From NCBI RefSeq assembly GCF_012044895.1, contig NZ_CP050695.1, positions 3,254,501 to 3,318,500 on the forward strand: a stretch of 64,000 nucleotides of DNA. The letters are read 5' to 3'. The DNA comes from Aquisalimonas sp. 2447. Its GTDB lineage: Bacteria; Pseudomonadota; Gammaproteobacteria; Nitrococcales; Aquisalimonadaceae. The position numbers and the translations under genes are program-made. Below the pieces are notes generated by a model, which made no database searches, was not told the origin of the DNA, and saw only the letters and a program-made list of their open reading frames with translations. Of the stretch, positions 1 through 64,000 are shown in pieces (positions within the stretch are counted from its first letter, which is position 1; each line of letters opens with the position of its first letter).

Positions 1-2
1 GC

Positions 3-422
3 CAGGCGGTGGTCTACGTTCTGGTGGATGTGCGCCGGCGGAAGCTCGGCATCCGCACGTTGATTACCCTGCTGGAGACCGTCACCATCGATCTTCTGGC
101 GGAGCACGGCGTCACCGCCGCAGCGCAGCCCGACGCCCCCGGCGTCTACGTGGACGACGCCAAGATCGCTTCGGTGGGTCTGCGTGTGCGACGCGGCGCG
201 AGCTATCACGGCGTTGCCCTGAACGTGGACATGGACCTGACACCGTTCCAGCGCATCAACCCCTGCGGCTACCAGGGGCTGCAGGTGACCCAGATGCGCG
301 ACCTGGGCATCAGCGCAGCCCCCGCGGACGTGGGCCGGGCAGTGATGCAGCGTCTCCATGATGAACTGCTACCGTCTGACCCGCAGAGCGTCCCGCGGAC
401 CTCAGACCCTGTGGGGCGCTGA
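3..422 (+). CDS. lipB: Octanoyltransferase LipB, C-terminal part (5' end outside window)
   Basis: LipB moves the octanoyl group from acyl carrier protein to lipoyl domains, the first step of lipoate synthesis. The visible part is about 139 residues and matches the C-terminal two thirds of the family. It contains DAPGVYV, the segment with the catalytic lysine (DDAKIAS), VRRGASYHGVALN, and NPCGY, which holds the catalytic cysteine. The frame is open to the window edge, and the residues before the first GTG (QAVVY) still match the family, so the true start lies upstream. The tail after the NPCGYQGL region is poorly conserved, as usual in LipB. The next gene starts 79 bp downstream on the same strand. 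Confidence 0.93.
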   Translation, partial: QAVVYVLVDVRRRKLGIRTLITLLETVTIDLLAEHGVTAAAQPDAPGVYVDDAKIASVGLRVRRGASYHGVALNVDMDLTPFQRINPCGYQGLQVTQMRDLGISAAPADVGRAVMQRLHDELLPSDPQSVPRTSDPVGR

Positions 423-501
423 GTCGAATCGCTGGCGGGCATGGCAAAAATAGCACTGTTATCGTTAGACTCCGGGAAAACAACGACAACAGGGATAAAG
501 C

Positions 502-933
502 ATGGCAAAACTGGACCCAGCGGAACTGCAGGCGCTGCTCGCGGAGGCGTTCCCGGACATGCGCGAGGACACCTGGCGCGTGGAGGCCTCCGAGCATCGT
601 TTCGTGCGCGTGCGCATGCCCTTCCACCGATCCAACCTGCGCCCCGGCAACACCATCTCCGGGCCATCACTGATGACCCTGGCGGACACGGCCATGTACT
701 GCGCCGTGCTGGCCTCCATCGGCCCGGTGATGATGGCGGTGACCACCACCCTGAACATCAACTTCATGCGCAAGCCCGCCGCCGGCGACATCATCGCCGA
801 GTGCCGGCTGCTCAAGTTGGGCAATCGCCTGGCCGTCGGCGAAGTGGAGATGGTTGCCGACGGCGAAGAGGAGATGTGCGCCCACGCCACCTGCACCTAC
901 TCCATCCCGCCCCACGACCAGCGGCCGAACTAG
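502..933 (+). CDS. PaaI-family hotdog-fold thioesterase
   Basis: A 143-residue single hotdog-domain protein, the usual size for PaaI/YdiI-like acyl-CoA thioesterases. The family-typical stretch GNTISGPSLMTLADTAMY (residues about 50-67) carries the Gly-Pro-x(5)-Asp region of the hotdog helix. The segment TTTLNINFMRKPAAGDI is the central strand that usually follows. These enzymes hydrolyse acyl-CoA thioesters in the cytoplasm; the substrate cannot be read from sequence. The ATG follows a purine-rich stretch (ACAGGGATAAAGC). It is followed by a repeat-bearing intergenic region and a convergent gene (murU). Confidence 0.85.
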   Translation: MAKLDPAELQALLAEAFPDMREDTWRVEASEHRFVRVRMPFHRSNLRPGNTISGPSLMTLADTAMYCAVLASIGPVMMAVTTTLNINFMRKPAAGDIIAECRLLKLGNRLAVGEVEMVADGEEEMCAHATCTYSIPPHDQRPN

Positions 934-941
934 GCGGGGAA

Positions 942-1044
942 GGTGGACCTGAAGGTCCACCCTACGAGATCCGCCCTACGCGTTTACGGCGCAGCCCGCC
1001 CCTTGCGGCCATCCACCCGCGTAGGGCGCACCTTCAGGTGCGCC
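942..1044. repeat. Two GTAG/CTAC-type REP hairpins, CTAC ends facing inward
   Basis: Positions 942-965 hold the hairpin GGTGGACC-TGAA-GGTCCACC followed by CTAC. Positions 1021-1044 hold GTAGG followed by GCGCACC-TTCA-GGTGCGC. The two hairpins belong to the dispersed GTAG-led family in this window, but their stems differ. Their orientation is the reverse of the paired copies elsewhere, with the CTAC and GTAG ends facing each other. They fill the gap between the convergent thioesterase and murU genes and may act as a bidirectional 3'-end structure. Confidence 0.75.
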
Positions 1045-1070
1045 GGATGCGTCCTGCGTCATCGGGACCC

Positions 1071-2752
<1,682 letters not shown>

Positions 2753-2997
2753 CCGGGACTCCTGCTCCGTCCTGACTCGAGTTCGTTGGATTGTGCCGCA
2801 GTGCCGCCGCGGTGTCTCGGGAACTGCCGAAGTCAGTCCCGGGGTCACGATGCTGCCTAGGCGGTGCCATTGCCCATCGGGGTTTGCCGCAATCACCCGA
2901 GTGTGCCAATTTACCCACCTTCCCGACCCGCGCTGCCGCCGGACGGTGTGCCGCCGGCATCCCGGGATGGACTCGCCGCCGCCAGGAAGCCACCAGC

Positions 2998-5319
2998 GTG
3001 CCGATGCGCCCGACCATCAGCGACAGCAGAATCGCCGCAGCCGCACTCGCCGCGACGGTGGCCCTGCCATGGAGCGCGGCAGCTGACGACGGCCAGCGCT
3101 GGCCGCTGCTCAGTGGCGACAATGGACGCTGGGCAGGCTGCATTGCACCGGTGGAAGGCGCCCAGGTCCAGCCCACGCGCACCCCGCCTCCACGGGAAGG
3201 GGCCGAGGTGGCCATCGATGCGGACACCATGCATTCCGACACCGCCAGCGGCGTCCACAGCCTGCGCGGCGATGTGCGCCTGCAACGGGCCGACCAGCAG
3301 CTGGATGCCGACGAACTGCGCTACGAGCAGCGTGAAAGCCGCGTCGACGCCCGGGGGAATCTGCGGTACCAGGAAACCGGGCTGCTGCTGGGCGCCGACC
3401 AGGGGTATCTGCGTCTGGACCGCGACCAGGGGGAAGTGGACGGTGCCCGCTACCTGATCCCGGAGACGCTGACCCAGGGCGAGGCGCGACGCATGGAGCT
3501 GGAAAACGCCAGCGTCACCGTCGGCCACGGCACCACCTACTCCACCTGCGAGCCCGGCAACGAGGCGTGGATGCTGCGCGCCGACCGGGTCCGCCTGGAC
3601 CGCGACACCGGCACCGGCGAAGCCTGGCACGCCCGGCTCATGGTGCGGGACATGCCCGTGGCCTATGCGCCGTATGTCAACTTCCCCATCGACGACCGCC
3701 GCAAGAGCGGTCTGCTGCCGCCCACCCTGCGCCAGTCCGACCGCAGCGGCACCGACCTGACGGTGCCCTATTACTGGAACATCGCCCCCAACTACGACGC
3801 CACCATCGCGCCGCGCTACCTGAGCCGCCGAGGCGCCATGCTGGGCGGTGAGTTCCGCTACCTGCAGCGCTCCTTCCAGGGTGAGATGGACGGGGGCTAC
3901 CTGCCGGATGACGACCGCTTCGGTGACGACCGCTGGCAGGCAAGCCTTGACCATCGCCACCGCTTCACCAGCAACCTCCGTGGCGATCTCGACCTCGCCC
4001 GGGTCAGCGACGACCAGTATTTCCGCGACTTCGGCGACAGTCTGCGCACGTCCAGCACCCGCCACCTCCGCTCCCGGGGGCGCCTGCGTTACAACACCCG
4101 CGCCGTCTCCAGCGAGCTCTCCGGCGAGGTCTACCAGACCGTGGACCCGGACATCGCCAGTGGCCGTGAGCCCTACCGCCGCCTGCCGCGGCTGACCCTG
4201 GAGCACCACCCGGAGGACGGCCCCCTGGGCCTGCGCTGGGACATGCACAGCGAGTTGGTGCGCTTCGACCACCCGGAGGCCAACCAACGCATCACCGGCG
4301 CCCGCGCCGATGTCTCGCCGCGCCTGTCCCGGCCCACAGTGGGGTTGGGCGGTTTCTTCACACCGGCGGTGACCCTACGCCACACCCAGTACGATCTGGA
4401 CAGCGCCACCGATCCGTTCAACGCCCAGCTCGACACCACCGAGGACGAAAATCCGAGCCGCACCGTGCCGGTGGCCAGCCTGGACACCGGGCTGTTCTTC
4501 GAGCGCCACTTCGAGGCCTTCGGCCGGCCCTTGCGGCAAACCCTGGAACCCCGGCTGTTCTACCTCTACGTGCCGGAGCGGGACCAGTCCGACCTACCCC
4601 TGTTCGATACCGACGAGTCCATTCCGGGGCTGTTCCAGTTCTTCTCCGAGAACCGCTTCAGCGGCCCAGACCGCATCGGCGACGCCAATCAGGTCACTGT
4701 CGGCCTCACCAGCCGCTTCCTCAGCCGCGAGACCGGCGCCGAATTCTTCCGTCTGGCGGCGGGGCAGATTCAGTATTTCGATGATCGCACGGTGGTTCTC
4801 GACCCGGACGACCCTCCTCCGGGCCTGGAACGTAATCGCTCGGACGTCATCGGCGAGGCACGCCTGACCCTCCCCGCCGGCCTGCAGGCCAGCACCGAGG
4901 TCCAGTACAATCCGGACACTGATCGCACCACTCTCGGCGATGCGCGGCTGAACTACCGGCCGCGACCGGATGCGGTGTTCTCCGCCGGTTACCGGGCACG
5001 ACGGGACATGGCCGGCGACCTGGAGCTGGAGCAGCGTGATTTCAGCCTGGCCTGGCCGGTGCACCCGCGCTGGCATGTCCTGGGCGGCTGGAGCTATTCC
5101 ATGCTGGAGGATCGAACACTGGAGAGCTTTGGCGGTCTACAATATCGCGACTGTTGCTGGAGCGTGCGGCTGCTCGGGCGCTACTACCGCGAGGAGCAGG
5201 ACATCGAACCGGAGCGCTCGGTGATGCTGCAGTTCGAGCTGCGCGGCCTGGGCTCCATCGGCGACGACGTCCAGGATTTCCTGGAAGACACCATCTACGG
5301 ATACGGCAGGCGGAGGTAA
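2998..5319 (+). CDS. lptD: LPS-assembly outer-membrane protein LptD
   Basis: LptD is the outer-membrane barrel that, with LptE, inserts lipopolysaccharide into the outer leaflet. The product is about 773 residues, close to the E. coli length of 784. It has a signal peptide (hydrophobic AAAALAATVAL, likely cut after SAAA), an N-terminal OstA/LptA-like jellyroll domain (about 60-190) and a long C-terminal beta-barrel. All four cysteines of the LptD disulfide network are present: single Cys near residues 48 and 184, and the Cys-Cys pair near 719-720 (RDCCW). The GTG at 2998 lies 8 nt after AGGAAG; an ATG two codons later is the alternative. It opens the lptD-surA-pdxA-rsmA operon. Confidence 0.95.
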   Translation: MPMRPTISDSRIAAAALAATVALPWSAAADDGQRWPLLSGDNGRWAGCIAPVEGAQVQPTRTPPPREGAEVAIDADTMHSDTASGVHSLRGDVRLQRADQQLDADELRYEQRESRVDARGNLRYQETGLLLGADQGYLRLDRDQGEVDGARYLIPETLTQGEARRMELENASVTVGHGTTYSTCEPGNEAWMLRADRVRLDRDTGTGEAWHARLMVRDMPVAYAPYVNFPIDDRRKSGLLPPTLRQSDRSGTDLTVPYYWNIAPNYDATIAPRYLSRRGAMLGGEFRYLQRSFQGEMDGGYLPDDDRFGDDRWQASLDHRHRFTSNLRGDLDLARVSDDQYFRDFGDSLRTSSTRHLRSRGRLRYNTRAVSSELSGEVYQTVDPDIASGREPYRRLPRLTLEHHPEDGPLGLRWDMHSELVRFDHPEANQRITGARADVSPRLSRPTVGLGGFFTPAVTLRHTQYDLDSATDPFNAQLDTTEDENPSRTVPVASLDTGLFFERHFEAFGRPLRQTLEPRLFYLYVPERDQSDLPLFDTDESIPGLFQFFSENRFSGPDRIGDANQVTVGLTSRFLSRETGAEFFRLAAGQIQYFDDRTVVLDPDDPPPGLERNRSDVIGEARLTLPAGLQASTEVQYNPDTDRTTLGDARLNYRPRPDAVFSAGYRARRDMAGDLELEQRDFSLAWPVHPRWHVLGGWSYSMLEDRTLESFGGLQYRDCCWSVRLLGRYYREEQDIEPERSVMLQFELRGLGSIGDDVQDFLEDTIYGYGRRR

Positions 5320-5324
5320 CCGCA

Positions 5325-6644
5325 TTGATCGGCACGCAGCACCAACTTTCCCGACTGGGAGGCCAGATCGCAGCGACAGCCATGGCGCTCGCTCTGGCCG
5401 TGTTCGCCACAACCGCGACGGCGGGTCAGACACTGGAGCGCATCGTGGCGCTGGTGGATGACAACGTCATCCTGCAGTCCGAACTGGAAGCCGAACTCGA
5501 CGAGGTGGAGCAGCGTATGCGCGCCCAGGGTCAACGGCCGCCGGCGCGGGATGACCTGGTGGACCAGGTCATGGAGCAGCTCATCATGGAGCGGCTGCAG
5601 CTGGCACGGGCAGACCGCATGGGCATCAGCGTCGATGACAACACTCTCAACGCCGCGCTGCAGCGCATCGCCCAGCAGAACAACATGAATCTGCAGCAGT
5701 TCCGGCAGGCGGTGAGCCGGGAAGGCATCGACTTCGGCCGCTTCCGCGAGGATATCCGGACCGACATCAAGCTGCAGCGGCTGCACCAGCAGCAGGTGCA
5801 GCGGCGCATCGAGGTGACTTCACGGGACATCGAGGAATTCCTGGAGAGCCGCGCCGGGCGGGAGGACGATACCGAGTTCCAGGTATCGCATATCCTGATC
5901 GGCGTGCCCGAGGCCGCCGACCCGGAGGAGGCGGAGGAAGCCGAGCAGCGCGCCCGCGAGGTGTTGCAGCGCCTGCGGGATGGCGACGAGGATTTCGCCA
6001 CGGTGGCCGCCGAAGTCTCCGACGCTCAGGATGCCCTGGAAGGCGGCGATCTCGGGTGGCGCCGCCCCGGCGAACTGCCCTCGATGTTCCAGGACGAGGT
6101 CATGGGCATGAGCGTCGGCGATCTGGCGGGGCCGATGCGCAGTCCCAGTGGCTTCCACATCGTCCAGCTGCGGGACACGCGCGCCACTGACCAGGAGTTG
6201 GTGCAGCAGACCCGTGCCCGCCACATCCTCATCCAGCCCAGCGAGGTGGTCACGCCGGAGGATGCGCGCACCCGGCTGGAGAACCTCCACGCCCGCATCG
6301 ACGACGGCGAATCCTTTGAGGAGCTGGCCCGCGCCCACTCCGACGACGGCGGCAGTGCCTCCGAGGGCGGCGATCTCGGTTGGATCAGTCCGGGGCAGCT
6401 GGTGCCCGATTTCGAGGAAGTCATGGACGGCCTGGAGCCCGGCGAAGTCAGCCGCCCGTTCGAGACCCAGTTCGGCTGGCACATCGTCGAGGTTCTGGAT
6501 CGCCGCGAACATGACAGCACGGATGAACGGCGCCGTGCCCAGGCGGTCCAGCAGATCCGCGAGCGCAAGAGCGAGGAGACGCTGGAGAACTGGCTGCGGG
6601 AACTCCGCGACGACGCGTACGTGGAACTACGGCTGGACCGGTGA
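5325..6644 (+). CDS. surA: Periplasmic chaperone / peptidyl-prolyl isomerase SurA
   Basis: SurA escorts unfolded outer-membrane proteins, including LptD, through the periplasm. The gene appears to start at TTG (5325), 8 nt after a GGAGG that overlaps the lptD stop region; this gives 439 residues against 428 in E. coli. A signal peptide ends near ATTATAG, just before the typical mature start QTLERIVALVDD. The SurA N-terminal domain (about 35-170) is followed by two parvulin domains: one about 180-283, ending PSGFHIVQLRD, and one about 290-392, ending QFGWHIVEVLD. A C-terminal helix completes the chaperone core. The stop overlaps the pdxA ATG by one base. Confidence 0.95.
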   Translation: MIGTQHQLSRLGGQIAATAMALALAVFATTATAGQTLERIVALVDDNVILQSELEAELDEVEQRMRAQGQRPPARDDLVDQVMEQLIMERLQLARADRMGISVDDNTLNAALQRIAQQNNMNLQQFRQAVSREGIDFGRFREDIRTDIKLQRLHQQQVQRRIEVTSRDIEEFLESRAGREDDTEFQVSHILIGVPEAADPEEAEEAEQRAREVLQRLRDGDEDFATVAAEVSDAQDALEGGDLGWRRPGELPSMFQDEVMGMSVGDLAGPMRSPSGFHIVQLRDTRATDQELVQQTRARHILIQPSEVVTPEDARTRLENLHARIDDGESFEELARAHSDDGGSASEGGDLGWISPGQLVPDFEEVMDGLEPGEVSRPFETQFGWHIVEVLDRREHDSTDERRRAQAVQQIRERKSEETLENWLRELRDDAYVELRLDR

Positions 6645-7666
6645 TGGCGGAGCACCGCCCGCCGCTGCTGGCACTCACCGTCGGCGAGCCGGCCGGAATC
6701 GGCCCGGATCTGGCGGTGACGCTGGCGGCACGGGGGGCACTGGCAGACACGGTGCTTATCGGGGATCCCGATGTCCTCGCGGCCCGGGCCCGTCAGCTGG
6801 GCCTGTCCCTGCCCGCCATCCGCGAGTGTGCGCGGCATGAAGCAATGCCCGGGACGGAGCACCTGCAGGTGCTGCCCGCGCCCACCGCGCAGCCAGTGAT
6901 CCCCGGCACCCTGGATCCGGCCAACGCCTCCGCAGTGATGGACATGCTGCGCCTGGCCGGACAGGGGGCACAGTCCGGCGTCTTCGATGCCATCGTCACC
7001 GCGCCGGTACACAAAGGCGTCATCAACGACGCCGGCATCCCCTTTTCCGGCCACACCGAGTACTTCGCGGAACTGACCGGCACCGCCCTGCCGGTGATGA
7101 TGCTGGTCGCCGACGCACTCCGGGTCGCCCTGGTCACCACCCACCTGCCCCTGCGGCAGGTCGCGGACGCCATCACGGCGGAACGGCTGGAGCAGGTCAT
7201 CCGTATCCTGGTCCGCGACCTTCAGGTCAAGTTCGGCCTACCCCGGCCGCGGGTGCTGGTGAGCGGCCTCAACCCCCACGCCGGCGAGGGCGGTCACCTG
7301 GGACGCGAGGAACTGGAGATCATCCAACCGGTACTGGAGCGCCTTCGGCGTGAGGGGGTCTGCCTGGACGGTCCGCTGCCGGCGGACACCCTGTTCACGC
7401 CGGACAACCTCACCCAGGGTGACGCCGTCCTGGCCATGTACCACGACCAGGGCCTGCCGGTGCTCAAGCACGCCGGCTTCGGTCAGGCGGTCAACGTCAC
7501 TCTGGGCCTGCCCATCATCCGTACCTCCGTGGACCACGGCACGGCCCTGGACCTGGCCGGTGGCGGCCATGCCCGCAGCGGCAGTCTGGAGGCGGCACTG
7601 GAGCTGGCACGGCAGCTGGTTCACCGCTCGCGCCAGGCCGGTGGTGCACCGCAGGCACGGGCATGA
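6644..7666 (+). CDS. pdxA: 4-hydroxythreonine-4-phosphate dehydrogenase PdxA
   Basis: A cytoplasmic NAD(P)-dependent, metal-dependent dehydrogenase of pyridoxal 5'-phosphate synthesis that oxidises 4-phosphohydroxy-L-threonine. It is 340 residues, with the N-terminal signature LTVGEPAGIGPDL and three histidine segments that bind the divalent metal: SGHTEYFAE, GLNPHAGEGG and MYHDQGLPVLK. The ATG at 6644 overlaps the surA stop (TGATG); a GTG one codon earlier is possible. The stop overlaps the rsmA start as ATGA, so surA-pdxA-rsmA is one tightly coupled unit. Confidence 0.95.
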   Translation: MAEHRPPLLALTVGEPAGIGPDLAVTLAARGALADTVLIGDPDVLAARARQLGLSLPAIRECARHEAMPGTEHLQVLPAPTAQPVIPGTLDPANASAVMDMLRLAGQGAQSGVFDAIVTAPVHKGVINDAGIPFSGHTEYFAELTGTALPVMMLVADALRVALVTTHLPLRQVADAITAERLEQVIRILVRDLQVKFGLPRPRVLVSGLNPHAGEGGHLGREELEIIQPVLERLRREGVCLDGPLPADTLFTPDNLTQGDAVLAMYHDQGLPVLKHAGFGQAVNVTLGLPIIRTSVDHGTALDLAGGGHARSGSLEAALELARQLVHRSRQAGGAPQARA

Positions 7667-8454
7667 CCAGCGGTCACCGCCCGCGCCGGCGCTTCGGTCA
7701 GAATTTCCTCCACGACCGCCACGTCATCGGGCGCATCCTGCGCGCGGTTGCCCCCCGGCCCGGCGAGGCGCTGGTGGAGATCGGCCCCGGCGAGGGCGCG
7801 CTCACCGGGGACCTGCTTCAGGCCGCCGGCCGGCTCGAGGCAGTGGAAATGGACCGTGACCTGGTGCCGCCGCTGATGGAGAAGCTCGGCAACCTGGGGG
7901 AGCTGACCGTGCACCGGGCAGACGCGCTGAACTTCGATTTCCGCACCTGCCACGACGGCACCGACCTGCGCCTGGTGGGCAACCTGCCCTACAACATCTC
8001 CACGCCGTTGCTGTTCCATCTGCTGGGCCAGGCCGGCTGCATCCGGGACATGCATTTCATGCTGCAGCGGGAGGTGGTGGACCGCATGGTGGCGGGACCG
8101 GGAAGCCGTACCTACGGCCGGCTGTCGGTGATGGTGCAGTACCAGTGCGAAGTACAGCGCCTGTTCACGGTGCCGCCGGGAGCGTTTCGACCGGCACCGG
8201 CGGTGGATTCGGCGGTGGTGCGGCTGCTGCCCCGGGACGGCATGGCGGCGCGCCACGACGAGGCGGACCGCCTCGGCCAGGTGGTCACCGCAGCCTTCGC
8301 CCAGCGTCGCAAGACCCTGCGGAACACTCTGCGCGGCCTGCTCGGCGAGGAGGATCTCCGCGCCTGCGATGTGGACCCGGGTAGCCGCGCCGAACAACTG
8401 GACCTGCCGGCGTTCCTGCGACTTGCCGGGCGTGTCACCAATCCGCGAGACTGA
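7663..8454 (+). CDS. rsmA: 16S rRNA (A1518/A1519-N6)-dimethyltransferase RsmA (KsgA)
   Basis: RsmA dimethylates two adjacent adenines near the 3' end of 16S rRNA late in 30S assembly. It is 263 residues. The N-terminal RRRFGQNFLHD is the family signature, EIGPGEGALT is the SAM-binding loop, and NLPYNIS is the catalytic N6-adenine methyltransferase motif IV. The C-terminal domain includes FAQRRKTLRNTLRG, typical of KsgA. The start overlaps the pdxA stop by 4 nt. In many gammaproteobacteria apaG-apaH follow directly; here two genes (usp, tal) intervene. Confidence 0.95.
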   Translation: MTSGHRPRRRFGQNFLHDRHVIGRILRAVAPRPGEALVEIGPGEGALTGDLLQAAGRLEAVEMDRDLVPPLMEKLGNLGELTVHRADALNFDFRTCHDGTDLRLVGNLPYNISTPLLFHLLGQAGCIRDMHFMLQREVVDRMVAGPGSRTYGRLSVMVQYQCEVQRLFTVPPGAFRPAPAVDSAVVRLLPRDGMAARHDEADRLGQVVTAAFAQRRKTLRNTLRGLLGEEDLRACDVDPGSRAEQLDLPAFLRLAGRVTNPRD

Positions 8455-8488
8455 GGCACCAACACTTCGCACACCGGCAGGAGCGCCC

Positions 8489-8920
8489 GTGACGCCTTAC
8501 AACACCATTCTTCTGGCCGTGGATTTCACTCCGGACGCCAGCCGCATCGCCGCCCGCGCCCGCCAGCTCGCCCACGCCAGTGAAGCATGCCTGCACCTGG
8601 TGCACGTGGTGGAACACATCCCCATCGACGCCGCCGGCGAGTTCCCCGCTCCACCGCAGGCGGACCTGCACGCGGAAATGGTCACCACCGCGCGGGAACG
8701 ACTCCGGGAATACGCCCACGCGGAAGGGCTCGACGACGCCGAGCAACACGTGACGTCGGGTTACACCAAACAGGAGATACTGGACCATGCGGACGCCATC
8801 GGTGCCGACCTGATCGTGGTCGGCAGCCACGGCCGGCATGGCCTGGCCCTGCTGCTGGGCTCCACCGCCAACGCGGTGCTCCACGGCGCCCCGTGCGACG
8901 TACTGGCAGTGCGGTTGTAG
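8489..8920 (+). CDS. Universal stress protein, UspA family (nucleotide-binding type)
   Basis: A 143-residue single-domain Usp. The N-terminus YNTILLAVDFTPDA is the usual first strand and loop, and the C-terminal signature VVGSHGRHGLALLLGST is the G-x2-G-x9-G-S/T ATP-binding motif. It is therefore probably an ATP-binding (UspFG/MJ0577-like) member. The start is GTG at 8489, 6-7 nt after GCAGGAG; longer in-frame starts lie inside rsmA and lack a ribosome site. It lies between rsmA and a transaldolase gene and interrupts the usual rsmA-apaG-apaH order. Its role is probably stress adaptation; the specific trigger is unknown. Confidence 0.9.
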   Translation: MTPYNTILLAVDFTPDASRIAARARQLAHASEACLHLVHVVEHIPIDAAGEFPAPPQADLHAEMVTTARERLREYAHAEGLDDAEQHVTSGYTKQEILDHADAIGADLIVVGSHGRHGLALLLGSTANAVLHGAPCDVLAVRL

Positions 8921-9033
8921 CGGCCCTTTCTGGGAACTGGCTGAGCCGTTACACTGTCGCATTCGGGCAGGCATGGCCACCTGTCGTGGCCCCATGCCGG
9001 CTCCTGCGAACGAATCGAGGCGAGAGCGTCCCC

Positions 9034-10137
9034 ATGAGCACGAATCCCCTGAAGGCCCTGGGCCAACTCGGCCAGAGCGTCTGGTATGACAACATCCATC
9101 GGGACATGCTGGACGGCGGCGAGCTGGCGCGGCTGGTCACCGACGACGACCTGCGTGGCGTCACCTCGAACCCGACCATCTTCGACAAGGCCATCTCCGG
9201 CGGCGACACCTACGACAATGCCATCGCCGCGGCCCTGCGGGAGAACGCCGAGCTGAGCTCCGCGGAACTGTTCAACCACCTGGCGGTGGCGGACATCCGC
9301 GACGCCGCCGATGTGCTTGACCCGGTGTACCAGCGCACCGGCGGTGAGGACGGCATGGTCAGCATGGAGGTCTCCCCCGCCCTGGCCCACGACACCGACG
9401 GCACCATCGCCGAAGCACGGCGTCTGTGGGCGTGGATGGACCGGCCCAACGTCATGGTCAAGGTGCCCGCCACCGCCGAGGGGGTGCCGGCCATCGAAAC
9501 GCTGATCGCCGACGGCATCAACGTCAACGTGACACTGCTGTTCTCCCTGCGGCGCTACGCCGAAGTGGTGGACGCTTACCTGGCCGGGCTGCAGCAGCGC
9601 GCCCGCCGCGGCGAAGCGGTGGACCACGTACGCTCGGTGGCCAGCTTCTTCGTCAGCCGCGTGGACAGCGCCATCGATCCGCGCCTGGACGGTGAACTGG
9701 CCACGCTGCGCGGCACCGCCGCCATTGCCAACGCCCAGTGTGCCTATCGCCACTTCGAGGAGGTCTTCGACGGCGGCCGCTTCGACGACCTGCGCGCACT
9801 CGGGGCCCGGGAACAGCGGCTGCTGTGGGCCAGCACCGGCACCAAGAACCCGGATTACAGCGATGTCATGTACGTCGAGGCGTTGATCGGCGACCGCACG
9901 GTGAACACCCTGCCGCCGGCCACCTATGACGCCTACAGGGATCACGGTGATCCCAAGCCGCGCATCCACGATGGCATGGACACCGCGGCCGCGACCCTGA
10001 GCCGGCTGGAGCAGGCCGGTATCGATCTCGCCGAGGTCACCGCGACCCTGGAGCGGGATGGTGTACAGGCGTTCCTAGATTCCTACAACAACCTGCTGCG
10101 CAGCCTGGATGACAAGGCGAGCGCCCTCGCGGCCTGA
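9034..10137 (+). CDS. tal: Transaldolase
   Basis: Transfers a dihydroxyacetone unit between sugar phosphates in the non-oxidative pentose phosphate pathway. At 367 residues it matches the long bacterial Tal subfamily. The N-terminus SVWYDNIHRDML and TSNPTIFDKAI, the Schiff-base lysine in NVMVKVPAT (about residue 143), SVASFFVSRVD and WASTGTKNP are all family landmarks. The ATG is preceded by a GA-rich stretch at a somewhat long spacing. A hairpin lies upstream: GGCATGGCCAC at 8970 pairs with GTGG-CCCATGCC. apaG begins 5 nt after its stop, so it is probably co-transcribed with apaG-apaH. It may work with the PPi-phosphofructokinase encoded 13 kb away. Confidence 0.93.
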   Translation: MSTNPLKALGQLGQSVWYDNIHRDMLDGGELARLVTDDDLRGVTSNPTIFDKAISGGDTYDNAIAAALRENAELSSAELFNHLAVADIRDAADVLDPVYQRTGGEDGMVSMEVSPALAHDTDGTIAEARRLWAWMDRPNVMVKVPATAEGVPAIETLIADGINVNVTLLFSLRRYAEVVDAYLAGLQQRARRGEAVDHVRSVASFFVSRVDSAIDPRLDGELATLRGTAAIANAQCAYRHFEEVFDGGRFDDLRALGAREQRLLWASTGTKNPDYSDVMYVEALIGDRTVNTLPPATYDAYRDHGDPKPRIHDGMDTAAATLSRLEQAGIDLAEVTATLERDGVQAFLDSYNNLLRSLDDKASALAA

Positions 10138-10142
10138 ACCAC

Positions 10143-10532
10143 ATGCCAATGACAGAGAACGAGCGCTACAACATCGAAGTGGACGTGGAACCCGCGTACC
10201 TGGACGACGAATCGGAGCCGGAGCAGGATCGATTCGTGTTCAGTTACACGGTCACCATCCGCAACACCGGCGATGTGCCCGCGCGGGTCATCAGCCGCCA
10301 CTGGATCATCACCGATGCCAACGGCGACGAGCGCGAGGTACGCGGTGAAGGCGTGGTCGGCGAACAGCCCCACCTGGAACCCGGCAAGGGCTTCCGCTAC
10401 ACCAGCGGCGCCATGCTGGAGACGCCGGTGGGCAGCATGCACGGCACCTACGAGCTTCTGGCCGATGACGGGGTCACCTTTACCGCCGAGATCCCGCCGT
10501 TCACCCTGGCCGGCCCGCGCACCCTTCACTGA
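10143..10532 (+). CDS. apaG: ApaG (Co2+/Mg2+ efflux-associated, fibronectin-III-like)
   Basis: A 129-residue one-domain beta-sandwich protein. The segment FSYTVTIRNTGDVPARVISRHW and the GEGVVGEQPHLEPG region are diagnostic for ApaG (quoted here only to locate them: residues about 35-56 and 72-86). The biochemical role is not settled; the name comes from the apaGH operon, and a link to divalent cation efflux has been proposed. Start choice is between ATG 10143 and ATG 10149, and neither has a strong ribosome site. apaH follows after 18 bp. Confidence 0.93.
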   Translation: MPMTENERYNIEVDVEPAYLDDESEPEQDRFVFSYTVTIRNTGDVPARVISRHWIITDANGDEREVRGEGVVGEQPHLEPGKGFRYTSGAMLETPVGSMHGTYELLADDGVTFTAEIPPFTLAGPRTLH

Positions 10533-10550
10533 ACCGGATCGATTCCAGCA

Positions 10551-11393
10551 GTGGCCATCTACTGTATCGGCGACATCCAGGGCTGCAACAGCGAGCTTCA
10601 GCGGCTGCTGGAGCAGCTGCGGTTCGATCCGGCGCTGGACCGCATATGGTTCGTGGGCGATATCGTCAACCGCGGCCCGGAATCCCTGGATGCCCTGCGT
10701 TTCGTCCACGCCCTGGGCGACAGCGCCATCACCATCCTGGGCAACCACGACATCCATCTGCTGGCCTGCTGGCGCGGCTACGCTTCCCCGAAGCCGGCGG
10801 ACACCATCCAGGAGATCCTGGATGCCCCCGATTGCGACGAACTGCTCCACTGGCTGCGCCACCAGCCGCTGATGCACGAGGACGCGGCGCTGGGCTACGC
10901 CATGCTCCATGCGGGCCTTTACCCGGGCTGGACGCTGGCTGACGCCCGCCGTCTGGCGCCGGAAGGAGAGGCCGCCCTGCGGGCGCCGGAGGACGACTTC
11001 GACGCCTTCATGGCCAATCTCTATGGCGACCGGCCCGACCGCTGGTCACCGCAACTGGAAGGCTGGGACCGGTTGCGGTTCATCATCAACGCCTTTACCC
11101 GCATGCGCTACTGCGACGCCGAAAAGCGCATGCTCATGGACTACAAGGGCGCGCCGGAGACCCGGCCAGAGGGCCATTACCCCTGGTTCGAAACCCCCGG
11201 GCGCAAGCCCGTGGACGAACCGCTGAAAGTGGTCAGCGGGCACTGGTCCACCCTTGGGTTCGAGGAGGGCGAGGACTTCGTCACCATCGACACCGGGTGT
11301 CTCTGGGGCGGCACCCTCACCGCCATCCGCCTTGACGGCGTGCGCGAGCGGGTTGCCTGCAGGTGCAAGGGCGCCCGCAAGCCGGGGCAATGA
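10551..11393 (+). CDS. apaH: Symmetrical bis(5'-nucleosyl)-tetraphosphatase ApaH
   Basis: Cleaves diadenosine tetraphosphate (Ap4A) symmetrically to two ADP, and can act on Np4-capped RNA. The 280-residue protein shows the metallophosphoesterase motifs in order: IGDIQGC, VGDIVNRGPES, LGNHDIHLL and, near the C-terminus, SGHWSTLG. The start is GTG (10551). The gene ends the long envelope/cofactor operon; a GTAG-type hairpin and a family-B structured repeat follow. Confidence 0.95.
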   Translation: MAIYCIGDIQGCNSELQRLLEQLRFDPALDRIWFVGDIVNRGPESLDALRFVHALGDSAITILGNHDIHLLACWRGYASPKPADTIQEILDAPDCDELLHWLRHQPLMHEDAALGYAMLHAGLYPGWTLADARRLAPEGEAALRAPEDDFDAFMANLYGDRPDRWSPQLEGWDRLRFIINAFTRMRYCDAEKRMLMDYKGAPETRPEGHYPWFETPGRKPVDEPLKVVSGHWSTLGFEEGEDFVTIDTGCLWGGTLTAIRLDGVRERVACRCKGARKPGQ

Positions 11394-11420
11394 TCCGGGC
11401 GATCCACCGGAACCCGGGAT

Positions 11421-11444
11421 GGTGGACCTGAAGGTCCACCCTAC
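11421..11444. repeat. Single GTAG-type REP hairpin
   Basis: The sequence is GGTGGACC-TGAA-GGTCCACC followed by CTAC, 27 bp after the apaH stop. Its stem is identical to the copy at 942. It may serve as a 3'-end structure for the apaH operon, although no T-run follows. Confidence 0.75.
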
Positions 11445-11468
11445 CAACTTGTCCAATGCCGCAGGCGG

Positions 11469-11570
11469 CGGTCGGGTGCTCCGGTCCCGGACCGTCACTG
11501 GCCATGGATGGCCCGTGTCGAGCGTACAGGGACGTATTCACAGCGTGTCCGGGACCGGAGTACCCGATCG
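11469..11570 (+). repeat. Family-B structured repeat, copy 1
   Basis: An inverted repeat of 24 bp with two imperfect positions (11469-11492 against 11547-11570; 21 of the inner bases pair, with one G.T). It flanks a core of about 54 nt. The core contains a hairpin (CAC-T-GGCCAT with ATGGCC-C-GTG) followed by TCGAGCGTACAGGGACGTA and an arm-proximal GTGTCC. It lies between the convergent apaH and ampE genes. The same architecture recurs at 27622, 39950 and 40169 with different arm sequences. Confidence 0.8.
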
Positions 11571-11609
11571 GCGCCCCCGATCGAAGCCACCGGCAGAGCC
11601 ACGGCGCCA

Positions 11610-12488
11610 TCAGCTGATCCACCCGGCCAGGGTCAATACCGCCACAACCACCAGCCACACCACTAGGGTGCGGAACAGCAGCTGCCGCGCCTCCTGTACC
11701 CAGGTTTCCAGGTCCGGGCCGAGGTCGGCGTCGTCTGCCGGCATTCGCAGGGCACCCAGGCCAGCCCCCTGGAGCACCGCCCTGTGATGGTCGGCCTCCT
11801 TCGTGCGCAGTTGCTGCCAGCCCCGCCAGGCATCGCCCAGGCTCCCGGCGACGCCGAAGGCCAGCGCAGTGAGCCGCGCCGGTATCCAGGCCAGCACCAG
11901 AAACAGCAACTGCGCATGACGGCGGAACCCGGCCCCGGGCGCCGCCGCCCGGGCGCTGAAACGCCAGAGCAGATAACTCACCCGGTAGAGCACAATGCCC
12001 ACGGGCCCCAGCAGCAGAAACCAGAAGATCGCCGCAAACACCGTATCACCGCCGCGCTGGAATGCCCCGCCGAGGGTGACCCGCACCTGTGCCCGGAGAT
12101 CCTCCGGCAGCACCACCCCGGGGGCCAGACGCCGCGCCTGCTCCGTGGCTGCGGCCACGTCCCCGACGGCGATGGCCCGATCCAGACGGTCCAGCGTGCG
12201 GTCGATGCGACCCTCGCCCAGCGCCCAGACCAGCAGCACCAGCCCCAGACCGAGCTCGATGATTCCCAGCATCCAGCCGCCCAGCAACCACTGCACCAGC
12301 CCCACCAGCAACAGCGGCGGCAACAGCACCACCAGTACGCCCAGGGGACCGCTCCACAGGCCCGATCCAGCCACGGCCCGCTGGACGCGTTCCAGGGCGC
12401 GGAGCTGCCGCTGCTCGTCACGCCAGGGCAGATACCCGTCCAGGCGGCCGTGCAGCCACAGGGCGACAATGATGGCGATCAGATGCAT
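11610..12488 (-). CDS. ampE: Inner-membrane protein AmpE (CobD/CbiB-like)
   Basis: A 292-residue membrane protein with about four hydrophobic segments: N-terminal MHLIAIIVALWLHG, two around residues 50-90, one near 160-175 and a C-terminal anchor. The start LIAIIVALWLHGRLDGYLPWRDE is the AmpE pattern. It lies 3 bp downstream of ampD in the same direction, the classic ampDE operon. AmpE is proposed to be a sensory partner in beta-lactamase regulation and is related to the CobD/CbiB fold; its biochemical activity is not established. It converges on apaH across a repeat-bearing gap. Confidence 0.88.
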   Translation of the reverse strand: MHLIAIIVALWLHGRLDGYLPWRDEQRQLRALERVQRAVAGSGLWSGPLGVLVVLLPPLLLVGLVQWLLGGWMLGIIELGLGLVLLVWALGEGRIDRTLDRLDRAIAVGDVAAATEQARRLAPGVVLPEDLRAQVRVTLGGAFQRGGDTVFAAIFWFLLLGPVGIVLYRVSYLLWRFSARAAAPGAGFRRHAQLLFLVLAWIPARLTALAFGVAGSLGDAWRGWQQLRTKEADHHRAVLQGAGLGALRMPADDADLGPDLETWVQEARQLLFRTLVVWLVVVAVLTLAGWIS

Positions 12489-12491
12489 GCG

Positions 12492-13061
12492 TTACTCCTC
12501 GCTGGCCAGCCGCTGGCGCAACAGTGACCAGTCGAATGCCGGCCCGGGGTCGGTCTTGCGCCCGGGTGCGATGTCACTGTGCCCGACGATCCGCTCCGGA
12601 CCAATGGCAGGATAGGCGCGCATGATCGCCAGGCACAACGGCGCCAGCACCGCGTACTGGGCAGCCGTGTACGGTGTGGTGTCGGTGCCCTCGAGCTCGA
12701 TGCCGATGGCGAAATCGTTGCAGGCTTCACGTCCGCCCCAACTGGAACGTCCGGCGTGCCAGGCGCGGCGATGCAGCGGCACATACTGGATCAGTTCACC
12801 GCCCCGGCGCAGCAACAGATGTGCACTCACCCGCAGCTCAGCGAGGCCGGCATAGTAGGGGTGCGCGTTCGGGTCCAGGGTATTGGTGAACAGGGCATGA
12901 ACGCCGTCCCCGCCAAACTCGCCCGGGGGCAGACTGATGCCGTGGAGCACCAGCAGTTCCGGCTGCATGCCCGGCGGTCGCGCATCCTGATTGGGGGAAT
13001 GTGCCTGCCGTGCAGGCACCACCAGGCCGCTCTCGGGCTCGATCCGTGGCTGCGATTCCAA
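12492..13061 (-). CDS. ampD: 1,6-anhydro-N-acetylmuramyl-L-alanine amidase AmpD
   Basis: A cytoplasmic zinc amidase that releases the stem peptide from anhydromuropeptides during cell-wall recycling; its loss raises AmpR-dependent beta-lactamase in other species. It is 189 residues. The predicted zinc ligands are His40 (LLVLHGIS), His161 (VGHSDIAPG) and Asp171 ([11 protein letters not shown]), with catalytic Glu122 (GIELEGT) and Lys169. There is no signal peptide, as expected for AmpD rather than AmiD. It begins the ampDE operon and is divergent from the DUF255 gene at 13148, so an 86-bp gap must hold both promoters. Confidence 0.94.
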
Positions 13062-13147
13062 TTCCGTCGCTCCTCGGCAGCTGCAGCGGGAATGGTACCA
13101 TCCACCCAGCGCAGCGAGATCACGCCGGCAACCCGCACGAGAGCACC

Positions 13148-15175
<2,028 letters not shown>

Positions 15176-15217
15176 CGCCTATACTCGGCGAGAGCGCCGC
15201 CCCGAAACGAGGAATCC

Positions 15218-16072
15218 ATGACACCCGACGCCCTGGTCAGTCGACTGGACAACCTGATTTCCCTGCCGGATGCGTACTACCGGGTGGAAACCCTGATTGC
15301 CGACCCATATGCCACGGTCAACGAAATCAGCGCGGCCCTCGGCGGTGATCCGGCCATGGCCAGTCGCGTCCTCGGGGTGGTCAACAGTGCCTTTTACGGC
15401 TTTCCCAGCCGGATCGATTCCATTCCCATGGCAATCACCATTCTGGGCTCCCGCAGCCTCCGGGATCTGATGCTGGGCATGGCGGTCTCCCGCGCTTTCC
15501 GGGGCATCAACACCGATTTGGTGGACGTGGAGCGTTTCTGGGAACACTCCATCTACTGCGGCCTCATGGCCCGTGCACTGGGTCGCGAAAGCGGTCGGCG
15601 GGAGACGGAGCGACTGTTCCTCGCCGGGCTGTTTCACGATCTGGGCAAGCTGGTGATCTACCAGGTGGCCCCGCGGGAAGCCGAAGCGGTACTTCAGCAC
15701 TACGGCGCGCAGGACAAGCCGCTACAGGAGGTGGAGCGCCAGCATCTGGGCTGTGATCACGCCCAGGTGGGGCGGGAACTGCTGCAACGATGGAACCTGC
15801 CCACACTGCTGCAGGAAGCCGCCGGCTGCCATCATGAACCGGATACGGCAAGGGAATATCCGGAGTCGGTGGCGCTGGTCCACGTCGCCAACGTGCTTGC
15901 CGGCCGCGTGGAACCGGGAGAGCGCGTGCACGCCGGGGATCAGCGCGACCAGGCCATCCACCCCGCCACCAGCGACCACATGCCCGCCGATGAGCAGACA
16001 CTGGAACGCCTGCGGCTCACGGTGGACCTGGAAACGGTGGAGCTCTACGAACTGCTGTTCGCCGAACCCTGA
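15218..16072 (+). CDS. HDOD domain-containing protein
   Basis: A 284-residue cytoplasmic protein covered by one HDOD domain (about 10-210). Helical repeats include GGDPAMASRVLGVVNSAFYG, and the degenerate HD motif is in LAGLFHDLGKLVIY. HDOD proteins usually lack nucleotidase activity and act in signalling, often with second-messenger or chemotaxis systems. No receiver, GGDEF or EAL domain is attached here. The ATG has a good ribosome site (ACGAGGAATCC). It is convergent with purD, with only 27 bp between, where a small inverted pair (CAGCAGC at 16075, GCTGCTG at 16093) might terminate one or both. Confidence 0.85.
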   Translation: MTPDALVSRLDNLISLPDAYYRVETLIADPYATVNEISAALGGDPAMASRVLGVVNSAFYGFPSRIDSIPMAITILGSRSLRDLMLGMAVSRAFRGINTDLVDVERFWEHSIYCGLMARALGRESGRRETERLFLAGLFHDLGKLVIYQVAPREAEAVLQHYGAQDKPLQEVERQHLGCDHAQVGRELLQRWNLPTLLQEAAGCHHEPDTAREYPESVALVHVANVLAGRVEPGERVHAGDQRDQAIHPATSDHMPADEQTLERLRLTVDLETVELYELLFAEP

Positions 16073-16099
16073 CCCAGCAGCACCGACCCGCCGCTGCTG

Positions 16100-17383
16100 T
16101 CAGTCCCTGCCGATGGCGCGGTAACCGATATCCCGGCGGAAGTAGACGTCATCCCAGTGAATGGACTCCGCCAGGGCATAGGCATTGTTCCGGGCCTCGG
16201 CCACAGTGTCCCCCAGAGCGCAGGCGCACAGCACCCGGCCGCCACCGGTGACCACGTTGCCCGTCTCGTCCCGGGCAGTGCCGGCGTGGAAGAGCTTGCG
16301 ATCGGTACCCTCATGCTCCGGCAGCCCGCGGATCACGTCGCCCTTGCGATAACTGCCGGGATAGCCCCCGGCGGCCAGGACCACACCCAGGGCTGCCTGT
16401 CCGGTCCATTGGGCGGTGACGGTATCCAGACGGCCGTCAATGGCGGCGTCACAAAGCTCCGTGAGGTCGGACTGCAGTCGCATCAACAGTGGCTGGGCCT
16501 CCGGATCGCCCAACCGGCAGTTGAACTCCAGCACCCGGGCGGCACCGTCCGGGGTAATCATCAAACCGGCGTAGAGAAACCCCTGGTAGGGATTCCCGTC
16601 GGCGGCCATGCCGCGCACCGTGGGCTCGATGATCTCGCGCATGACCCGGTCATGCACCGCTGCGGTCAGCACCGGCGCCGGCGAGTAGGCACCCATGCCG
16701 CCGGTATTGGGGCCGGTGTCGCCCTCGTCCCGGGGTTTGTGATCCTGGGAACTGGCCAGGGGAAGCACGTGCTCGCCGTCCACCATGACGATGAAGCTCG
16801 CCTCCTCGCCCTCGAGGAAGTCCTCCACCACCACCCGGGCACCCGCGTCGCCGAAGGCGTTGGCCTCCAGCATGCTGTCCACCGCAGCCAGGGCCTCGTC
16901 CACCGTTTGCGCCACAACCACGCCCTTGCCGGCAGCCAGCCCGTCGGCCTTCACCACCAGTGGCGCACCGCGCTCAGTGATGTAGTGATACGCCTCGGTG
17001 GTGTCGGTGAAGGTGGCGTACGCGGCGGTGGGAATGCCGTGACGGGCCAGGAAGTCCTTGCTGAACGCCTTGGAGCCCTCCAGCTGCGCCGCCGCCATGG
17101 TGGGCCCGAAACAGCGCAGACCGGCGCTGCGGAAGGCATCCACGATGCCCACTACCAGGGGCGCCTCGGGGCCGACGATAGTGAGATCGATGGCGTAGTC
17201 CCGCGCCAGGGCCACCAGGGCGGGGACGTCCTCCGCCCCCACCTGGACGTTCATGCAACCGGGCTCGTCCGCCGTCCCGGCGTTGCCCGGGGCGACGTAG
17301 ACCTTTTCCACCCGGGGCGAGCGCAGCGCCGCCCAGGCCAGGGCATGCTCGCGGCCACCGCCGCCGACGATGAGTACGTTCAT
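16100..17383 (-). CDS. purD: Phosphoribosylamine-glycine ligase PurD
   Basis: ATP-grasp ligase that makes glycinamide ribonucleotide, step 2 of purine synthesis. It is 427 residues (E. coli 429). The N-terminus [18 protein letters not shown] is the family signature, and the ATP-grasp domain (about 105-325) has [17 protein letters not shown] and [11 protein letters not shown]. It lies 11 bp after purH in the same operon (fis-purH-purD order). Confidence 0.95.
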
Positions 17384-17394
17384 TGCTCGTGTCC

Positions 17395-18975
17395 TCAGTG
17401 CCGGAAATGCCGCATGCCGGTGAACACCATCGCCATGCCATGTTCGTCCGCGGCGGCGATCACCTCGTCATCGCGCACCGAACCGCCGGGCTGGATGACT
17501 GCCCGGATACCCGCCTCCGCGGCCTGATCGATGCCGTCACGGAACGGGAAGAAGGCGTCGGAGGCCATCACTGCGCCCGCCACCTCGAGCCCCGCATCCA
17601 GCGCCTTGTCCCGCGCCAGCCGGGCGCTCCACACCCGTGACATCTGGCCGGCGCCGATACCGATGGTACGGCCATCGCGGCCATAGACAATGGCATTGGA
17701 CTTGACGAAACGCACCACCTCCCAGACGAAGCGCAGGTCCCGCAGGGTGGCCGCGTCCGGGCTCACCCGGGTCACCACCCGCAGATCGCCGTCGGGGACG
17801 CTGGCGATATCACTGTCCTGCACCAGCAGCCCGCCGGCGACGCGCTTGTAATCCTGCTGGGCATGGCGCTGCGCGGACCACTGGCCAGTGACCAGCAGAC
17901 GCACGTTCTTCCGCGCCGCAACAATCTCCGGCACGCCGTCGGCCACCTCCGGGGCGATGATCACCTCCACGAACTGGCGGTCGACAATGGCACGGGCAGT
18001 GCCGGCATCCAGAGTGCGGTTGAAGGCGATGATGCCGCCAAAGGCCGAGGTGGGGTCGCAGGCGAAGGCGTGATCGTAGGCAACCGCAAGATCGTCCGCC
18101 TCCGCGACCCCACAGGGGTTGGCGTGCTTGACGATGACGCAGCCGGGGCGCTGCAGGCGCTTGACACACTCCAGCGCGGCGTCGGTATCGGCGACATTGT
18201 TGAACGACAGTTCCTTGCCCTGGAGCTGGCGGGCGGTGGCAATACACGGCTCCGCAGGGCTGGCCTCACGGTAGAAGGCGGCACTCTGGTGGGGGTTCTC
18301 GCCGTAGCGCATGCCCTGGACCCGGCGGAACTGCAGATTGAGCGTCTCCGGGTAGCCCTCGGGCTGCTGCGACGCGTTCAACCGGCCCAGGTACGATGCA
18401 ATGGCACCGTCGTAGGCGGCCGTGTGCTCGAAGGCGCGGGTGGCCAGCTCCAGGCGCAGGGGGAAATCCAGACCGTCCTGCTGCTCCAGGCGCTGCAGTA
18501 CGCGTCCATAGTCCGCCGGATTGGTCACCACGGCCACACCGTCGTGGTTCTTGGCCGCCGCGCGCACCATGGCCGGCCCGCCGATGTCGATATTCTCCAC
18601 CGCGTCGGCGAAGGTGCAGTCCGGCGTCGCCACGGTCTGCTCGAAGGGGTACAGATTCACCACCAGCAGATCGATGGGCGCAATCCCCTGCTCGGCCATG
18701 ACGTCGTCATCGGTGCCGCGCCGCCCCAGCAGCCCGCCGTGGACCAACGGGTGCAGTGTCTTTACGCGGCCCGCCATGATCTCGGGAAAGCCGGTGATGT
18801 CGGCAACATCCTGCACCGGCAGGCCGGCCTCGCGCAGGGCGCGGGCGGTGCCGCCCGTGGAGATCAGGGCCACGCCACGGTCAGCCAGGGCGCGGGCGAA
18901 GTCTTCGATACCGGTCTTGTCGGAGACGCTGATGAGTGCACGACGCACGGGACGCAGGGCTGCGGTAGCAGTCAT
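17395..18975 (-). CDS. purH: Bifunctional AICAR formyltransferase / IMP cyclohydrolase PurH
   Basis: Catalyses the last two steps of IMP synthesis, using 10-formyl-THF. It is 526 residues. The N-terminal MGS-like cyclohydrolase domain (about 1-150) has [31 protein letters not shown] and [13 protein letters not shown]. The C-terminal transformylase (about 200-526) has [23 protein letters not shown] and the end [11 protein letters not shown]. The ATG used lies about 12 nt after a GAGGAT ribosome site; a GTG three codons earlier is also in frame but too close to it. It lies 60 bp downstream of fis, so the two are probably co-transcribed. Confidence 0.95.
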
Positions 18976-19035
18976 GACGAACACGATCCTCGGTTGGTTG
19001 ACGGCGGCGCCGGCCCGCTGGCTGCTGCAGGACGA

Positions 19036-19326
19036 TCAGCTGCGGATGTCGTACTGCAGCAGCTTCTTGCGCAGGGTTCCGCGGTTGAGCCCCAGCAGTC
19101 GCGCCGCCCGGGTCTGGTTCCCCTGGCAGTGGTCCAGCACCGAGCGCAGCAGCGGCGGCTCCACCTCTGCCAGCACCAGGGCATGGAGATCCCGGCACTC
19201 GTGATCACCCAACTGGTGCAGGTACTGACGCACGGCATCGTCGACACAGGCTCGAATCGGTCCGACCCCGCCATCCTCGTCGTCCTGCGGGGCGGTGTAC
19301 TGAAGTCGACTGGCCTGCTCGTTCAT
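19036..19326 (-). CDS. fis: Nucleoid-associated DNA-binding protein Fis
   Basis: A 96-residue Fis (E. coli 98). The core VLAEVEPPLLRSVLDHCQGNQ leads into the C-terminal helix-turn-helix TRAARLLGLNRGTLRKKLLQ, nearly identical to known Fis. Fis bends DNA and coordinates growth-phase transcription of rRNA and many other genes. The start at ATG 19326 gives the canonical length; two ATG codons 9 and 12 nt upstream are in frame. It precedes purH and purD. The gene usually found just upstream of fis, dusB, is not here. Confidence 0.95.
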   Translation of the reverse strand: MNEQASRLQYTAPQDDEDGGVGPIRACVDDAVRQYLHQLGDHECRDLHALVLAEVEPPLLRSVLDHCQGNQTRAARLLGLNRGTLRKKLLQYDIRS

Positions 19327-19389
19327 TCCGTCCATCATCCTGAAACGCGAAGCGAAGCCGGCGGGGCGCGCCGAATGGAAAGGGTCCGC

Positions 19390-19418
19390 ATGATACCCCA
19401 AAGCCGGGCCATGAAAAA
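19390..19418 (-). promoter_or_regulatory. Candidate sigma-70 promoter for fis-purH-purD
   Basis: On the minus strand a TATCAT -10 (19390-19395) is 17 bp downstream of TTTTTC (19413-19418). The -10 is followed directly by GCGGACC, a GC-rich discriminator of the kind seen at stringently controlled promoters such as E. coli fis. The -35 match is weak. Confidence 0.35.
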
Positions 19419-19466
19419 CGCCGCCACGCGCATCGGGAGTGCATCCTGCGTGAACGGTCCGCCCGT

Positions 19467-20792
19467 TCAGCGAAGATCGAAGATGTACTGCTGCGCGCCG
19501 CTGCCCGGATCCTCCAGCACCAGTCGAACGCGAACCCCCAGGCCCGGTGGCATCCCCGCGGCCCATTCCTGCCGTTGCGCCAGGTCGCCGAGATAGTCCT
19601 CGGGATGGAACCAGCGCTCCCCCGAAATATTCTGGTTATTATCCAGAAGTGACAACCGAAGCAAAGGGTAAGGTTGCCGGAATTCGGCCTCGTTGACCAG
19701 CGACGCGGTGGCCACCAGGGTGTCGTCCAGTTCCGGGTGATCGCTCACCTGCCCCCGCACCAGGCGCACCGACGCCAGATCCCGCTGCAACGGCAGCTCA
19801 CAGCCCGCCACTGTGCACAGCGTCTCCAGCCAGGGTCGCCAGCGCGGATCCTGCGCCAGATCATCGCGCACGATGTAGGCCGATTGCACCCCCAGGCTCA
19901 GCACCATCAACACCACACCGGCAAACCACAGATAGGGCGCCCGGGAGCGCGGTTGCGGCTGCGCGGCGCGCTCGATCTCCAGCCGCGAGAGCTCCTGCCA
20001 GTGCTCTTCCAGGTCAACGGCCACCGGAGGCTCATCGGCATGTCCGGGCACGGCGGCGGAATTCGCGGCGTCGGCGACATCGGGCGGTGGATCCGCTTGC
20101 GGCGCCGCCGGCTCCGGCGGTTCATCACCGGGGCGGCTCCGGACCGGGGCGGCCTGGCCGGGCCGCGGGGCCGCGGGCGTGTCCTCGGGCGGGGCGAACG
20201 CCGTCGCGGGCGCATCCGTGCCGCTGCCGGTGCGGGACCGCGCCTGGCGCCCCGGCACAACAGGCACCGGCCCCGATAGCCAATCGATCTGCCGCCCCCG
20301 CTTCGGCGGCTCTGGTTCCGGCTCTGGTTCCGGCTCTGGTTCCGGCTCTGGTTCCGGCTCTGGTTCCGGCTCTGGTTCCGGCTCTGGTTCCGGCTCTGGT
20401 TCCGGCTCTGGTTCCGGCTCTGGTTCCGGCTCTGGTTCCGGCTCTGGTTCCGGCTCTGGTTCCGGCTCTGGTTCCGGCTCTGGTTCCGGCTCTGGTTCCG
20501 GCTCTGGTTCCGGCTCTGGTTCCGGCTCTGGTTCCGGCTCTGGTTCCGGCTCTGGTTCCGGCTCTGGTTCCGGTTCCGGTTCCGGTTCCGGTTCCGGTTC
20601 CGGTTCCGGTTCCGGTTCCGGTTCCGGTTCCGTCAGCCAGGGTGTGAAGGCTTCGGGGAGGTCGTCCACCAGGCGTCGACGCGCGTCGAACACCTGCCTG
20701 CAGCAGCCGCACTGGGCCAGACCGCCGGTGCCGGCGAGCTGCTCGCCGGCAATCCGGAACACGGTGGCGCATGTGGGGCACTGGGTGTACAT
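19467..20792 (-). CDS. Zinc-ribbon / DUF3426 membrane protein with a 54-unit Glu-Pro tract
   Basis: A 441-residue protein. The N-terminal MJ0042-type zinc ribbon has Cys pairs at 5/8 (QCPTCA) and 28/31. Residues 55-162 are 54 uninterrupted Glu-Pro dipeptides. A Pro/Ala-rich linker follows, then one membrane segment about 286-306 ([15 protein letters not shown]) and a C-terminal DUF3426 domain (about 315-441). By topology the zinc ribbon and EP tract should be cytoplasmic and DUF3426 periplasmic. The start ATG gives the family N-terminus [14 protein letters not shown]; an ATG 19 codons upstream is less likely. The gene lies between prmA and fis, as in Pseudomonas. Function is unknown. Confidence 0.88.
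20307..20630 (-). repeat. In-frame 12/6-bp tandem repeat coding for (Glu-Pro)54
   Basis: A tract of 324 bp. Positions 20307-20570 are 22 perfect copies of the 12-mer CGGCTCTGGTTC (plus strand), and 20571-20630 are ten copies of the 6-mer CGGTTC. Both encode Glu-Pro on the minus strand. The two codon patterns form two homogeneous blocks, pointing to recent expansion by slippage or unequal exchange. Any change by whole units keeps the frame. Confidence 0.97.
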
Positions 20793-20908
20793 GACGGTGA
20801 TGGCGGCAGTGGTGGCCGCAACGTTCCCTGGTTTCCTCTCCGGGAGCATTGTCGGGAGCCCCGACCGGGGTGTAAAGGAAACGTCTTCGCTAGTGTCAGC
20901 CGGCGGGT

Positions 20909-21793
20909 TCAGTCACCGCGACGGATACCGGTGAGCAGCGTCCAGCCATCCTGAAACCGCGGCCGGTCGAAGGAGACGTACGCGTCGAAGGCCTCCACAA
21001 CGGTTCCCGCCTGGTCTTCCATGATCCCGGACAGGGCCACAGGCCCACCGGGGCGGACCAGGCCCATGAGCTGCGGGGCCAGCTCAATGAGGATGCCCGA
21101 GAGAATGTTGGCAACCAGCACATCCGCCACCGGCGGGTCCGGCTCCTCGTTGGTGCGCAGGAACAGTCGGTCCTCCACGCCGTTGCGGCGCGCGTTCTCC
21201 TCGCTGGCAGTCAGGGCCTGGCGGTCGTTGTCGACCCCGTGGGCCTCATCGCTCCCCAGCAGCAGTGCGGCAATGGCAAGGATGCCCGAGCCGCAGCCGT
21301 AGTCCAGCACGCGGGTGCCGGCCAGCTGCTGGCGATCCAGCCACCCCAGACAGAGGGCCGTGGTGGGATGGGTGCCGGTACCGAAGGCCAGGCCGGGATC
21401 AAGACTGATGTTGACCCCCCGCGGGTCGGGGGGCTGGTGGGTGCTGGGGCACACCCAGAGCCGCTCGCCGAAGCGCATGGGCTCAAAGGCGTCCATCCAG
21501 GCACGCTCCCAGTCCTGGTCCGGGATGGTTTCCTCGTGCCAGGTATCCAGCACATCCGGCCCCAGGGACTGCTCCAGCACGGTGCGAATGCCGGGCACGT
21601 CGACGTCGCCGTCAAACAGTGCCACCAGCACCACTTCGGCCCACAGCGGATTGGTGCCCAGATCGGGTTCGAGGATGGGCTCGCCGCCGGGATCCTGCAG
21701 GGTCACGGCATAGGCGCCCTGCTCCACCAGCACGGACTCGGCACGCGTGCAGGCACCTGCCGGCAGCGTGCAGCGGATCTGACGATGATGCAT
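20909..21793 (-). CDS. prmA: Ribosomal protein L11 methyltransferase PrmA
   Basis: Trimethylates lysines and the N-terminus of L11 using SAM. It is 294 residues (E. coli 293). The N-terminal substrate-recognition domain (about 1-95) is followed by the SAM-dependent methyltransferase domain: [17 protein letters not shown], then [19 protein letters not shown] (motif I), then [17 protein letters not shown]. The ATG has AGGAAT 5-6 nt upstream. The open frame continues 84 codons upstream without similarity and overlaps the gene before it. It follows a 110-residue orphan gene by 8 bp and is probably in its transcript. Confidence 0.94.
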
Positions 21794-21801
21794 GGGGATT
21801 C

Positions 21802-22134
21802 CTATTCGCTGCGGGCGACCACATCCGCAGCCTGAGCGCGGGTGTAGAACTCGCCTTCGAGTTCGAAACCGGCTTCCAGGGTGGACTTGACGCAGGTGAC
21901 CTGCCCGCTGGCACCACGCTCGGTCACCACTTCCGCGGGGAGACCGTCCAGGCAGTGAAACGGACACGGCGTGCCGCCGGCGTTCAGAGACGGGTACACA
22001 GTGCCTGTCTCGGCGTCGCGGAAAGCCGGCCTGAAACCGAAGCACCGGTTGTTCTGGCTGACTCCGCCAGTGGCACCGTACGTCCGGTTCTCGTACTCAA
22101 GACGCCGCTTGCCCATGAGCCCTGCCGTCGCCAT
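21802..22134 (-). CDS. Small protein of unknown function upstream of prmA
   Basis: 110 residues, soluble, not recognised. It has four cysteines (one in NNRCFGF, two in TPCPFHCLDG, one in QVTCVKS). The two close together, Cys-Pro-Phe-His-Cys, give a CxxxC-like metal-binding look. It starts MATAGLMGKRRLEYENRTY and ends with an acidic helix (FYTRAQAADVVARSE). The start has a GGAG 8 nt upstream. An excellent promoter (TGGACA-N16-TATAAT) lies 88 bp upstream and prmA begins 8 bp downstream, so it is very likely expressed as the first gene of a prmA transcript. ORF position and signals support a real gene; no function can be assigned. Confidence 0.7.
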   Translation of the reverse strand: MATAGLMGKRRLEYENRTYGATGGVSQNNRCFGFRPAFRDAETGTVYPSLNAGGTPCPFHCLDGLPAEVVTERGASGQVTCVKSTLEAGFELEGEFYTRAQAADVVARSE

Positions 22135-22221
22135 GAAGCCAACTCCGTCTGCCCGCTGGTCGCATGCGTGAACCGTCTGTCACCGGCGATCACCCGCAAA
22201 TGGTGCACCGCACAGCTTCCG

Positions 22222-22249
22222 ATTATAGGCCTGTTACAGGCAGTGTCCA
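22222..22249 (-). promoter_or_regulatory. Strong sigma-70-like promoter for the 110-aa gene and prmA
   Basis: The minus strand carries TGGACA (22244-22249), 16 bp, then a perfect TATAAT (22222-22227). Transcription would begin near 22214, leaving a leader of about 80 nt. It is the best consensus -10 seen in the window. Confidence 0.6.
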
Positions 22250-22341
22250 CCCTTGCAAAACAGCGTTTCGCAGATCGGTCATCAAAGACGCGTTTCCTTG
22301 ATGGCAACACAGCCTGCAACAGAATGCACGCGGCAATCGCG

Positions 22342-22875
22342 TCAGCCCTGGCGCTCGTGCCGCGCCACGGCGTCGGTCAACTCCTTGCGGGCAGCCTCGG
22401 CGCCTTTCCAGCCCTCGACTTTCACCCACTTGCCCTTCTCCAGATCCTTGTAGTGCTCGAAGAAGTGGCCGATCTGCTCCAGCAGCAGCGGCGGCAGGTC
22501 GGATGGCTCGTGGACGTGATCGTAGAGGGGCGTGAGCTTGCTCACCGGCACGGCGACGATCTTGGCGTCCTCGCCGGCCTCGTCGCTCATCTCCAGCACG
22601 CCCACCGGCCGGCAGCGCACCACGGAGCCGGGCACCAGGCCGAACGGGGCCACCACCAGCACGTCCGCCGGATCGCCGTCCCCGCACAGGGTGTGGGGCA
22701 CGAAACCGTAGTTGCAGGGGTAGTGCATGGCCGTGAACATGAACCGGTCCACCAGCAGCGCACCGCTATCCTTGTCCACCTCGTACTTCACGGGATCGGC
22801 GTTCTGCGGGATCTCGATGATGACATTGATGTCGTCCGGAACCGACTTGCCAGCCGGGATGTTGTCGACGTTCAT
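22342..22875 (-). CDS. ppa: Inorganic pyrophosphatase (family I)
   Basis: Hydrolyses pyrophosphate to phosphate in the cytoplasm. It is 177 residues. Active-site landmarks are [10 protein letters not shown], the aromatic-rich [11 protein letters not shown], and the metal-binding DGDPADVLV signature (D-x-D-P-x-D). A later [11 protein letters not shown] matches the family end. It lies 75 bp after the PPi-dependent phosphofructokinase gene on the same strand. The two enzymes compete for the same pyrophosphate pool, so their adjacency may reflect balanced control. Confidence 0.95.
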
Positions 22876-22950
22876 GGAAGCTCTCCCTCGTGTTGCCAGT
22901 CGCTAGATGGTGGACGCCCGAACTGCGAATGCCGCTGCAAGGCGGCGGCG

Positions 22951-24219
22951 TCAGACCTGAAACTCCGTCCCCAGCACGCGCGGGACGGAAACATTCTTGA
23001 GTGTAATGTAACTGGGCAGCCCGTCACGGTAAGGCGGGTAGTCCTCGCCCTGGATCAACGGCCGCAGGTAGCGCCGGCAATCGTCGGTGATGCCGAAACC
23101 GCACTCGGTGATGTACTCCCGGGGCATCTTGCGCTCGATATTGGCCACTTCGCTCAGGGCCACGGAACCGATTTCCCACTGGTACGGCTCATCGGCCTTG
23201 CGCACGATGGTGGGCATGATCGCGTTCTCCCCGGCAAGCGCCTTCTCGACGGCGGCGCGGCCGACGGCGTAGGCCTGATCCACATCGGTCTTGGAGGACA
23301 GGTGCCGTGCGGCCCGCTGGAGGTAGTCCGCCACCGCACAGTGGTGCTTGAGGCCCAGGTCGGTCTTGCACATCTGCGCGATCACCGGCCCCACGCCGCC
23401 GAGCTGGGTATGGCCGAACGCGTCCTTGCTGCCGCCGTCGGAGAGGAAATTGCCGTCATCGTCCCGCAGCCCCTCGGAGACCACCACCACGCAGTAGCCG
23501 TGGCGATCCACGCAATCCTGGACCCGCGCGAGAAAGGCCTGGCGATCGAAAGGCACCTCGGGGAACAGGATCACCAGCGGCGGTTCACCCTCATGCTCTT
23601 CGCACAGCCCGGCGGCGGCGGCAATCCAGCCGGCATGCCGACCCATGACCTCCAGCACGAAGACCTTGGTGGACGACTCGGCCATGGAACGCACGTCCAT
23701 GGCCGCCTCGCGGGTGGACACCGCCACGTACTTGGCGGTGGAGCCGAACCCGGGGCAGCAGTCGGTAACCGCCAGGTCGTTGTCCACTGTCTTGGGGATG
23801 CCGATGCAGGTGATGGGATAGCCCATGCGCTCGCCGAGTTGGGCGACCTTCATGGCGGTATCCTGGGAATCGCCGCCGCCGTTGTAGAAGAAGTAGCCGA
23901 TATCGTGGGCGGCGAAGACCTCGATCAGCCGCTGGTACTCGGCCTGGTTCTCTTCCAGCCCCTTGAGCTTGTAGCGGCAGGAGCCGAAGGCGCCGGCGGG
24001 CGTGTGACGCAGCGCGGCGATGGCCTCGGCGGACTCCTGCCCGGTATCGATCATGTCCTCGCGCAGCGCGCCGATGATGCCGTTGCGGCCGGCATAGACG
24101 TGGCCGATGCGATCACCGTGCTGCCGCGCGGCCTCGATAACACCGCAGGCACTGGCATTAATGACGGAAGTCACGCCACCTGACTGGGCGTAAAAGGCAT
24201 TCTTCGGGGGCATGGCCAT
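22951..24219 (-). CDS. pfp: Pyrophosphate-dependent 6-phosphofructokinase
   Basis: Reversibly phosphorylates fructose 6-phosphate using PPi. It is 422 residues. AQSGGVTSVINASACGVI is the N-terminal loop. YNGGGDSQDT aligns with the phosphoryl-donor loop and places Asp where ATP-dependent enzymes have Gly104 (E. coli numbering). GIPKTVDNDL has Lys at the position equivalent to 124. The Asp/Lys pair is the established signature of PPi specificity. MGRHAGWIAAAAGL is the substrate loop. The gene is the first of a pfp-ppa pair, divergent from the 24456 membrane gene across about 236 bp. Confidence 0.9.
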   Translation of the reverse strand: MAMPPKNAFYAQSGGVTSVINASACGVIEAARQHGDRIGHVYAGRNGIIGALREDMIDTGQESAEAIAALRHTPAGAFGSCRYKLKGLEENQAEYQRLIEVFAAHDIGYFFYNGGGDSQDTAMKVAQLGERMGYPITCIGIPKTVDNDLAVTDCCPGFGSTAKYVAVSTREAAMDVRSMAESSTKVFVLEVMGRHAGWIAAAAGLCEEHEGEPPLVILFPEVPFDRQAFLARVQDCVDRHGYCVVVVSEGLRDDDGNFLSDGGSKDAFGHTQLGGVGPVIAQMCKTDLGLKHHCAVADYLQRAARHLSSKTDVDQAYAVGRAAVEKALAGENAIMPTIVRKADEPYQWEIGSVALSEVANIERKMPREYITECGFGITDDCRRYLRPLIQGEDYPPYRDGLPSYITLKNVSVPRVLGTEFQV

Positions 24220-24455
24220 CCTCGCTGGGCTTGGTGCTCGTTCCGGAACGTCATTCCGGCCTGTTCACGGGCGCGCTGGGCACTCTCGAGCGTCCCGGCG
24301 CCAAAAAGCGCCGCAAGGATAGCTCAAACCACCCCATCGCTGAAATACCGCCGGGCAAATCAACGGCTTTCCTCGCGCTGCCCCTTCGGCCTGATGTCGC
24401 TGCGTCGCGCGTCGCTGGCAGGTAGTATGGCGGCAGATTCGCAACCGGAGTTCCC

Positions 24456-24941
24456 ATGAGCCGCCTGCCCGTCACCCTCGTTCGCATCTGCCTGTTCCAG
24501 GACGGCCCGCAGGATATGCCGGCGAACGGCACCGTCCTGGTGGTGCTGGTGGCCATTGGCTGGGCGGCCAGCACCCTGCTGGTGGGCCAGCTCATCGAGG
24601 AAGGCTCGGCGGCGCTGGAAGTCAGTCTGGCCACTGCCTTCGGCCTGCTGTTTACCTGGCTCGCGCTGACCATGCGCGGCGGCAGCAACCGCTTCCTGCA
24701 GACCGCCAGCGCCCTGTTCGGCACCGACCTGGTGCTGCTGCTGCCGGTCACACCGCTGCTGCTCATGACCCAGAACGGCGACGGCGGCGGTAACCTGCAG
24801 TTGCTGTTGCTGCTGCTCTGGATCTGGAGCATCGCCATCAAGGGCCACATTTTCCGCCACGCCCTGGACCTGCCCGTGGCCGGGGGCGTGCTCGTGGCCA
24901 TCGGCTATACCATACTGTCGCTGTTCATCACCGGCGCCTGA
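24456..24941 (+). CDS. Small integral membrane protein of unknown function
   Basis: A 161-residue protein with about four hydrophobic segments: about 26-46 (VLVVLVAIGWAASTLLVG), 52-72, 87-105 (LVLLLPVTPLLLM) and two closely spaced near 114-158. A short polar N-terminus precedes them. No family was recognised. The ATG has GGAG 5 nt upstream. It begins a same-strand run with mpl, ubiX and the LON-domain gene, 18 bp ahead of mpl, so co-transcription is likely. A role near the envelope is only inferred from location. Confidence 0.7.
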   Translation: MSRLPVTLVRICLFQDGPQDMPANGTVLVVLVAIGWAASTLLVGQLIEEGSAALEVSLATAFGLLFTWLALTMRGGSNRFLQTASALFGTDLVLLLPVTPLLLMTQNGDGGGNLQLLLLLLWIWSIAIKGHIFRHALDLPVAGGVLVAIGYTILSLFITGA

Positions 24942-24959
24942 ACAGGAGTCATCGCGCCC

Positions 24960-26324
24960 ATGCACGTGCACATCCTCGGCATCTGCGGAACCTTCATGGG
25001 CAGCCTGGCGTTGCTCGCCCGGGAAGCCGGCCATGAAGTCACCGGCTCCGACCGCGGCATCTACCCGCCCATGAGCGAGCTGCTCGCCGCCCAGGGCATC
25101 GCCGTGGGCGCCGACGACGACCCGGCACAACTGGAGCCGGCGCCGGACTGCGTCATCATCGGCAACGCCCTGTCCCGCGGCCATGCGCTGGTGGAGGCGG
25201 TGCTGGACCGGCGCATCCCCTACACCTCCGGCCCGCAGTGGCTGGCGGACAACCTTCTGCGCGACCGCTGGGTACTGGCCGTGAGCGGCACCCACGGCAA
25301 GACCACCACCGCCGGCATCCTGGCCTGGCTGCTGGAAGATGCCGGCCTGGCGCCGGGCTTTCTCATCGGCGGCGTACCGGGGAATTTCCCGGTATCGGCC
25401 CGGCTGGGTCGTAATCCCTTTTTCGTCATCGAGGCGGACGAGTACGACAGCGCCTTCTTCGACAAGCGCTCCAAGTTCGTGCACTTCCGCCCGGACACGC
25501 TGGTGGTGAACAACCTGGAATTCGACCACGCGGACATCTTCCCGGACCTGGCCGCCATTCAGCGGCAGTTCCACCACCTGGTGCGCACCGTGCCGGGCCG
25601 CGGGCGGATCATCGCACCGCTGGCCGAGCCGGCGGTGCGCGAGATGCTGGAGATGGGCTGCTGGAGCGAACTGGAGGCCGTGGACGCCCCCTCCGGCTGG
25701 CACCTGGAAGCCGGGGCCGGCGGCTTCACGGTTGCCGAAGGCACCACCCGTCACGGCTCCCTGGACTGGCACCTGCACGGCGAACACAACGCCCGCAACG
25801 CGCTGGCCGCACTGCTGGCCGCCCGCCACGCCGGCGTGCCGGTCAGCCAGGGCCTGGCGTCCCTGCCCCGGTTCCGCGGCATGCGCCGGCGCCAGGAACT
25901 GCGGGGCACCGTCAACGGCATCCGCGTCATCGACGACTTCGCCCACCACCCCACCGCCATCCGCGCCACTCTGGATGCGCTGACCCCCGGCGGGCGCGTG
26001 CTGGCGGTGCTGGAGCCACGCTCCAACACCATGCGCCTGGGCACCCAGCGCGCCGCGCTGCCCAACGCCCTGGCGCCGGCGAACCGCAGCTACCTGTACC
26101 AGCCTCCCGGGCTGGACTGGTCGGTATCGGAACTCATCCCTGCCGTGGGCGAGTGCGCCGTCTGGGCTGACGACATCGACACCCTGGTGGCACACGTCGC
26201 CACGGACGCCCGCGCCGGCGACCAGGTCGTGATCATGAGCAACGGCGGCTTCGACGGCATCCACCAGCGCCTGCTGGACGCCCTGGCGGAACAGCACCAG
26301 AGCGTCATCGAGGTCCCGGCATGA
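24960..26324 (+). CDS. mpl: UDP-N-acetylmuramate:L-alanyl-gamma-D-glutamyl-meso-diaminopimelate ligase Mpl
   Basis: Re-attaches recycled tripeptide to UDP-MurNAc, complementing AmpD and AmgK-MurU encoded elsewhere in this window. It is 454 residues with the three-domain Mur ligase layout. The N-terminal Rossmann-like part is [20 protein letters not shown], the ATP-binding P-loop is [14 protein letters not shown], the central domain has [16 protein letters not shown], and the C-terminal domain has [19 protein letters not shown]. Mpl differs from MurC by the [10 protein letters not shown] start and the [11 protein letters not shown] segment. The stop overlaps the ubiX start as ATGA. Confidence 0.94.
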
Positions 26325-26953
26325 ATCTGCGCGACGACGGCATCACCCTGGCGCTGACCGGGGCCTCCGGCGCCCAGTACGGCCTGCGCCTGCTGGAGTG
26401 CCTGCTGGCCGCCGAACGCCCGGTGCAGATGCTCATCTCCGAGCCCGCCCGCGTGGTCATCGGCATGGAGACCAATGAGCAGCTCCCCGGCCGCAACGGC
26501 GACGCCCAGCGCCATCTGGCCACCCGTTACGGTGCCGCCGAGGGCCAGCTCCGCCTGCTGGGCCAGAGCGAGTGGACCGCCGCCTGCGCCTCCGGCTCCG
26601 GCGCGCCGCGGAACATGGTCATCTGCCCCTGTACCACCGGCACCCTGGCCGGGCTTGCCGCCGGCACCAGCAACAACCTCATCGAACGGGCCGCCGACGT
26701 GGTGATGAAAGAGCGCGGCCAGCTCATTCTCGTGCCCCGGGAGATGCCCTTCTCTACCCTGCACCTGGAAAACATGCTGCGCCTGAGCCGCGCCGGCGCC
26801 GTGATCATGCCGCCCAGCCCCGGCTTCTATCACCACCCGCAGCGCATCGAGGACATGGTGGACTTCGTCGTCGCCCGCATCCTCGACCACCTGAGCATCC
26901 CCCAGGAGCTCATGCCCCGCTGGGGCCATGAACGGGAGCACAGAACCCCATGA
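26321..26953 (+). CDS. ubiX: Flavin prenyltransferase UbiX
   Basis: Makes the prenylated FMN cofactor of the UbiD decarboxylase in ubiquinone synthesis. It is 210 residues. [16 protein letters not shown] is the FMN-binding start, [20 protein letters not shown] is the middle signature, and [19 protein letters not shown] is the C-terminal one. It overlaps mpl and the following LON-domain gene by 4 nt each. The mpl-ubiX pairing is also seen in Pseudomonas. Confidence 0.95.
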
Positions 26954-27552
26954 ACCTGGCTCCGCAGATCATGGAAGAGATCCCCGTTTTCCCCCTGCGC
27001 ACCGTGCTCTTCCCCGGCGGCCCCCTGCCGCTGCGCATCTTCGAGACCCGCTACGTGGACATGGTCAGCCGCTGCCTGCGCCGGGACGAACCCTTCGGCG
27101 TCTGCCTGATCCGTGAGGGCCGGGAGATCGGCGAAGCCGCCACGCCCCACGCGCTGGGTACCCTGGCGTCCATTATTGACTGGGAGCAGCATCAGGACGG
27201 CCTGCTGGGCATCACCGCCATGGGCGGGAGCCGTTTCCGCATCCGCGACAGCTGGCTTGCCCCGGACAGACTCCGCCTGGCCAACGTCGATCTGCTCCCG
27301 ACTCCGGAACCGGCAACCCTGCCCGACCAGCCCGACGATATCCGCCAGCTCCTGGATCGCATCCTCGGCATGCAGAGCCTGGGCTACCACCACTGCGAAC
27401 GTCAGGACACCGACGCCGAGTGGCTCAGTGCCCGCCTCGCCGAAGTCCTGCCCCTGAGCCTGGAGCGGAAACAGCAGCTGCTGGCCATGGATGACCCCAT
27501 GGAGCGCCTGGAATCCCTGCGGGAGATGGTTCCGCAGCTGCGGCTGCGGTGA
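26950..27552 (+). CDS. LON peptidase substrate-binding (LonN) domain protein
   Basis: A 200-residue protein made of the Lon N-terminal domain without ATPase or protease. [20 protein letters not shown] followed by [10 protein letters not shown] is the hallmark opening, and the C-terminal half is helical. Stand-alone LonN proteins are common in gammaproteobacteria; their function is unclear and may involve binding unfolded or regulatory proteins. The start overlaps the ubiX stop (ATGA). A family-B repeat follows, and hemL converges on it. Confidence 0.88.
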
Positions 27553-27621
27553 ATCCGAGGCCCGGCGAACGTCGCAACGGTGGGGTGGATCTGGCAGACC
27601 GGAAGCGCACATCAACGCCGC

Positions 27622-27736
27622 GCCGGGAGGAGCGGGCGCCCCGGTCCCGGACCGTCTGCGGCCAGGACGGCCGCAGTCGAGCCTACATGGACGTATTTAC
27701 GGCGTGTCCGGGACCGGGGTGCGCGCTCCTCCCGGC
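27622..27736 (+). repeat. Family-B structured repeat, copy 2
   Basis: Arms 27622-27652 and 27706-27736 pair over 31 bp with two imperfect positions, one a G.T at stem position 15 counted from the core. Inside is the hairpin CTGCGGCC-AGGAC-GGCCGCAG and then TCGAGCCTACATGGACGTA. The outer arm (GCCGGGAGGAGCGGGCG) is unlike those of the other copies, yet still self-complementary. It occupies the 265-bp gap between the LON-domain gene and hemL. That gap also contains a possible 28-codon ORF at 27784-27870 with a strong AAAGGAG site. Confidence 0.85.
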
Positions 27737-27817
27737 CCCCGGGAAGGCAGCCACCGCACAACAAACAGGCCAAAGGAGCCAACATGCCCCAACACACCGA
27801 AGCACGCGATCACGACG

Positions 27818-29101
27818 TCACTCCAGCCGCTGGAACACCTTCCCGGCCATATCCAGGGTCAACTCGATAACCGCATCGTCATGCGCCGTGGACACGAAAC
27901 TCGCCTCGAAGGCCGCCGGCGCGAAGTACACGCCACTCTCCAGCATGCCGTGGAAAAACCGCCCGTACCGATCCGTGTTGCTGTCCACCACCTGCTGGTA
28001 GGTGCGTACCGGCCCGTCCTCGGTGAAGAACAGGCCCATCATGCTGCCCATCTGGTTGACCTGCACCGGCACACCCGCCTTCCAGGCGCGCTCCCGCAGA
28101 CCCTCCGCCAGCGTCGTCGTGGTCGCCTCCAGCCGCTCGAACGTCCCCGGCCGCGAGAGCACCTCCAGGGTCTTCAGGCCGGCGGCCATGGCCACCGGAT
28201 TCCCCGACAACGTACCCGCCTGATAGACCGCACCCAGGGGCGAGAGCTGTTCCATGATCTCCCGGCGACCACCGAAGGCCCCCACCGGCATGCCGCCGCC
28301 GACCACCTTGCCCAGGCAGGTCAGGTCCGGCGTTACCCCGTAGCGTGCCTGCGCCCCGCCCAGGTGCACCCGGAATCCCGACATCACCTCGTCGAAGATC
28401 AGCACGCTGCCGTGGTTGGTACACAGATCACGCAGCCCCTGGAGGAACTCCGCATCCGCCGGCACCAGATTCATGTTGCCGGCCACCGGCTCCAGCATCA
28501 CTGCAGCGATCTCGTCACCGTACTCCGAGAACGCCTGCTTCACGCCATCCAGGTCGTTGTAGGTGAGCGTGATGGTGTCCGCCACCACCGCCTCCGGCAC
28601 GCCCGGGGAGGTGGGGTTGCCCAGGGTCAGGGCACCGGACCCCGCCTTTACCAGCAGGGCGTCCACGTGGCCGTGGTAGTTGCCCTGGAACTTGATGATC
28701 TTGTTCCGCCCGGTGTAGCCGCGGGCCAGCCGCAGCGCGCTCATGGTCGCCTCGGTGCCGGAGCTGACCATGCGCAGCATCTCCATGGACGGGAAATGCG
28801 TCTTGATCTGCACGGCCATGCGCGTTTCGGCTTCCGTGGGCGCACCGAAGCTCAGCCCCTGGGCCGCCGCCTGCTGCACCGCCTCCACCACCTCCGGATA
28901 GGCATGCCCCAGCACCATCGGGCCCCAGGAGCAGACGTAGTCCACATAGCGCTGGTAGTCCTCGTCGTAGAGATACGGCCCCTGGGCGCGGCGCATGAAC
29001 ACCGGCGTGCCGCCGACGCCACGGAAGGCCCGTACCGGCGAGTTCACGCCCCCGGGAATGTGCTGACAGGCCGCCTCGAAGAGCGTCTCGGAGTGTTTCA
29101 T
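27818..29101 (-). CDS. hemL: Glutamate-1-semialdehyde 2,1-aminomutase HemL
   Basis: PLP enzyme that converts glutamate-1-semialdehyde to 5-aminolevulinate in the C5 route to heme. It is 426 residues. [11 protein letters not shown] is the N-terminal signature, [15 protein letters not shown] binds PLP phosphate, and the Schiff-base lysine is Lys265 in [33 protein letters not shown] is the gating-loop region. The ATG has an excellent GGAGGAAG ribosome site; the open frame extends 29 codons upstream without one. thiE ends 46 bp upstream on the same strand. Confidence 0.95.
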
Positions 29102-29147
29102 GGGTTGGGCTTCCTCCTGCAGGTTCGTGACCGGTGTTCCGAGTCTA

Positions 29148-29798
29148 TCAGGCACCGCCAGCGGCACCGGAATCGAACAGGTCCGCAATCCGGGCCGCGG
29201 CCAGACGTGGATCGGGGGCAGCGAAGACGCCGCTGATCACCGCCACCGCATCCACGCCGGCAGCCACCACCGGCCCGGCATTGTCCGGCGTGATACCACC
29301 GATGGCCACCAGCGGCTGACGGTAGCGTTCCGCGGCGACGGCGAGCGTCGCCAGCGGCAGGGGCACCGCCTCCGGCTTGGTCGGCGACGGAAAGACGCTG
29401 CCAAAGGCGAGATAATCCGCACCCGCCGCCGCCAGCTGGTCCGCGCGCTCCAGGGAACCGTAACAGGAGACGCCGATGACAACATGGCTGCCCAGTCGTG
29501 CTCGCGCCCGTGCCGGATCATCGTCGTCACGACCCAGATGGACCGCCGGCGCGCCGATGGCGGCGGCGAGTTCCACGTCGTCGTTGATCACGAACAGGGC
29601 ACGGTACTGACGACACAGTGCCAGCAACGCCTCCGCCTCCCGGCGTCGGCGCTCATGGGCGTCGCTCTTGTCACGATACTGGACCACCGCGGCGCCGCCT
29701 TCCAGCGCCTGGCGGACCATGGACAACAGCTCGTCATCGTGGTTCACGGTGGTATCGGTGATGACGTACAGGCCGCGAACCGCGGATGCGTCCACCAT
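29148..29798 (-). CDS. thiE: Thiamine-phosphate synthase ThiE
   Basis: Joins HMP-PP and the thiazole phosphate to form thiamine monophosphate. It is a 216-residue TIM barrel with [51 protein letters not shown] and [10 protein letters not shown] in the canonical order. It is probably co-transcribed with hemL downstream and is divergent from the rubredoxin gene across 74 bp. No TPP riboswitch fits in that short gap. Confidence 0.94.
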
Positions 29799-29811
29799 GC
29801 TGCGCCTCCCC

Positions 29812-29840
29812 TTGGAGCCCCTGGAACGAGTCGGTAGAGT
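29812..29840 (+). promoter_or_regulatory. Candidate promoter of the rubredoxin gene
   Basis: TTGGAG (29812-29817) is followed by 17 bp and TAGAGT (29835-29840), which would start transcription about 25 nt before the rubredoxin ATG. The thiE start lies 13 bp to the left of the -35, so the thiE promoter must overlap this one. Confidence 0.4.
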
Positions 29841-29872
29841 ACCGCCTTTGTTCAGACGTCAGGGTGACACGA

Positions 29873-30043
29873 ATGGAATACAAGTCTTACATGTGCGTGG
29901 TGTGCGGGTGGATCTACGAAGAAGAGGACGGCCTGCCCGACGAGGGCATCGCGCCGGGCACGCGGTGGGACGACATTCCGGACAGTTTCACCTGCCCGGA
30001 ATGCGGTGCCGGCAAGGAAGACTTCGAGATGATCGAAATCTGA
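29873..30043 (+). CDS. Rubredoxin
   Basis: A 56-residue one-iron electron carrier with four Cys ligands in CVVCGWIY (near 9 and 12) and CPECGAGKEDF (near 42 and 45). The Asp/Pro-rich centre (DEGIAPGTRWDDIP) is typical. Partners could be a rubredoxin reductase, an oxidase or an alkane-type hydroxylase elsewhere in the genome; none is nearby. The frame extends 29 codons upstream, but only this ATG gives the family N-terminus MEYKSYMC. Confidence 0.95.
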   Translation: MEYKSYMCVVCGWIYEEEDGLPDEGIAPGTRWDDIPDSFTCPECGAGKEDFEMIEI

Positions 30044-30055
30044 ACGCGCCCCGGC

Positions 30056-30082
30056 CTACTAACCTTCACGGAAGGTTAGTAG
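30056..30082. terminator. 12-bp perfect hairpin between rubredoxin and a convergent gene
   Basis: CTACTAACCTTC (30056-30067) pairs with GAAGGTTAGTAG (30071-30082) around a 3-nt loop (ACG). It follows the rubredoxin stop by 12 bp and overlaps the last codons and the TAA stop of the convergent gene. It has no T-run on either strand, so it may protect 3' ends rather than act as a classic intrinsic terminator. Confidence 0.5.
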
Positions 30083-31251
30083 CCGAACCCGCCCAGGAAC
30101 CAGGTCACCGCACCGCCGACCACACCCAGCAACACCGCCAGGGCCACTGCCGCCGGCCATCGACGAGGCTGCGTATCCGGCTCCGGCGTCTGTGGTGGTG
30201 CCGTGGTGACGCCGGCCGGTTCCGCCGCAGCGGCAGCGCGGTGGCCTGACGGGCTCTCGCCGAACAGCGGCGCCTGGCGCTGCTGCTGCGCCTCCGCCCG
30301 CTGCCTGTCACGCTCTGCCTGCCGCTGATCCTCCTTGGCCACCTGCTGTTCCAGGCGCTCCAGCTTGTTCCTGTCCAGGGACGTGTCTGCCTGGATGAGC
30401 TGGAACTCGTCCGCCAACTCCGCTCCCAGTGATGTGGCGGCCGTGTCGTCGGCAGAGGTCCCGGCCTCGTTGCCATGGGCCGCGCGGAGCACCGCGTTGG
30501 CCTCGGTGAGATCCACCTGGACCGGATTCCCGGCACCTGCCCCCCTTGGCGTACTGCGGGTCTCCTGAACGTGCACGGCATCGGCGGGAGTGCTGCGCTC
30601 CTGCTCGGCCTGGAGGCCGACCAGCTTCTCTGCCAGGCGCACCGCTCTCTGGTTGGCCTGACCACGTCCGCGCTCGGAGAGATTGAGGGCCTTGCGCAGC
30701 GCGGTCACCTCCTCCAGCAGGGCGGCTTCGCGGTCCTCGTCGCTGGCAGCTTCCAGCCCCTGCAGGCTGCCCAGCGTCTCTTCCAGCTGTCGGTTGCGCT
30801 CCTGCTCAGCGGCGACCTGACGCCTTGCCTCGTTGAGCTCCGCCTCCATGGCAGCAAGCTCCTCTTCGGCGCTCTGCCAGGCCGCCCGCGCCGCTTCGCG
30901 GGTCTGCGTGACCTGTTCCTCGGCGCTGAGCCGGGCGGACTCTTCCTGTTTCAGGTACTGCCGGTTGAGTTCGTCGTAGCGGCGCTGCAACCGATCCGAA
31001 TGCTCCTGGATTTCCTGGAGCTGCCGCTTGACCCGCGCAAGTTCGTCCTCCACCTCGCGGCGGCGGGCGACCTCCTGGGCGTGGATGCGCAGCTGCTCTG
31101 CCTCCACCCGCTGTCGCGTGGTCTCGGTCTCGGCCTGATAATAGGCCACTTCGTCCTGCAACCGCTGACGCAGCGCAGCCAGTTCCTTTTTCAGGCGCTC
31201 CACCTCGGACTGTCCCGCGGCTTCCTGGCGCCTCGCTTCCTGTGCTGACAT
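30076..31251 (-). CDS. Tail-anchored coiled-coil protein of unknown function
   Basis: 391 residues. Residues about 12-215 are an almost continuous alpha-helical, Glu/Arg/Gln-rich coiled coil without helix breakers. A less structured segment follows, then a second short coiled stretch (about 290-325), a Pro/Ala-rich linker and one C-terminal membrane helix (WPAAVALAVLLGVVGGAVTWFLG) ending GGFGY. There is no signal peptide, so the long helix should face the cytoplasm. No family could be named. The low-complexity composition makes homology by coiled-coil matches unreliable. The gene stands alone between the rubredoxin and cpdA genes. Confidence 0.75.
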   Translation of the reverse strand: MSAQEARRQEAAGQSEVERLKKELAALRQRLQDEVAYYQAETETTRQRVEAEQLRIHAQEVARRREVEDELARVKRQLQEIQEHSDRLQRRYDELNRQYLKQEESARLSAEEQVTQTREAARAAWQSAEEELAAMEAELNEARRQVAAEQERNRQLEETLGSLQGLEAASDEDREAALLEEVTALRKALNLSERGRGQANQRAVRLAEKLVGLQAEQERSTPADAVHVQETRSTPRGAGAGNPVQVDLTEANAVLRAAHGNEAGTSADDTAATSLGAELADEFQLIQADTSLDRNKLERLEQQVAKEDQRQAERDRQRAEAQQQRQAPLFGESPSGHRAAAAAEPAGVTTAPPQTPEPDTQPRRWPAAVALAVLLGVVGGAVTWFLGGFGY

Positions 31252-31402
31252 AGGCCCTCCGTTTCCTGCGTCCTGCGACCCTTCTCACGGGGCCGTCTCG
31301 TGCCTCCGGCGGCAGGCGCGTCGCTAGCGCACGCTGCAGAGCCGAAAACACCCGCAGGTCACTGTAGCCGTCAGGGTCGAAAAGGTCACCCCGAAGGCGT
31401 TT

Positions 31403-32224
31403 CTAGTATCCGGCGATGCCGACATCCAGCCCGGCCGGCAACTCGGTCAGACGCTCGACGCCGGTACGCACACGTCCGTCAGGCTGCAGTTCCAGCCAGC
31501 GGTACCCGGGCGGCCGGGGGTCGATACGGAACGTCGGGCTGGCCGGGTCGAACTGGACACAGGTACTGGGGCTCGCCAACAGGCGGATGTCGCCGTGCCA
31601 GCCATCGAACTCCTGGTGAACATGCCCCCATACCACCGCGCGCACCGCATCGTGACGGTCCAGCACATCGAACAGGTCGCGGCCGTTGTCCAGACCAATG
31701 CGGTCAATCCACCGACAGCCCACCGGCACCGGATGATGATGGAGCCCAACCAGCACGTGCCTGCCGTCGTTGGCCCCCAGACAATCATCCAGCCACTGCA
31801 GTTGAGTGGCCGACAGATGCCCGTGGGTGGCGCCCGGCACGGTGGAGTCGAGGGTGATGAACAGCCAGTCGGCGGCGACCAGGTGACCCACCAGCCGCAC
31901 CGGGCCGGTGTGGAACACGCGTTCCATGGCACCGGCATCGTCGTGGTTGCCCGGCACCACCAGCCCCGGCAGCCCCAGCCCCTGAAGCTGACGTCTGGCC
32001 TCGCAGTAGGCGGCGTCCGTATCCAGGGCGCCGTCATGGATGACGTCACCGGTGTGCAGCAGCAGGTCGCACCGCTGTTCCTTGCCGCGCAACGCCGCGA
32101 CAACGGCCTCCCAGGCCGCTTCGGTATCGACACCGGCCAGCTGTCCACCGTCGCCGTACAGGTGCGTATCCGTGATCTGCAGCACCCGGAGCGGGCGGCC
32201 ACGCGGCAAATCGGTCAATTGCAT
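31403..32224 (-). CDS. cpdA: 3',5'-cyclic-AMP phosphodiesterase CpdA
   Basis: Degrades cAMP to AMP. It is 273 residues (E. coli 275) and closely follows the E. coli protein. Metallophosphoesterase motifs in order are QITDTHLYG, HTGDVIHDG, VPGNHDDAG, LHHHPVPVGC and WGHVHQEFDG. The C-terminal SPSTCVQFDP and PPGYRWLEL are CpdA-specific. The ATG at 32224 matches the family start; 36 extra in-frame codons upstream are not supported. Its presence implies cAMP-CRP signalling in this organism. Confidence 0.92.
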   Translation of the reverse strand: MQLTDLPRGRPLRVLQITDTHLYGDGGQLAGVDTEAAWEAVVAALRGKEQRCDLLLHTGDVIHDGALDTDAAYCEARRQLQGLGLPGLVVPGNHDDAGAMERVFHTGPVRLVGHLVAADWLFITLDSTVPGATHGHLSATQLQWLDDCLGANDGRHVLVGLHHHPVPVGCRWIDRIGLDNGRDLFDVLDRHDAVRAVVWGHVHQEFDGWHGDIRLLASPSTCVQFDPASPTFRIDPRPPGYRWLELQPDGRVRTGVERLTELPAGLDVGIAGY

Positions 32225-32591
32225 TACGTCCCAAGCCTCTCGATAGGGGCAGCCGCCGGCACGGTCGCCACGGACGGCCATCAGCTTCCGAGTCTTGCCC
32301 GAATGCCGCAACGTTTCTGTTGCGGTCGTCACAAATCACCGTCTTCGCGTCGACCCTGAGGACAGGACACTCGTTTCATCCACCAGAACGCGCGGAGGCA
32401 CACGGGAATGATTCCGCTTTTCCCTAAGGTAGACTGTGCCATCGAATCGTCCACAAGGACGCAGGGGCCTGAACCCGGCGCACCCGCCCGCAGGACTTGC
32501 CGCAGCCAGGGCTTGTCGGTACGTTCGACACCTCCGTGATCGACGGAGATAGGGTCATGACCGGCCGGGCAACGGCCGTGAGGAGACACGG
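32225..32591. other. Divergent intergenic region, cpdA / Sel1 lipoprotein
   Basis: This is 367 bp without a supported gene. It should contain promoters for both flanking genes. A possible TAGACT -10 is at 32430-32435 on the plus strand, but it has no convincing -35. No repeat family member or RNA motif was recognised. Confidence 0.5.
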
Positions 32592-33059
32592 ATGCATCAC
32601 AGGATCGCGACACTGACGGTGGCCATGGCGCTGCTGGCCGGCTGCGCCGGTAGCGGCTCACCCGGCGATGAGGCGCGCTTCGCGGAAGGCCGCGCAGCCT
32701 ACCAGGCCGGAGACTTCGGCGAGGCATTCGAGCGACTGATCGTGGAAGCCGAGGCCGGCAATCCGGACGCCCAGTACACCATCGGCTACATGTACTTCGA
32801 GGGCCAGGGTGTCAGCCGCGACGAGGACCGGGCACTGCGGTGGATTCAACGCGCGGCGGAAAACGGCAGCCGGCAGGCGGTGACCGCCCTGGGCGAGCTG
32901 GCCGGCATGGGCAGTAGCCGCCCCGGCGTCAGCGACGAGCAGGCGACGACACCGGAACCCCAGGCCGACGAGGACGCGCCACGGCTGACCCCGGACAGCG
33001 ATGCCATGGAACGCGAGATTCGCGACGAGCTGCCTGCGGAGCTCACGGACGATCAGTGA
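32592..33059 (+). CDS. Sel1-repeat lipoprotein
   Basis: 155 residues. The lipobox LLAGC gives lipidation at Cys18 after a short hydrophobic signal. Two Sel1/TPR-like repeats (about 28-95) include NPDAQYTIGYMYFEGQGV followed by DRALRWIQRAAENGS. The C-terminal third is acidic and probably disordered. Sel1 proteins act as protein-interaction scaffolds; the partner here is unknown. The residue after Cys is Ala, consistent with sorting to the outer membrane by the general rule. There is a good ribosome site (GTGAGGAG). Confidence 0.82.
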   Translation: MHHRIATLTVAMALLAGCAGSGSPGDEARFAEGRAAYQAGDFGEAFERLIVEAEAGNPDAQYTIGYMYFEGQGVSRDEDRALRWIQRAAENGSRQAVTALGELAGMGSSRPGVSDEQATTPEPQADEDAPRLTPDSDAMEREIRDELPAELTDDQ

Positions 33060-33074
33060 CCGGATCCGCATGGC

Positions 33075-33173
33075 GGTGCATCAAGATGCACCCTACGGGT
33101 CCTGAGCGAACCGACATCATGGTGCTTTATATCGTAGGGCGGACCTTCAGGTCCGCCCTACGGTCCGCCCTAC
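33075..33173. repeat. Cluster of GTAG-type REP hairpins
   Basis: Positions 33075-33096 contain GGTGCATC-AA-GATGCACC followed by CTAC. Positions 33134-33161 contain GTAGG and GCGGACC-TTCA-GGTCCGC, then CTAC and a second partial GGTCCGCCCTAC. Two hairpin subfamilies therefore sit side by side in the 156-bp gap between the lipoprotein gene and the convergent argA. Confidence 0.75.
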
Positions 33174-33215
33174 ACCTGTCGCCTACGGGTGTTGCCGACA
33201 CCCCGTGCGGCAGTC

Positions 33216-34550
33216 CTACGCACCCCGGCCGATGGGCTTGATGAAGACTTGGGAGCGCCGCTGCAGATTGTAGAGGGCCTGGCGCTCCATGGGCAGGTCC
33301 TCCAGCCGCGCCGGCTCGAAACCGCGCTCACGGAACCAGTGCGCGGTGCGGGTGGTGAGCACGAACAGCCGCTCCAGACCGTGCGCCCGCGCCTCCCGCT
33401 CCACATGGCGCAGCAGCATGTCGCCCCGCTGGCCGCCGCGATACTCCGGATGGATGACGAAGCATTCGAGTTCCGCCATGCCGGCGCTATGGTGGGGTGA
33501 GAGCGCGGCGGTGGCGATGACCATGCCGTCGCGCTCCACGACCACGTAGTCGTCGATCCGCGTCTCCAGCTCCTCGCGCGAGCGGCGCACCAGCACGCCG
33601 TCGCGCTCCAGCGGCTCGATCAGCTCGAGGATACCGCCGACATCGTCCACCGTGGCGGCCCGCAGGGACTCGAACGGGTTTCCCGCCACCAGGGTGCCGA
33701 TGCCATCCCGGGTGAACAGCTCCAGCAACAGGCCACCATCGCGTCCGTCGTCCACCAGGTGCACCCGGCGGACACCGTGCCGGCAGGCGCGCACCGCCGC
33801 ATCCAGCAGCCGCAGCCCTGTTTCGCCGTGGGGCTGGCCGTGCAGCGCCTGCAACCGTTGCGACGCCTCGTGCAGATCCAGCTCACGGATCAGCTCGCCG
33901 CGTTCGTCCAGCAGGGCGTTCCCCTCGGTGAGGTAGATCAGCTTGTCGGCGCCCAACGCAGTGGCCACGCCCAGCGCCACGTCCTCGGCCACCATGTTGA
34001 ACACCTCTCCGGTGGGCGAGTAGCCCAGCGGCGAGACCAGCACCACGTTGCCGTCCGCCAGGCGCTCCTGGATGCCGGCAACATCCACCCGGCGCACCTC
34101 GCCGGTGTGCTGGTAATCCACGCCATCCCGCACACCCAGGGGTTTTGCGGTAACGAAATTGCCCGAGGCCACACGCAAACGGAAGCCCGCCATGGGAGAG
34201 TTGGCAACGCCCATGGAGAGCAGCGCCTCGATCTCCACCCGCAGCGCGCCCACGGCCTCTTTCAGGCATTCCAGCGCCAGCGCGTCGGTGATGCGGTAGC
34301 CGCCTTCATAGCGCACATCGCCGCCGCGCTCCCGCAGGCGGCGCTCCACCTGTGGCCGCGCCCCGGGCACCAGCACCACGCGCACGCCGAGGCTGTTCAG
34401 CAGGGCGACGTCGTGCAACAGGGCCGGCGCCTGATCACCTCCCAGGGCCTCGCCGCCGACGCTGACCACCACGGTGCGGCCCCGGTGGGCGTTGATGTAC
34501 GGCGCACTGCGCCGGAACCAGGCCACATAGGCGCCGTCGTCATGGGCCAT
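33216..34550 (-). CDS. argA: Amino-acid N-acetyltransferase (N-acetylglutamate synthase) ArgA
   Basis: First step of arginine synthesis: acetyl-CoA plus glutamate to N-acetylglutamate. It is 444 residues in two domains. The first is an amino-acid-kinase-like arginine-sensing domain (about 10-285), with PYINAHRGRTVVVSVGGEAL and VLVPGARPQVERRL. The second is a GNAT acetyltransferase (about 300-444), with FVIHPEYRGGQRGDMLL and LTTRTAHWFRERGF. The ATG at 34550 has a strong GGGGGAG site; an ATG six codons earlier does not. Feedback inhibition by arginine is known for the family. It overlaps the argE end by 11 bp. Confidence 0.94.
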   Translation of the reverse strand: MAHDDGAYVAWFRRSAPYINAHRGRTVVVSVGGEALGGDQAPALLHDVALLNSLGVRVVLVPGARPQVERRLRERGGDVRYEGGYRITDALALECLKEAVGALRVEIEALLSMGVANSPMAGFRLRVASGNFVTAKPLGVRDGVDYQHTGEVRRVDVAGIQERLADGNVVLVSPLGYSPTGEVFNMVAEDVALGVATALGADKLIYLTEGNALLDERGELIRELDLHEASQRLQALHGQPHGETGLRLLDAAVRACRHGVRRVHLVDDGRDGGLLLELFTRDGIGTLVAGNPFESLRAATVDDVGGILELIEPLERDGVLVRRSREELETRIDDYVVVERDGMVIATAALSPHHSAGMAELECFVIHPEYRGGQRGDMLLRHVEREARAHGLERLFVLTTRTAHWFRERGFEPARLEDLPMERQALYNLQRRSQVFIKPIGRGA

Positions 34551-35718
34551 GATGCGCTCCCCCGCCATCCACGCAGAACTGCCGCACCAGCCGCTTGAGC
34601 AGATCCACCGTGGGCTCCAGGCGCTCCACCGCCAGGAACTCGTCCGGCTGGTGCGCCTGGGCGATGTCCCCCGGCCCCATGATCACCACATCCATGCCCA
34701 GATCACGCAGGTAGGGCCCCTCCGTGCCGAAGGGCACCGCCCGGGCCTCCGAGCCGGTCAGCGCCTCGGCGGCGCGCACGATGGCCGTGTCCCGGGGCGT
34801 TTCCATGGCGGGCAACCCGGGAAACAGGGACTCCATGCTCAACTCCAGGCCGGTCTCGCCGAGCACCCGCGGTAGCCGCTGGGCAAGCACGCCGCGAAGA
34901 TCGTCCAGACTCATGCCCGGCAGCGGCCGGATGTCGATATGCAGCTCACAGTGGGCGCAGATGCGGTTCGGATTGTCGCCGCCGTGGATGTACCCCAGGT
35001 TCATGGTGGGTACCGGCACATCGAAGCGCTTGTCCACGTTGCGGGACTGCAGCTGCTGCCGCCAGGCCAGCAGATCGCTGAGCACCCGGTGCATGCCCTC
35101 CAGGGCATTGTTGCCGAAGGCCGGGTCGCTGGAGTGGCCGGAGCGACCCCGCACACGGATGGCCTCCATCATCACGCCCTTGTGCACGTGCACCGGCTGC
35201 AGGTTGGTGGGTTCACCGATAACCGCGTGCCGGCCGAGCCGCCGTTCCGCCTCCACCAGCGCCTTGGCACCACCCATGCCGCTCTCCTCGTCGGCGGTGG
35301 CGAGCACCACCAGCGGCGCCTTGAGATCGCTTGCCCGAAACGCCCGGACCGCTTCAACAACAAGGGCCAGAAACGATTTCATGTCGCTGGTGCCCAGCCC
35401 GTACAGCCGGCCATCGCGCTGCGACAGCACGAACGGGTCGGAGGACCAGCCGGTGTCATCGAAGGGCACCGTATCCGTATGGCCGGCCAGCACCAGCCCA
35501 CCCTCGCCGCGCCCCAGGGTGGCGATGAGGTTGGCCTTGTCATCGGTGCCCGGCACCGGCTGGATTTCGGTGGCAAAACCCAGCCCGTCCAGCCATTCCG
35601 CCAGCCGTTCCACCACGGCGCGGTTCCCCTGGTCCAGCGCCGGATTGACGCTGCTCACCGAGGGGATCGCGATCAGCTCCTCGATCATCTGCATGAGCCG
35701 CGGGGGCTGCTGGGTCAT
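34540..35718 (-). CDS. argE: Acetylornithine deacetylase ArgE
   Basis: Zinc-dependent M20 hydrolase that releases ornithine from N-acetylornithine. It is 392 residues. Metal and catalytic residues are in AGHTDTVPFDD (His), LGTSDMKSF (bridging Asp), ATADEESGMGG (two Glu), IGEPTN and, near the end, AHQPDEF (His). The dimerisation domain (about 180-290) has GRSGHSSDPAFG. The ATG has AGGAG 7 nt upstream. argE runs directly into argA, so the cell makes acetylornithine and deacetylates it linearly here. Whether a recycling ArgJ also exists cannot be seen. Confidence 0.94.
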   Translation of the reverse strand: MTQQPPRLMQMIEELIAIPSVSSVNPALDQGNRAVVERLAEWLDGLGFATEIQPVPGTDDKANLIATLGRGEGGLVLAGHTDTVPFDDTGWSSDPFVLSQRDGRLYGLGTSDMKSFLALVVEAVRAFRASDLKAPLVVLATADEESGMGGAKALVEAERRLGRHAVIGEPTNLQPVHVHKGVMMEAIRVRGRSGHSSDPAFGNNALEGMHRVLSDLLAWRQQLQSRNVDKRFDVPVPTMNLGYIHGGDNPNRICAHCELHIDIRPLPGMSLDDLRGVLAQRLPRVLGETGLELSMESLFPGLPAMETPRDTAIVRAAEALTGSEARAVPFGTEGPYLRDLGMDVVIMGPGDIAQAHQPDEFLAVERLEPTVDLLKRLVRQFCVDGGGAHHGP

Positions 35719-35918
35719 GGCGCTACTCCTGAGATTCGCGCGAGAACAACGGACGGGCGACGCCGCGAGCGGCGTCGCCCCCTGGTACGGGTGGATTCTG
35801 GATAAACGCAGTCGATTGGGCAACTCACCCCGAGCGGCAAGCCAGGGGGAAGCGCTGCCGGGCAACACCGATGGCGGCATGCGCGTGCCCCACGGATGCG
35901 CCGCGGGGCGGCATGCGG

Positions 35919-36590
35919 TCAGAGTCCGCCGCTGCCCCAGCTGGAGCGGCGTCGCCAGCGAATCCGCGGCAGGATCAACCCGGCGAGAATACCGGCACCA
36001 AGCACCGAGGCACCGACGATGAACCAGCGCTGGTCGTCGCGTTCCTGCAGGCGCTCCCGTTCATTCTCAAGATCCTGGATGGTGCGCTGGAGATCGATGA
36101 CCTCCTTCTTGAGCTCTTCGTTCTCCTCGTAGAGATCCAGGCCCTGTTCGGCGCGCTCCATGCGCTGCTCCATGGTCTCGCGCTGACTCTCGCTTTCGTT
36201 CAGGCGTGCTTCCAGCTCTTCCACCCGCGCCTGCGCCTGCTCCAGGTCCCCGGACAGCTCCCGGTTCTCCTGCTGAACGCTCTCCAGGGCGCTCTGCGCC
36301 CGGGTCAGACGTGCCCGCGCACTGGGCTGATCCGAGAGCAGACGGGTCAGCACCCAGCCCTCCAGGCCGTCGGGGAGGCGCACCTGCGACCAGCCACTGT
36401 CCTGGTCAAGCACCTGCACCCGGGTCCCCGCCGGTGCCATACGCTCGATGCGGAACTGGTTGCCCGGCCCGGAGCGCACATCCAGCGCCAGCTCGTCGCT
36501 GATGAACCGCTCCTGCTGCGCCAGGGCCGCGGCGGGCAGCAGGCACAGCAGCAGAACAATGATGGCGCACACTCTCGCGACAGCAGCCAA
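35919..36590 (-). CDS. SH3-domain periplasmic/membrane protein, TIGR04211 (YgiM-like) family
   Basis: 223 residues. The signal peptide AIIVLLLCLLPAAALAQ is followed by a bacterial SH3 domain (about 28-90: LDVRSGPGNQFRIERM, then LEGWVLTRLL). A long coiled coil (about 95-190), a C-terminal membrane helix (WFIVGASVLGAGILAGLIL) and an Arg-rich tail complete it. This layout is the YgiM/TIGR04211 family, tethered to the inner membrane with the SH3 outside. The start codon is probably TTG (36590), 6 nt after GGAGAT. Function is not established; peptidoglycan binding is plausible for SH3b domains. Confidence 0.85.
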   Translation of the reverse strand: MAAVARVCAIIVLLLCLLPAAALAQQERFISDELALDVRSGPGNQFRIERMAPAGTRVQVLDQDSGWSQVRLPDGLEGWVLTRLLSDQPSARARLTRAQSALESVQQENRELSGDLEQAQARVEELEARLNESESQRETMEQRMERAEQGLDLYEENEELKKEVIDLQRTIQDLENERERLQERDDQRWFIVGASVLGAGILAGLILPRIRWRRRSSWGSGGL

Positions 36591-36858
36591 GAACAGATCT
36601 CCAGATTATCCAAGGGCCCGGGAGGCCAAGAAAGGCCGGAAAGGGGCGAGTATTCTAGCGGCGGCACCTACGGCAACAATCTGACGCCAACCGGCGACAC
36701 CCGACAAACGCCAGCTGAACCGGGTTCAACCCAGCCCGGACCATCCGCCCACAACGCCTACAGTGTACCAGTGTCCCCCATGCCTGCATCGAAACAGGCG
36801 CCGGACTGGTAGAATCCCGCGCCCGACTCATCTCAACGGACTGCCCCGGAGACACGCC

Positions 36859-38073
36859 ATGGCGGACACACGCCCCTCCCTCTTCCTCAAGCGCGGCGAA
36901 GAGCGCCGCCTGCGCGCCGGCCATCTCTGGGTTTTCAGCAACGAGGTGGACACCCAGCGCTCGCCGCTGAAGGACTTCACCCCCGGCCAGGATGCCATCC
37001 TGCGGGACCACGGCGGCCAGGCCATCGGCAGCGTCTACGTCAACCCACACTCCCTGATCAGCGCCCGGCTGGTCAGCCGCGACGCCGAACGCGCCCTGGA
37101 CGAATCCCTGCTGGTGCACCGGTTGAACCTGGCCCTGGCCCTGCGCCAGGCCCATTTCGACGCACCCTACTACCGGCTGGTCCACGGTGACGGCGACGGC
37201 CTCTCCGGGCTGGTCATCGACCGCTACGGCGACACCTGCGTGGTCCAGCCCAACACCGCGGGCATGGACCTGCACCTGGACAACATCCTCCAGGCCCTGT
37301 CGCGGGTGGTGGAGCCCGAGCATATTCTGGTCCGCCCCGACGGCGCCATGCGGGAACTCGAAGGGCTGCCCCGGGACGAGCCGCGGTGGCTGGGCGACGC
37401 CAGCCCGGAGCACCTGGAAATCCGCGAGAACGGCCTCACCTTCCAGGTGCCCGCACTCAGCGGCCAGAAGACGGGCTGGTATTTCGATCACCGCGCCAAC
37501 CGTGCCCGCCTGGCCCCCTACGTGCGCGGCCTGCGGGTCCTGGACGTGTTCAGCTACGCCGGTGCCTGGGGCCTCCAGGCCCTGGCCCAGGGGGCGGAGT
37601 CCGTGACCGCCGTGGACAGCTCCGAACAGGCCCTGGACTCCCTGGACGCCAACGCCGCCCACAACGGGTTGAGTGATCGTGTCACCACCATCGAGGGGGA
37701 CGCCTTCGAGGTCCTCCAGGCCCTGCGGCAGGAACGCCACCGTTTCGACGTGGTCATTCTGGATCCGCCCGCCTTCGTCAAGCGCAAGAAGGACCTCAAG
37801 GCCGGCCTGGGCGGCTATCGCCGGCTCAACCAGCTGGCACTGCAGGTGCTGGAGAAGAACGGCAGCCTGATCACCGCCTCCTGCTCCTCCCACGTGGACG
37901 ACCAGGCACTGCTGGGCGAGGCTGTCGCCGCCGCCCGCCATGTGGACCGTTCTCTGCAACTGGTGGAGCGTGGCGGCCAGGCGCCGGACCACCCGGAACA
38001 CCCGGCGATCCCGGAAACCCGGTACCTGAAGGCGCTGTTCACGCGGGTGGCGCCGGCGTGGAGTACGCCGTGA
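36859..38073 (+). CDS. rlmI: 23S rRNA (cytosine-C5)-methyltransferase RlmI-like
   Basis: 404 residues. The N-terminal PUA domain (about 5-75) has SLFLKRGEERRLRAGHLWVF. A middle domain follows, then a class I SAM-dependent methyltransferase (about 200-395) with GQKTGWYFDHRANR, VLDVFSYAGAWGLQAL (motif I), VVILDPPAFVKRKK (motif IV) and the catalytic-loop SCSSHVD. This matches RlmI (YccW), which makes m5C1962 in 23S rRNA. It is divergent from the SH3 gene. A REPIN-like pair follows the stop. Confidence 0.88.
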   Translation: MADTRPSLFLKRGEERRLRAGHLWVFSNEVDTQRSPLKDFTPGQDAILRDHGGQAIGSVYVNPHSLISARLVSRDAERALDESLLVHRLNLALALRQAHFDAPYYRLVHGDGDGLSGLVIDRYGDTCVVQPNTAGMDLHLDNILQALSRVVEPEHILVRPDGAMRELEGLPRDEPRWLGDASPEHLEIRENGLTFQVPALSGQKTGWYFDHRANRARLAPYVRGLRVLDVFSYAGAWGLQALAQGAESVTAVDSSEQALDSLDANAAHNGLSDRVTTIEGDAFEVLQALRQERHRFDVVILDPPAFVKRKKDLKAGLGGYRRLNQLALQVLEKNGSLITASCSSHVDDQALLGEAVAAARHVDRSLQLVERGGQAPDHPEHPAIPETRYLKALFTRVAPAWSTP

Positions 38074-38083
38074 GGAAGTAAAG

Positions 38084-38175
38084 GTAGGGCGGACCTTCAG
38101 GTCCGCCGTCTCCCGAGAGGTCAGTCCAAGGGGGCTTGTCAAAGCCGGATCGGCGGACCTGAAGGTCCGCCCTAC
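38084..38175. repeat. REPIN-like inverted pair of GTAG hairpins
   Basis: Left arm 38084-38107 is GTAGG followed by GCGGACC-TTCA-GGTCCGC. Right arm 38152-38175 is its inverse ending CTAC. The 44-nt spacer is a diverged version of the spacer seen in the other pairs (shared CCAAGG and CAAAGCC). It lies 11 bp after the rlmI stop. Confidence 0.85.
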
Positions 38176-38302
38176 ACCTCTGAATAGGAGCCACCCCGGA
38201 AAGCCGGCACGAAGCCGGACTCCTCGACCCGGCGGCCCCGGATAACGGCGCAAACGCCAAGATGGCTGGATCATTGAAGACACTCAGGTAAGATCATCAC
38301 CC

Positions 38303-39091
38303 ATGTTGACCTACCCCGACATCGACCCGGTCGCCATCCAGCTCGGGCCCATCGCCCTGCACTGGTATGGCCTGATGTACCTCATCGGCTTCGGCGCCGC
38401 CTGGCTTCTCGGACGCTGGCGCGCCGCGCGCGACGACAGCCCCATCCGCCCGCAGCAGATGGAAGACGTCCTCGTCTTCGGCGCCATCGGCGCCATCCTC
38501 GGCGGGCGTATCGGCTACGTCATCTTCTACGAACCGGCCCTGCTCACCGTCGACCCGCTGGCCATCATCCGCATCTGGGAAGGCGGCATGAGCTTCCACG
38601 GCGGCTTCCTGGGCGTGCTGGCGGCGCTGTGGCTGTTCGGCAAACGCACCGGCTGCGGCTTCTTCCGCCTGACCGATTTCGCCGCACCGCTGGTGCCCAT
38701 CGGCCTCGGCGCCGGGCGTATCGGCAACTTCATCAACGGCGAACTCTGGGGGCGGGTGAGCGAGGCCCCCTGGGCCATGGTCTACCCGCCCATGGGCCCC
38801 GACCCGCGCCACCCCAGCCAGCTCTACCAGTTCCTGCTGGAAGGCGTGGTGCTGTTCATCGCCCTGTGGCTGTTCACCCGCAAGCCGCGCCCCACCATGG
38901 CCGCCTCCGGGCTGTTCCTGGTGCTCTATGGCGGCTTCCGGTTCATCGTCGAGTTCGTGCGTCTGCCTGATGAACAACTCGGCTACCTGGCCTTCGACTG
39001 GCTCACCATGGGGCAGGTCCTGTCGACACCGATGATCCTGCTCGGTGCCGCGCTGATGGTCCTGGCCTACCGCCGCCCGGCGGCCAACTGA
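38303..39091 (+). CDS. lgt: Phosphatidylglycerol-prolipoprotein diacylglyceryl transferase Lgt
   Basis: Inner-membrane enzyme that attaches diacylglycerol to the lipobox cysteine of prolipoproteins such as BamD and the Sel1 lipoprotein in this window. It is 262 residues with seven hydrophobic segments. The conserved [11 protein letters not shown] (catalytic His region) and the Lgt signature [16 protein letters not shown] (essential Arg) are present. lgt is followed by thyA after 12 bp, a very common pairing. Confidence 0.95.
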
Positions 39092-39103
39092 ACGGAGCGC
39101 GCC

Positions 39104-39898
39104 ATGCGGCAGTATCTCGACCTCATGCGCCATGTCCGCGACCACGGCCACCGCAAGGACGACCGCACAGGCACCGGCACCCTGTCCGTGTTCGGCCACC
39201 AGATGCGCTTCGACCTGACTGATGGCTTCCCGCTGGTGACCACCAAGAAAATCCACCTGAAATCGGTGATCCACGAGCTCCTGTGGTTCCTCAGCGGTGA
39301 CAGCAACATCGCCTATCTCAAGCGCCACGGCGTGAGCATCTGGGATGAGTGGGCGGACGAGAACGGCGACCTGGGCCCGGTCTACGGCGTACAGTGGCGC
39401 TCCTGGCCCACGCCCGACGGCGAGCGCATCGACCAGATCAGCCGCCTGCTGGAGCAGATCCGCCGCAACCCGGACTCCCGGCGACTCATGGTGACCGCCT
39501 GGAACCCCGCGGAAGTGGACGACATGGCCCTGCCGCCCTGCCATGCCCTGTTCCAGTTCTACGTCGCCGACGGCCGCCTGAGCTGTCAGCTCTACCAGCG
39601 CAGCGCGGACATCTTCCTGGGGGTACCGTTCAACATCGCCTCCTACGCACTGCTGACCCTGATGATCGCCCAGGTCACCGGCCTGCGCCCCGGCGAGTTC
39701 ATCCACACCCTGGGCGACGCGCACCTGTACCTGAATCACCTGGAGCAGGCGGACAGGCAACTGCAGCGCACGCCGCACCCGCTGCCCACCATGCACCTGA
39801 ACCCGGCGGTGGACGATCTGTTCGCGTTCACCTTTGATGATTTCACGCTGGAGGGCTACGACCCGGAGCCGCACATCAAGGCGCCGGTGGCGGTGTGA
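39104..39898 (+). CDS. thyA: Thymidylate synthase ThyA
   Basis: Makes dTMP from dUMP with methylene-THF, generating dihydrofolate. It is 264 residues, the same as E. coli. The nucleophile is Cys146 in [12 protein letters not shown], and [20 protein letters not shown] and [12 protein letters not shown] are landmarks. The DHF produced is recycled by FolA, encoded 432 bp downstream; the gap holds two family-B repeats. Confidence 0.96.
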
Positions 39899-39949
39899 TC
39901 GCCGGCACAAGACCCGGATCGAAGGTGACGGCATCGGAGAACAGGCACA

Positions 39950-40060
39950 GGTTTCGGGCGGGTGATCCGGTCACGGACCGTCTGCGGCCAGGACGGCCGC
40001 AGTCGAGCCTACATGGACGTATTCACGGCGTGTCCGTGACCGGATTACCCGCCCGAAACC
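39950..40060 (+). repeat. Family-B structured repeat, copy 3
   Basis: Arms of 29 bp (starting GGTTTCGGGCGGGT; ending ACCCGCCCGAAACC) pair with one imperfect position, again G opposite T at stem position 15. The core is nearly identical to copy 2, including the CTGCGGCC-AGGAC-GGCCGCAG hairpin. The inner arm GGTCACGGAC is matched by GTCCGTGACC, a compensated change relative to GGTCCCGGAC / GTCCGGGACC in copies 1 and 2. It is located after thyA. Confidence 0.85.
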
Positions 40061-40168
40061 CACTTGCAGGCCCGAGAGGTCCAGGGGGGCACGGCACACA
40101 GCCCCGTTGTTTATCTAGACGCGCGTCCGGATTCGTGCCCTGAAAAGACACTTCGGCATCCTTCACCG

Positions 40169-40280
40169 GGTGTCGATCGGGTACGCCGGTCATGGACACG
40201 CCGCAAGTACGTCCATGTAGGCTCGACTCCAGCCATCCATGGCTGGAGACGGTCCATGACCGGCGCACCCGATCGACACC
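40169..40280 (-). repeat. Family-B structured repeat, copy 4 (opposite orientation)
   Basis: Arms of 29 bp (GGTGTCGATCGGGT at the left, ACCCGATCGACACC at the right) have one imperfect position. Read in the orientation of the core it is again G.T at position 15. The inner arm is GGTCATGGAC / GTCCATGACC, another compensated pair. The internal hairpin is CTCCAGCCA-TGGA-TGGCTGGAG. It lies 108 bp from copy 3 and points the other way, 50 bp before folA. Confidence 0.85.
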
Positions 40281-40330
40281 GTGCCCCTTGTTGAGGCCGA
40301 CCCACGCACACAGCTGAGCGGATATTCACC

Positions 40331-40816
40331 ATGATCTCACTCATCGCCGCCCTCACCCCCGACCACGTCATCGGCCGCGACAACGACCTTCCCTGGCGCA
40401 TTCCCGACGACCTGCGCCACTTCAAGCGCACCACCCGCGGCAAGCCGATCGTCATGGGCCGGAAGAACTACCTGTCCATCGGCCGCCCCCTGCCCGAGCG
40501 GCAGAACATCGTCATGACCCGCCAACCCGGGTTCCAGGCACCAGGCTGCGAGATCGTCGGCAGCGCCGAAGACGCACTGGCGGCGGCCGGCGACGCCGAC
40601 GAGATCATGATCATCGGCGGCGCCGAGATCTACCGACTGTTCCTGCCCAGAGCGGACCGCCTCTACCTGACCTGGGTCCACGCCGGTATTGACGGCGACA
40701 CCTTCTTCCCCGACATTGACGCCGAACAGTGGACCAGCATCCAGGACGAACACCAGCCGCCCGGCGAGGGTAGCCCCTACACCCTTCACTTCCAGACCCT
40801 GGAACGCTGTTACTGA
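40331..40816 (+). CDS. folA: Dihydrofolate reductase FolA
   Basis: Reduces dihydrofolate to tetrahydrofolate with NADPH. It is 161 residues (E. coli 159). The active-site acid is Asp27 in WRIPDDLRHFK. PIVMGRKNYLSIGRPLP binds NADPH, and IMIIGGAEIYRLFLP is the C-terminal signature. It is the target class of trimethoprim. The MerR-photolyase operon starts 91 bp downstream, and an inverted pair GATTGC-AA-GCAATC overlaps the folA stop. Confidence 0.95.
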   Translation: MISLIAALTPDHVIGRDNDLPWRIPDDLRHFKRTTRGKPIVMGRKNYLSIGRPLPERQNIVMTRQPGFQAPGCEIVGSAEDALAAAGDADEIMIIGGAEIYRLFLPRADRLYLTWVHAGIDGDTFFPDIDAEQWTSIQDEHQPPGEGSPYTLHFQTLERCY

Positions 40817-40850
40817 TTGCAAGCAATCGCAAACATACGGAATACGAACT

Positions 40851-40867
40851 GATACAATAACTATACA
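40851..40867 (+). promoter_or_regulatory. Candidate CarH/LitR-type operator before the MerR-photolyase operon
   Basis: GATACA (40851) and TATACA (40862) are spaced exactly 11 bp apart, with imperfect TACG boxes further left (40836, 40843). The AACTATACA segment is shared with the region upstream of folE. It lies 41 bp before the TTG start. Autoregulation by the MerR protein is the simplest reading. Confidence 0.45.
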
Positions 40868-40907
40868 GGTTGATCGCGGCGGCACCCGCGCACAAGGAGT
40901 GACACAG

Positions 40908-41777
40908 TTGAGCAAGGGTCTCTATCCCATCCGCACCATCTCGGCCATGACCGGCGTCAACCCGGTAACGCTGCGAGCGTGGGAACGACGCTACGGGCTG
41001 ATTCGCCCCCAACGCACGCCCAAGGGGCACAGGCTCTACACCGAGCGGGACATCGACCGCATCAAGCAGATCCTCGTGCTCATGGAGCGCGGCATTCCCA
41101 TCAGCCAGGCCCGACAGGTGCTCGAGCAGGGCGAAGGCGGCGTGCAGACCGACGCCACAGCCGCCGCCGAACCGCATCAGGACGTCTGGAGCAACCACCT
41201 GGAGCGGATGAACACCGCCATCAGCGTCTTCGACGAACAGGCGCTGGACGACGTCTACGAAGAAGCACTGTCCCTGTTCCCGGCGAGTCAGGTGCAGCAC
41301 CACCTCCTGGAGCCCTTGTACCGGCGCCACGCCGCCCGCTCCGGCAGCGCCACCGGCGCCTTCACCTGTGCCTGGTTGCGCACGGTGCTGGGGGTTCGCT
41401 TCCGTCACAGAGTCCGGCGCGCCTCGGGCCCACGTCTGATGCTGGCAACACCCTGGGGGTGCCATGACGACGTCGCCCTCATGCTGCTGGCCCTGGAGGC
41501 CATGGACCAGGGCTACCGCCCCCTGGTGCTCTGTGGCGTCGCCGGTAACTCCCTGACCAGCGCACTGCAGGACAGCGGCGCGGAAGCGCTGCTGCTCTGG
41601 AGCAGTAGCGACGACAACCTGGCGATTCCCGACGCACTTGACGTGCCTGTGTTCGTCGCCGGCGACGGCCAGGCCCTGGACGCCGACTCGACGGCCACCA
41701 GCGTCACCGGTGACAGCCGCGAGATTATCGGTGCACTGAACAGCCACTACAGTACCCCCGGACATGCCACCGCATGA
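40908..41777 (+). CDS. MerR-type regulator of the CarH/LitR class (photolyase-linked)
   Basis: 289 residues. The N-terminal MerR winged helix (about 4-72: YPIRTISAMTGVNPVTLRAW, then ERRYGLI and GHRLYTERDIDRIK) is followed by a helical bundle (about 90-160) and a cobalamin-binding-like Rossmann domain (about 165-280). CarH/LitR proteins repress light-inducible genes. The hallmarks of adenosyl-B12 binding are weak: the bundle lacks the W-x9-E-H motif, and the lower-ligand region is WGCHDDV with only the His (about 186) kept. The TTG start lies 8 nt after AAGGAG. The stop overlaps the photolyase start as ATGA. Confidence 0.88.
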   Translation: MSKGLYPIRTISAMTGVNPVTLRAWERRYGLIRPQRTPKGHRLYTERDIDRIKQILVLMERGIPISQARQVLEQGEGGVQTDATAAAEPHQDVWSNHLERMNTAISVFDEQALDDVYEEALSLFPASQVQHHLLEPLYRRHAARSGSATGAFTCAWLRTVLGVRFRHRVRRASGPRLMLATPWGCHDDVALMLLALEAMDQGYRPLVLCGVAGNSLTSALQDSGAEALLLWSSSDDNLAIPDALDVPVFVAGDGQALDADSTATSVTGDSREIIGALNSHYSTPGHATA

Positions 41778-43210
41778 GCGGGGCGATCATGTGGTTCCGG
41801 CGTGACCTGCGTCTCGCCGACAACCCGGCACTGATCGCCGCCGCAACCGCCGGCCCGGTGCTCCCGGTCTACCTCCACGCCCCCGCCGAAGAGGGCAGCT
41901 GGGCACCCGGAGCGGCCAGCCGCTGGTGGCTCCACCACAGCCTCGCCAACCTGCGGGACGCACTGGCCGCCCACAACCTGCCACTGCTGGTGCTGCGCAC
42001 CGACGACAGCCTGACCACCCTGCGCGACCTGATCCGGCTCACCGGCGCGCGGCACGTGGCCTGGAATCGCCTCTACGAGCCCGCCGCCATCGCCCGGGAC
42101 CGGCACATCAAGCAGGCTCTGCGCGACGATGACGTGGACGTGACCAGCCACAACGGCGCCCTGCTCTTCGAGCCCTGGGAGATCCGCAAGCAGGACGGCG
42201 GTCATTACAAGGCGTTCACGCCCTTCTGGCGTGCCCTGCGCCGGACTGGCGCACCCCGGCCGCAGCCAGTGCCCGCCATGTCGGCGCCCGCCGAGATCCC
42301 CGCCGGCGAGAGTATCGACGCCCTGAACCTGCTGCCATCCATCGCCTGGGACCGCGGCTTTTACGACTACTGGCAGCCGGGAGAACAGGGGGCAATGGAC
42401 CGGCTGTCCCGTTTCCTCGATCAGCGCCTGCACGGTTACGACACCAACCGGGATTGGCCGGCCGTGGACGGCACCTCGGGGCTGTCGCCGCACCTGCATG
42501 CCGGTGATATCAGCCCGCGGCAAATCTACGCCGCCGTGGAGGAGCGCCTTGGCGACGGCAGCGCCCCCACGGACGATGCCGAAAGTTTTCTCAGCGAAAT
42601 CGGCTGGCGGGAGTTCGCCCATCACCTGCTGTTCCATTACCCGGACATGCCCGAGGATCCCCTGGACACGCGCTTCCGCGCCTTCCCGTGGCGCGAACAG
42701 CCGGACGAACCACTACTGGCCTGGCAGACAGGGCGCACCGGGATTCCCATTGTCGACGCCGGCATGCGCGAGCTCTGGGCCACCGGCTGGATGCACAACC
42801 GCCTGCGCATGGTGGTGGGGTCACTGCTGACCAAGAACCTGCGCATTCCCTGGCAGCGGGGCGAGGCGTGGTTCTGGGACACGCTGGTGGACGCCGACCT
42901 CGCCAGCAACGGTATGGGCTGGCAGTGGATCCAGGGCTGCGGCGCCGACGCCGCGCCGTATTTCCGCATCTTCAATCCGGTACGCCAGGGGGAACGCTTC
43001 GATCCCGAGGGTGACTACGTGCGGCGCTGGGTGCCGGAGCTGGCAGGGCTGCCGGCGAAGCACATTCACGCGCCCTGGCAGGCGCCGGCGGGGGAGCTCA
43101 ACCGCGCCGGGATTCGCCTCGGGCACGACTACCCGGAGCCGATCGTTGACCTGAAGGTCTCGCGGCAGCAGGCGCTGGAGGCGTACCAGGCGATCCGGCA
43201 GGGGCCGTAG
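41774..43210 (+). CDS. phrB: Deoxyribodipyrimidine photolyase (class I CPD)
   Basis: Repairs cyclobutane pyrimidine dimers with blue/UV-A light. It is 478 residues. The N-terminal alpha/beta antenna domain (about 1-130) opens MWFRRDLRLADNPAL. The FAD-binding helical domain (about 200-470) has TSGLSPHLHAGDISPRQ, SEIGWREFAHHLL, GWMHNRLRMVVGSLLTKNL and SNGMGWQWIQGCGADAAPYF. These are class I photolyase signatures. The antenna in this class is commonly a folate (MTHF), so the pterin/folate genes nearby may be functionally linked. It is coupled to the MerR gene by a 4-nt overlap. Confidence 0.93.
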   Translation: MSGAIMWFRRDLRLADNPALIAAATAGPVLPVYLHAPAEEGSWAPGAASRWWLHHSLANLRDALAAHNLPLLVLRTDDSLTTLRDLIRLTGARHVAWNRLYEPAAIARDRHIKQALRDDDVDVTSHNGALLFEPWEIRKQDGGHYKAFTPFWRALRRTGAPRPQPVPAMSAPAEIPAGESIDALNLLPSIAWDRGFYDYWQPGEQGAMDRLSRFLDQRLHGYDTNRDWPAVDGTSGLSPHLHAGDISPRQIYAAVEERLGDGSAPTDDAESFLSEIGWREFAHHLLFHYPDMPEDPLDTRFRAFPWREQPDEPLLAWQTGRTGIPIVDAGMRELWATGWMHNRLRMVVGSLLTKNLRIPWQRGEAWFWDTLVDADLASNGMGWQWIQGCGADAAPYFRIFNPVRQGERFDPEGDYVRRWVPELAGLPAKHIHAPWQAPAGELNRAGIRLGHDYPEPIVDLKVSRQQALEAYQAIRQGP

Positions 43211-43275
43211 GCCGGACGTCCACGTCCGCCTTCCCCGGGCCTGCACGCCAGGGCGGCCGGATCGACGCCTGCAAT

Positions 43276-43444
43276 GGTGGACCTGAAGGTCCACCCTACA
43301 CGGGCTTCGCGACGCACGACGCTCCCACGGAATCCGGAGCCGGGCTGTAGGCCGTAGGGCGGACCTTCAGGTCCGCCGAGCGAACTTCGATAGGCCGCCT
43401 CGGCTTGCATGTCTTGGTTCGGCGGACCTGAAGGTCCGCCCTAC
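43276..43444. repeat. GTAG-type hairpin followed by a REPIN-like pair
   Basis: 43276-43299 is a single GGTGGACC-TGAA-GGTCCACC hairpin ending CTAC. 43354-43377 and 43421-43444 form a 91-bp inverted pair with a 43-nt spacer whose reverse complement contains AGACATGCAAGCC, as in the copy at 56742. A degenerate GTGGGAGCGTCGTGCGTCGC-type sequence lies at 43307-43328 (minus). The cluster fills the gap between the convergent photolyase and 5-oxoprolinase genes. Confidence 0.85.
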
Positions 43445-43479
43445 GGCCCTCTAAGGCCTGACCGCGGCTGGCGCCGCTC

Positions 43480-46400
43480 CTACGGGGTGCCGTAGCCGCC
43501 GCCGCCGGGGGTGCGGATCACGAACACGTCGTCGGTGTCCATCTCGGCCCGGTCGGTGCCGCCCAGCTCCTCGCGCCCGCCGCTGGCGCGCTCCACGAAC
43601 TGCTCGCCGCAGGCGCCGTCACCGCCGCCTTGAATGCCCGCCGGTGCTTCCCTGCGGCTGTTGGCCAGCACCGCCACGGTCATGGGCTCAAGGAAGCGCA
43701 GGCGGCGCTCGACGCCGTCGCCGCCGCGCCACTGGCCGTCGCCACCGGCCCCGTGGCGCACGGCGAAGCCGTCAAGCCGCACCGGGAAGCGCGTCTCCAG
43801 CACCTCCGGATCGGTGAGCCGGCTGTTGGTCATGTGCACGTGCACGGCACTGGCGCCGTGGAAACCGTCACCGGCGCCGGCGCCGGCGCCGCCGCACAGG
43901 GTCTCGTAGTGCTGATGGGCATCGTTGCCGAAGGTGACGTTGTTCATGGTGCCCTGGCTGTTGGCCATCACCCCCAGGGCCGCATACAACGCGTCGGTGA
44001 CCACCTGGCTCACCTCCACGTTGCCGGCCACCACGGCGGCCGGGTGGCGCGGGCTGAGCATGGAGCCGTCCGGAATCACCAGCTCGATGGGCGCCAGGCA
44101 GCCGTCGTTCAGCGGAATGGTGTCCTGGACCAGGGTCCGCAGCACGTACAGCACCGCCGCCCGGGTCACGGCGCGGGGCGCGTTGAAGTTGCTGTCCTGC
44201 TGGGGGCTGGAGCCGGTGAAATCCACCACCGCCGAGCGGCTGTCGCGGTCCACGCGGATGGTCACCCGCACCACGGCGCCGCTGTCCAGGCGCTTCTCCC
44301 AGGTGCCGTCAGCGAGCACGTCCAGCACCCGGCGCACCTGCTCGGCGGCGTTGGCCTGGACGTGGGCCATGTAGGCGTGCACCACGTCCAGGCCGTACTG
44401 GGTAACCAGCCCCCGGAGTTCATTGGCGCCGCGGTTGTTGGCGGCGATCTGCGCGCGCAGATCGCTGAGGTTCTGCTCGATATTGCGGGCGGGGTGCGGA
44501 CCGCTGGCGAACAGATCCCGCAGGGCCTGCTCCTGCAGTTCGCCGGCGTCGAGCACCTGCACGTTGGTGATCAGCACGCCCTCGTCGTCGATGTGCCGGC
44601 TGTGGGGCGGCATGGAGCCGGGCGTGAGACCGCCCACATCGGCATGGTGCGCGCGGCTGGCGACGTAGAAGATGATCTCCCGGCCGGCGTCGTCGAACAC
44701 CGGCGTGACCACGGTGATGTCCGGCAGGTGCGTGCCGCCCTGGTACGGGTCATTCAGCATGAACACGTCGCCGGGCTGCATGGTCCCCTGCCGGGCGGCG
44801 ATGATGGCGCGCACGCTCTCGCCCATGGAACCCAGGTGCACCGGCACGTGGGGGGCATTGGCCACCAGACCGCCGTCGGCGTCGAACACGGCGCAGGAGA
44901 AGTCCAGCCGCTCCTTGATGTTGGCGGACTGGGCGGTGTTCTCGAGTGTGACGCCCATCTGCTCGGCGACGTTCATGAACAGGTTGTTGAACACCTCCAG
45001 CATCACCGGATCGGCTTCGGTGCCGACGCCGGGTGCCGCCGTGGCAGCATCGCGGTCCAGCAGCAAGTGGCCGTACGGGTTCACCCGCAACGACCAGCGC
45101 GGCTCCACCACAATGGTGGACACCGGATCGCGGATGATGGCCGGGCCGTCAATGCGATCGCCGGGGGCGAGGGTCTCCCGGTCGTAGACGGGCACGGTGC
45201 GCCGGGCACCCTCCATCCACGCCTCCACGTGCCCCAGGGTATCCAGGCGCTCTCCCGCAGCACGGGGCGACCGCTCCGGCTCACTGCTGAGCGCGCCATC
45301 GCCGCCGATGACCTCGATCACCGCGGCGGCGATCATCACCCGTTTGTCCGGCATGGTGAAGCCGAAGCGGATGCGGTGCATGGTTTCGAAATCCGCCCGC
45401 ACCTCCTCGGCATTGCCGTGGTCTACCAGCAGGGCGGTATCGGTGCCCTCGTAGCGGAGCTGCAGCTTGTGCACGGCGTGGAGCCCGCCGGCCGGCGCGC
45501 CCTGGGCCAGCAGCTCTTCCCGGCCCTCCTGCTCGGCCTGTTCCAGGCGCGGCGCCAGCCGCTCCAGGGTGTCGGCCTGCAGCGGCTCGTCCACCGCCAG
45601 CTCCCGCATTGTGGTGAGATCCGCCAGGCCCATACCGTAGGCGGACAGCACCCCGGCGAACGGGTGGATCAGCACCCGCGCCATACCCAGGGCCTCGGCG
45701 ACCCGGCAGGCGTGCTGGCCGCCGGCGCCGCCGAAGCAGTTCAGGGTGTAGCCGGTGACGTCGTGGCCACGCTGCACGGAGATCTGCTTGATGGCATTGG
45801 CCATGTTCTCCACGGCAATGCGCAGGTAGCCCTCGGCCACCTCCTCCGGGCTGCGGCGATCGCCGGTCTCGCGGTGGATGCGCTCGGTGAGCTCGCGGAA
45901 GGCCTCGCGGGTGACCTCGGCATCCAGCGGCTCGTCACCGTCCGGACCGAACACCCGCGGGAAGAACGCCGGCTGCAGCCGCCCGAGCATGACGTTGCAG
46001 TCGGTGACCGTGAGCGGCCCGCCACGGCGGTAACAGGCCGGCCCCGGGTCCGCCCCGGCGGACTCCGGGCCGACACGATAGCGGCTGCCGTCGAACCCGA
46101 GGCGCGAGCCGCCACCGGCGGCGACGGTGTGGATGCGCATCATGGGCACGCGCATGCGCACGCCGCCGATGACGGTCTCGAAACTGCGCTCGAACTCGCC
46201 GTTGTAATGGGCCACATCCGTGGACGTGCCGCCCATGTCGAAGCCGATGACCTGCTCGAAACCCGCCATGCGCGCGGTGCGCACGCAGCCGACAATGCCC
46301 CCGGCGGGGCCCGAGAGAATGGCATCCTTGCCCTCGAACCAGCGCGCGTCGGTGAGCCCGCCGTCGCTTTTCATGAACATCAGGCGCGTGTCGCCCAGCT

Positions 46401-47100
46401 CTGCCGCCACCTGTTCGGCGTAGCGCTTGAGGATGGGCGAGAGGTAGGCGTCCACCACCGTGGTGTCGCCCCGCCCCACCAGGCGCATGAGCGGGCTCAC
46501 CCGGTGGGAGACGCTGACCTGCTCGAACCCCGCCTCCCGCGCAATCGCGGCCACCTGTTCCTCGTGGGCGGTGTACCGGTACCCGTGCATGAAGGCGATG
46601 GCACAGGCCGTGCAGCCGGCCTGTCGCGCCTCATCCAGGGCGGCACGCACCTGCTCCGGATCCGGTGCGGCAAGCACTGTACCGTCGGCGGCCGTGCGCT
46701 CGTCGACTTCCACGACCCGCCGGTAAAGCTGTTCGGGCAGGCGAATGTCCAGGGCGAAGATATCCGGACGGCTCTGGTAACCGATACGCAGGGCGTCGGC
46801 AAACCCCTGGGTGGTAACCAGCACGGTGGGCTCACCCTTGCGCTCCAGCAGGGCGTTGGTGGCCACGGTGGTGCCCATTTTCACCGATTCCAGCCGCTGC
46901 GCCGGCACGGGGTCGTCCGGTTGCAATCCCAGGAGGTCGCGGATGCCCTGCAGCGCCGCGTCCCGGTAGCGCTCCGGGTGCTCGGAGAGCACCTTGTGCA
47001 TGACCATGGCGCCGTCCGGCCTGCGGCCGATCACGTCGGTGAACGTGCCGCCCCGATCGATCCAGAACTGCCAGCGATCCTCCTGCCCATGCTGCATCAT
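43480..47100 (-). CDS. Hydantoinase / 5-oxoprolinase (ATP-hydrolysing), HyuA-HyuB fusion
   Basis: 1206 residues. The N-terminal half is HyuA-like (about 1-690): [34 protein letters not shown] and [14 protein letters not shown] are ATP-binding actin-fold motifs. The C-terminal half is HyuB-like (about 705-1200): [34 protein letters not shown] and [11 protein letters not shown]. The fused order and length match 5-oxoprolinases, which open pyroglutamate to glutamate using ATP; hydantoin hydrolysis cannot be excluded. The start at ATG 47100 gives the family N-terminus, and a second ATG follows directly. It is divergent from the GGDEF-EAL gene. Confidence 0.88.
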
Positions 47101-47192
47101 TGGCGCCCCCGCACGTGGAACAACCCGGGATTGTACTACTGCTGGAGCGTGCCGCCGCACGCACACGGGCCTCGCGGTGACCACCACTGGCA

Positions 47193-47221
47193 CTGAACAA
47201 CCGGTTCACGTCCTATATACT
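47193..47221 (+). promoter_or_regulatory. Candidate promoter of the PilZ-GGDEF-EAL gene
   Basis: CTGAAC (47193-47198), 17 bp, then TATACT (47216-47221). It would give a leader of about 115 nt. The -10 matches well; the -35 is weak. Confidence 0.35.
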
Positions 47222-47341
47222 CTGGCTCAGCAACGTAGATGCGGGGCTGCTGCCTGAACGGCGGCGGGCGGCGGGACAGGCAGGAGCGGTTGCAGCCCGG
47301 TAGTGGGAAGGAGGCCGACAGGGCTGCCAAGCGGAGGTGAC

Positions 47342-50300
47342 ATGGGTGCGGAAAAGCGGGCGTTCACACGGCACGAGGTGCGGTGGGACGCGGAAGTGCG
47401 TGACCCCGCCGGCGCGGCCCTGGCCATGGAGATCCGCGATTTCTGCGAGGGCGGCCTGTTCCTGGTCGCGGCGAGCCGCACCGCCGCAGCGAGCCTGAAG
47501 CAGATCATCAACCCCGGAAAAACGGTCATCCTGCACATGCGCGACCCCTTCAACGGTCGCGACCAGCGCGTGCGCGCCCGCGCCGCCCATGTCACCGCCA
47601 CGGGACTGGGCCTGAGCTTCCACCAGCCGGCTCCGGCAATGGTCACCGGGCTGATGGCGGTCAGCGCCGGCCAGGTCAGCGCCGGCGATGACGATGCAGC
47701 CAACGAGCCAGCCCCCCTGGGCAACCGGGAACGCGAGGAGTTCCGGCGCATCCTCGGGGAGTGCCTGCCGCTGATCCAGGACTACCTGGGCCACAGCCTG
47801 GACACCTTCATTACCCAGGCGGAAGCCCGGTTGCTGACGGCCTCCGACAAGGCGACCACGCCCGCCGAGCAATCGGACTTCTTCAACGCCCGCAAGCGAC
47901 TTCAGTCCCGTTCCCAGGAGCTGCGCAGTGCCTTTCTCGCCGACGCAGAAGCCGCCTGGAGGGAGCTCGGCCAGTTCGCCATTCCGGGAAACGACAGCCA
48001 GCAGGGGCAACTGGCACTGGTGGACGACGCCGACTTCGAGGACTGGCTGGCGCGCTCGGAGCTGATCACCCGTGCCGAGAGCCGCAGCAGGGCGCGCCTC
48101 CGGTTCCTGCACCGGCGCCTTTCCCGGGCGGCGGGGGTGCGCATCGAGGAAGAACGGAACCCGGTTTCCCCGGCCGCCCTCTGCTACTTCGTCAGTCGCC
48201 GCATGGACTCTCTGAAGCTCACGCTGCAGACGCGCAAGGTGGTCTATCAGGCGTTCGGCAAGACCGTGCTGCAGCAGAGCGGGGTGCTCTACGACACGCT
48301 CAACACCCGGCTGCGGGAGCGGAACGTGCTCCCGGACCTGGAGGAGGAGCGCCACACCATCACCAACGTCCGCAGCGAAGAACAGCGAACGGGTGACGCC
48401 CGAAGCGAGCAGAGCGACGGCAATGCAGCCACGGCCGCCACCACGCAGGACCGCCCCGGCGGTGCCGGTTTCGGCTCGCTGATGGACAGTGTGCGCTCGC
48501 TGTTCCAGCGCCAGCGGAGCAAGGGTTCCGGTATGGACGCGAGCCCGGGAGCGGAGACCGAGGCGTCCGCCCCCCGGGCCGCGGGCCCGGCACCGAGTCG
48601 GGAGGCCATGATCGAGGCAGCGGCGACCATCCAGCCACCGGCTGCCGACCAGGCAGGCATGCGCGAACAGGTGGAAAGCCGGCTACGGGAGGCCGGCGCG
48701 CCGGCCCTGGACGCCGCCACCGCCGAGTCCGTGGACCTGCTGGAGACCTGGATCACCGGCGTTCAGCGAACCGGCGATCAGGCGGACCAGCTGCGCACCT
48801 GGGTCAATGCCCTGGCACCTGCGGCGCTGCGCCTGGAACTCAACGACGGCAGCTTCCTCTCGCGGCGGGATCACGGCCTGCACCGACTCATCGACCAGCT
48901 GGACCGGGCCGCTGACATTCTGGGCTCGCTGGACGAGAGCCAACGGCAAGCCATGCGCGGGGCCATCGACGAGATCCTGGCCACGGTGAACCGGGACGCC
49001 GACGAGCCCGACACCCTGGTGGAAGCCTGTGATTCCCTGGCCAAACTCACTGACAACCCGCAGCGACGGGTCAGCGCCAACGTCGAGAGGCTGCGGGAAC
49101 GCTATGAGGGCTCGGAGCGCCTGGATGAGGCGCGCCGCCAGGTCCAGGACAACCTCGCGGCGCAGCTCGGCGGCAGCCGGATTCCGGAGCCCGTGCAGAA
49201 CCTCCTGGACAGCGGCTGGCAGCACCACCTGGTGCTGACCTACCTGCGCGATGGCAAGGAGGGCGACACCTGGGAACGCGGCCTGCGCGCCGTGGACCTG
49301 CTGGTTCGCGCCCTGGGCGGTCAGGATGGCAGACGCCACGGCATGAAACAGCCACAGCGGCTGCTGGAATACCTGCGCCACCACCTGGACCGCCTCGGCC
49401 GTCCCTCCCGGGACAGCGGCCACGCCGTGGACGGGCTGGCGTACTGGGTCACCGGCGATGGACGCGACAGCGTGCCGCCGCAGTCCGAACCGCTGACCCC
49501 GCAACAGCATCCCGAAGTCCCCGATCTTCCGGACGAATGGCTGGGGCAGGCAAAGCTCCTCACCCCGGGGGCCTGGGTGATTTTCCGTGACGAGCAGGGC
49601 CTGCCCAAGCCGCGGCGGCTGGCGTGGACGGATCGCCGCCGATCCCGCTTCGTGTTCGTCGACGAAGGCGGCCGCAAAGCCGAGGATCTCGGCCTCGAGG
49701 CGCTGGCCCATGCGTTCGGCGAGGGGCGTGCCACCACCGCCAGCAACCTGGACCTGCCCGCCACCGAGCGACGCTGGCAGGAGATGCTGGAAGGGCTCAA
49801 CCGCCAGCTCGTGCACCAGGCGACCCACGATGATCTCACCGGGCTGCTGAACCGGCGCACCTTCGAACGGCGCATCCGCCACGTGCTGGAGCACGCCCGG
49901 GGCCGCAAGGTGAACCACGCCACCGCCTGCCTTTTCTCCCTGGACGACTTCAAACTGGTCAACAATACCCTGGGACACCGCGGTGGCGACGAAATACTGC
50001 GCCAGCTTGGTCAGCGACTCCAGGACGCCCTGCCTGCGCAGGGCGTGGTGGCACGCACGGGGGGAGACGAATTCGCCGTGCTCATGCGCGGGGTCGAGGG
50101 CGAGGCCGGCGAGGCCTTCGCCGAGGAGCAACGGCATGCCATCCGCGACTGGCGGCCGCAGGTGGACGGCCACGGCACCAGCCTGAGTGTCAGCGTCGGC
50201 GTGCTCACCTTCTCGCCGGAGACCCACGGCGTCAGCGACGTGCTGCGGGATCTGGAGAACGCCTGCACCACCGCCCGTGAGCAGGGTGGCAACCGCTGCC

Positions 50301-51115
50301 ACGTCACCGACGCGCAGGATCTGGAAGCAGCCGACCTGCGCAGCAATGTCGAGCAGGTTGCCCGCGTGGACCGGGCGCTGGAGTCGCAACGCCTGGAGCT
50401 TTCCTGCCAGCGCATCGAGCCGCTGACCCGGGGCCGCGCGCCCCTCTACGAGGTGCTCATCGCCAGTGCCGGCGACCCGCAGAACACCATCCGGCCACAG
50501 GAATTCATCCCCGCCGCTGAGCGCTTCGGCCGCATGCCGGCGGTGGATCGCTGGGTCATCCGCGAGACCTTTGCCTGGTGCGCCGCCAACCCCGGACGGC
50601 TGGACGAGGTGGACGCGCTGTGCATCAACCTCTCCGCCCAGACCCTGGCGGACGTGGACTTTGCCCAGTGGTTGCGGCAAACGCTGCAGACCCACCGGGT
50701 GCAGGCCAGCAAGATCTGTTTCGAGCTCACCGAGACGGCGGCCACAGCCAACCTCGGGCTGACCGCGGACCTGCTGCTGGCGCTGAAGGATCTGGGCTGC
50801 CGCTTCGCGCTGGACGATTTCGGCGGCGGGCTGTCATCCTATACGGATCTGAAGAATCTGCCTGCCGACATCCTCAAGATCGATGGCGCGTTCATTCGCG
50901 ACATGGACCGCAATGCGGCGGATCGCAACGTGGTGCAATCGGTCCACGATCTGGCCCACCACCTGGGCAAACTCACCGTGGCGGAATTCGTGGAGACAGA
51001 GGACGTCTATCAGCAGGCCCGGGAACTGGGGCTGGACTACGTACAGGGGTACCACGTGGAGCGCCCCTGCCCTCTGGATGAACTGGGACTGCAGCGGCTG
51101 GACCTTCCGGTGTAG
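47342..51115 (+). CDS. PilZ-DUF1631-GGDEF-EAL cyclic-di-GMP protein
   Basis: A 1257-residue cytoplasmic protein. The N-terminal PilZ-like domain (about 1-105) has EKRAFTRHEVRW and DFCEGGLFLV, resembling the RxxxR and D/N-x-S-x-x-G c-di-GMP-binding motifs. A DUF1631 region (about 130-800) follows. The GGDEF domain (about 825-985) has an intact RTGGDEFAVL but no RxxD inhibitory site. The EAL domain (about 1000-1250) has YEVLIAS (EVL, lacking the usual Arg after it), CINLSAQ, ELTET, LDDFGGG, LKID, AEFVET and QGYH, so most metal and substrate residues remain. The start follows GGAGG. It could both make and break, or only sense, c-di-GMP. Confidence 0.87.
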   Translation: MGAEKRAFTRHEVRWDAEVRDPAGAALAMEIRDFCEGGLFLVAASRTAAASLKQIINPGKTVILHMRDPFNGRDQRVRARAAHVTATGLGLSFHQPAPAMVTGLMAVSAGQVSAGDDDAANEPAPLGNREREEFRRILGECLPLIQDYLGHSLDTFITQAEARLLTASDKATTPAEQSDFFNARKRLQSRSQELRSAFLADAEAAWRELGQFAIPGNDSQQGQLALVDDADFEDWLARSELITRAESRSRARLRFLHRRLSRAAGVRIEEERNPVSPAALCYFVSRRMDSLKLTLQTRKVVYQAFGKTVLQQSGVLYDTLNTRLRERNVLPDLEEERHTITNVRSEEQRTGDARSEQSDGNAATAATTQDRPGGAGFGSLMDSVRSLFQRQRSKGSGMDASPGAETEASAPRAAGPAPSREAMIEAAATIQPPAADQAGMREQVESRLREAGAPALDAATAESVDLLETWITGVQRTGDQADQLRTWVNALAPAALRLELNDGSFLSRRDHGLHRLIDQLDRAADILGSLDESQRQAMRGAIDEILATVNRDADEPDTLVEACDSLAKLTDNPQRRVSANVERLRERYEGSERLDEARRQVQDNLAAQLGGSRIPEPVQNLLDSGWQHHLVLTYLRDGKEGDTWERGLRAVDLLVRALGGQDGRRHGMKQPQRLLEYLRHHLDRLGRPSRDSGHAVDGLAYWVTGDGRDSVPPQSEPLTPQQHPEVPDLPDEWLGQAKLLTPGAWVIFRDEQGLPKPRRLAWTDRRRSRFVFVDEGGRKAEDLGLEALAHAFGEGRATTASNLDLPATERRWQEMLEGLNRQLVHQATHDDLTGLLNRRTFERRIRHVLEHARGRKVNHATACLFSLDDFKLVNNTLGHRGGDEILRQLGQRLQDALPAQGVVARTGGDEFAVLMRGVEGEAGEAFAEEQRHAIRDWRPQVDGHGTSLSVSVGVLTFSPETHGVSDVLRDLENACTTAREQGGNRCHVTDAQDLEAADLRSNVEQVARVDRALESQRLELSCQRIEPLTRGRAPLYEVLIASAGDPQNTIRPQEFIPAAERFGRMPAVDRWVIRETFAWCAANPGRLDEVDALCINLSAQTLADVDFAQWLRQTLQTHRVQASKICFELTETAATANLGLTADLLLALKDLGCRFALDDFGGGLSSYTDLKNLPADILKIDGAFIRDMDRNAADRNVVQSVHDLAHHLGKLTVAEFVETEDVYQQARELGLDYVQGYHVERPCPLDELGLQRLDLPV

Positions 51116-51122
51116 TTTTTGG

Positions 51123-51150
51123 TTTACATAAACTATACATTTGTTGTACA
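51123..51150 (+). promoter_or_regulatory. CarH/LitR-type operator (three 11-bp direct repeats) upstream of folE
   Basis: TTTACA (51123), TATACA (51134) and TGTACA (51145) are three TNTACA boxes with an exact 11-bp period, all in direct orientation. CarH-family repressors are known to bind tandem 11-bp direct repeats with a TNTACA core. The array lies 35 bp before the folE ATG and only 7 bp after the previous stop, so it probably overlaps the folE promoter. Confidence 0.6.
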
Positions 51151-51185
51151 AGATTCCCGACGCAGCGGACGGGCCGGAGAACCCC

Positions 51186-51743
51186 ATGAATCTCGACGAC
51201 ATGACCGATTCCTTTGACCGCATCATCCGCGCCGTGGGCGAGGATGTCTCGCGGGACGGTCTGCAGAAGACCCCGGCGCGGGCCGCCCAGGCTTTCGCCT
51301 ACCTCACCGAGGGCTACAACCAGAACCTGGAAGAACTGGTCAACGGCGCCATCTTCCCGTCGGACAACGACGAGATGGTCATCGTCCGGGACATCGAGTT
51401 CTACTCGCTGTGCGAGCACCACCTGCTGCCGTTCATCGGCAGCGCCAATGTGGCCTACATTCCCGATGGCAAGGTCATCGGCCTGTCCAAGATCGCCCGC
51501 ATCATCGACATGTTCGCCCGGCGCTTCCAGATCCAGGAGAACATGACCAAGGAGATCGCCGACGCCGTCATGAGCGTGACCAACGCCAAGGGCGTGGCCG
51601 TGAACCTGAACGCCCGCCACATGTGCATGATGATGCGCGGCGTCGGCAAGCAGAACTCCAGCATGACCACCTCGGTGATGCTGGGCACGTTCCGGGAATC
51701 GCAATCCACCCGCAACGAGTTCCTGCAGCTCATCAAGAGCTAG
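51186..51743 (+). CDS. folE: GTP cyclohydrolase I FolE
   Basis: Converts GTP to 7,8-dihydroneopterin triphosphate, the entry to folate and monapterin. It is 185 residues. Zinc ligands are Cys76 and His79 in [10 protein letters not shown] and Cys147 in [25 protein letters not shown] is the substrate loop. The ATG at 51186 has GGAGA 5 nt upstream; the open frame extends 15 codons into the operator array and is not supported. It is first in a folE-folX-DUF3429 unit. The operator array in front suggests control by a CarH/LitR-like repressor. Confidence 0.95.
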
Positions 51744-51751
51744 GAGAAGCC

Positions 51752-52156
51752 ATGAGTGTGGCCGAAGAGGTGCTGGAGCCGGGTCCGGCCCGGGTCGAGA
51801 GTTCGCGCATCCGCATCAAGAACCTGCGCCTGCGCACCTTCGTGGGGCTGAACGAGGAAGAGCAGCAGAAACGCCAGGACGTGGTGATCAACATCACCAT
51901 CGATTACGACGCCCTGCGCGCGGCCGCCTCCGATTCCCCGGACGACGCGCTGAACTACCGTACCATCACCAAACAGGTGATCGAGCTGGTGGAGGACAAC
52001 CGCTTCCTGCTGCTGGAGAAACTGGTACATGACGTCATCAAGCTGGTGCTCGGACACCAGGCCGTGGACAGCGTCCAGGTGGAAGTGGACAAGCCCCACG
52101 CGCTGCGCTTCGCCGATTCCGTCTCGCTGACCATGGCCGCCAGCCGCCGGGAATGA
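51752..52156 (+). CDS. folX: Dihydroneopterin triphosphate 2'-epimerase FolX
   Basis: 134 residues. It matches E. coli FolX along its length: RIKNLRLRTFVGLNEEEQQK, QDVVINITIDYD, DALNYRTITKQVIELVEDN, RFLLLEKLVHDVI and LRFADSVSLTMA. The RIKNLRLRTF opening separates it from FolB aldolases. FolX epimerises dihydroneopterin triphosphate to the monapterin form, leading to tetrahydromonapterin, the usual cofactor of phenylalanine hydroxylase in proteobacteria. No folM reductase gene is adjacent. It starts 8 bp after folE with a GGAGAAG site, and its stop overlaps the next start as ATGA. Confidence 0.9.
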   Translation: MSVAEEVLEPGPARVESSRIRIKNLRLRTFVGLNEEEQQKRQDVVINITIDYDALRAAASDSPDDALNYRTITKQVIELVEDNRFLLLEKLVHDVIKLVLGHQAVDSVQVEVDKPHALRFADSVSLTMAASRRE

Positions 52157-52617
52157 CGTTGAGCGAACGCGCCGGCGACCATCTGGACTCCCGCACCCGG
52201 CGAATTGCCACCGGTCTCGGCCTGGCCGGTGCACTGCCGTTCGTTGCCCTGGCCATGCTGCTCTGGTGGCAGAGCGACGGCAACCACGCGCTGGCACTCG
52301 CCGCACTCACCGGTTACGGCGCCGTCATCCTCTCCTTTCTTGGTGGCATCCACTGGGGGCTGGCGCTGCGCGACCCGCAGGGCGATGGACGCATGTTTGC
52401 CATCAGCGTGGTGCCGTCGCTGCTGGGCTGGGTCGCGGTCCTGCTGCCGGCGATCCCCGGGCTGGCCCTGCTGGCCGCCGGCTTTGTCGGGCAGATGGCG
52501 CTGGACTGGCGCCTGGCCCTCGCCCCCTGGTTCGGGTGGCTGCGCATGCTGCTGACCGCCATCGTCGTGGTCAGCCTGCTCACCGGCGTGGCCGCACTGA
52601 CAGTGCCCTCCGTCTGA
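52153..52617 (+). CDS. DUF3429 integral membrane protein
   Basis: 154 residues with about four membrane helices (about 21-40, 46-66, 81-105 and 120-148). The FLGGIHWGLALRD motif between helices 2 and 3 is diagnostic for DUF3429. The function of the family is unknown. The gene is coupled to folX by a 4-nt overlap, so it is expected to share the folE operator. It therefore becomes a candidate member of a light-responsive regulon. Confidence 0.85.
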   Translation: MTLSERAGDHLDSRTRRIATGLGLAGALPFVALAMLLWWQSDGNHALALAALTGYGAVILSFLGGIHWGLALRDPQGDGRMFAISVVPSLLGWVAVLLPAIPGLALLAAGFVGQMALDWRLALAPWFGWLRMLLTAIVVVSLLTGVAALTVPSV

Positions 52618-52739
52618 TCCCAGCGCCCCCTCCCGGACGGACGCCGGGCGGTGATGGGCTCCCGGAGCCGGTAACAGCGTCACCTCCAGCACTGCCCGAC
52701 CAAAATTCCAAGTAATTGAGATACAACATTTTTATTCCC

Positions 52740-52768
52740 TTGCGGAGACGCTGTTATTGAACTATGCT
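52740..52768 (+). promoter_or_regulatory. Candidate phasin-gene promoter
   Basis: TTGCGG (52740-52745), 17 bp, TATGCT (52763-52768), about 50 bp before the phasin ATG. The AT-rich segment to the left (TTGAGATACAACATTTTTATT) may contain a regulator site. Confidence 0.45.
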
Positions 52769-52818
52769 GCAGCGCAGAAAGAGAAGGACTCTTTCACCCA
52801 GACGCGAGGAGATGGACC

Positions 52819-53295
52819 ATGTACACAGAGATGTTCGAGAAGACCAGCAGCCAGATGGCACAGGCACTGAATCCCGTCCGCGAGGCCCAGGGCAAGGTGC
52901 TGGATCACTTCGCCAAGGTCGCCGATTTCCAGATGGAAGCCATGAAGCACTACTCCGAGCTGAGCCTCGGCACCCTGCGCGCCATGGCGGAGATCAAGGA
53001 TCCCCAGAGCCTGCAGGCCTACGTCAGCAAGCAGACCGAGGTCACCAAGTCGCTGGGTGAGCAGCTCACCACCGACATCAATCAGCTGGTGAAGATCAAC
53101 CGCGGCTTCGCCGAAGATATGCAGAAGCTCACCCAGAAGAGCGTGACCACTGCCAGCGAGCAGGCGAAGCAGGCAGCCAAGGAAGTCACTGACCAGGCCA
53201 CCAACGTGGCCACCCGCACCACCACGGACGACCCGGCCAGCAACGCGAGCAGCAGCAGCGGCTCGGCGAAGAAGCAGCGCGCCACCAGCAACTGA
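52819..53295 (+). CDS. Phasin family protein
   Basis: 158 residues, almost entirely amphipathic helix (about 1-130) in the phasin_2 pattern, with a Ser/Thr/Asn-rich tail ending in KKQRATSN. Phasins coat polyhydroxyalkanoate granules and control their size. No PHA synthase, thiolase or PhaR gene lies in the window, although an enoyl-CoA hydratase is 6 kb away. There is a strong ribosome site (GCGAGGAG) and a clear intrinsic terminator downstream, so the gene looks monocistronic and well expressed. Confidence 0.88.
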   Translation: MYTEMFEKTSSQMAQALNPVREAQGKVLDHFAKVADFQMEAMKHYSELSLGTLRAMAEIKDPQSLQAYVSKQTEVTKSLGEQLTTDINQLVKINRGFAEDMQKLTQKSVTTASEQAKQAAKEVTDQATNVATRTTTDDPASNASSSSGSAKKQRATSN

Positions 53296-53319
53296 CTGTC
53301 AGCCGGACTATGTCCCGCC

Positions 53320-53351
53320 AACGCCCGCCCTTCGGCGGGCGTTTCTGTGTT
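53320..53351 (+). terminator. Intrinsic terminator after the phasin gene
   Basis: AACGCCCGCC (53320-53329) and GGCGGGCGTT (53334-53343) form a perfect 10-bp stem with loop CTTC, followed by the T-rich TCTGTGTT. It lies 25 bp after the stop. Confidence 0.85.
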
Positions 53352-53436
53352 AGCCCGGCCTCGCGGCACGCCTCTTGCTTCGTCTGTATAATGCGGGGCT
53401 GACACATGTTTCGACGCGGGCATTCGGGGGACGCGC

Positions 53437-55203
53437 TTGGACCTTACCCACCAGATCATCCTCTTCGGCGGGCTGCTGTTTATTGCCAGCATCCTGGCGA
53501 GCGTGATCTCCAGTCGTATCGGTGCACCACTGCTGCTGGTGTTCCTGATCATCGGCATGCTCATGGGCGAGGAAGGCCCGGGCGGGCTGGTGTTCGACGA
53601 CTTCCAGACAGCCCACCTGATTGGCAGCCTGGCGCTGGCCGTGATCCTGTTCGACGGCGGTCTGCGCACCCGGGTCGCCAGCTTCCGGGTCGGTCTGCGC
53701 CCCGCCGTGGTGCTGGCCACGGTGGGCGTGGTGCTGACCGTGACCATCACCGGGCTGATCACGGCGTGGGTGTTCGAGCTGCCGCTGCTGGTGGCACTGC
53801 TCATCGGCGCCATCGTCGGCTCCACGGACGCCGCGGCGGTGTTCTACCTGCTCCACGCCCACGGGCTGGAACTCAAGGAGCGCATCGGCGCGACGCTGGA
53901 GATCGAATCCGGCAGCAACGACCCCATGGCCATCTTCCTCACGGTGGCCTTCATCGAGCTGATCCTCGGCCAGCATGAGAGCATCGGCCTGGGCCTGGCC
54001 CTGGAGTTCGCCCAGCAGATGGGCCTGGGTGCCGCCATCGGCCTGGCCGGTGGCTTCGCGCTGGCCTACGGTGTCAACCGGGTACCGCTGACCCCCGGCC
54101 TGTACCCGCTGCTGGCCATCTCCGGGGCGCTGGTGGTGTTCGGCCTGTCGTCGGTGCTCGGCGGCAGCGGCTTTCTCGCCGTGTACCTGGCAGGCATTGT
54201 CCTCGGCAATCGGCGCATCCAGAGTTCCCAGAACATCCGCCGCTTCCACGACGGCATGGCGTGGCTGGCACAGATCATCATGTTCCTGATGCTGGGGCTG
54301 CTGATCACCCCGTCGCACCTCATCGACGTCGCCCCCCAGGCGCTGGTTGTCTTTGCGGTGCTGCTGCTGGTGGCACGACCGGTGGCGGTGTTCATCTCGC
54401 TGCTGCCGTTCCGCTTCCCGCTGAAGGAGCAGGCATTCATCGGCTGGGTGGGTCTGCGGGGTGCGGTGCCCATCCTGCTTGGTCTATTCCCGTTCATCGC
54501 CGGCGTCGAGGATGCCGGCGCCTACTTCAACATCGCCTTCTTCGTGGTGCTGCTGTCCCTGGTGCTGCAGGGGTGGACGGTGGCGCCCATTGCCCGCTGG
54601 ATGGAACTGGACGTGCCACCGCGCTCGCGGGTGGTGCACCGGCTGGAGCTGGACCTGCCGGGGCAGCCGGAGTACGAGCTGGTGGGCTACCATCTCACCT
54701 CGGACAGTCCGGCCCTGTACAAGCTGGTACGGCGGCTGCGGATGCCCCAGGACAGCCAGGTGGTGGCGCTGATTCGCGGCGGCCGGCTGATGCCGGAGTT
54801 CCACGACGAAATCCTGCGCGCGGAGGATTACCTGTACGTGCTGGCACCCCCCGAATCCCTGCCCTCGGTGGACCGCGTCCTGGTGGCGCCCCACGGGCCG
54901 GCGCGTCTGGAAGAGCACGCCTTCTTCGGCGACTTCGTGCTCAACGGCGACACGCCCCTGGCGGCGCTGTCCAGTGCCTACGGCGTCACCATTCCGGACC
55001 AGACGCACGCGCAGGAGACCCTCGGACAGTACCTGCTGCGGCTGTTCAAGCAGCGCGCCGTGGTGGGCGACCGGGTCAAGCTCAACAACATGGAGTTCGT
55101 GGTCCGCGACATGGAGGGTGGCCGCATCACCAAGGTGGGCCTGAAGATCAACCGCGGCGGCAGCGGCCGTGGCGGGGGCAAGGAGAAGGCTCCGGAGGCC
55201 TGA
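53437..55203 (+). CDS. K+/H+ antiporter, CPA1 family with TrkA-C domain (NhaP2/CvrA-like)
   Basis: 588 residues. There are about 12-13 membrane helices over residues 1-395, with VGSTDAAAVFYLL and EIESGSNDPMAIFLT, the ion-binding region of CPA1 exchangers, and WVGLRGAVPILLGL. A cytosolic TrkA-C (RCK-C) domain (about 410-490) and a CorC/HlyC-like C-terminal domain (about 495-575) follow, the layout of NhaP2/CvrA. It exports K+ (or Na+) for protons and may suit osmotic or alkaline stress. The start appears to be TTG (53437), after a G-rich stretch. Confidence 0.9.
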   Translation: MDLTHQIILFGGLLFIASILASVISSRIGAPLLLVFLIIGMLMGEEGPGGLVFDDFQTAHLIGSLALAVILFDGGLRTRVASFRVGLRPAVVLATVGVVLTVTITGLITAWVFELPLLVALLIGAIVGSTDAAAVFYLLHAHGLELKERIGATLEIESGSNDPMAIFLTVAFIELILGQHESIGLGLALEFAQQMGLGAAIGLAGGFALAYGVNRVPLTPGLYPLLAISGALVVFGLSSVLGGSGFLAVYLAGIVLGNRRIQSSQNIRRFHDGMAWLAQIIMFLMLGLLITPSHLIDVAPQALVVFAVLLLVARPVAVFISLLPFRFPLKEQAFIGWVGLRGAVPILLGLFPFIAGVEDAGAYFNIAFFVVLLSLVLQGWTVAPIARWMELDVPPRSRVVHRLELDLPGQPEYELVGYHLTSDSPALYKLVRRLRMPQDSQVVALIRGGRLMPEFHDEILRAEDYLYVLAPPESLPSVDRVLVAPHGPARLEEHAFFGDFVLNGDTPLAALSSAYGVTIPDQTHAQETLGQYLLRLFKQRAVVGDRVKLNNMEFVVRDMEGGRITKVGLKINRGGSGRGGGKEKAPEA

Positions 55204-55264
55204 CAATCCTTGCTGAAAGGTTCACTATCATGGCAATTCAACTGCGAAAACACGGGACCGGGTA

Positions 55265-55819
55265 ATGAGCAACTCCCTGCGCGACCAGCTCCTGAAAACG
55301 GGGCTGGCGGACGAGAAAAAGGCCAAGCAGGCGGACAAGGAAAAGCGCGCCCAGCGCAAGCAGCACAAGGCCAAGGGCAGGAAGGGCCAGGCCGATCCGC
55401 AGGCGGCAGAGCGCCAACAGGAGGTCGTGCGCGCCCGCCAGGAAAAGGCCGAACGGGACCGCGCGCTGAACCAGCAGCGGGAGGCGGACAAGCAGAAGAA
55501 GTCCGCCGCCGCGCAGGTGGAAGACCTGCTGCGCGACCATGCCGTGTCCACCCGCGACGGCACCATTGCGTTCCATTTCACCAAGGACGGCAAGGTGCGC
55601 AAGATCGAGGTCACCAAGGAGCAGCAGAAAAAGCTCAGTGCCGGCGCACTGGGCATCGTCGAGCGCAAGGGCCGCTTCCACGTGGTGCCGGCGGACGTGG
55701 TGCCGCGCCTGCAGGAGAGGGAGCCATCGCTGTTCGTGGCGCTGGTCACCGCGGCGCAGAGTGACGAGGATGACGCGCTCTACGAGGAGTTCCCGATCCC
55801 CGACGACCTGGACTGGTGA
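55265..55819 (+). CDS. DUF2058 protein (YaiL-like)
   Basis: 184 residues. The highly basic helical N-terminal half (about 1-85, Lys/Arg/Gln/Ala-rich) suggests nucleic-acid binding. The C-terminal domain (about 88-184) has YNF-type strands IAFHFTKDGKVRKIEV and ends EEFPIPDDLDW. The opening SNSLRDQLLKTGLADEKKAK is the DUF2058/YaiL signature. The biochemical role is not established. The ATG overlaps the stop of an 11-codon upstream ORF (TAATG). The DUF815 gene follows 1 bp after the stop. Confidence 0.87.
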   Translation: MSNSLRDQLLKTGLADEKKAKQADKEKRAQRKQHKAKGRKGQADPQAAERQQEVVRARQEKAERDRALNQQREADKQKKSAAAQVEDLLRDHAVSTRDGTIAFHFTKDGKVRKIEVTKEQQKKLSAGALGIVERKGRFHVVPADVVPRLQEREPSLFVALVTAAQSDEDDALYEEFPIPDDLDW

Positions 55820-55820
55820 C

Positions 55821-56687
55821 ATGAGCCAGCTGGACCGACTCCTGCAGCGTGCCGAACGCCTGCTGGACCGGGTGGAGCCCCTGCTGCCACCGGCGCAGGC
55901 GGAACCGGCCTGGGAGACAGCGATTGCGTTCCACTGGCGCCGCCGGTTGGGCGCGGGCTTCCTGGCCCCGGTCGCCGAGCCCCATGCCGTGGACATGGAC
56001 GCACTGCGCAATGTGGACCGGCAGAAGGCGCTGCTGGAGCGCAACACCCGCCAGTTTGTTGCCGGCCTGCCCGCCAACAACGCCCTGCTCTGGGGCTCCC
56101 GGGGAACCGGCAAGTCCTCCCTGATCAAGGCGCTGCTTCACGCCCATGCCAGCGACGGCCTGCGCCTGGTGGAGATGGACAAGGCCGATCTGGTGGACCT
56201 CCCCGACCTGGCAGGACTGCTCCGCCACCGGCCGGAGCGGTTCATCGTCTTCTGCGACGACCTCTCCTTCGAGGCCGACGACCCCAGCTACAAGGCCCTC
56301 AAGGCCATGCTGGACGGCTCCGTGAGCGTGGCCCCGGACAACGTCCTGATCTACGCTACTTCCAATCGCCGCCACCTGATGCCGGAGTACCTGACAGAGA
56401 ACGAGGAGGCGCGCAACGTGGACGGCGAGATCCACCACGGCGAAGCGGTGGAGGAGAAGATTTCGCTGTCGGAGCGCTTTGGTCTGTGGGTGTCATTCCA
56501 CCCCTTCGACCAGGATGCCTACCTGACCATCGTGCAGAGCTGGCTGGAGCGCTTCGGCGTCCGCGACGCGCTGGAGGACGTGCGGGAAGACGCCCTGCGC
56601 TTCGCCCTCGAGCGGGGCTCCCGCAGCGGCCGCGTGGCCTGGCAGTTCGCCCGCGACTGGGCCGGACGGCGCGGCCTGGAATCGTAG
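55821..56687 (+). CDS. DUF815 AAA-type ATPase
   Basis: 288 residues. Walker A is LLWGSRGTGKSSLIK (near residue 93-107), Walker B is FIVFCDDLSFE, and sensor 1 is YATSNRRHLMPE. The YLTENEEARNVDGEIH, SLSERFGLWVSFHPF and RSGRVAWQFARDW segments are typical DUF815. The cellular role of this MoxR/ClpX-distant AAA family is unknown. The context (DUF2058 immediately upstream) is recurrent in gammaproteobacteria as far as I recall. Several repeats follow. Confidence 0.88.
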   Translation: MSQLDRLLQRAERLLDRVEPLLPPAQAEPAWETAIAFHWRRRLGAGFLAPVAEPHAVDMDALRNVDRQKALLERNTRQFVAGLPANNALLWGSRGTGKSSLIKALLHAHASDGLRLVEMDKADLVDLPDLAGLLRHRPERFIVFCDDLSFEADDPSYKALKAMLDGSVSVAPDNVLIYATSNRRHLMPEYLTENEEARNVDGEIHHGEAVEEKISLSERFGLWVSFHPFDQDAYLTIVQSWLERFGVRDALEDVREDALRFALERGSRSGRVAWQFARDWAGRRGLES

Positions 56688-56741
56688 AGCGGCCTGTCGC
56701 GCGGACCGCGGGGCGAACCTCATCGAATGGTAGGGCGGATC

Positions 56742-56832
56742 GTAGGGCGGACCTTCAGGTCCGCCGTTGCCAGACATGCAAGCCAAGGTGGCTCATCAAG
56801 GTCTGATCGGCGGACCTGAAGGTCCGCCCTAC
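56742..56832. repeat. REPIN-like inverted pair (91 bp)
   Basis: Arms are 56742-56765 and 56809-56832, GTAG-led outside ends. The 43-nt spacer contains AGACATGCAAGCCAAGG and TGGCTCATCAAGG, and can itself form AAGCCA-AGG-TGGCTC. This copy is the best reference for the spacer consensus. A partial GTAGGGCGGA precedes it at 56729. Confidence 0.9.
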
Positions 56833-56893
56833 GTGGGCTGGGCCGGCCGCCGCGGCCTGGAATCACAGGGGTTCCGTGGGATCGTAGGCCCCC

Positions 56894-57019
56894 GTGGGAG
56901 CGGCTTCAGCCGCGATTCATTGCAGAGCCGCGGCCGGTTCAACGGTGCATCAAGATGCACCCTACGAAAACCGGCACGGCTCCCGGCCGGGGCACCCGTA
57001 GGGTGCATCTTGATGCACC
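56894..57019. repeat. GTGGGAGCG REP plus two inverted GGTGCATC hairpins
   Basis: 56894-56915 is GTGGGAGCGG-CTTCAGCCGCGA, the type known from Pseudomonas-like REPs. 56944-56965 is GGTGCATC-AA-GATGCACC followed by CTAC, and 56998-57019 is its inverse led by GTAG; the CTAC/GTAG ends face each other. Together with the pair at 56742 they fill the 362-bp gap between the DUF815 gene and the convergent DUF5943 gene. Nothing else is visible there. Confidence 0.8.
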
Positions 57020-57049
57020 GCCAACGGCTGCCGATCAAAGCGCCCCACC

Positions 57050-57571
57050 TCAATCGTCGTCGCAGATCACCGACGGACGCACCACGAATTCGCACGCCTC
57101 CGCCCCCGCGGCGGCGCACTGACGCTCCTCGGCTATGGCGGCCAGATCGGGATCGTCGCAAGCCCAGTTCATGGCCCCTTCCAGCCAGGCCACGAAGGTC
57201 CGGCAACTGTGCTCCGGCCGGGTCGCGGCGGCGGCGAACGGTGAATTGTAGACGCGCACGGCGGCGCCGCAGTCCGACGGCCGGCAGTAAATCACCTCGA
57301 AACGGCCCCAGCCACGCCGGGACAGGCTGTCAAGGTAGCGTGCGACGATGGTCGCCGGCTCCGCCGGGCTCCGGCTGGCCTCCTGGCGGCACCACTCCGC
57401 CGCCGACCGGCGGGCGGCCGACTGCCAGGCGGCCTCGGCAACGCCGCCGGTGGCCGCGCCCTGCAACCGGGCCATCTCCTCCCGCGGCAACATCAACACC
57501 GCCATGCCGTCCAGCATGCACTCGCCGGTCCCCGGATCGCGTTGCACCGACTCACTGTTCACCATCGCCAT
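57050..57571 (-). CDS. DUF5943/V4R-like small-molecule-sensing-type protein
   Basis: 173 residues. I read it as a DUF5943 (V4R-related) protein: FEVIYCRPSDCGAAVRVYNS, CRTFVAWLEGAMNWA and ECQ/CAAAGAEACEFVV-type ends resemble V4R domains, where C-terminal Cys-x(n)-Cys-x-F is common. Such a gene accompanies dimethylglycine catabolism genes in Pseudomonas (dgcAB region), which links to one-carbon units on THF. Here it is divergent from a methylene-THF reductase gene, which fits that theme. The ATG has GGGAGG 6 nt upstream. The family call is moderate and the ligand unknown. Confidence 0.65.
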   Translation of the reverse strand: MAMVNSESVQRDPGTGECMLDGMAVLMLPREEMARLQGAATGGVAEAAWQSAARRSAAEWCRQEASRSPAEPATIVARYLDSLSRRGWGRFEVIYCRPSDCGAAVRVYNSPFAAAATRPEHSCRTFVAWLEGAMNWACDDPDLAAIAEERQCAAAGAEACEFVVRPSVICDDD

Positions 57572-57871
57572 CGCTGCCTCCCGGGATTGCTGTCTGCACT
57601 CCGTGGATGCGGCCTTAACCGGCCACTCCTCGAACCTACAGTAGTGGAAGCGTGACGACGGGGCGCTGCCCGGCAGCGACGCCGGCTTGCTCGTCTGCGA
57701 CAGCAGGCACGACCTCCGCTTTCCCGGCGGCGACTCCGGCCTCCCCGCTGGCGCGCACACGCAACTCGCCGTCGCCCGGAGAGCCTCCACGGCGCCTGCC
57801 GGGGGCTACTCTCGCCCGTGCAAACCGGCCTCCACGGGTTCGGTGCAACGGGATAGCCAGAGGGTACGACC
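57572..57871. other. Divergent intergenic region, DUF5943 gene / methylene-THF reductase
   Basis: This is 300 bp of GC-rich DNA with no gene that I accept. It must hold two promoters. A degenerate arrangement resembling part of a glycine aptamer on the minus strand was considered and rejected. No repeat-family member is present. Confidence 0.5.
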
Positions 57872-58795
57872 ATGGGGCAGACGGCAACAGCAACACACCA
57901 GGACACACTGCGGGGCTGCGACGCCGTGGCCCGCCCGCGCTACGAGCTCATTCCCATCAGCGGCATGATGGAGCAGGCGCGCACGCTGCCCACTGGTGCG
58001 ACCATCACGGTGACCTGCTCACCCAAGCACGGCATCGGGACCACGCTGGACGCCGCCGAAACCCTTGCCACTGAGGGCTACGATGCCGTACCCCATGTGG
58101 CTGCGCGCCTGATCCGTGATCATGGCGAGCTGCGCGAGATCCTCGATCGCCTCTCTGGGGCGGGCTTGCGGGAGGCCTTCATCGTCGGCGGCGATGCCGC
58201 CGAGGCGGCGGGGCCGTTCAGAGGCGGCCTGGAACTGCTCCGTGCCATTCACGACAGCGGACGACGCCCTCCACGCATCGGCGTGCCGGGGTACCCGGAA
58301 CCCCACGCCAGCATCCCCGGGAAAGAGATGCAGGCGGCGTTCCTGGCCAAGGGCGCCCTGGCCGACTATGCCGTCACGCAGATCTGTTTCGATGCCAACG
58401 CCATCCTGGGCTGGCTGGGCCAGCAGCGCGAGTTGGGCATGGATCTGCCGGTGTACGTGGGCCTGCCCGGGGTGATCGATCGCACCCGGCTTCTGGGCCT
58501 GGCGGTGCGCATCGGCCTCGGCGCCTCCACCCGGGTGCTGCGCCGCCAGGGGGGCCTGGCGTCCCGGCTTTTCGGCAGCAGCGTCTACCAGCCGGACGAT
58601 CTGGTGCGGACGCTGGCACCCACCTTCGACACACCGCAGGCACCCGGGCTGGCCGGCTTCCACGTCAACACCTTCAATCAGGTTGAAGCCACCCGGCGCT
58701 GGATGGAGGAGACCGCCGAGGAACTGCGCCAGTGGTCCGCACCGCGTCCGGAGAAAACGGCGGAGCTGACCGGGGCGATAGAGGGCACGTACTAG
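57872..58795 (+). CDS. Methylenetetrahydrofolate reductase family protein
   Basis: A 307-residue TIM-barrel enzyme related to MetF. ELIPISGMMEQARTLPTGAT is the N-terminal strand-loop, GYDAVPHVAARLI and EAFIVGGDAAEAAGPF correspond to the folate/flavin-binding strands, and IGVPGYPEPHAS and LPVYVGLPGVIDR follow. These match the MTHFR fold, but the sequence is divergent from housekeeping MetF; it resembles the MTHFR-like proteins found near methylamine/betaine catabolic genes. It probably interconverts methylene- and methyl-THF, with direction unknown. The context is a divergent DUF5943 gene. Confidence 0.78.
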   Translation: MGQTATATHQDTLRGCDAVARPRYELIPISGMMEQARTLPTGATITVTCSPKHGIGTTLDAAETLATEGYDAVPHVAARLIRDHGELREILDRLSGAGLREAFIVGGDAAEAAGPFRGGLELLRAIHDSGRRPPRIGVPGYPEPHASIPGKEMQAAFLAKGALADYAVTQICFDANAILGWLGQQRELGMDLPVYVGLPGVIDRTRLLGLAVRIGLGASTRVLRRQGGLASRLFGSSVYQPDDLVRTLAPTFDTPQAPGLAGFHVNTFNQVEATRRWMEETAEELRQWSAPRPEKTAELTGAIEGTY

Positions 58796-58810
58796 GACGT
58801 AGGGTGGACC

Positions 58811-58901
58811 GTAGGGCGGACCTTCAGGTCCGCCGAGCTGGCTTTGATGAGCCATCCTGGCTTGAATATCTGGAAACGGCGGACCTGAAGGTCCGCCCTA
58901 C
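58811..58901. repeat. REPIN-like inverted pair (91 bp)
   Basis: Arms are 58811-58834 and 58878-58901. The 43-nt spacer, in reverse complement, reads CCAGATATTCAAGCC then ATGGCTCATCAAAGCC, clearly homologous to that of 56742 but in the opposite sense. It follows the methylene-THF reductase stop by 15 bp. Additional partial GTCCGCCCTAC units are at 58925. Confidence 0.88.
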
Positions 58902-58981
58902 AAGTCGACGCTCCGCCGTACGGGTCCGCCCTACACGCCCGTTGTACGAATCCGGGGCAACGCGAGAGCTGGAAATCTGAA

Positions 58982-58994
58982 ATAACGGTGTTAT
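58982..58994 (+). promoter_or_regulatory. Candidate operator (ATAAC-GGT-GTTAT) before enoyl-CoA hydratase
   Basis: A perfect 5-bp inverted repeat with a 3-bp centre, within the AT-rich stretch AATAACGGTGTTATATTGAT, the only AT-rich DNA in this gap. A possible -10 (TTATAT) overlaps it. It is 75 bp before the enoyl-CoA hydratase ATG. The TetR gene that follows the hydratase is the obvious candidate binder, but the half-sites are short. Confidence 0.4.
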
Positions 58995-59068
58995 ATTGAT
59001 GGAGGATTCACGCGTAACCAGCGCCGCCATGGTTACGACATGATCGACAACAGGGAGCCTCATCAGCC

Positions 59069-59929
59069 ATGCCCCGCGTTCTCTACGAAAAAGACGGCCG
59101 CATCGCCCGCATCACCCTGAACCGCCCGGACGTGCTCAACGCCATTGACGATGAACTCCCCCGGGAGCTCGCCGACGCGGTGGCCCGGGCCAATGGCGAC
59201 CGCGACGTGCATGTGATCATGCTCGCCGGTGCGGGCCGCGCCTTCTGTGCCGGCTACGACCTTGCGTACTACGCCGAGGCCAACGGGACCGGCAACATCA
59301 CCCAGGACATGCCCTGGGATCCCATGCAGGACTACCAGTTCATGAAGGGCAACACGGAGCTGTTCATGAGCCTTTGGCGCTCCTACCGGCCGGTGATCTG
59401 CAAGATTCACGGCTTTGCCGTGGCCGGCGGATCCGACATTGCGCTGTGTTCCGACATCGTGCTCATGGAAGACACCGCCGAGATCGGCTACATGCCCACC
59501 CGCGTCTGGGGCTGCCCCACCACCGCCATGTGGGTCTACCGCCTGGGCGCCGAGCGGGCCAAGCGCATGCTGCTCACCGGGGATCGCATCACCGGCAGCG
59601 AGGCGGAACGGCTCGGACTCATTTACCGTGCCGTTCCATCGGCTACACTGGACGCGGAAGCCGAGGCGCTGGCCGAGCGCATGGTGACCATCCCCATCAA
59701 TCAGTTGATGATGCAGAAGCTGGTCATCAACCAGGCCTACGAGAACATGGGCCTGGAGACCACGCAGATGATGGCCACGGTCTTCGACGGCATCACCCGG
59801 CATTCGCCGGAGGGGATCAACTTCAAACGCCGGGCTGAAGAGGTCGGCTGGAAACAGGCCGTACAGGAACGCGATCAGGGATGTTATGACTGGACCAAAA
59901 ACCAACCATTCAATCACGACCCCCGGTAG
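59069..59929 (+). CDS. Enoyl-CoA hydratase/isomerase (crotonase) family protein
   Basis: 286 residues. ITLNRPDVLNAIDDELPREL is the usual opening. The first oxyanion-hole region is GAGRAFCAGYDL, and the second is ICKIHGFAVAGGSDIALCSD. The residues at the usual catalytic Glu positions are not obvious: AEIGYMPTRVWG has Met/Pro where hydratases often carry Glu. The enzyme may therefore have a different crotonase activity. The C-terminal INQLMMQKLVINQAYENMG is typical of the long crotonases paired with TetR regulators. The TetR gene follows or overlaps. Acyl substrate unknown. Confidence 0.85.
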   Translation: MPRVLYEKDGRIARITLNRPDVLNAIDDELPRELADAVARANGDRDVHVIMLAGAGRAFCAGYDLAYYAEANGTGNITQDMPWDPMQDYQFMKGNTELFMSLWRSYRPVICKIHGFAVAGGSDIALCSDIVLMEDTAEIGYMPTRVWGCPTTAMWVYRLGAERAKRMLLTGDRITGSEAERLGLIYRAVPSATLDAEAEALAERMVTIPINQLMMQKLVINQAYENMGLETTQMMATVFDGITRHSPEGINFKRRAEEVGWKQAVQERDQGCYDWTKNQPFNHDPR

Positions 59930-59942
59930 CGCCGGGGATACG

Positions 59943-60533
59943 ATGGACAGCGCCGGGCGCCGGTACGCCGATACGCCGCCGGAGGACAAGCGCCAGTCCA
60001 TTGTCGAAGCAGCCGCGCGGGTCTTCGAGGCGCGGGGGCTTGCAGGCGCATCCATGCGCCTGATTGCCCGCGAGGCGGGCTGCACCACCGGGGCGATTTA
60101 CCCGCACTTCGGCGGCAAGGAATCGCTGTACGCAGAAGTGCTGGCGCAATCGCTCCATGCGCTCTACGCCAGCATCCGGCAGGCGATCCACGAGGCCAGC
60201 ACCGAGGACAAGGGCCGCGCCGGTCTGCGGGCGTTCTACGACTACTACCGTGACCACCCCCTGGAACTCAGCCTCGGGCTGTACCTCTTCCAGGGGGCAC
60301 GGCCGGTGGGACTGACCCGCGATCTCAACCACAGCCTCAACCGCAGCCTGCAGTCCGTTTACCGCATCATGACCGATGCCCTGCGCACCAGCGGCCATGA
60401 GCAACCGGAAATGCGCTGCATGGGCGGCGTGGCGCAAGCGGTGGGCGTGCTAATCCTGAACCAGACCGGACGCATGAAAGTCCTGGGACGGGAGCCGGAC
60501 GAGCAGATGGCATTCTACCTGCGGGACCTGTGA
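59943..60533 (+). CDS. TetR/AcrR-family transcriptional regulator
   Basis: 196 residues. The N-terminal TetR helix-turn-helix (about 15-62) reads SIVEAAARVFEARGLAGASM, then RLIAREAGCTTGAIYPHFGG and KESLYAEVL. The C-terminal ligand domain has YRDHPLELSLGLYLFQGARPVG. The start at 59943 gives the usual short N-terminus; an ATG at 59886 with AGGG upstream would overlap the hydratase gene by 44 bp. It probably responds to an acyl-CoA or fatty acid and controls the preceding hydratase. Confidence 0.88.
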   Translation: MDSAGRRYADTPPEDKRQSIVEAAARVFEARGLAGASMRLIAREAGCTTGAIYPHFGGKESLYAEVLAQSLHALYASIRQAIHEASTEDKGRAGLRAFYDYYRDHPLELSLGLYLFQGARPVGLTRDLNHSLNRSLQSVYRIMTDALRTSGHEQPEMRCMGGVAQAVGVLILNQTGRMKVLGREPDEQMAFYLRDL

Positions 60534-60566
60534 CGGCGGCGGATTCATTGACCAGGGTCGGTCAAC

Positions 60567-60706
60567 GGTGCATCAAGATGCACCCTACGAAAACCGGCAC
60601 TACCCGTTCCCGTCCGTAGGGCGGACCTTCAGGTCCGCCAACCGGGCTCCGACGCGCCTCCTTGGCTTGCATGTCTTCTCACGGCGGACCTGAAGGTCCG
60701 CCCTAC
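60567..60706. repeat. GGTGCATC hairpin plus REPIN-like pair
   Basis: 60567-60588 is GGTGCATC-AA-GATGCACC with CTAC. 60616-60639 and 60683-60706 form a 91-bp inverted pair with a 43-nt spacer containing GGCTTGCATGTCTTCT. They fill the 218-bp gap between the convergent TetR and pgeF genes. Confidence 0.88.
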
Positions 60707-60751
60707 AAGAGCTCTACAGGAGCTCATTGCGGTTAGCGGGGCCTGGGCGGC

Positions 60752-61486
60752 CTACTCCAGCCAGATCACGGTGCCCATCCGCCCGGTCTCGCCGTCACGG
60801 CGGAAGGAGAAGAACCGTTCGCGGTCGGTGTGGGTGCAGAAGCCGCCGCCGTGGATGTGGTCAACGCCATGTGCCTGCAGGCGCCGCGTCGCGAGTTGGT
60901 AGAGATCGGCGTACCAGTGCCCGGGGCGGCCCTGGCGGAAGGCCTCCGTGGCGCCACGGTCCATGTCCAGGAACGCCGCGCGGACCTCGTCACCCACTTC
61001 GAAACAGCGGGGGCCGATGGCCGGTCCCAGCCAGGCGATGACGTCCTTGCCGGGCACCGCCAGCGCATCCAGGGTCGCCTCCAGCACACCGCCGGCCAGA
61101 CCCCGCCAGCCGGCGTGCGCCGCGGCAACACGGGTGCCCTGGCGATCACAGAACAGGACCGGCAGACAATCGGCAGTGAGAATCCCGCAGGGCAGGCTGC
61201 GACGGTCCGTCCACACGGCGTCCGCTTCGGGTGCCGGCTCGGCGTCGTGGGCGGCCACCACGCGGGTGCCGTGGACCTGCTGCAGCCACACCACGTCGCC
61301 CGGCAGGCCGGCGGCCTCCACCAGATAGCGGTGATTGTGGGCCACGGCATCCGGGTCATCGCCGGTACGGCGCCCGAGGTTGAGGCTGCTGTAAGGCGGC
61401 TCGCTGAAGCCGTGCAGCCGCGTGGTGGAGATACTGCGCACGGCCAGGGGGGCCGGCCAGTCCGGATGAATCCAGGCGCTGTTCAT
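60752..61486 (-). CDS. pgeF: Peptidoglycan editing factor PgeF (YfiH, multicopper-oxidase-fold)
   Basis: 244 residues of the YfiH/DUF152 family. WLQQVHGTRVV supplies one His, ILTADCLPVLFCD the Cys, and AAAHAGWRGLAGGVLE a second His; these three residues form the metal or catalytic site. The C-terminal YADLYQLATRRL and GFCTHTDRERFFSFRRDG are diagnostic. PgeF removes wrongly incorporated residues (such as Ser for Ala) from cell-wall precursors. The start overlaps the rluD stop as ATGA, the standard rluD-pgeF pair. Confidence 0.92.
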   Translation of the reverse strand: MNSAWIHPDWPAPLAVRSISTTRLHGFSEPPYSSLNLGRRTGDDPDAVAHNHRYLVEAAGLPGDVVWLQQVHGTRVVAAHDAEPAPEADAVWTDRRSLPCGILTADCLPVLFCDRQGTRVAAAHAGWRGLAGGVLEATLDALAVPGKDVIAWLGPAIGPRCFEVGDEVRAAFLDMDRGATEAFRQGRPGHWYADLYQLATRRLQAHGVDHIHGGGFCTHTDRERFFSFRRDGETGRMGTVIWLE

Positions 61487-62448
61487 TGGGTCATGCGCTC
61501 ATCGTGGGCACGTAGTACGTCCAGGACATGGTCCATGTCGGCGGGCCGGGGCACCTCCCAGGCCATGCGCTCCTCGGTGCGTGGATGCTGCAGCACCAGC
61601 TTCGCCGCGTGCAAGGCCTGCCGCCCCAGGCCCGCCAGCGCCTCACGCACCGTATCGTCGGCACCCCGAGGCAACCGCGGGCGCAAACCGTAGACGGGAT
61701 CGCCGACCAGGGGATGCTGCGAGTAAGCCATGTGCACGCGGATCTGATGTGTGCGCCCCGTCTCGAGGAACACCCGCAACAGGGTGTGCGCGCTGAAGCG
61801 CTCCAGCAGCCGGTAGTGGGTCACCGCCGGACGACCGTTCGCCACCACCGCCATGCGCTTACGATCCCGGGGGTGACGGGCAATGGGCTCGTTGATGGTG
61901 CCGCCGGCGGTGAAGGTGCCGGCCACCAGCGCCTCGTACTCGCGGCCCACGGTCTTGTCCTGCAGCTGGTTGGTGAGCGCCGTGTGCGCCTTGTCGGACA
62001 GCGCCACTACCATGAGCCCGGTGGTGCCCTTGTCGATGCGGTGCACGATCCCGCAGCGCGGGATGCGCTCCAGGTGCGGATGCCGGTGCAGCAGTGCATT
62101 CTGCATGGTGCCGTCAGCGTTCCCCGCGCCCGGGTGCACCACCAGGCCGGCGGGCTTGTTCACCACCAGCAGGTCCTCGTCCTCGTACACCACATCCAGG
62201 CTGATGGGCTCGGGGGCCAGGTCCTGGAACTCCGGTGCCGGCGTTGCCGATACGCGCACCTGCTCACCACCACTGATGCGATCGCGTCCGCGCCGGGCCT
62301 GCCCGTCCACGGTCACCGCGCCCTCCTTCAGCCACTGCTGCAGGCGGCTGCGGGAGTAATCCGGAAACAGATCCGCCAGGGCGCGGTCCAGGCGTGTGCC
62401 GGCGGCGGTTTCCGGAATGGTGCCTTGCAGTTCCAGGGATTCGGTCAT
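61483..62448 (-). CDS. rluD: 23S rRNA pseudouridine(1911/1915/1917) synthase RluD
   Basis: 321 residues. The N-terminal S4 domain (about 15-80) has GTRLDRALADLFPDYSRSRL, then QQWLKEGAVTVDG. The catalytic domain (about 90-305) has VVNKPAGLVVHPG and the catalytic Asp in GIVHRIDKGTTGLMVVA, then LETGRTHQIRVHMA. RluD modifies helix 69 of 23S rRNA. The ATG at 62448 fits the family, although its ribosome site is weak; the frame extends 30 codons upstream. It is divergent from bamD, as in many gammaproteobacteria. Confidence 0.93.
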   Translation of the reverse strand: MTESLELQGTIPETAAGTRLDRALADLFPDYSRSRLQQWLKEGAVTVDGQARRGRDRISGGEQVRVSATPAPEFQDLAPEPISLDVVYEDEDLLVVNKPAGLVVHPGAGNADGTMQNALLHRHPHLERIPRCGIVHRIDKGTTGLMVVALSDKAHTALTNQLQDKTVGREYEALVAGTFTAGGTINEPIARHPRDRKRMAVVANGRPAVTHYRLLERFSAHTLLRVFLETGRTHQIRVHMAYSQHPLVGDPVYGLRPRLPRGADDTVREALAGLGRQALHAAKLVLQHPRTEERMAWEVPRPADMDHVLDVLRAHDERMTQ

Positions 62449-62632
62449 GGGAACTCTGATCGGTGGTCCAACACTAAGGAAAACAGGCGAGGCAGTAATG
62501 CCGCCTGCCGCGCATGCGCCAAGTTTACCAGCAAGCACGTCCGCTTGAGGCGGCTGCGTCCCGTGCTATGCGTCGCGACCATAGTCGCCTAGAATATTGC
62601 GTTCGATCATTCAGCCGCTTACTGAAGGTGTC

Positions 62633-63481
62633 ATGGTACGTCTCTCTGCCCTGCTGCTCTCTCTGGCCTTTGCGCTGACCGCCTGCGGAGGTGGTGGCTC
62701 CCCCCAGGTCACCGACCCCACATCACCCGGTTACCAGGGCGAACAGCGCCGTGGCGAGCGCACCGCCGAGGAACTCTACGAGCGCGCCCAGGAAGCCATG
62801 CAGCGGGGCAACTACCGCACCGCTGCGGAACGGCTGGAGAACCTGCAGTCCCGGTATCCCTTCGGGCCGTACGCACGTCAGGCGCAGCTCGATCTCATCT
62901 ACGCCTATTTCGAGGCCCGGGAAATGGGCTCGGCCATCAATGCCGCCGACCGGTTCATGCGCCTGAATCCGCAGGACGAGCATGTGGCCTACGCCAGCTA
63001 CATGCGCGGCCGGGCCAATCTGGACCGGGGTAACGATTTCCTCACCCGCACCTTCGACATCGACCGCCGGACCCGTGATCCCAACGCCATCCGGGAAGCC
63101 TACGCGGACTTCCAGGTGGTGGTGGACCGCTTCCCGGAGAGCGAGTACGCGGACGATGCCGAGGAGCGCATGGTGCTACTGCGACAGCACCTGGCCTTCT
63201 ACGAGATGTACGTCGCCGACTGGTACATGCGGCGAGGCGCGTATGTGGCCGCCGCCAACCGTGCCCAGAACGTGATCGAGAATTTTCAGGGCACGCCGTC
63301 CGTGCGCGACGCCCTGGGCGTGCTCGCCGAGGCGTACGGCCACCTGGAGCTCACGGATTTGCAGGCGGACGTGGTCCGGGTCATCGAGATGAACTACCCG
63401 GATCACCCGGCGTTGCGGGATACGCTGTTCTCGCCGGGGCTGGGTGATGCGTCATCCGTGGAGGATGATCAGGAGTCGTAG
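62633..63481 (+). CDS. bamD: Outer-membrane assembly lipoprotein BamD
   Basis: Essential lipoprotein of the BAM complex that folds proteins such as LptD. It is 282 residues. The lipobox LTAC gives Cys18. TPR repeats start TAEELYERAQEAMQRGNYRT, with YPFGPYARQAQLDLIYAYF as the BamD hallmark, then RGRANLDRGNDFLTRTFDID and YVADWYMRRGAYVAAANR. The ATG at 62633 gives the correct signal peptide and has GAAGGTG upstream; an ATG 12 codons earlier is unlikely. Confidence 0.94.
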   Translation: MVRLSALLLSLAFALTACGGGGSPQVTDPTSPGYQGEQRRGERTAEELYERAQEAMQRGNYRTAAERLENLQSRYPFGPYARQAQLDLIYAYFEAREMGSAINAADRFMRLNPQDEHVAYASYMRGRANLDRGNDFLTRTFDIDRRTRDPNAIREAYADFQVVVDRFPESEYADDAEERMVLLRQHLAFYEMYVADWYMRRGAYVAAANRAQNVIENFQGTPSVRDALGVLAEAYGHLELTDLQADVVRVIEMNYPDHPALRDTLFSPGLGDASSVEDDQES

Positions 63482-63517
63482 GACGGTTGTCGTGGCTCCT
63501 GCGGGGGCTCTGATCCC

Positions 63518-63669
63518 GTAGGGCGGACCTTCAGGTCCGCCATTCCCCGACCTGCAAGCCAAGGCACTCTATCAAAGCCCGCTTCCGCGGGTCAGGGCCT
63601 GAACTGCCGCATTTGCTAGCCCCATTGGCTGGCGTGTCTGTTGACGGCGGACCTGAAGGTCCGCCCTAC
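63518..63669. repeat. REPIN-like pair with enlarged spacer (152 bp)
   Basis: Arms are 63518-63541 and 63646-63669. The 104-nt spacer begins like the standard one (GACCTGCAAGCCAAGG, then ATCAAAGCCCG) and then carries about 60 extra nt. It is located after bamD. Confidence 0.82.
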
Positions 63670-63694
63670 GGGAGCTTGATGCATCCCGCGCCCG

Positions 63695-63776
63695 CCTGTG
63701 GGAGCGACGTCAGTCGCGACATTCATTCCAGAGCTCCGGAGTCTCCCGCCTTCGCGACTGACGTCGCTCCCACAGG
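63695..63776. repeat. Perfect 25-bp inverted repeat of GTGGGAGCGACGTC type
   Basis: Positions 63695-63719 (CCTGTGGGAGCGACGTCAGT then CGCGA) are exactly complementary to 63752-63776, with a 32-nt centre. Each arm also contains a smaller GCGAC-GTCA-GTCGC hairpin. This is the REP type common in Pseudomonas and relatives, here as an inverted pair ending 8 bp from the stop of the P-II gene. It could act as its 3'-end structure. Confidence 0.88.
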
Positions 63777-63784
63777 GGGAGTCA

Positions 63785-64000
63785 TCAGATCGCTTCTTCG
63801 TTCTCTTCGCCGGTGCGGATGCGCAGGACGCGGTCCACGTTGGTGACGAAGATCTTGCCGTCGCCGATCTTGCCGGTCTTGGCGGCGTTGATGATGGCCT
63901 CCACGCAGCGGTCCACCTGGTCGTCGCCCACCACCAGCTCCACCCGCATCTTGGGCAGGAAATCCACTACGTACTCGGCACCGCGGTAGAGCTCGGTGTG
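63785..64000 (-). CDS. P-II family nitrogen regulatory protein, C-terminal part
   Basis: The frame is open to the window edge; 71 residues are visible. Reading in from the edge, HTELYRGAEYVVDFLPKMRV covers the T-loop end with the uridylylation Tyr (RGAEY, Tyr51 by family numbering). TGKIGDGKIFVTNVDRVLRI is the P-II C-terminal signature, and it ends RTGEENEEAI. P-II proteins sense ATP/ADP and 2-oxoglutarate and control GlnE, NtrB or AmtB. GlnB or GlnK cannot be decided without the rest and its neighbours. The gene starts outside the window. Confidence 0.95.
   Translation of the reverse strand, partial: HTELYRGAEYVVDFLPKMRVELVVGDDQVDRCVEAIINAAKTGKIGDGKIFVTNVDRVLRIRTGEENEEAI

Follow-up and report, generated by a model that had tools for sequence, protein, structure and literature searches.

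In Pseudomonas putida, the genes folE, phrB, ufaM and cryB are light-induced via LitR homologues termed PplR (PMC9758184), which bears out the co-regulation of folE and phrB by LitR-type proteins that an earlier note on the present DNA had mentioned. Class II LitR proteins do not need B12; a short LOV protein serves as anti-repressor, and PmSB-LOV binds PmlR2 in P. mendocina (PMC9758184). The Pseudomonas LitR sites read T(G/A)TACA-N12-TGTA(C/T)A, corresponding to a spacing of 18 bp (PMC9758184). Here we analyze by computation a three-box array upstream of folE in the genome of a halophilic Aquisalimonas. We consider it very likely that the array is the operator of a B12-independent, LitR-type MerR protein (40908-41777), with folE-folX-DUF3429 repressed in the dark, relieved by blue light through a LOV protein, and induced together with a wider regulon.

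Results

A phased three-box array precedes the folE operon

In the window, i.e. the whole 64-kb stretch of DNA analyzed, the hexamers TTTACA, TATACA and TGTACA start at 51123, 51134 and 51145, at a spacing of exactly 11 bp, and are followed by a putative three-gene operon.

51123..51150, + strand: TTTACA-N5-TATACA-N5-TGTACA, candidate operator with three boxes (direct read, genome scan, shuffles, conservation)
51186..51743, + strand: folE, GTP cyclohydrolase I, the sole match in the genome with the query used
51752..52156, + strand: folX, dihydroneopterin triphosphate 2'-epimerase (NF008418, 179 bits; cut-off 152)
52153..52617, + strand: gene for a DUF3429 membrane protein, third in the putative operon, overlapping the folX end

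The pattern TNTACA-N5-TNTACA-N5-TNTACA with at most one mismatch has a single match in the window and none in 100 dinucleotide-preserving shuffles, so that the box positions and the 11-bp phase are as the earlier note claimed. The note also placed the boxes within 35 bp of the folE start; the close upstream position stands, the exact figure does not, as the last box ends 36 bp 5' of the ATG at 51186. A genome scan for the triple, which the note had proposed, returned one exact match in 3.97 Mb, the one at folE, and the reversed triple gave no exact match genome-wide. Exact TNTACA-N5-TNTACA pairs are found at 5 loci in the genome (0 for the reversed control), and TRTACA-N5-TRTACA with at most one mismatch yields 17 forward and 14 reverse matches compared with 2 and 1 for the control. 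The relaxed pair TACA-N5-TRTACA marks merR and folE only in the window (3 matches, 0 expected).

Given that FolX is encoded in the operon, its product may be monapterin as well as folate. Since there is a sole folE match in the genome, full repression in the dark is unlikely, and we expect a modest light effect; light raises the level of P. mendocina folE by ∼1.6-3.3-fold only (PMC9758184). The congener G003 (MerR gene present, nominal completeness 100%) gave no FolE match in our search and may thus rely on another GTP cyclohydrolase.

Phased boxes accompany merR across relatives

The earlier note had pointed to a merR-photolyase locus with two 11-bp-spaced boxes of its own, and we find GATACA-N5-TATACA in front of this operon.

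40851..40867, + strand: GATACA-N5-TATACA, two-box candidate operator of merR-phr (pattern scans; kept in relatives)
40908..41777, + strand: merR, starting with TTG, gene for a 289-aa repressor of the LitR/CarH family that has the CarH fold without the cobalamin ligands
41774..43210, + strand: phr, CPD photolyase nearest to the class III PhrA of Agrobacterium (4u63)

In the merR promoter, GATACA-N5-TRTACA is nearly invariant across the family, and this is the most strongly conserved pair. The regulon model of the earlier note depended on conservation of the array before folE orthologues, and a phased pair indeed lies within 150 bp upstream of folE in 17 of 18 relatives with MerR and in 0 of 12 relatives without it (best pair in 150 bp, threshold at least 10 of 12 positions). 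The Fisher p value of 1.5e-7 ignores kinship and, because 11 of the 12 MerR-free controls come from one genus, overstates independence. All three boxes are kept upstream of folE in G000, G002 and G004, with divergent spacers and flanks. Over 59 genomes, the exact pair is present in 24 of 26 with MerR compared with 6 of 33 without.

A scan with free gaps (0-30) in the family found N5 at no fewer than 40 places among the matches listed, which span most genomes of the family, other gaps averaging 1.7, and at 53 merR loci from named genomes a start-to-start distance of 11 bp dominates (38, versus 0-9 for other distances). N12 (18-bp) sites numbered 0 among the matches listed for the family, and we thus rejected a Pseudomonas-type TRTACA-N12-TGTAYA operator there. 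The same scan of a Pseudomonas genome returned five N12 places and one N5; operator spacing is therefore clade-dependent. Both 11-bp and 18-bp spacings are seen in Halomonadaceae, the latter in some.

A few inverted N5 pairs (TATACA-N5-TGTATA) are also present. We thus dropped a strict direct-repeat orientation and limit ourselves to the safe claim that the predicted operators consist of near-palindromic boxes in 11-bp phase. Such pairs, the near-palindromic TGTACA, which could suit other dimeric factors, and the sites found in some MerR-free genomes would also fit boxes bound by another regulator, with the merR gene a mere bystander. We regard this as quite unlikely, as exact pairs follow MerR presence over the 59 genomes, the best-conserved pair is in the MerR gene's own promoter, and the genome contains a single full-length MerR homologue.

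The MerR protein keeps the CarH fold and has lost the cobalamin ligands

The merR product (P0001) has an N-terminal helix-turn-helix match (PF13411) and aligns with CarH along its whole length. Its AlphaFold model (mean pLDDT is 83.8) returns CarH structures as top Foldseek matches (E 1e-14), and the CBD alone compares with CarH at a TM score of up to 0.78 (r.m.s.d. is ∼3.4 Å). The cobalamin-ligand histidine is replaced (by Asp, Asn, Cys, Ile, Thr or Ala) in all 18 aligned MerR relatives, nearly all of these 18 proteins also lack the W-x9-EH motif, and no B12-binding domain passes in a Pfam scan of the product. The protein has the broad LitR/CarH fold and, judged by sequence, the 11-bp TnnACA operator at its own and its target promoters, lacks the His and W-x9-EH features of CarH, and shows the B12-less domain and the predicted regulon of class II.

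A CarH-type operator, bound by a repressor that senses light itself through adenosylcobalamin, would account for the array geometry, which matches the CarH consensus of tandem direct repeats nnnnTnnACAn spaced at 11 bp (PMC9304148), and for the MerR fold and full-length sequence match with CarH. Sensing of this kind was rejected on the loss of the cobalamin ligands, and class II relatives function without B12 according to the literature, which makes the CarH reading very improbable. Of the CarH/LitR-type operator proposed in the earlier note, the 11-bp TnnACA geometry survives; the protein itself is devoid of the B12-ligand residues of CarH. With the CarH fold retained and the ligand histidine gone, MerR 40908-41777 is most plausibly a class II-like LitR that works independently of B12. 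Lacking the B12-ligand residues, it would have to leave light sensing to another protein, plausibly a short LOV.

The phr product scores 489 bits with 4u63 and 312 bits with the E. coli class I enzyme 1dnp when compared with the PDB, and its closest match suggests a class III CPD photolyase (PhrA-like). These enzymes form the sister group of plant cryptochromes. The earlier note had argued for a folate antenna on the basis of class I; the class does not hold, the folate rationale does. Agrobacterium PhrA holds MTHF as antenna (PMC3204975), and folate supply for photorepair would therefore be coherent with a PhrA-like enzyme. Just 5' of the merR operon, the thyA/folA gap (window 39950-40270) harbors a long imperfect inverted repeat (around TACATGGACGTA ... 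TACGTCCATGTA).

Boxes and predicted promoter elements overlap

A probable folE promoter can be placed on the array.

51123..51152, + strand: probable folE promoter, overlapping the array, with TTTACA (-35-like), 18 bp and TACAAG (-10-like), inferred from sequence

A repressor on the boxes would cover both the -35-like and the -10-like element. At the merR-phr operator, TGATACAAT looks like an extended -10. A strict sigma-70 motif scan reported no promoter at folE or at merR. The likeness of TTTACA and TACAAG to -35 and -10 elements could also mean an ordinary AT-rich promoter that is array-like by chance, a reading with next to no probability in view of the absence of the array from shuffles, its single occurrence in the genome, the 11-bp phase kept exactly though spacers diverge, and the comparative data, which contradict it.

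The predicted regulon recurs in relatives

Besides merR-phr and folE-folX-DUF3429, phased pairs in the genome precede cryB/exonuclease, FAD-oxidase-DUF1365-ufaM, and genes for a DCC1-like and a chalcone-isomerase-like protein. The cryB-type target encodes a PF04244 FeS-type photolyase (best PDB match PhrB/CryB) and is divergent from the exonuclease gene; the FAD amine oxidase gene is followed by genes for DUF1365, the CFA-synthase-like UfaM and an MFS protein.

We collected 66 distinct exact sites in the fetched loci of genomes with MerR. Forty-five precede genes that recur, almost all belonging to photoprotection families, with folE accounting for 12 sites, pyp for 8, rudS for 8, the FAD oxidase for 7, cryB for 4 and a second CFA synthase for 3. 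The list of target genes was partly drawn up after the sites had been inspected, and the evidence therefore lies in recurrence across genomes and not in a percentage. The genes also cluster: merR, phr and folE adjoin in Ectothiorhodospira haloalkaliphila and E. mobilis, the FAD oxidase gene is part of the Ectothiorhodospira cluster, too, and merR, cryB, phr and folE lie together in Thioalkalivibrio sulfidiphilus. The same operator precedes rudS (2-thiouracil desulfurase + DUF1722), which functions in tRNA s4U de-modification, in eight genomes (L095, L097-L102, L305; sites 1501 or 2024). A Pseudomonas LitR operon contains rudS as well (PMC11417400). Judged by these gene families, the predicted regulon is the LitR regulon as known from Pseudomonas (phrB, ufaM, folE, cryB).

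Boxes were also seen in other surroundings. An exact TGTACA-N5-TATACA at genome position 3908745 (L067/L121) separates ubiG from a cbiD-like gene (cobalamin synthesis), and TATACAAT at this place may be the -10 of ubiG. Two box pairs at 892973 and 893324 (L062) fall in a region devoid of protein genes, flanked by cydB and by a glycine-riboswitch-like leader, which precedes a D-amino-acid-dehydrogenase-like gene. The repeated element TGTACAGYTNCTGTATCGATATTG, found at 1149660 and 1389052 (L069, L072), one copy of which precedes an arsenic-type operon, is apparently something other than a LitR-type operator.

Short LOV proteins and photoactive yellow protein

The genome encodes two short LOV proteins, which are candidate anti-repressors of MerR.

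Genome 955753: short LOV, 151 aa, with an SRPBCC gene in front of it (L120:5250-6209, genome 955249-956208)
Genome 1692642: short LOV, PpSB-type, 141 aa

The PpSB type (at least 62% identity) is present in 17 of 26 genomes with MerR and in 0 of 33 without. Nine genomes with MerR are devoid of it; it is therefore not the universal sensor, and we dropped a strict one-to-one coupling of LOV and MerR. Orthologues of the SRPBCC-linked LOV (52-59% identity) also occur in small MerR-free genomes (f4 g9), where they must therefore have a different partner.

Like the short LOV proteins, photoactive yellow protein (PYP) is a small PAS protein that responds to blue light and is effector-less. An exact pair is located 65-81 bp before pyp in eight genomes (G019, G025, G033, G035, G043, G034, G011 and the Aquisalimonas MAG G004, a congener), the pyp counts being conditional on the presence of an operator site.

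L295:2099, L296:2028, L297:2075, L302:1999, L103/L304, L107/L311, L088/L275 and L260:2000: pyp-linked sites, exact 11-bp pair

The pyp products are 73-100% identical among genomes and score >260 bits with photoactive yellow protein from the PDB. Eight genomes from four genera have pyp behind an exact operator of LitR type, and LitR probably controls pyp in this clade. It is unlikely that PYP in turn acts as a light-dependent anti-repressor partner of LitR, chiefly in Halorhodospira-like genomes that have LitR and no PpSB-type LOV. Two genomes hold both an operator-preceded pyp and a short LOV, and PYP is thus no simple LOV replacement. An anti-repressor role, if true, would give PYP its long-sought signaling partner; a 2025 review of PYP operons, in which neither MerR nor LitR is named, presents the partners of PYP as a gap in knowledge (PMC12826048). 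Papers naming both PYP and LitR/MerR appear, from their titles and abstracts, not to concern such a link.

Discussion

We infer that in the dark MerR would sit on the 11-bp-phased TNTACA boxes over the folE promoter and keep expression of folE-folX-DUF3429 low. Upon blue light, one of the short LOV proteins (955753 or 1692642) would bind MerR and lift repression, as PmSB-LOV does with PmlR2, and induction of folE would coincide with that of merR-phr, of cryB, which encodes the FeS-BCP photolyase, and of the FAD-oxidase-DUF1365-ufaM operon. The presumed benefit is pterin or folate for photolyase antennae and possibly, via FolX, tetrahydromonapterin.

Such a system would mean that the B12-independent light response via LitR, described in Pseudomonas, is also present in halophilic bacteria of the Ectothiorhodospira type. 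It would link pterin supply with photorepair and bring pyp as well as rudS under this operator, so that a single light response appears to connect light sensing with the repair of DNA and the supply of pterins. Operator spacing has changed between clades (11 versus 18 bp) and the regulon has stayed, which makes this a tractable case of repressor-operator co-evolution; the predicted regulon is compact and could be checked by a few gel shifts.

Among described systems, MlrA/BluR from E. coli is related in that no NCBIfam full-length family model scores better than MlrA with our MerR protein, but its 84 bits are far under the 417-bit cut-off, and the regulon differs. CarH from Thermus thermophilus, Bacillus megaterium and Myxococcales shares the overall fold and three 11-bp TnnACA repeats overlapping the -35 element, whereas it binds AdoCbl, senses light and controls carotenoid genes (PMC9304148); MerR here is without cobalamin ligands. 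Pseudomonas class II LitR (P. putida PplR1-3; P. mendocina PmlR1/PmlR2) has in common with the present system a MerR protein with a CarH-like, B12-less C terminus, a regulon of merR, phrB, ufaM, folE, cryB and a FAD oxidoreductase gene, a short LOV in the genome and the box core TRTACA. We treat our system as a variant that would function in the manner of class II LitR and not as an ordinary member, because no N12 operator appears among the matches listed for the family. Compared with the Pseudomonas LitR system, MerR is ∼36% identical to the homologue found (L222), folE is not linked to the LOV gene, the boxes are 11 bp apart in the Aquisalimonas family instead of 18 bp (N12), and relatives of Aquisalimonas carry the 11-bp operator before rudS and pyp.
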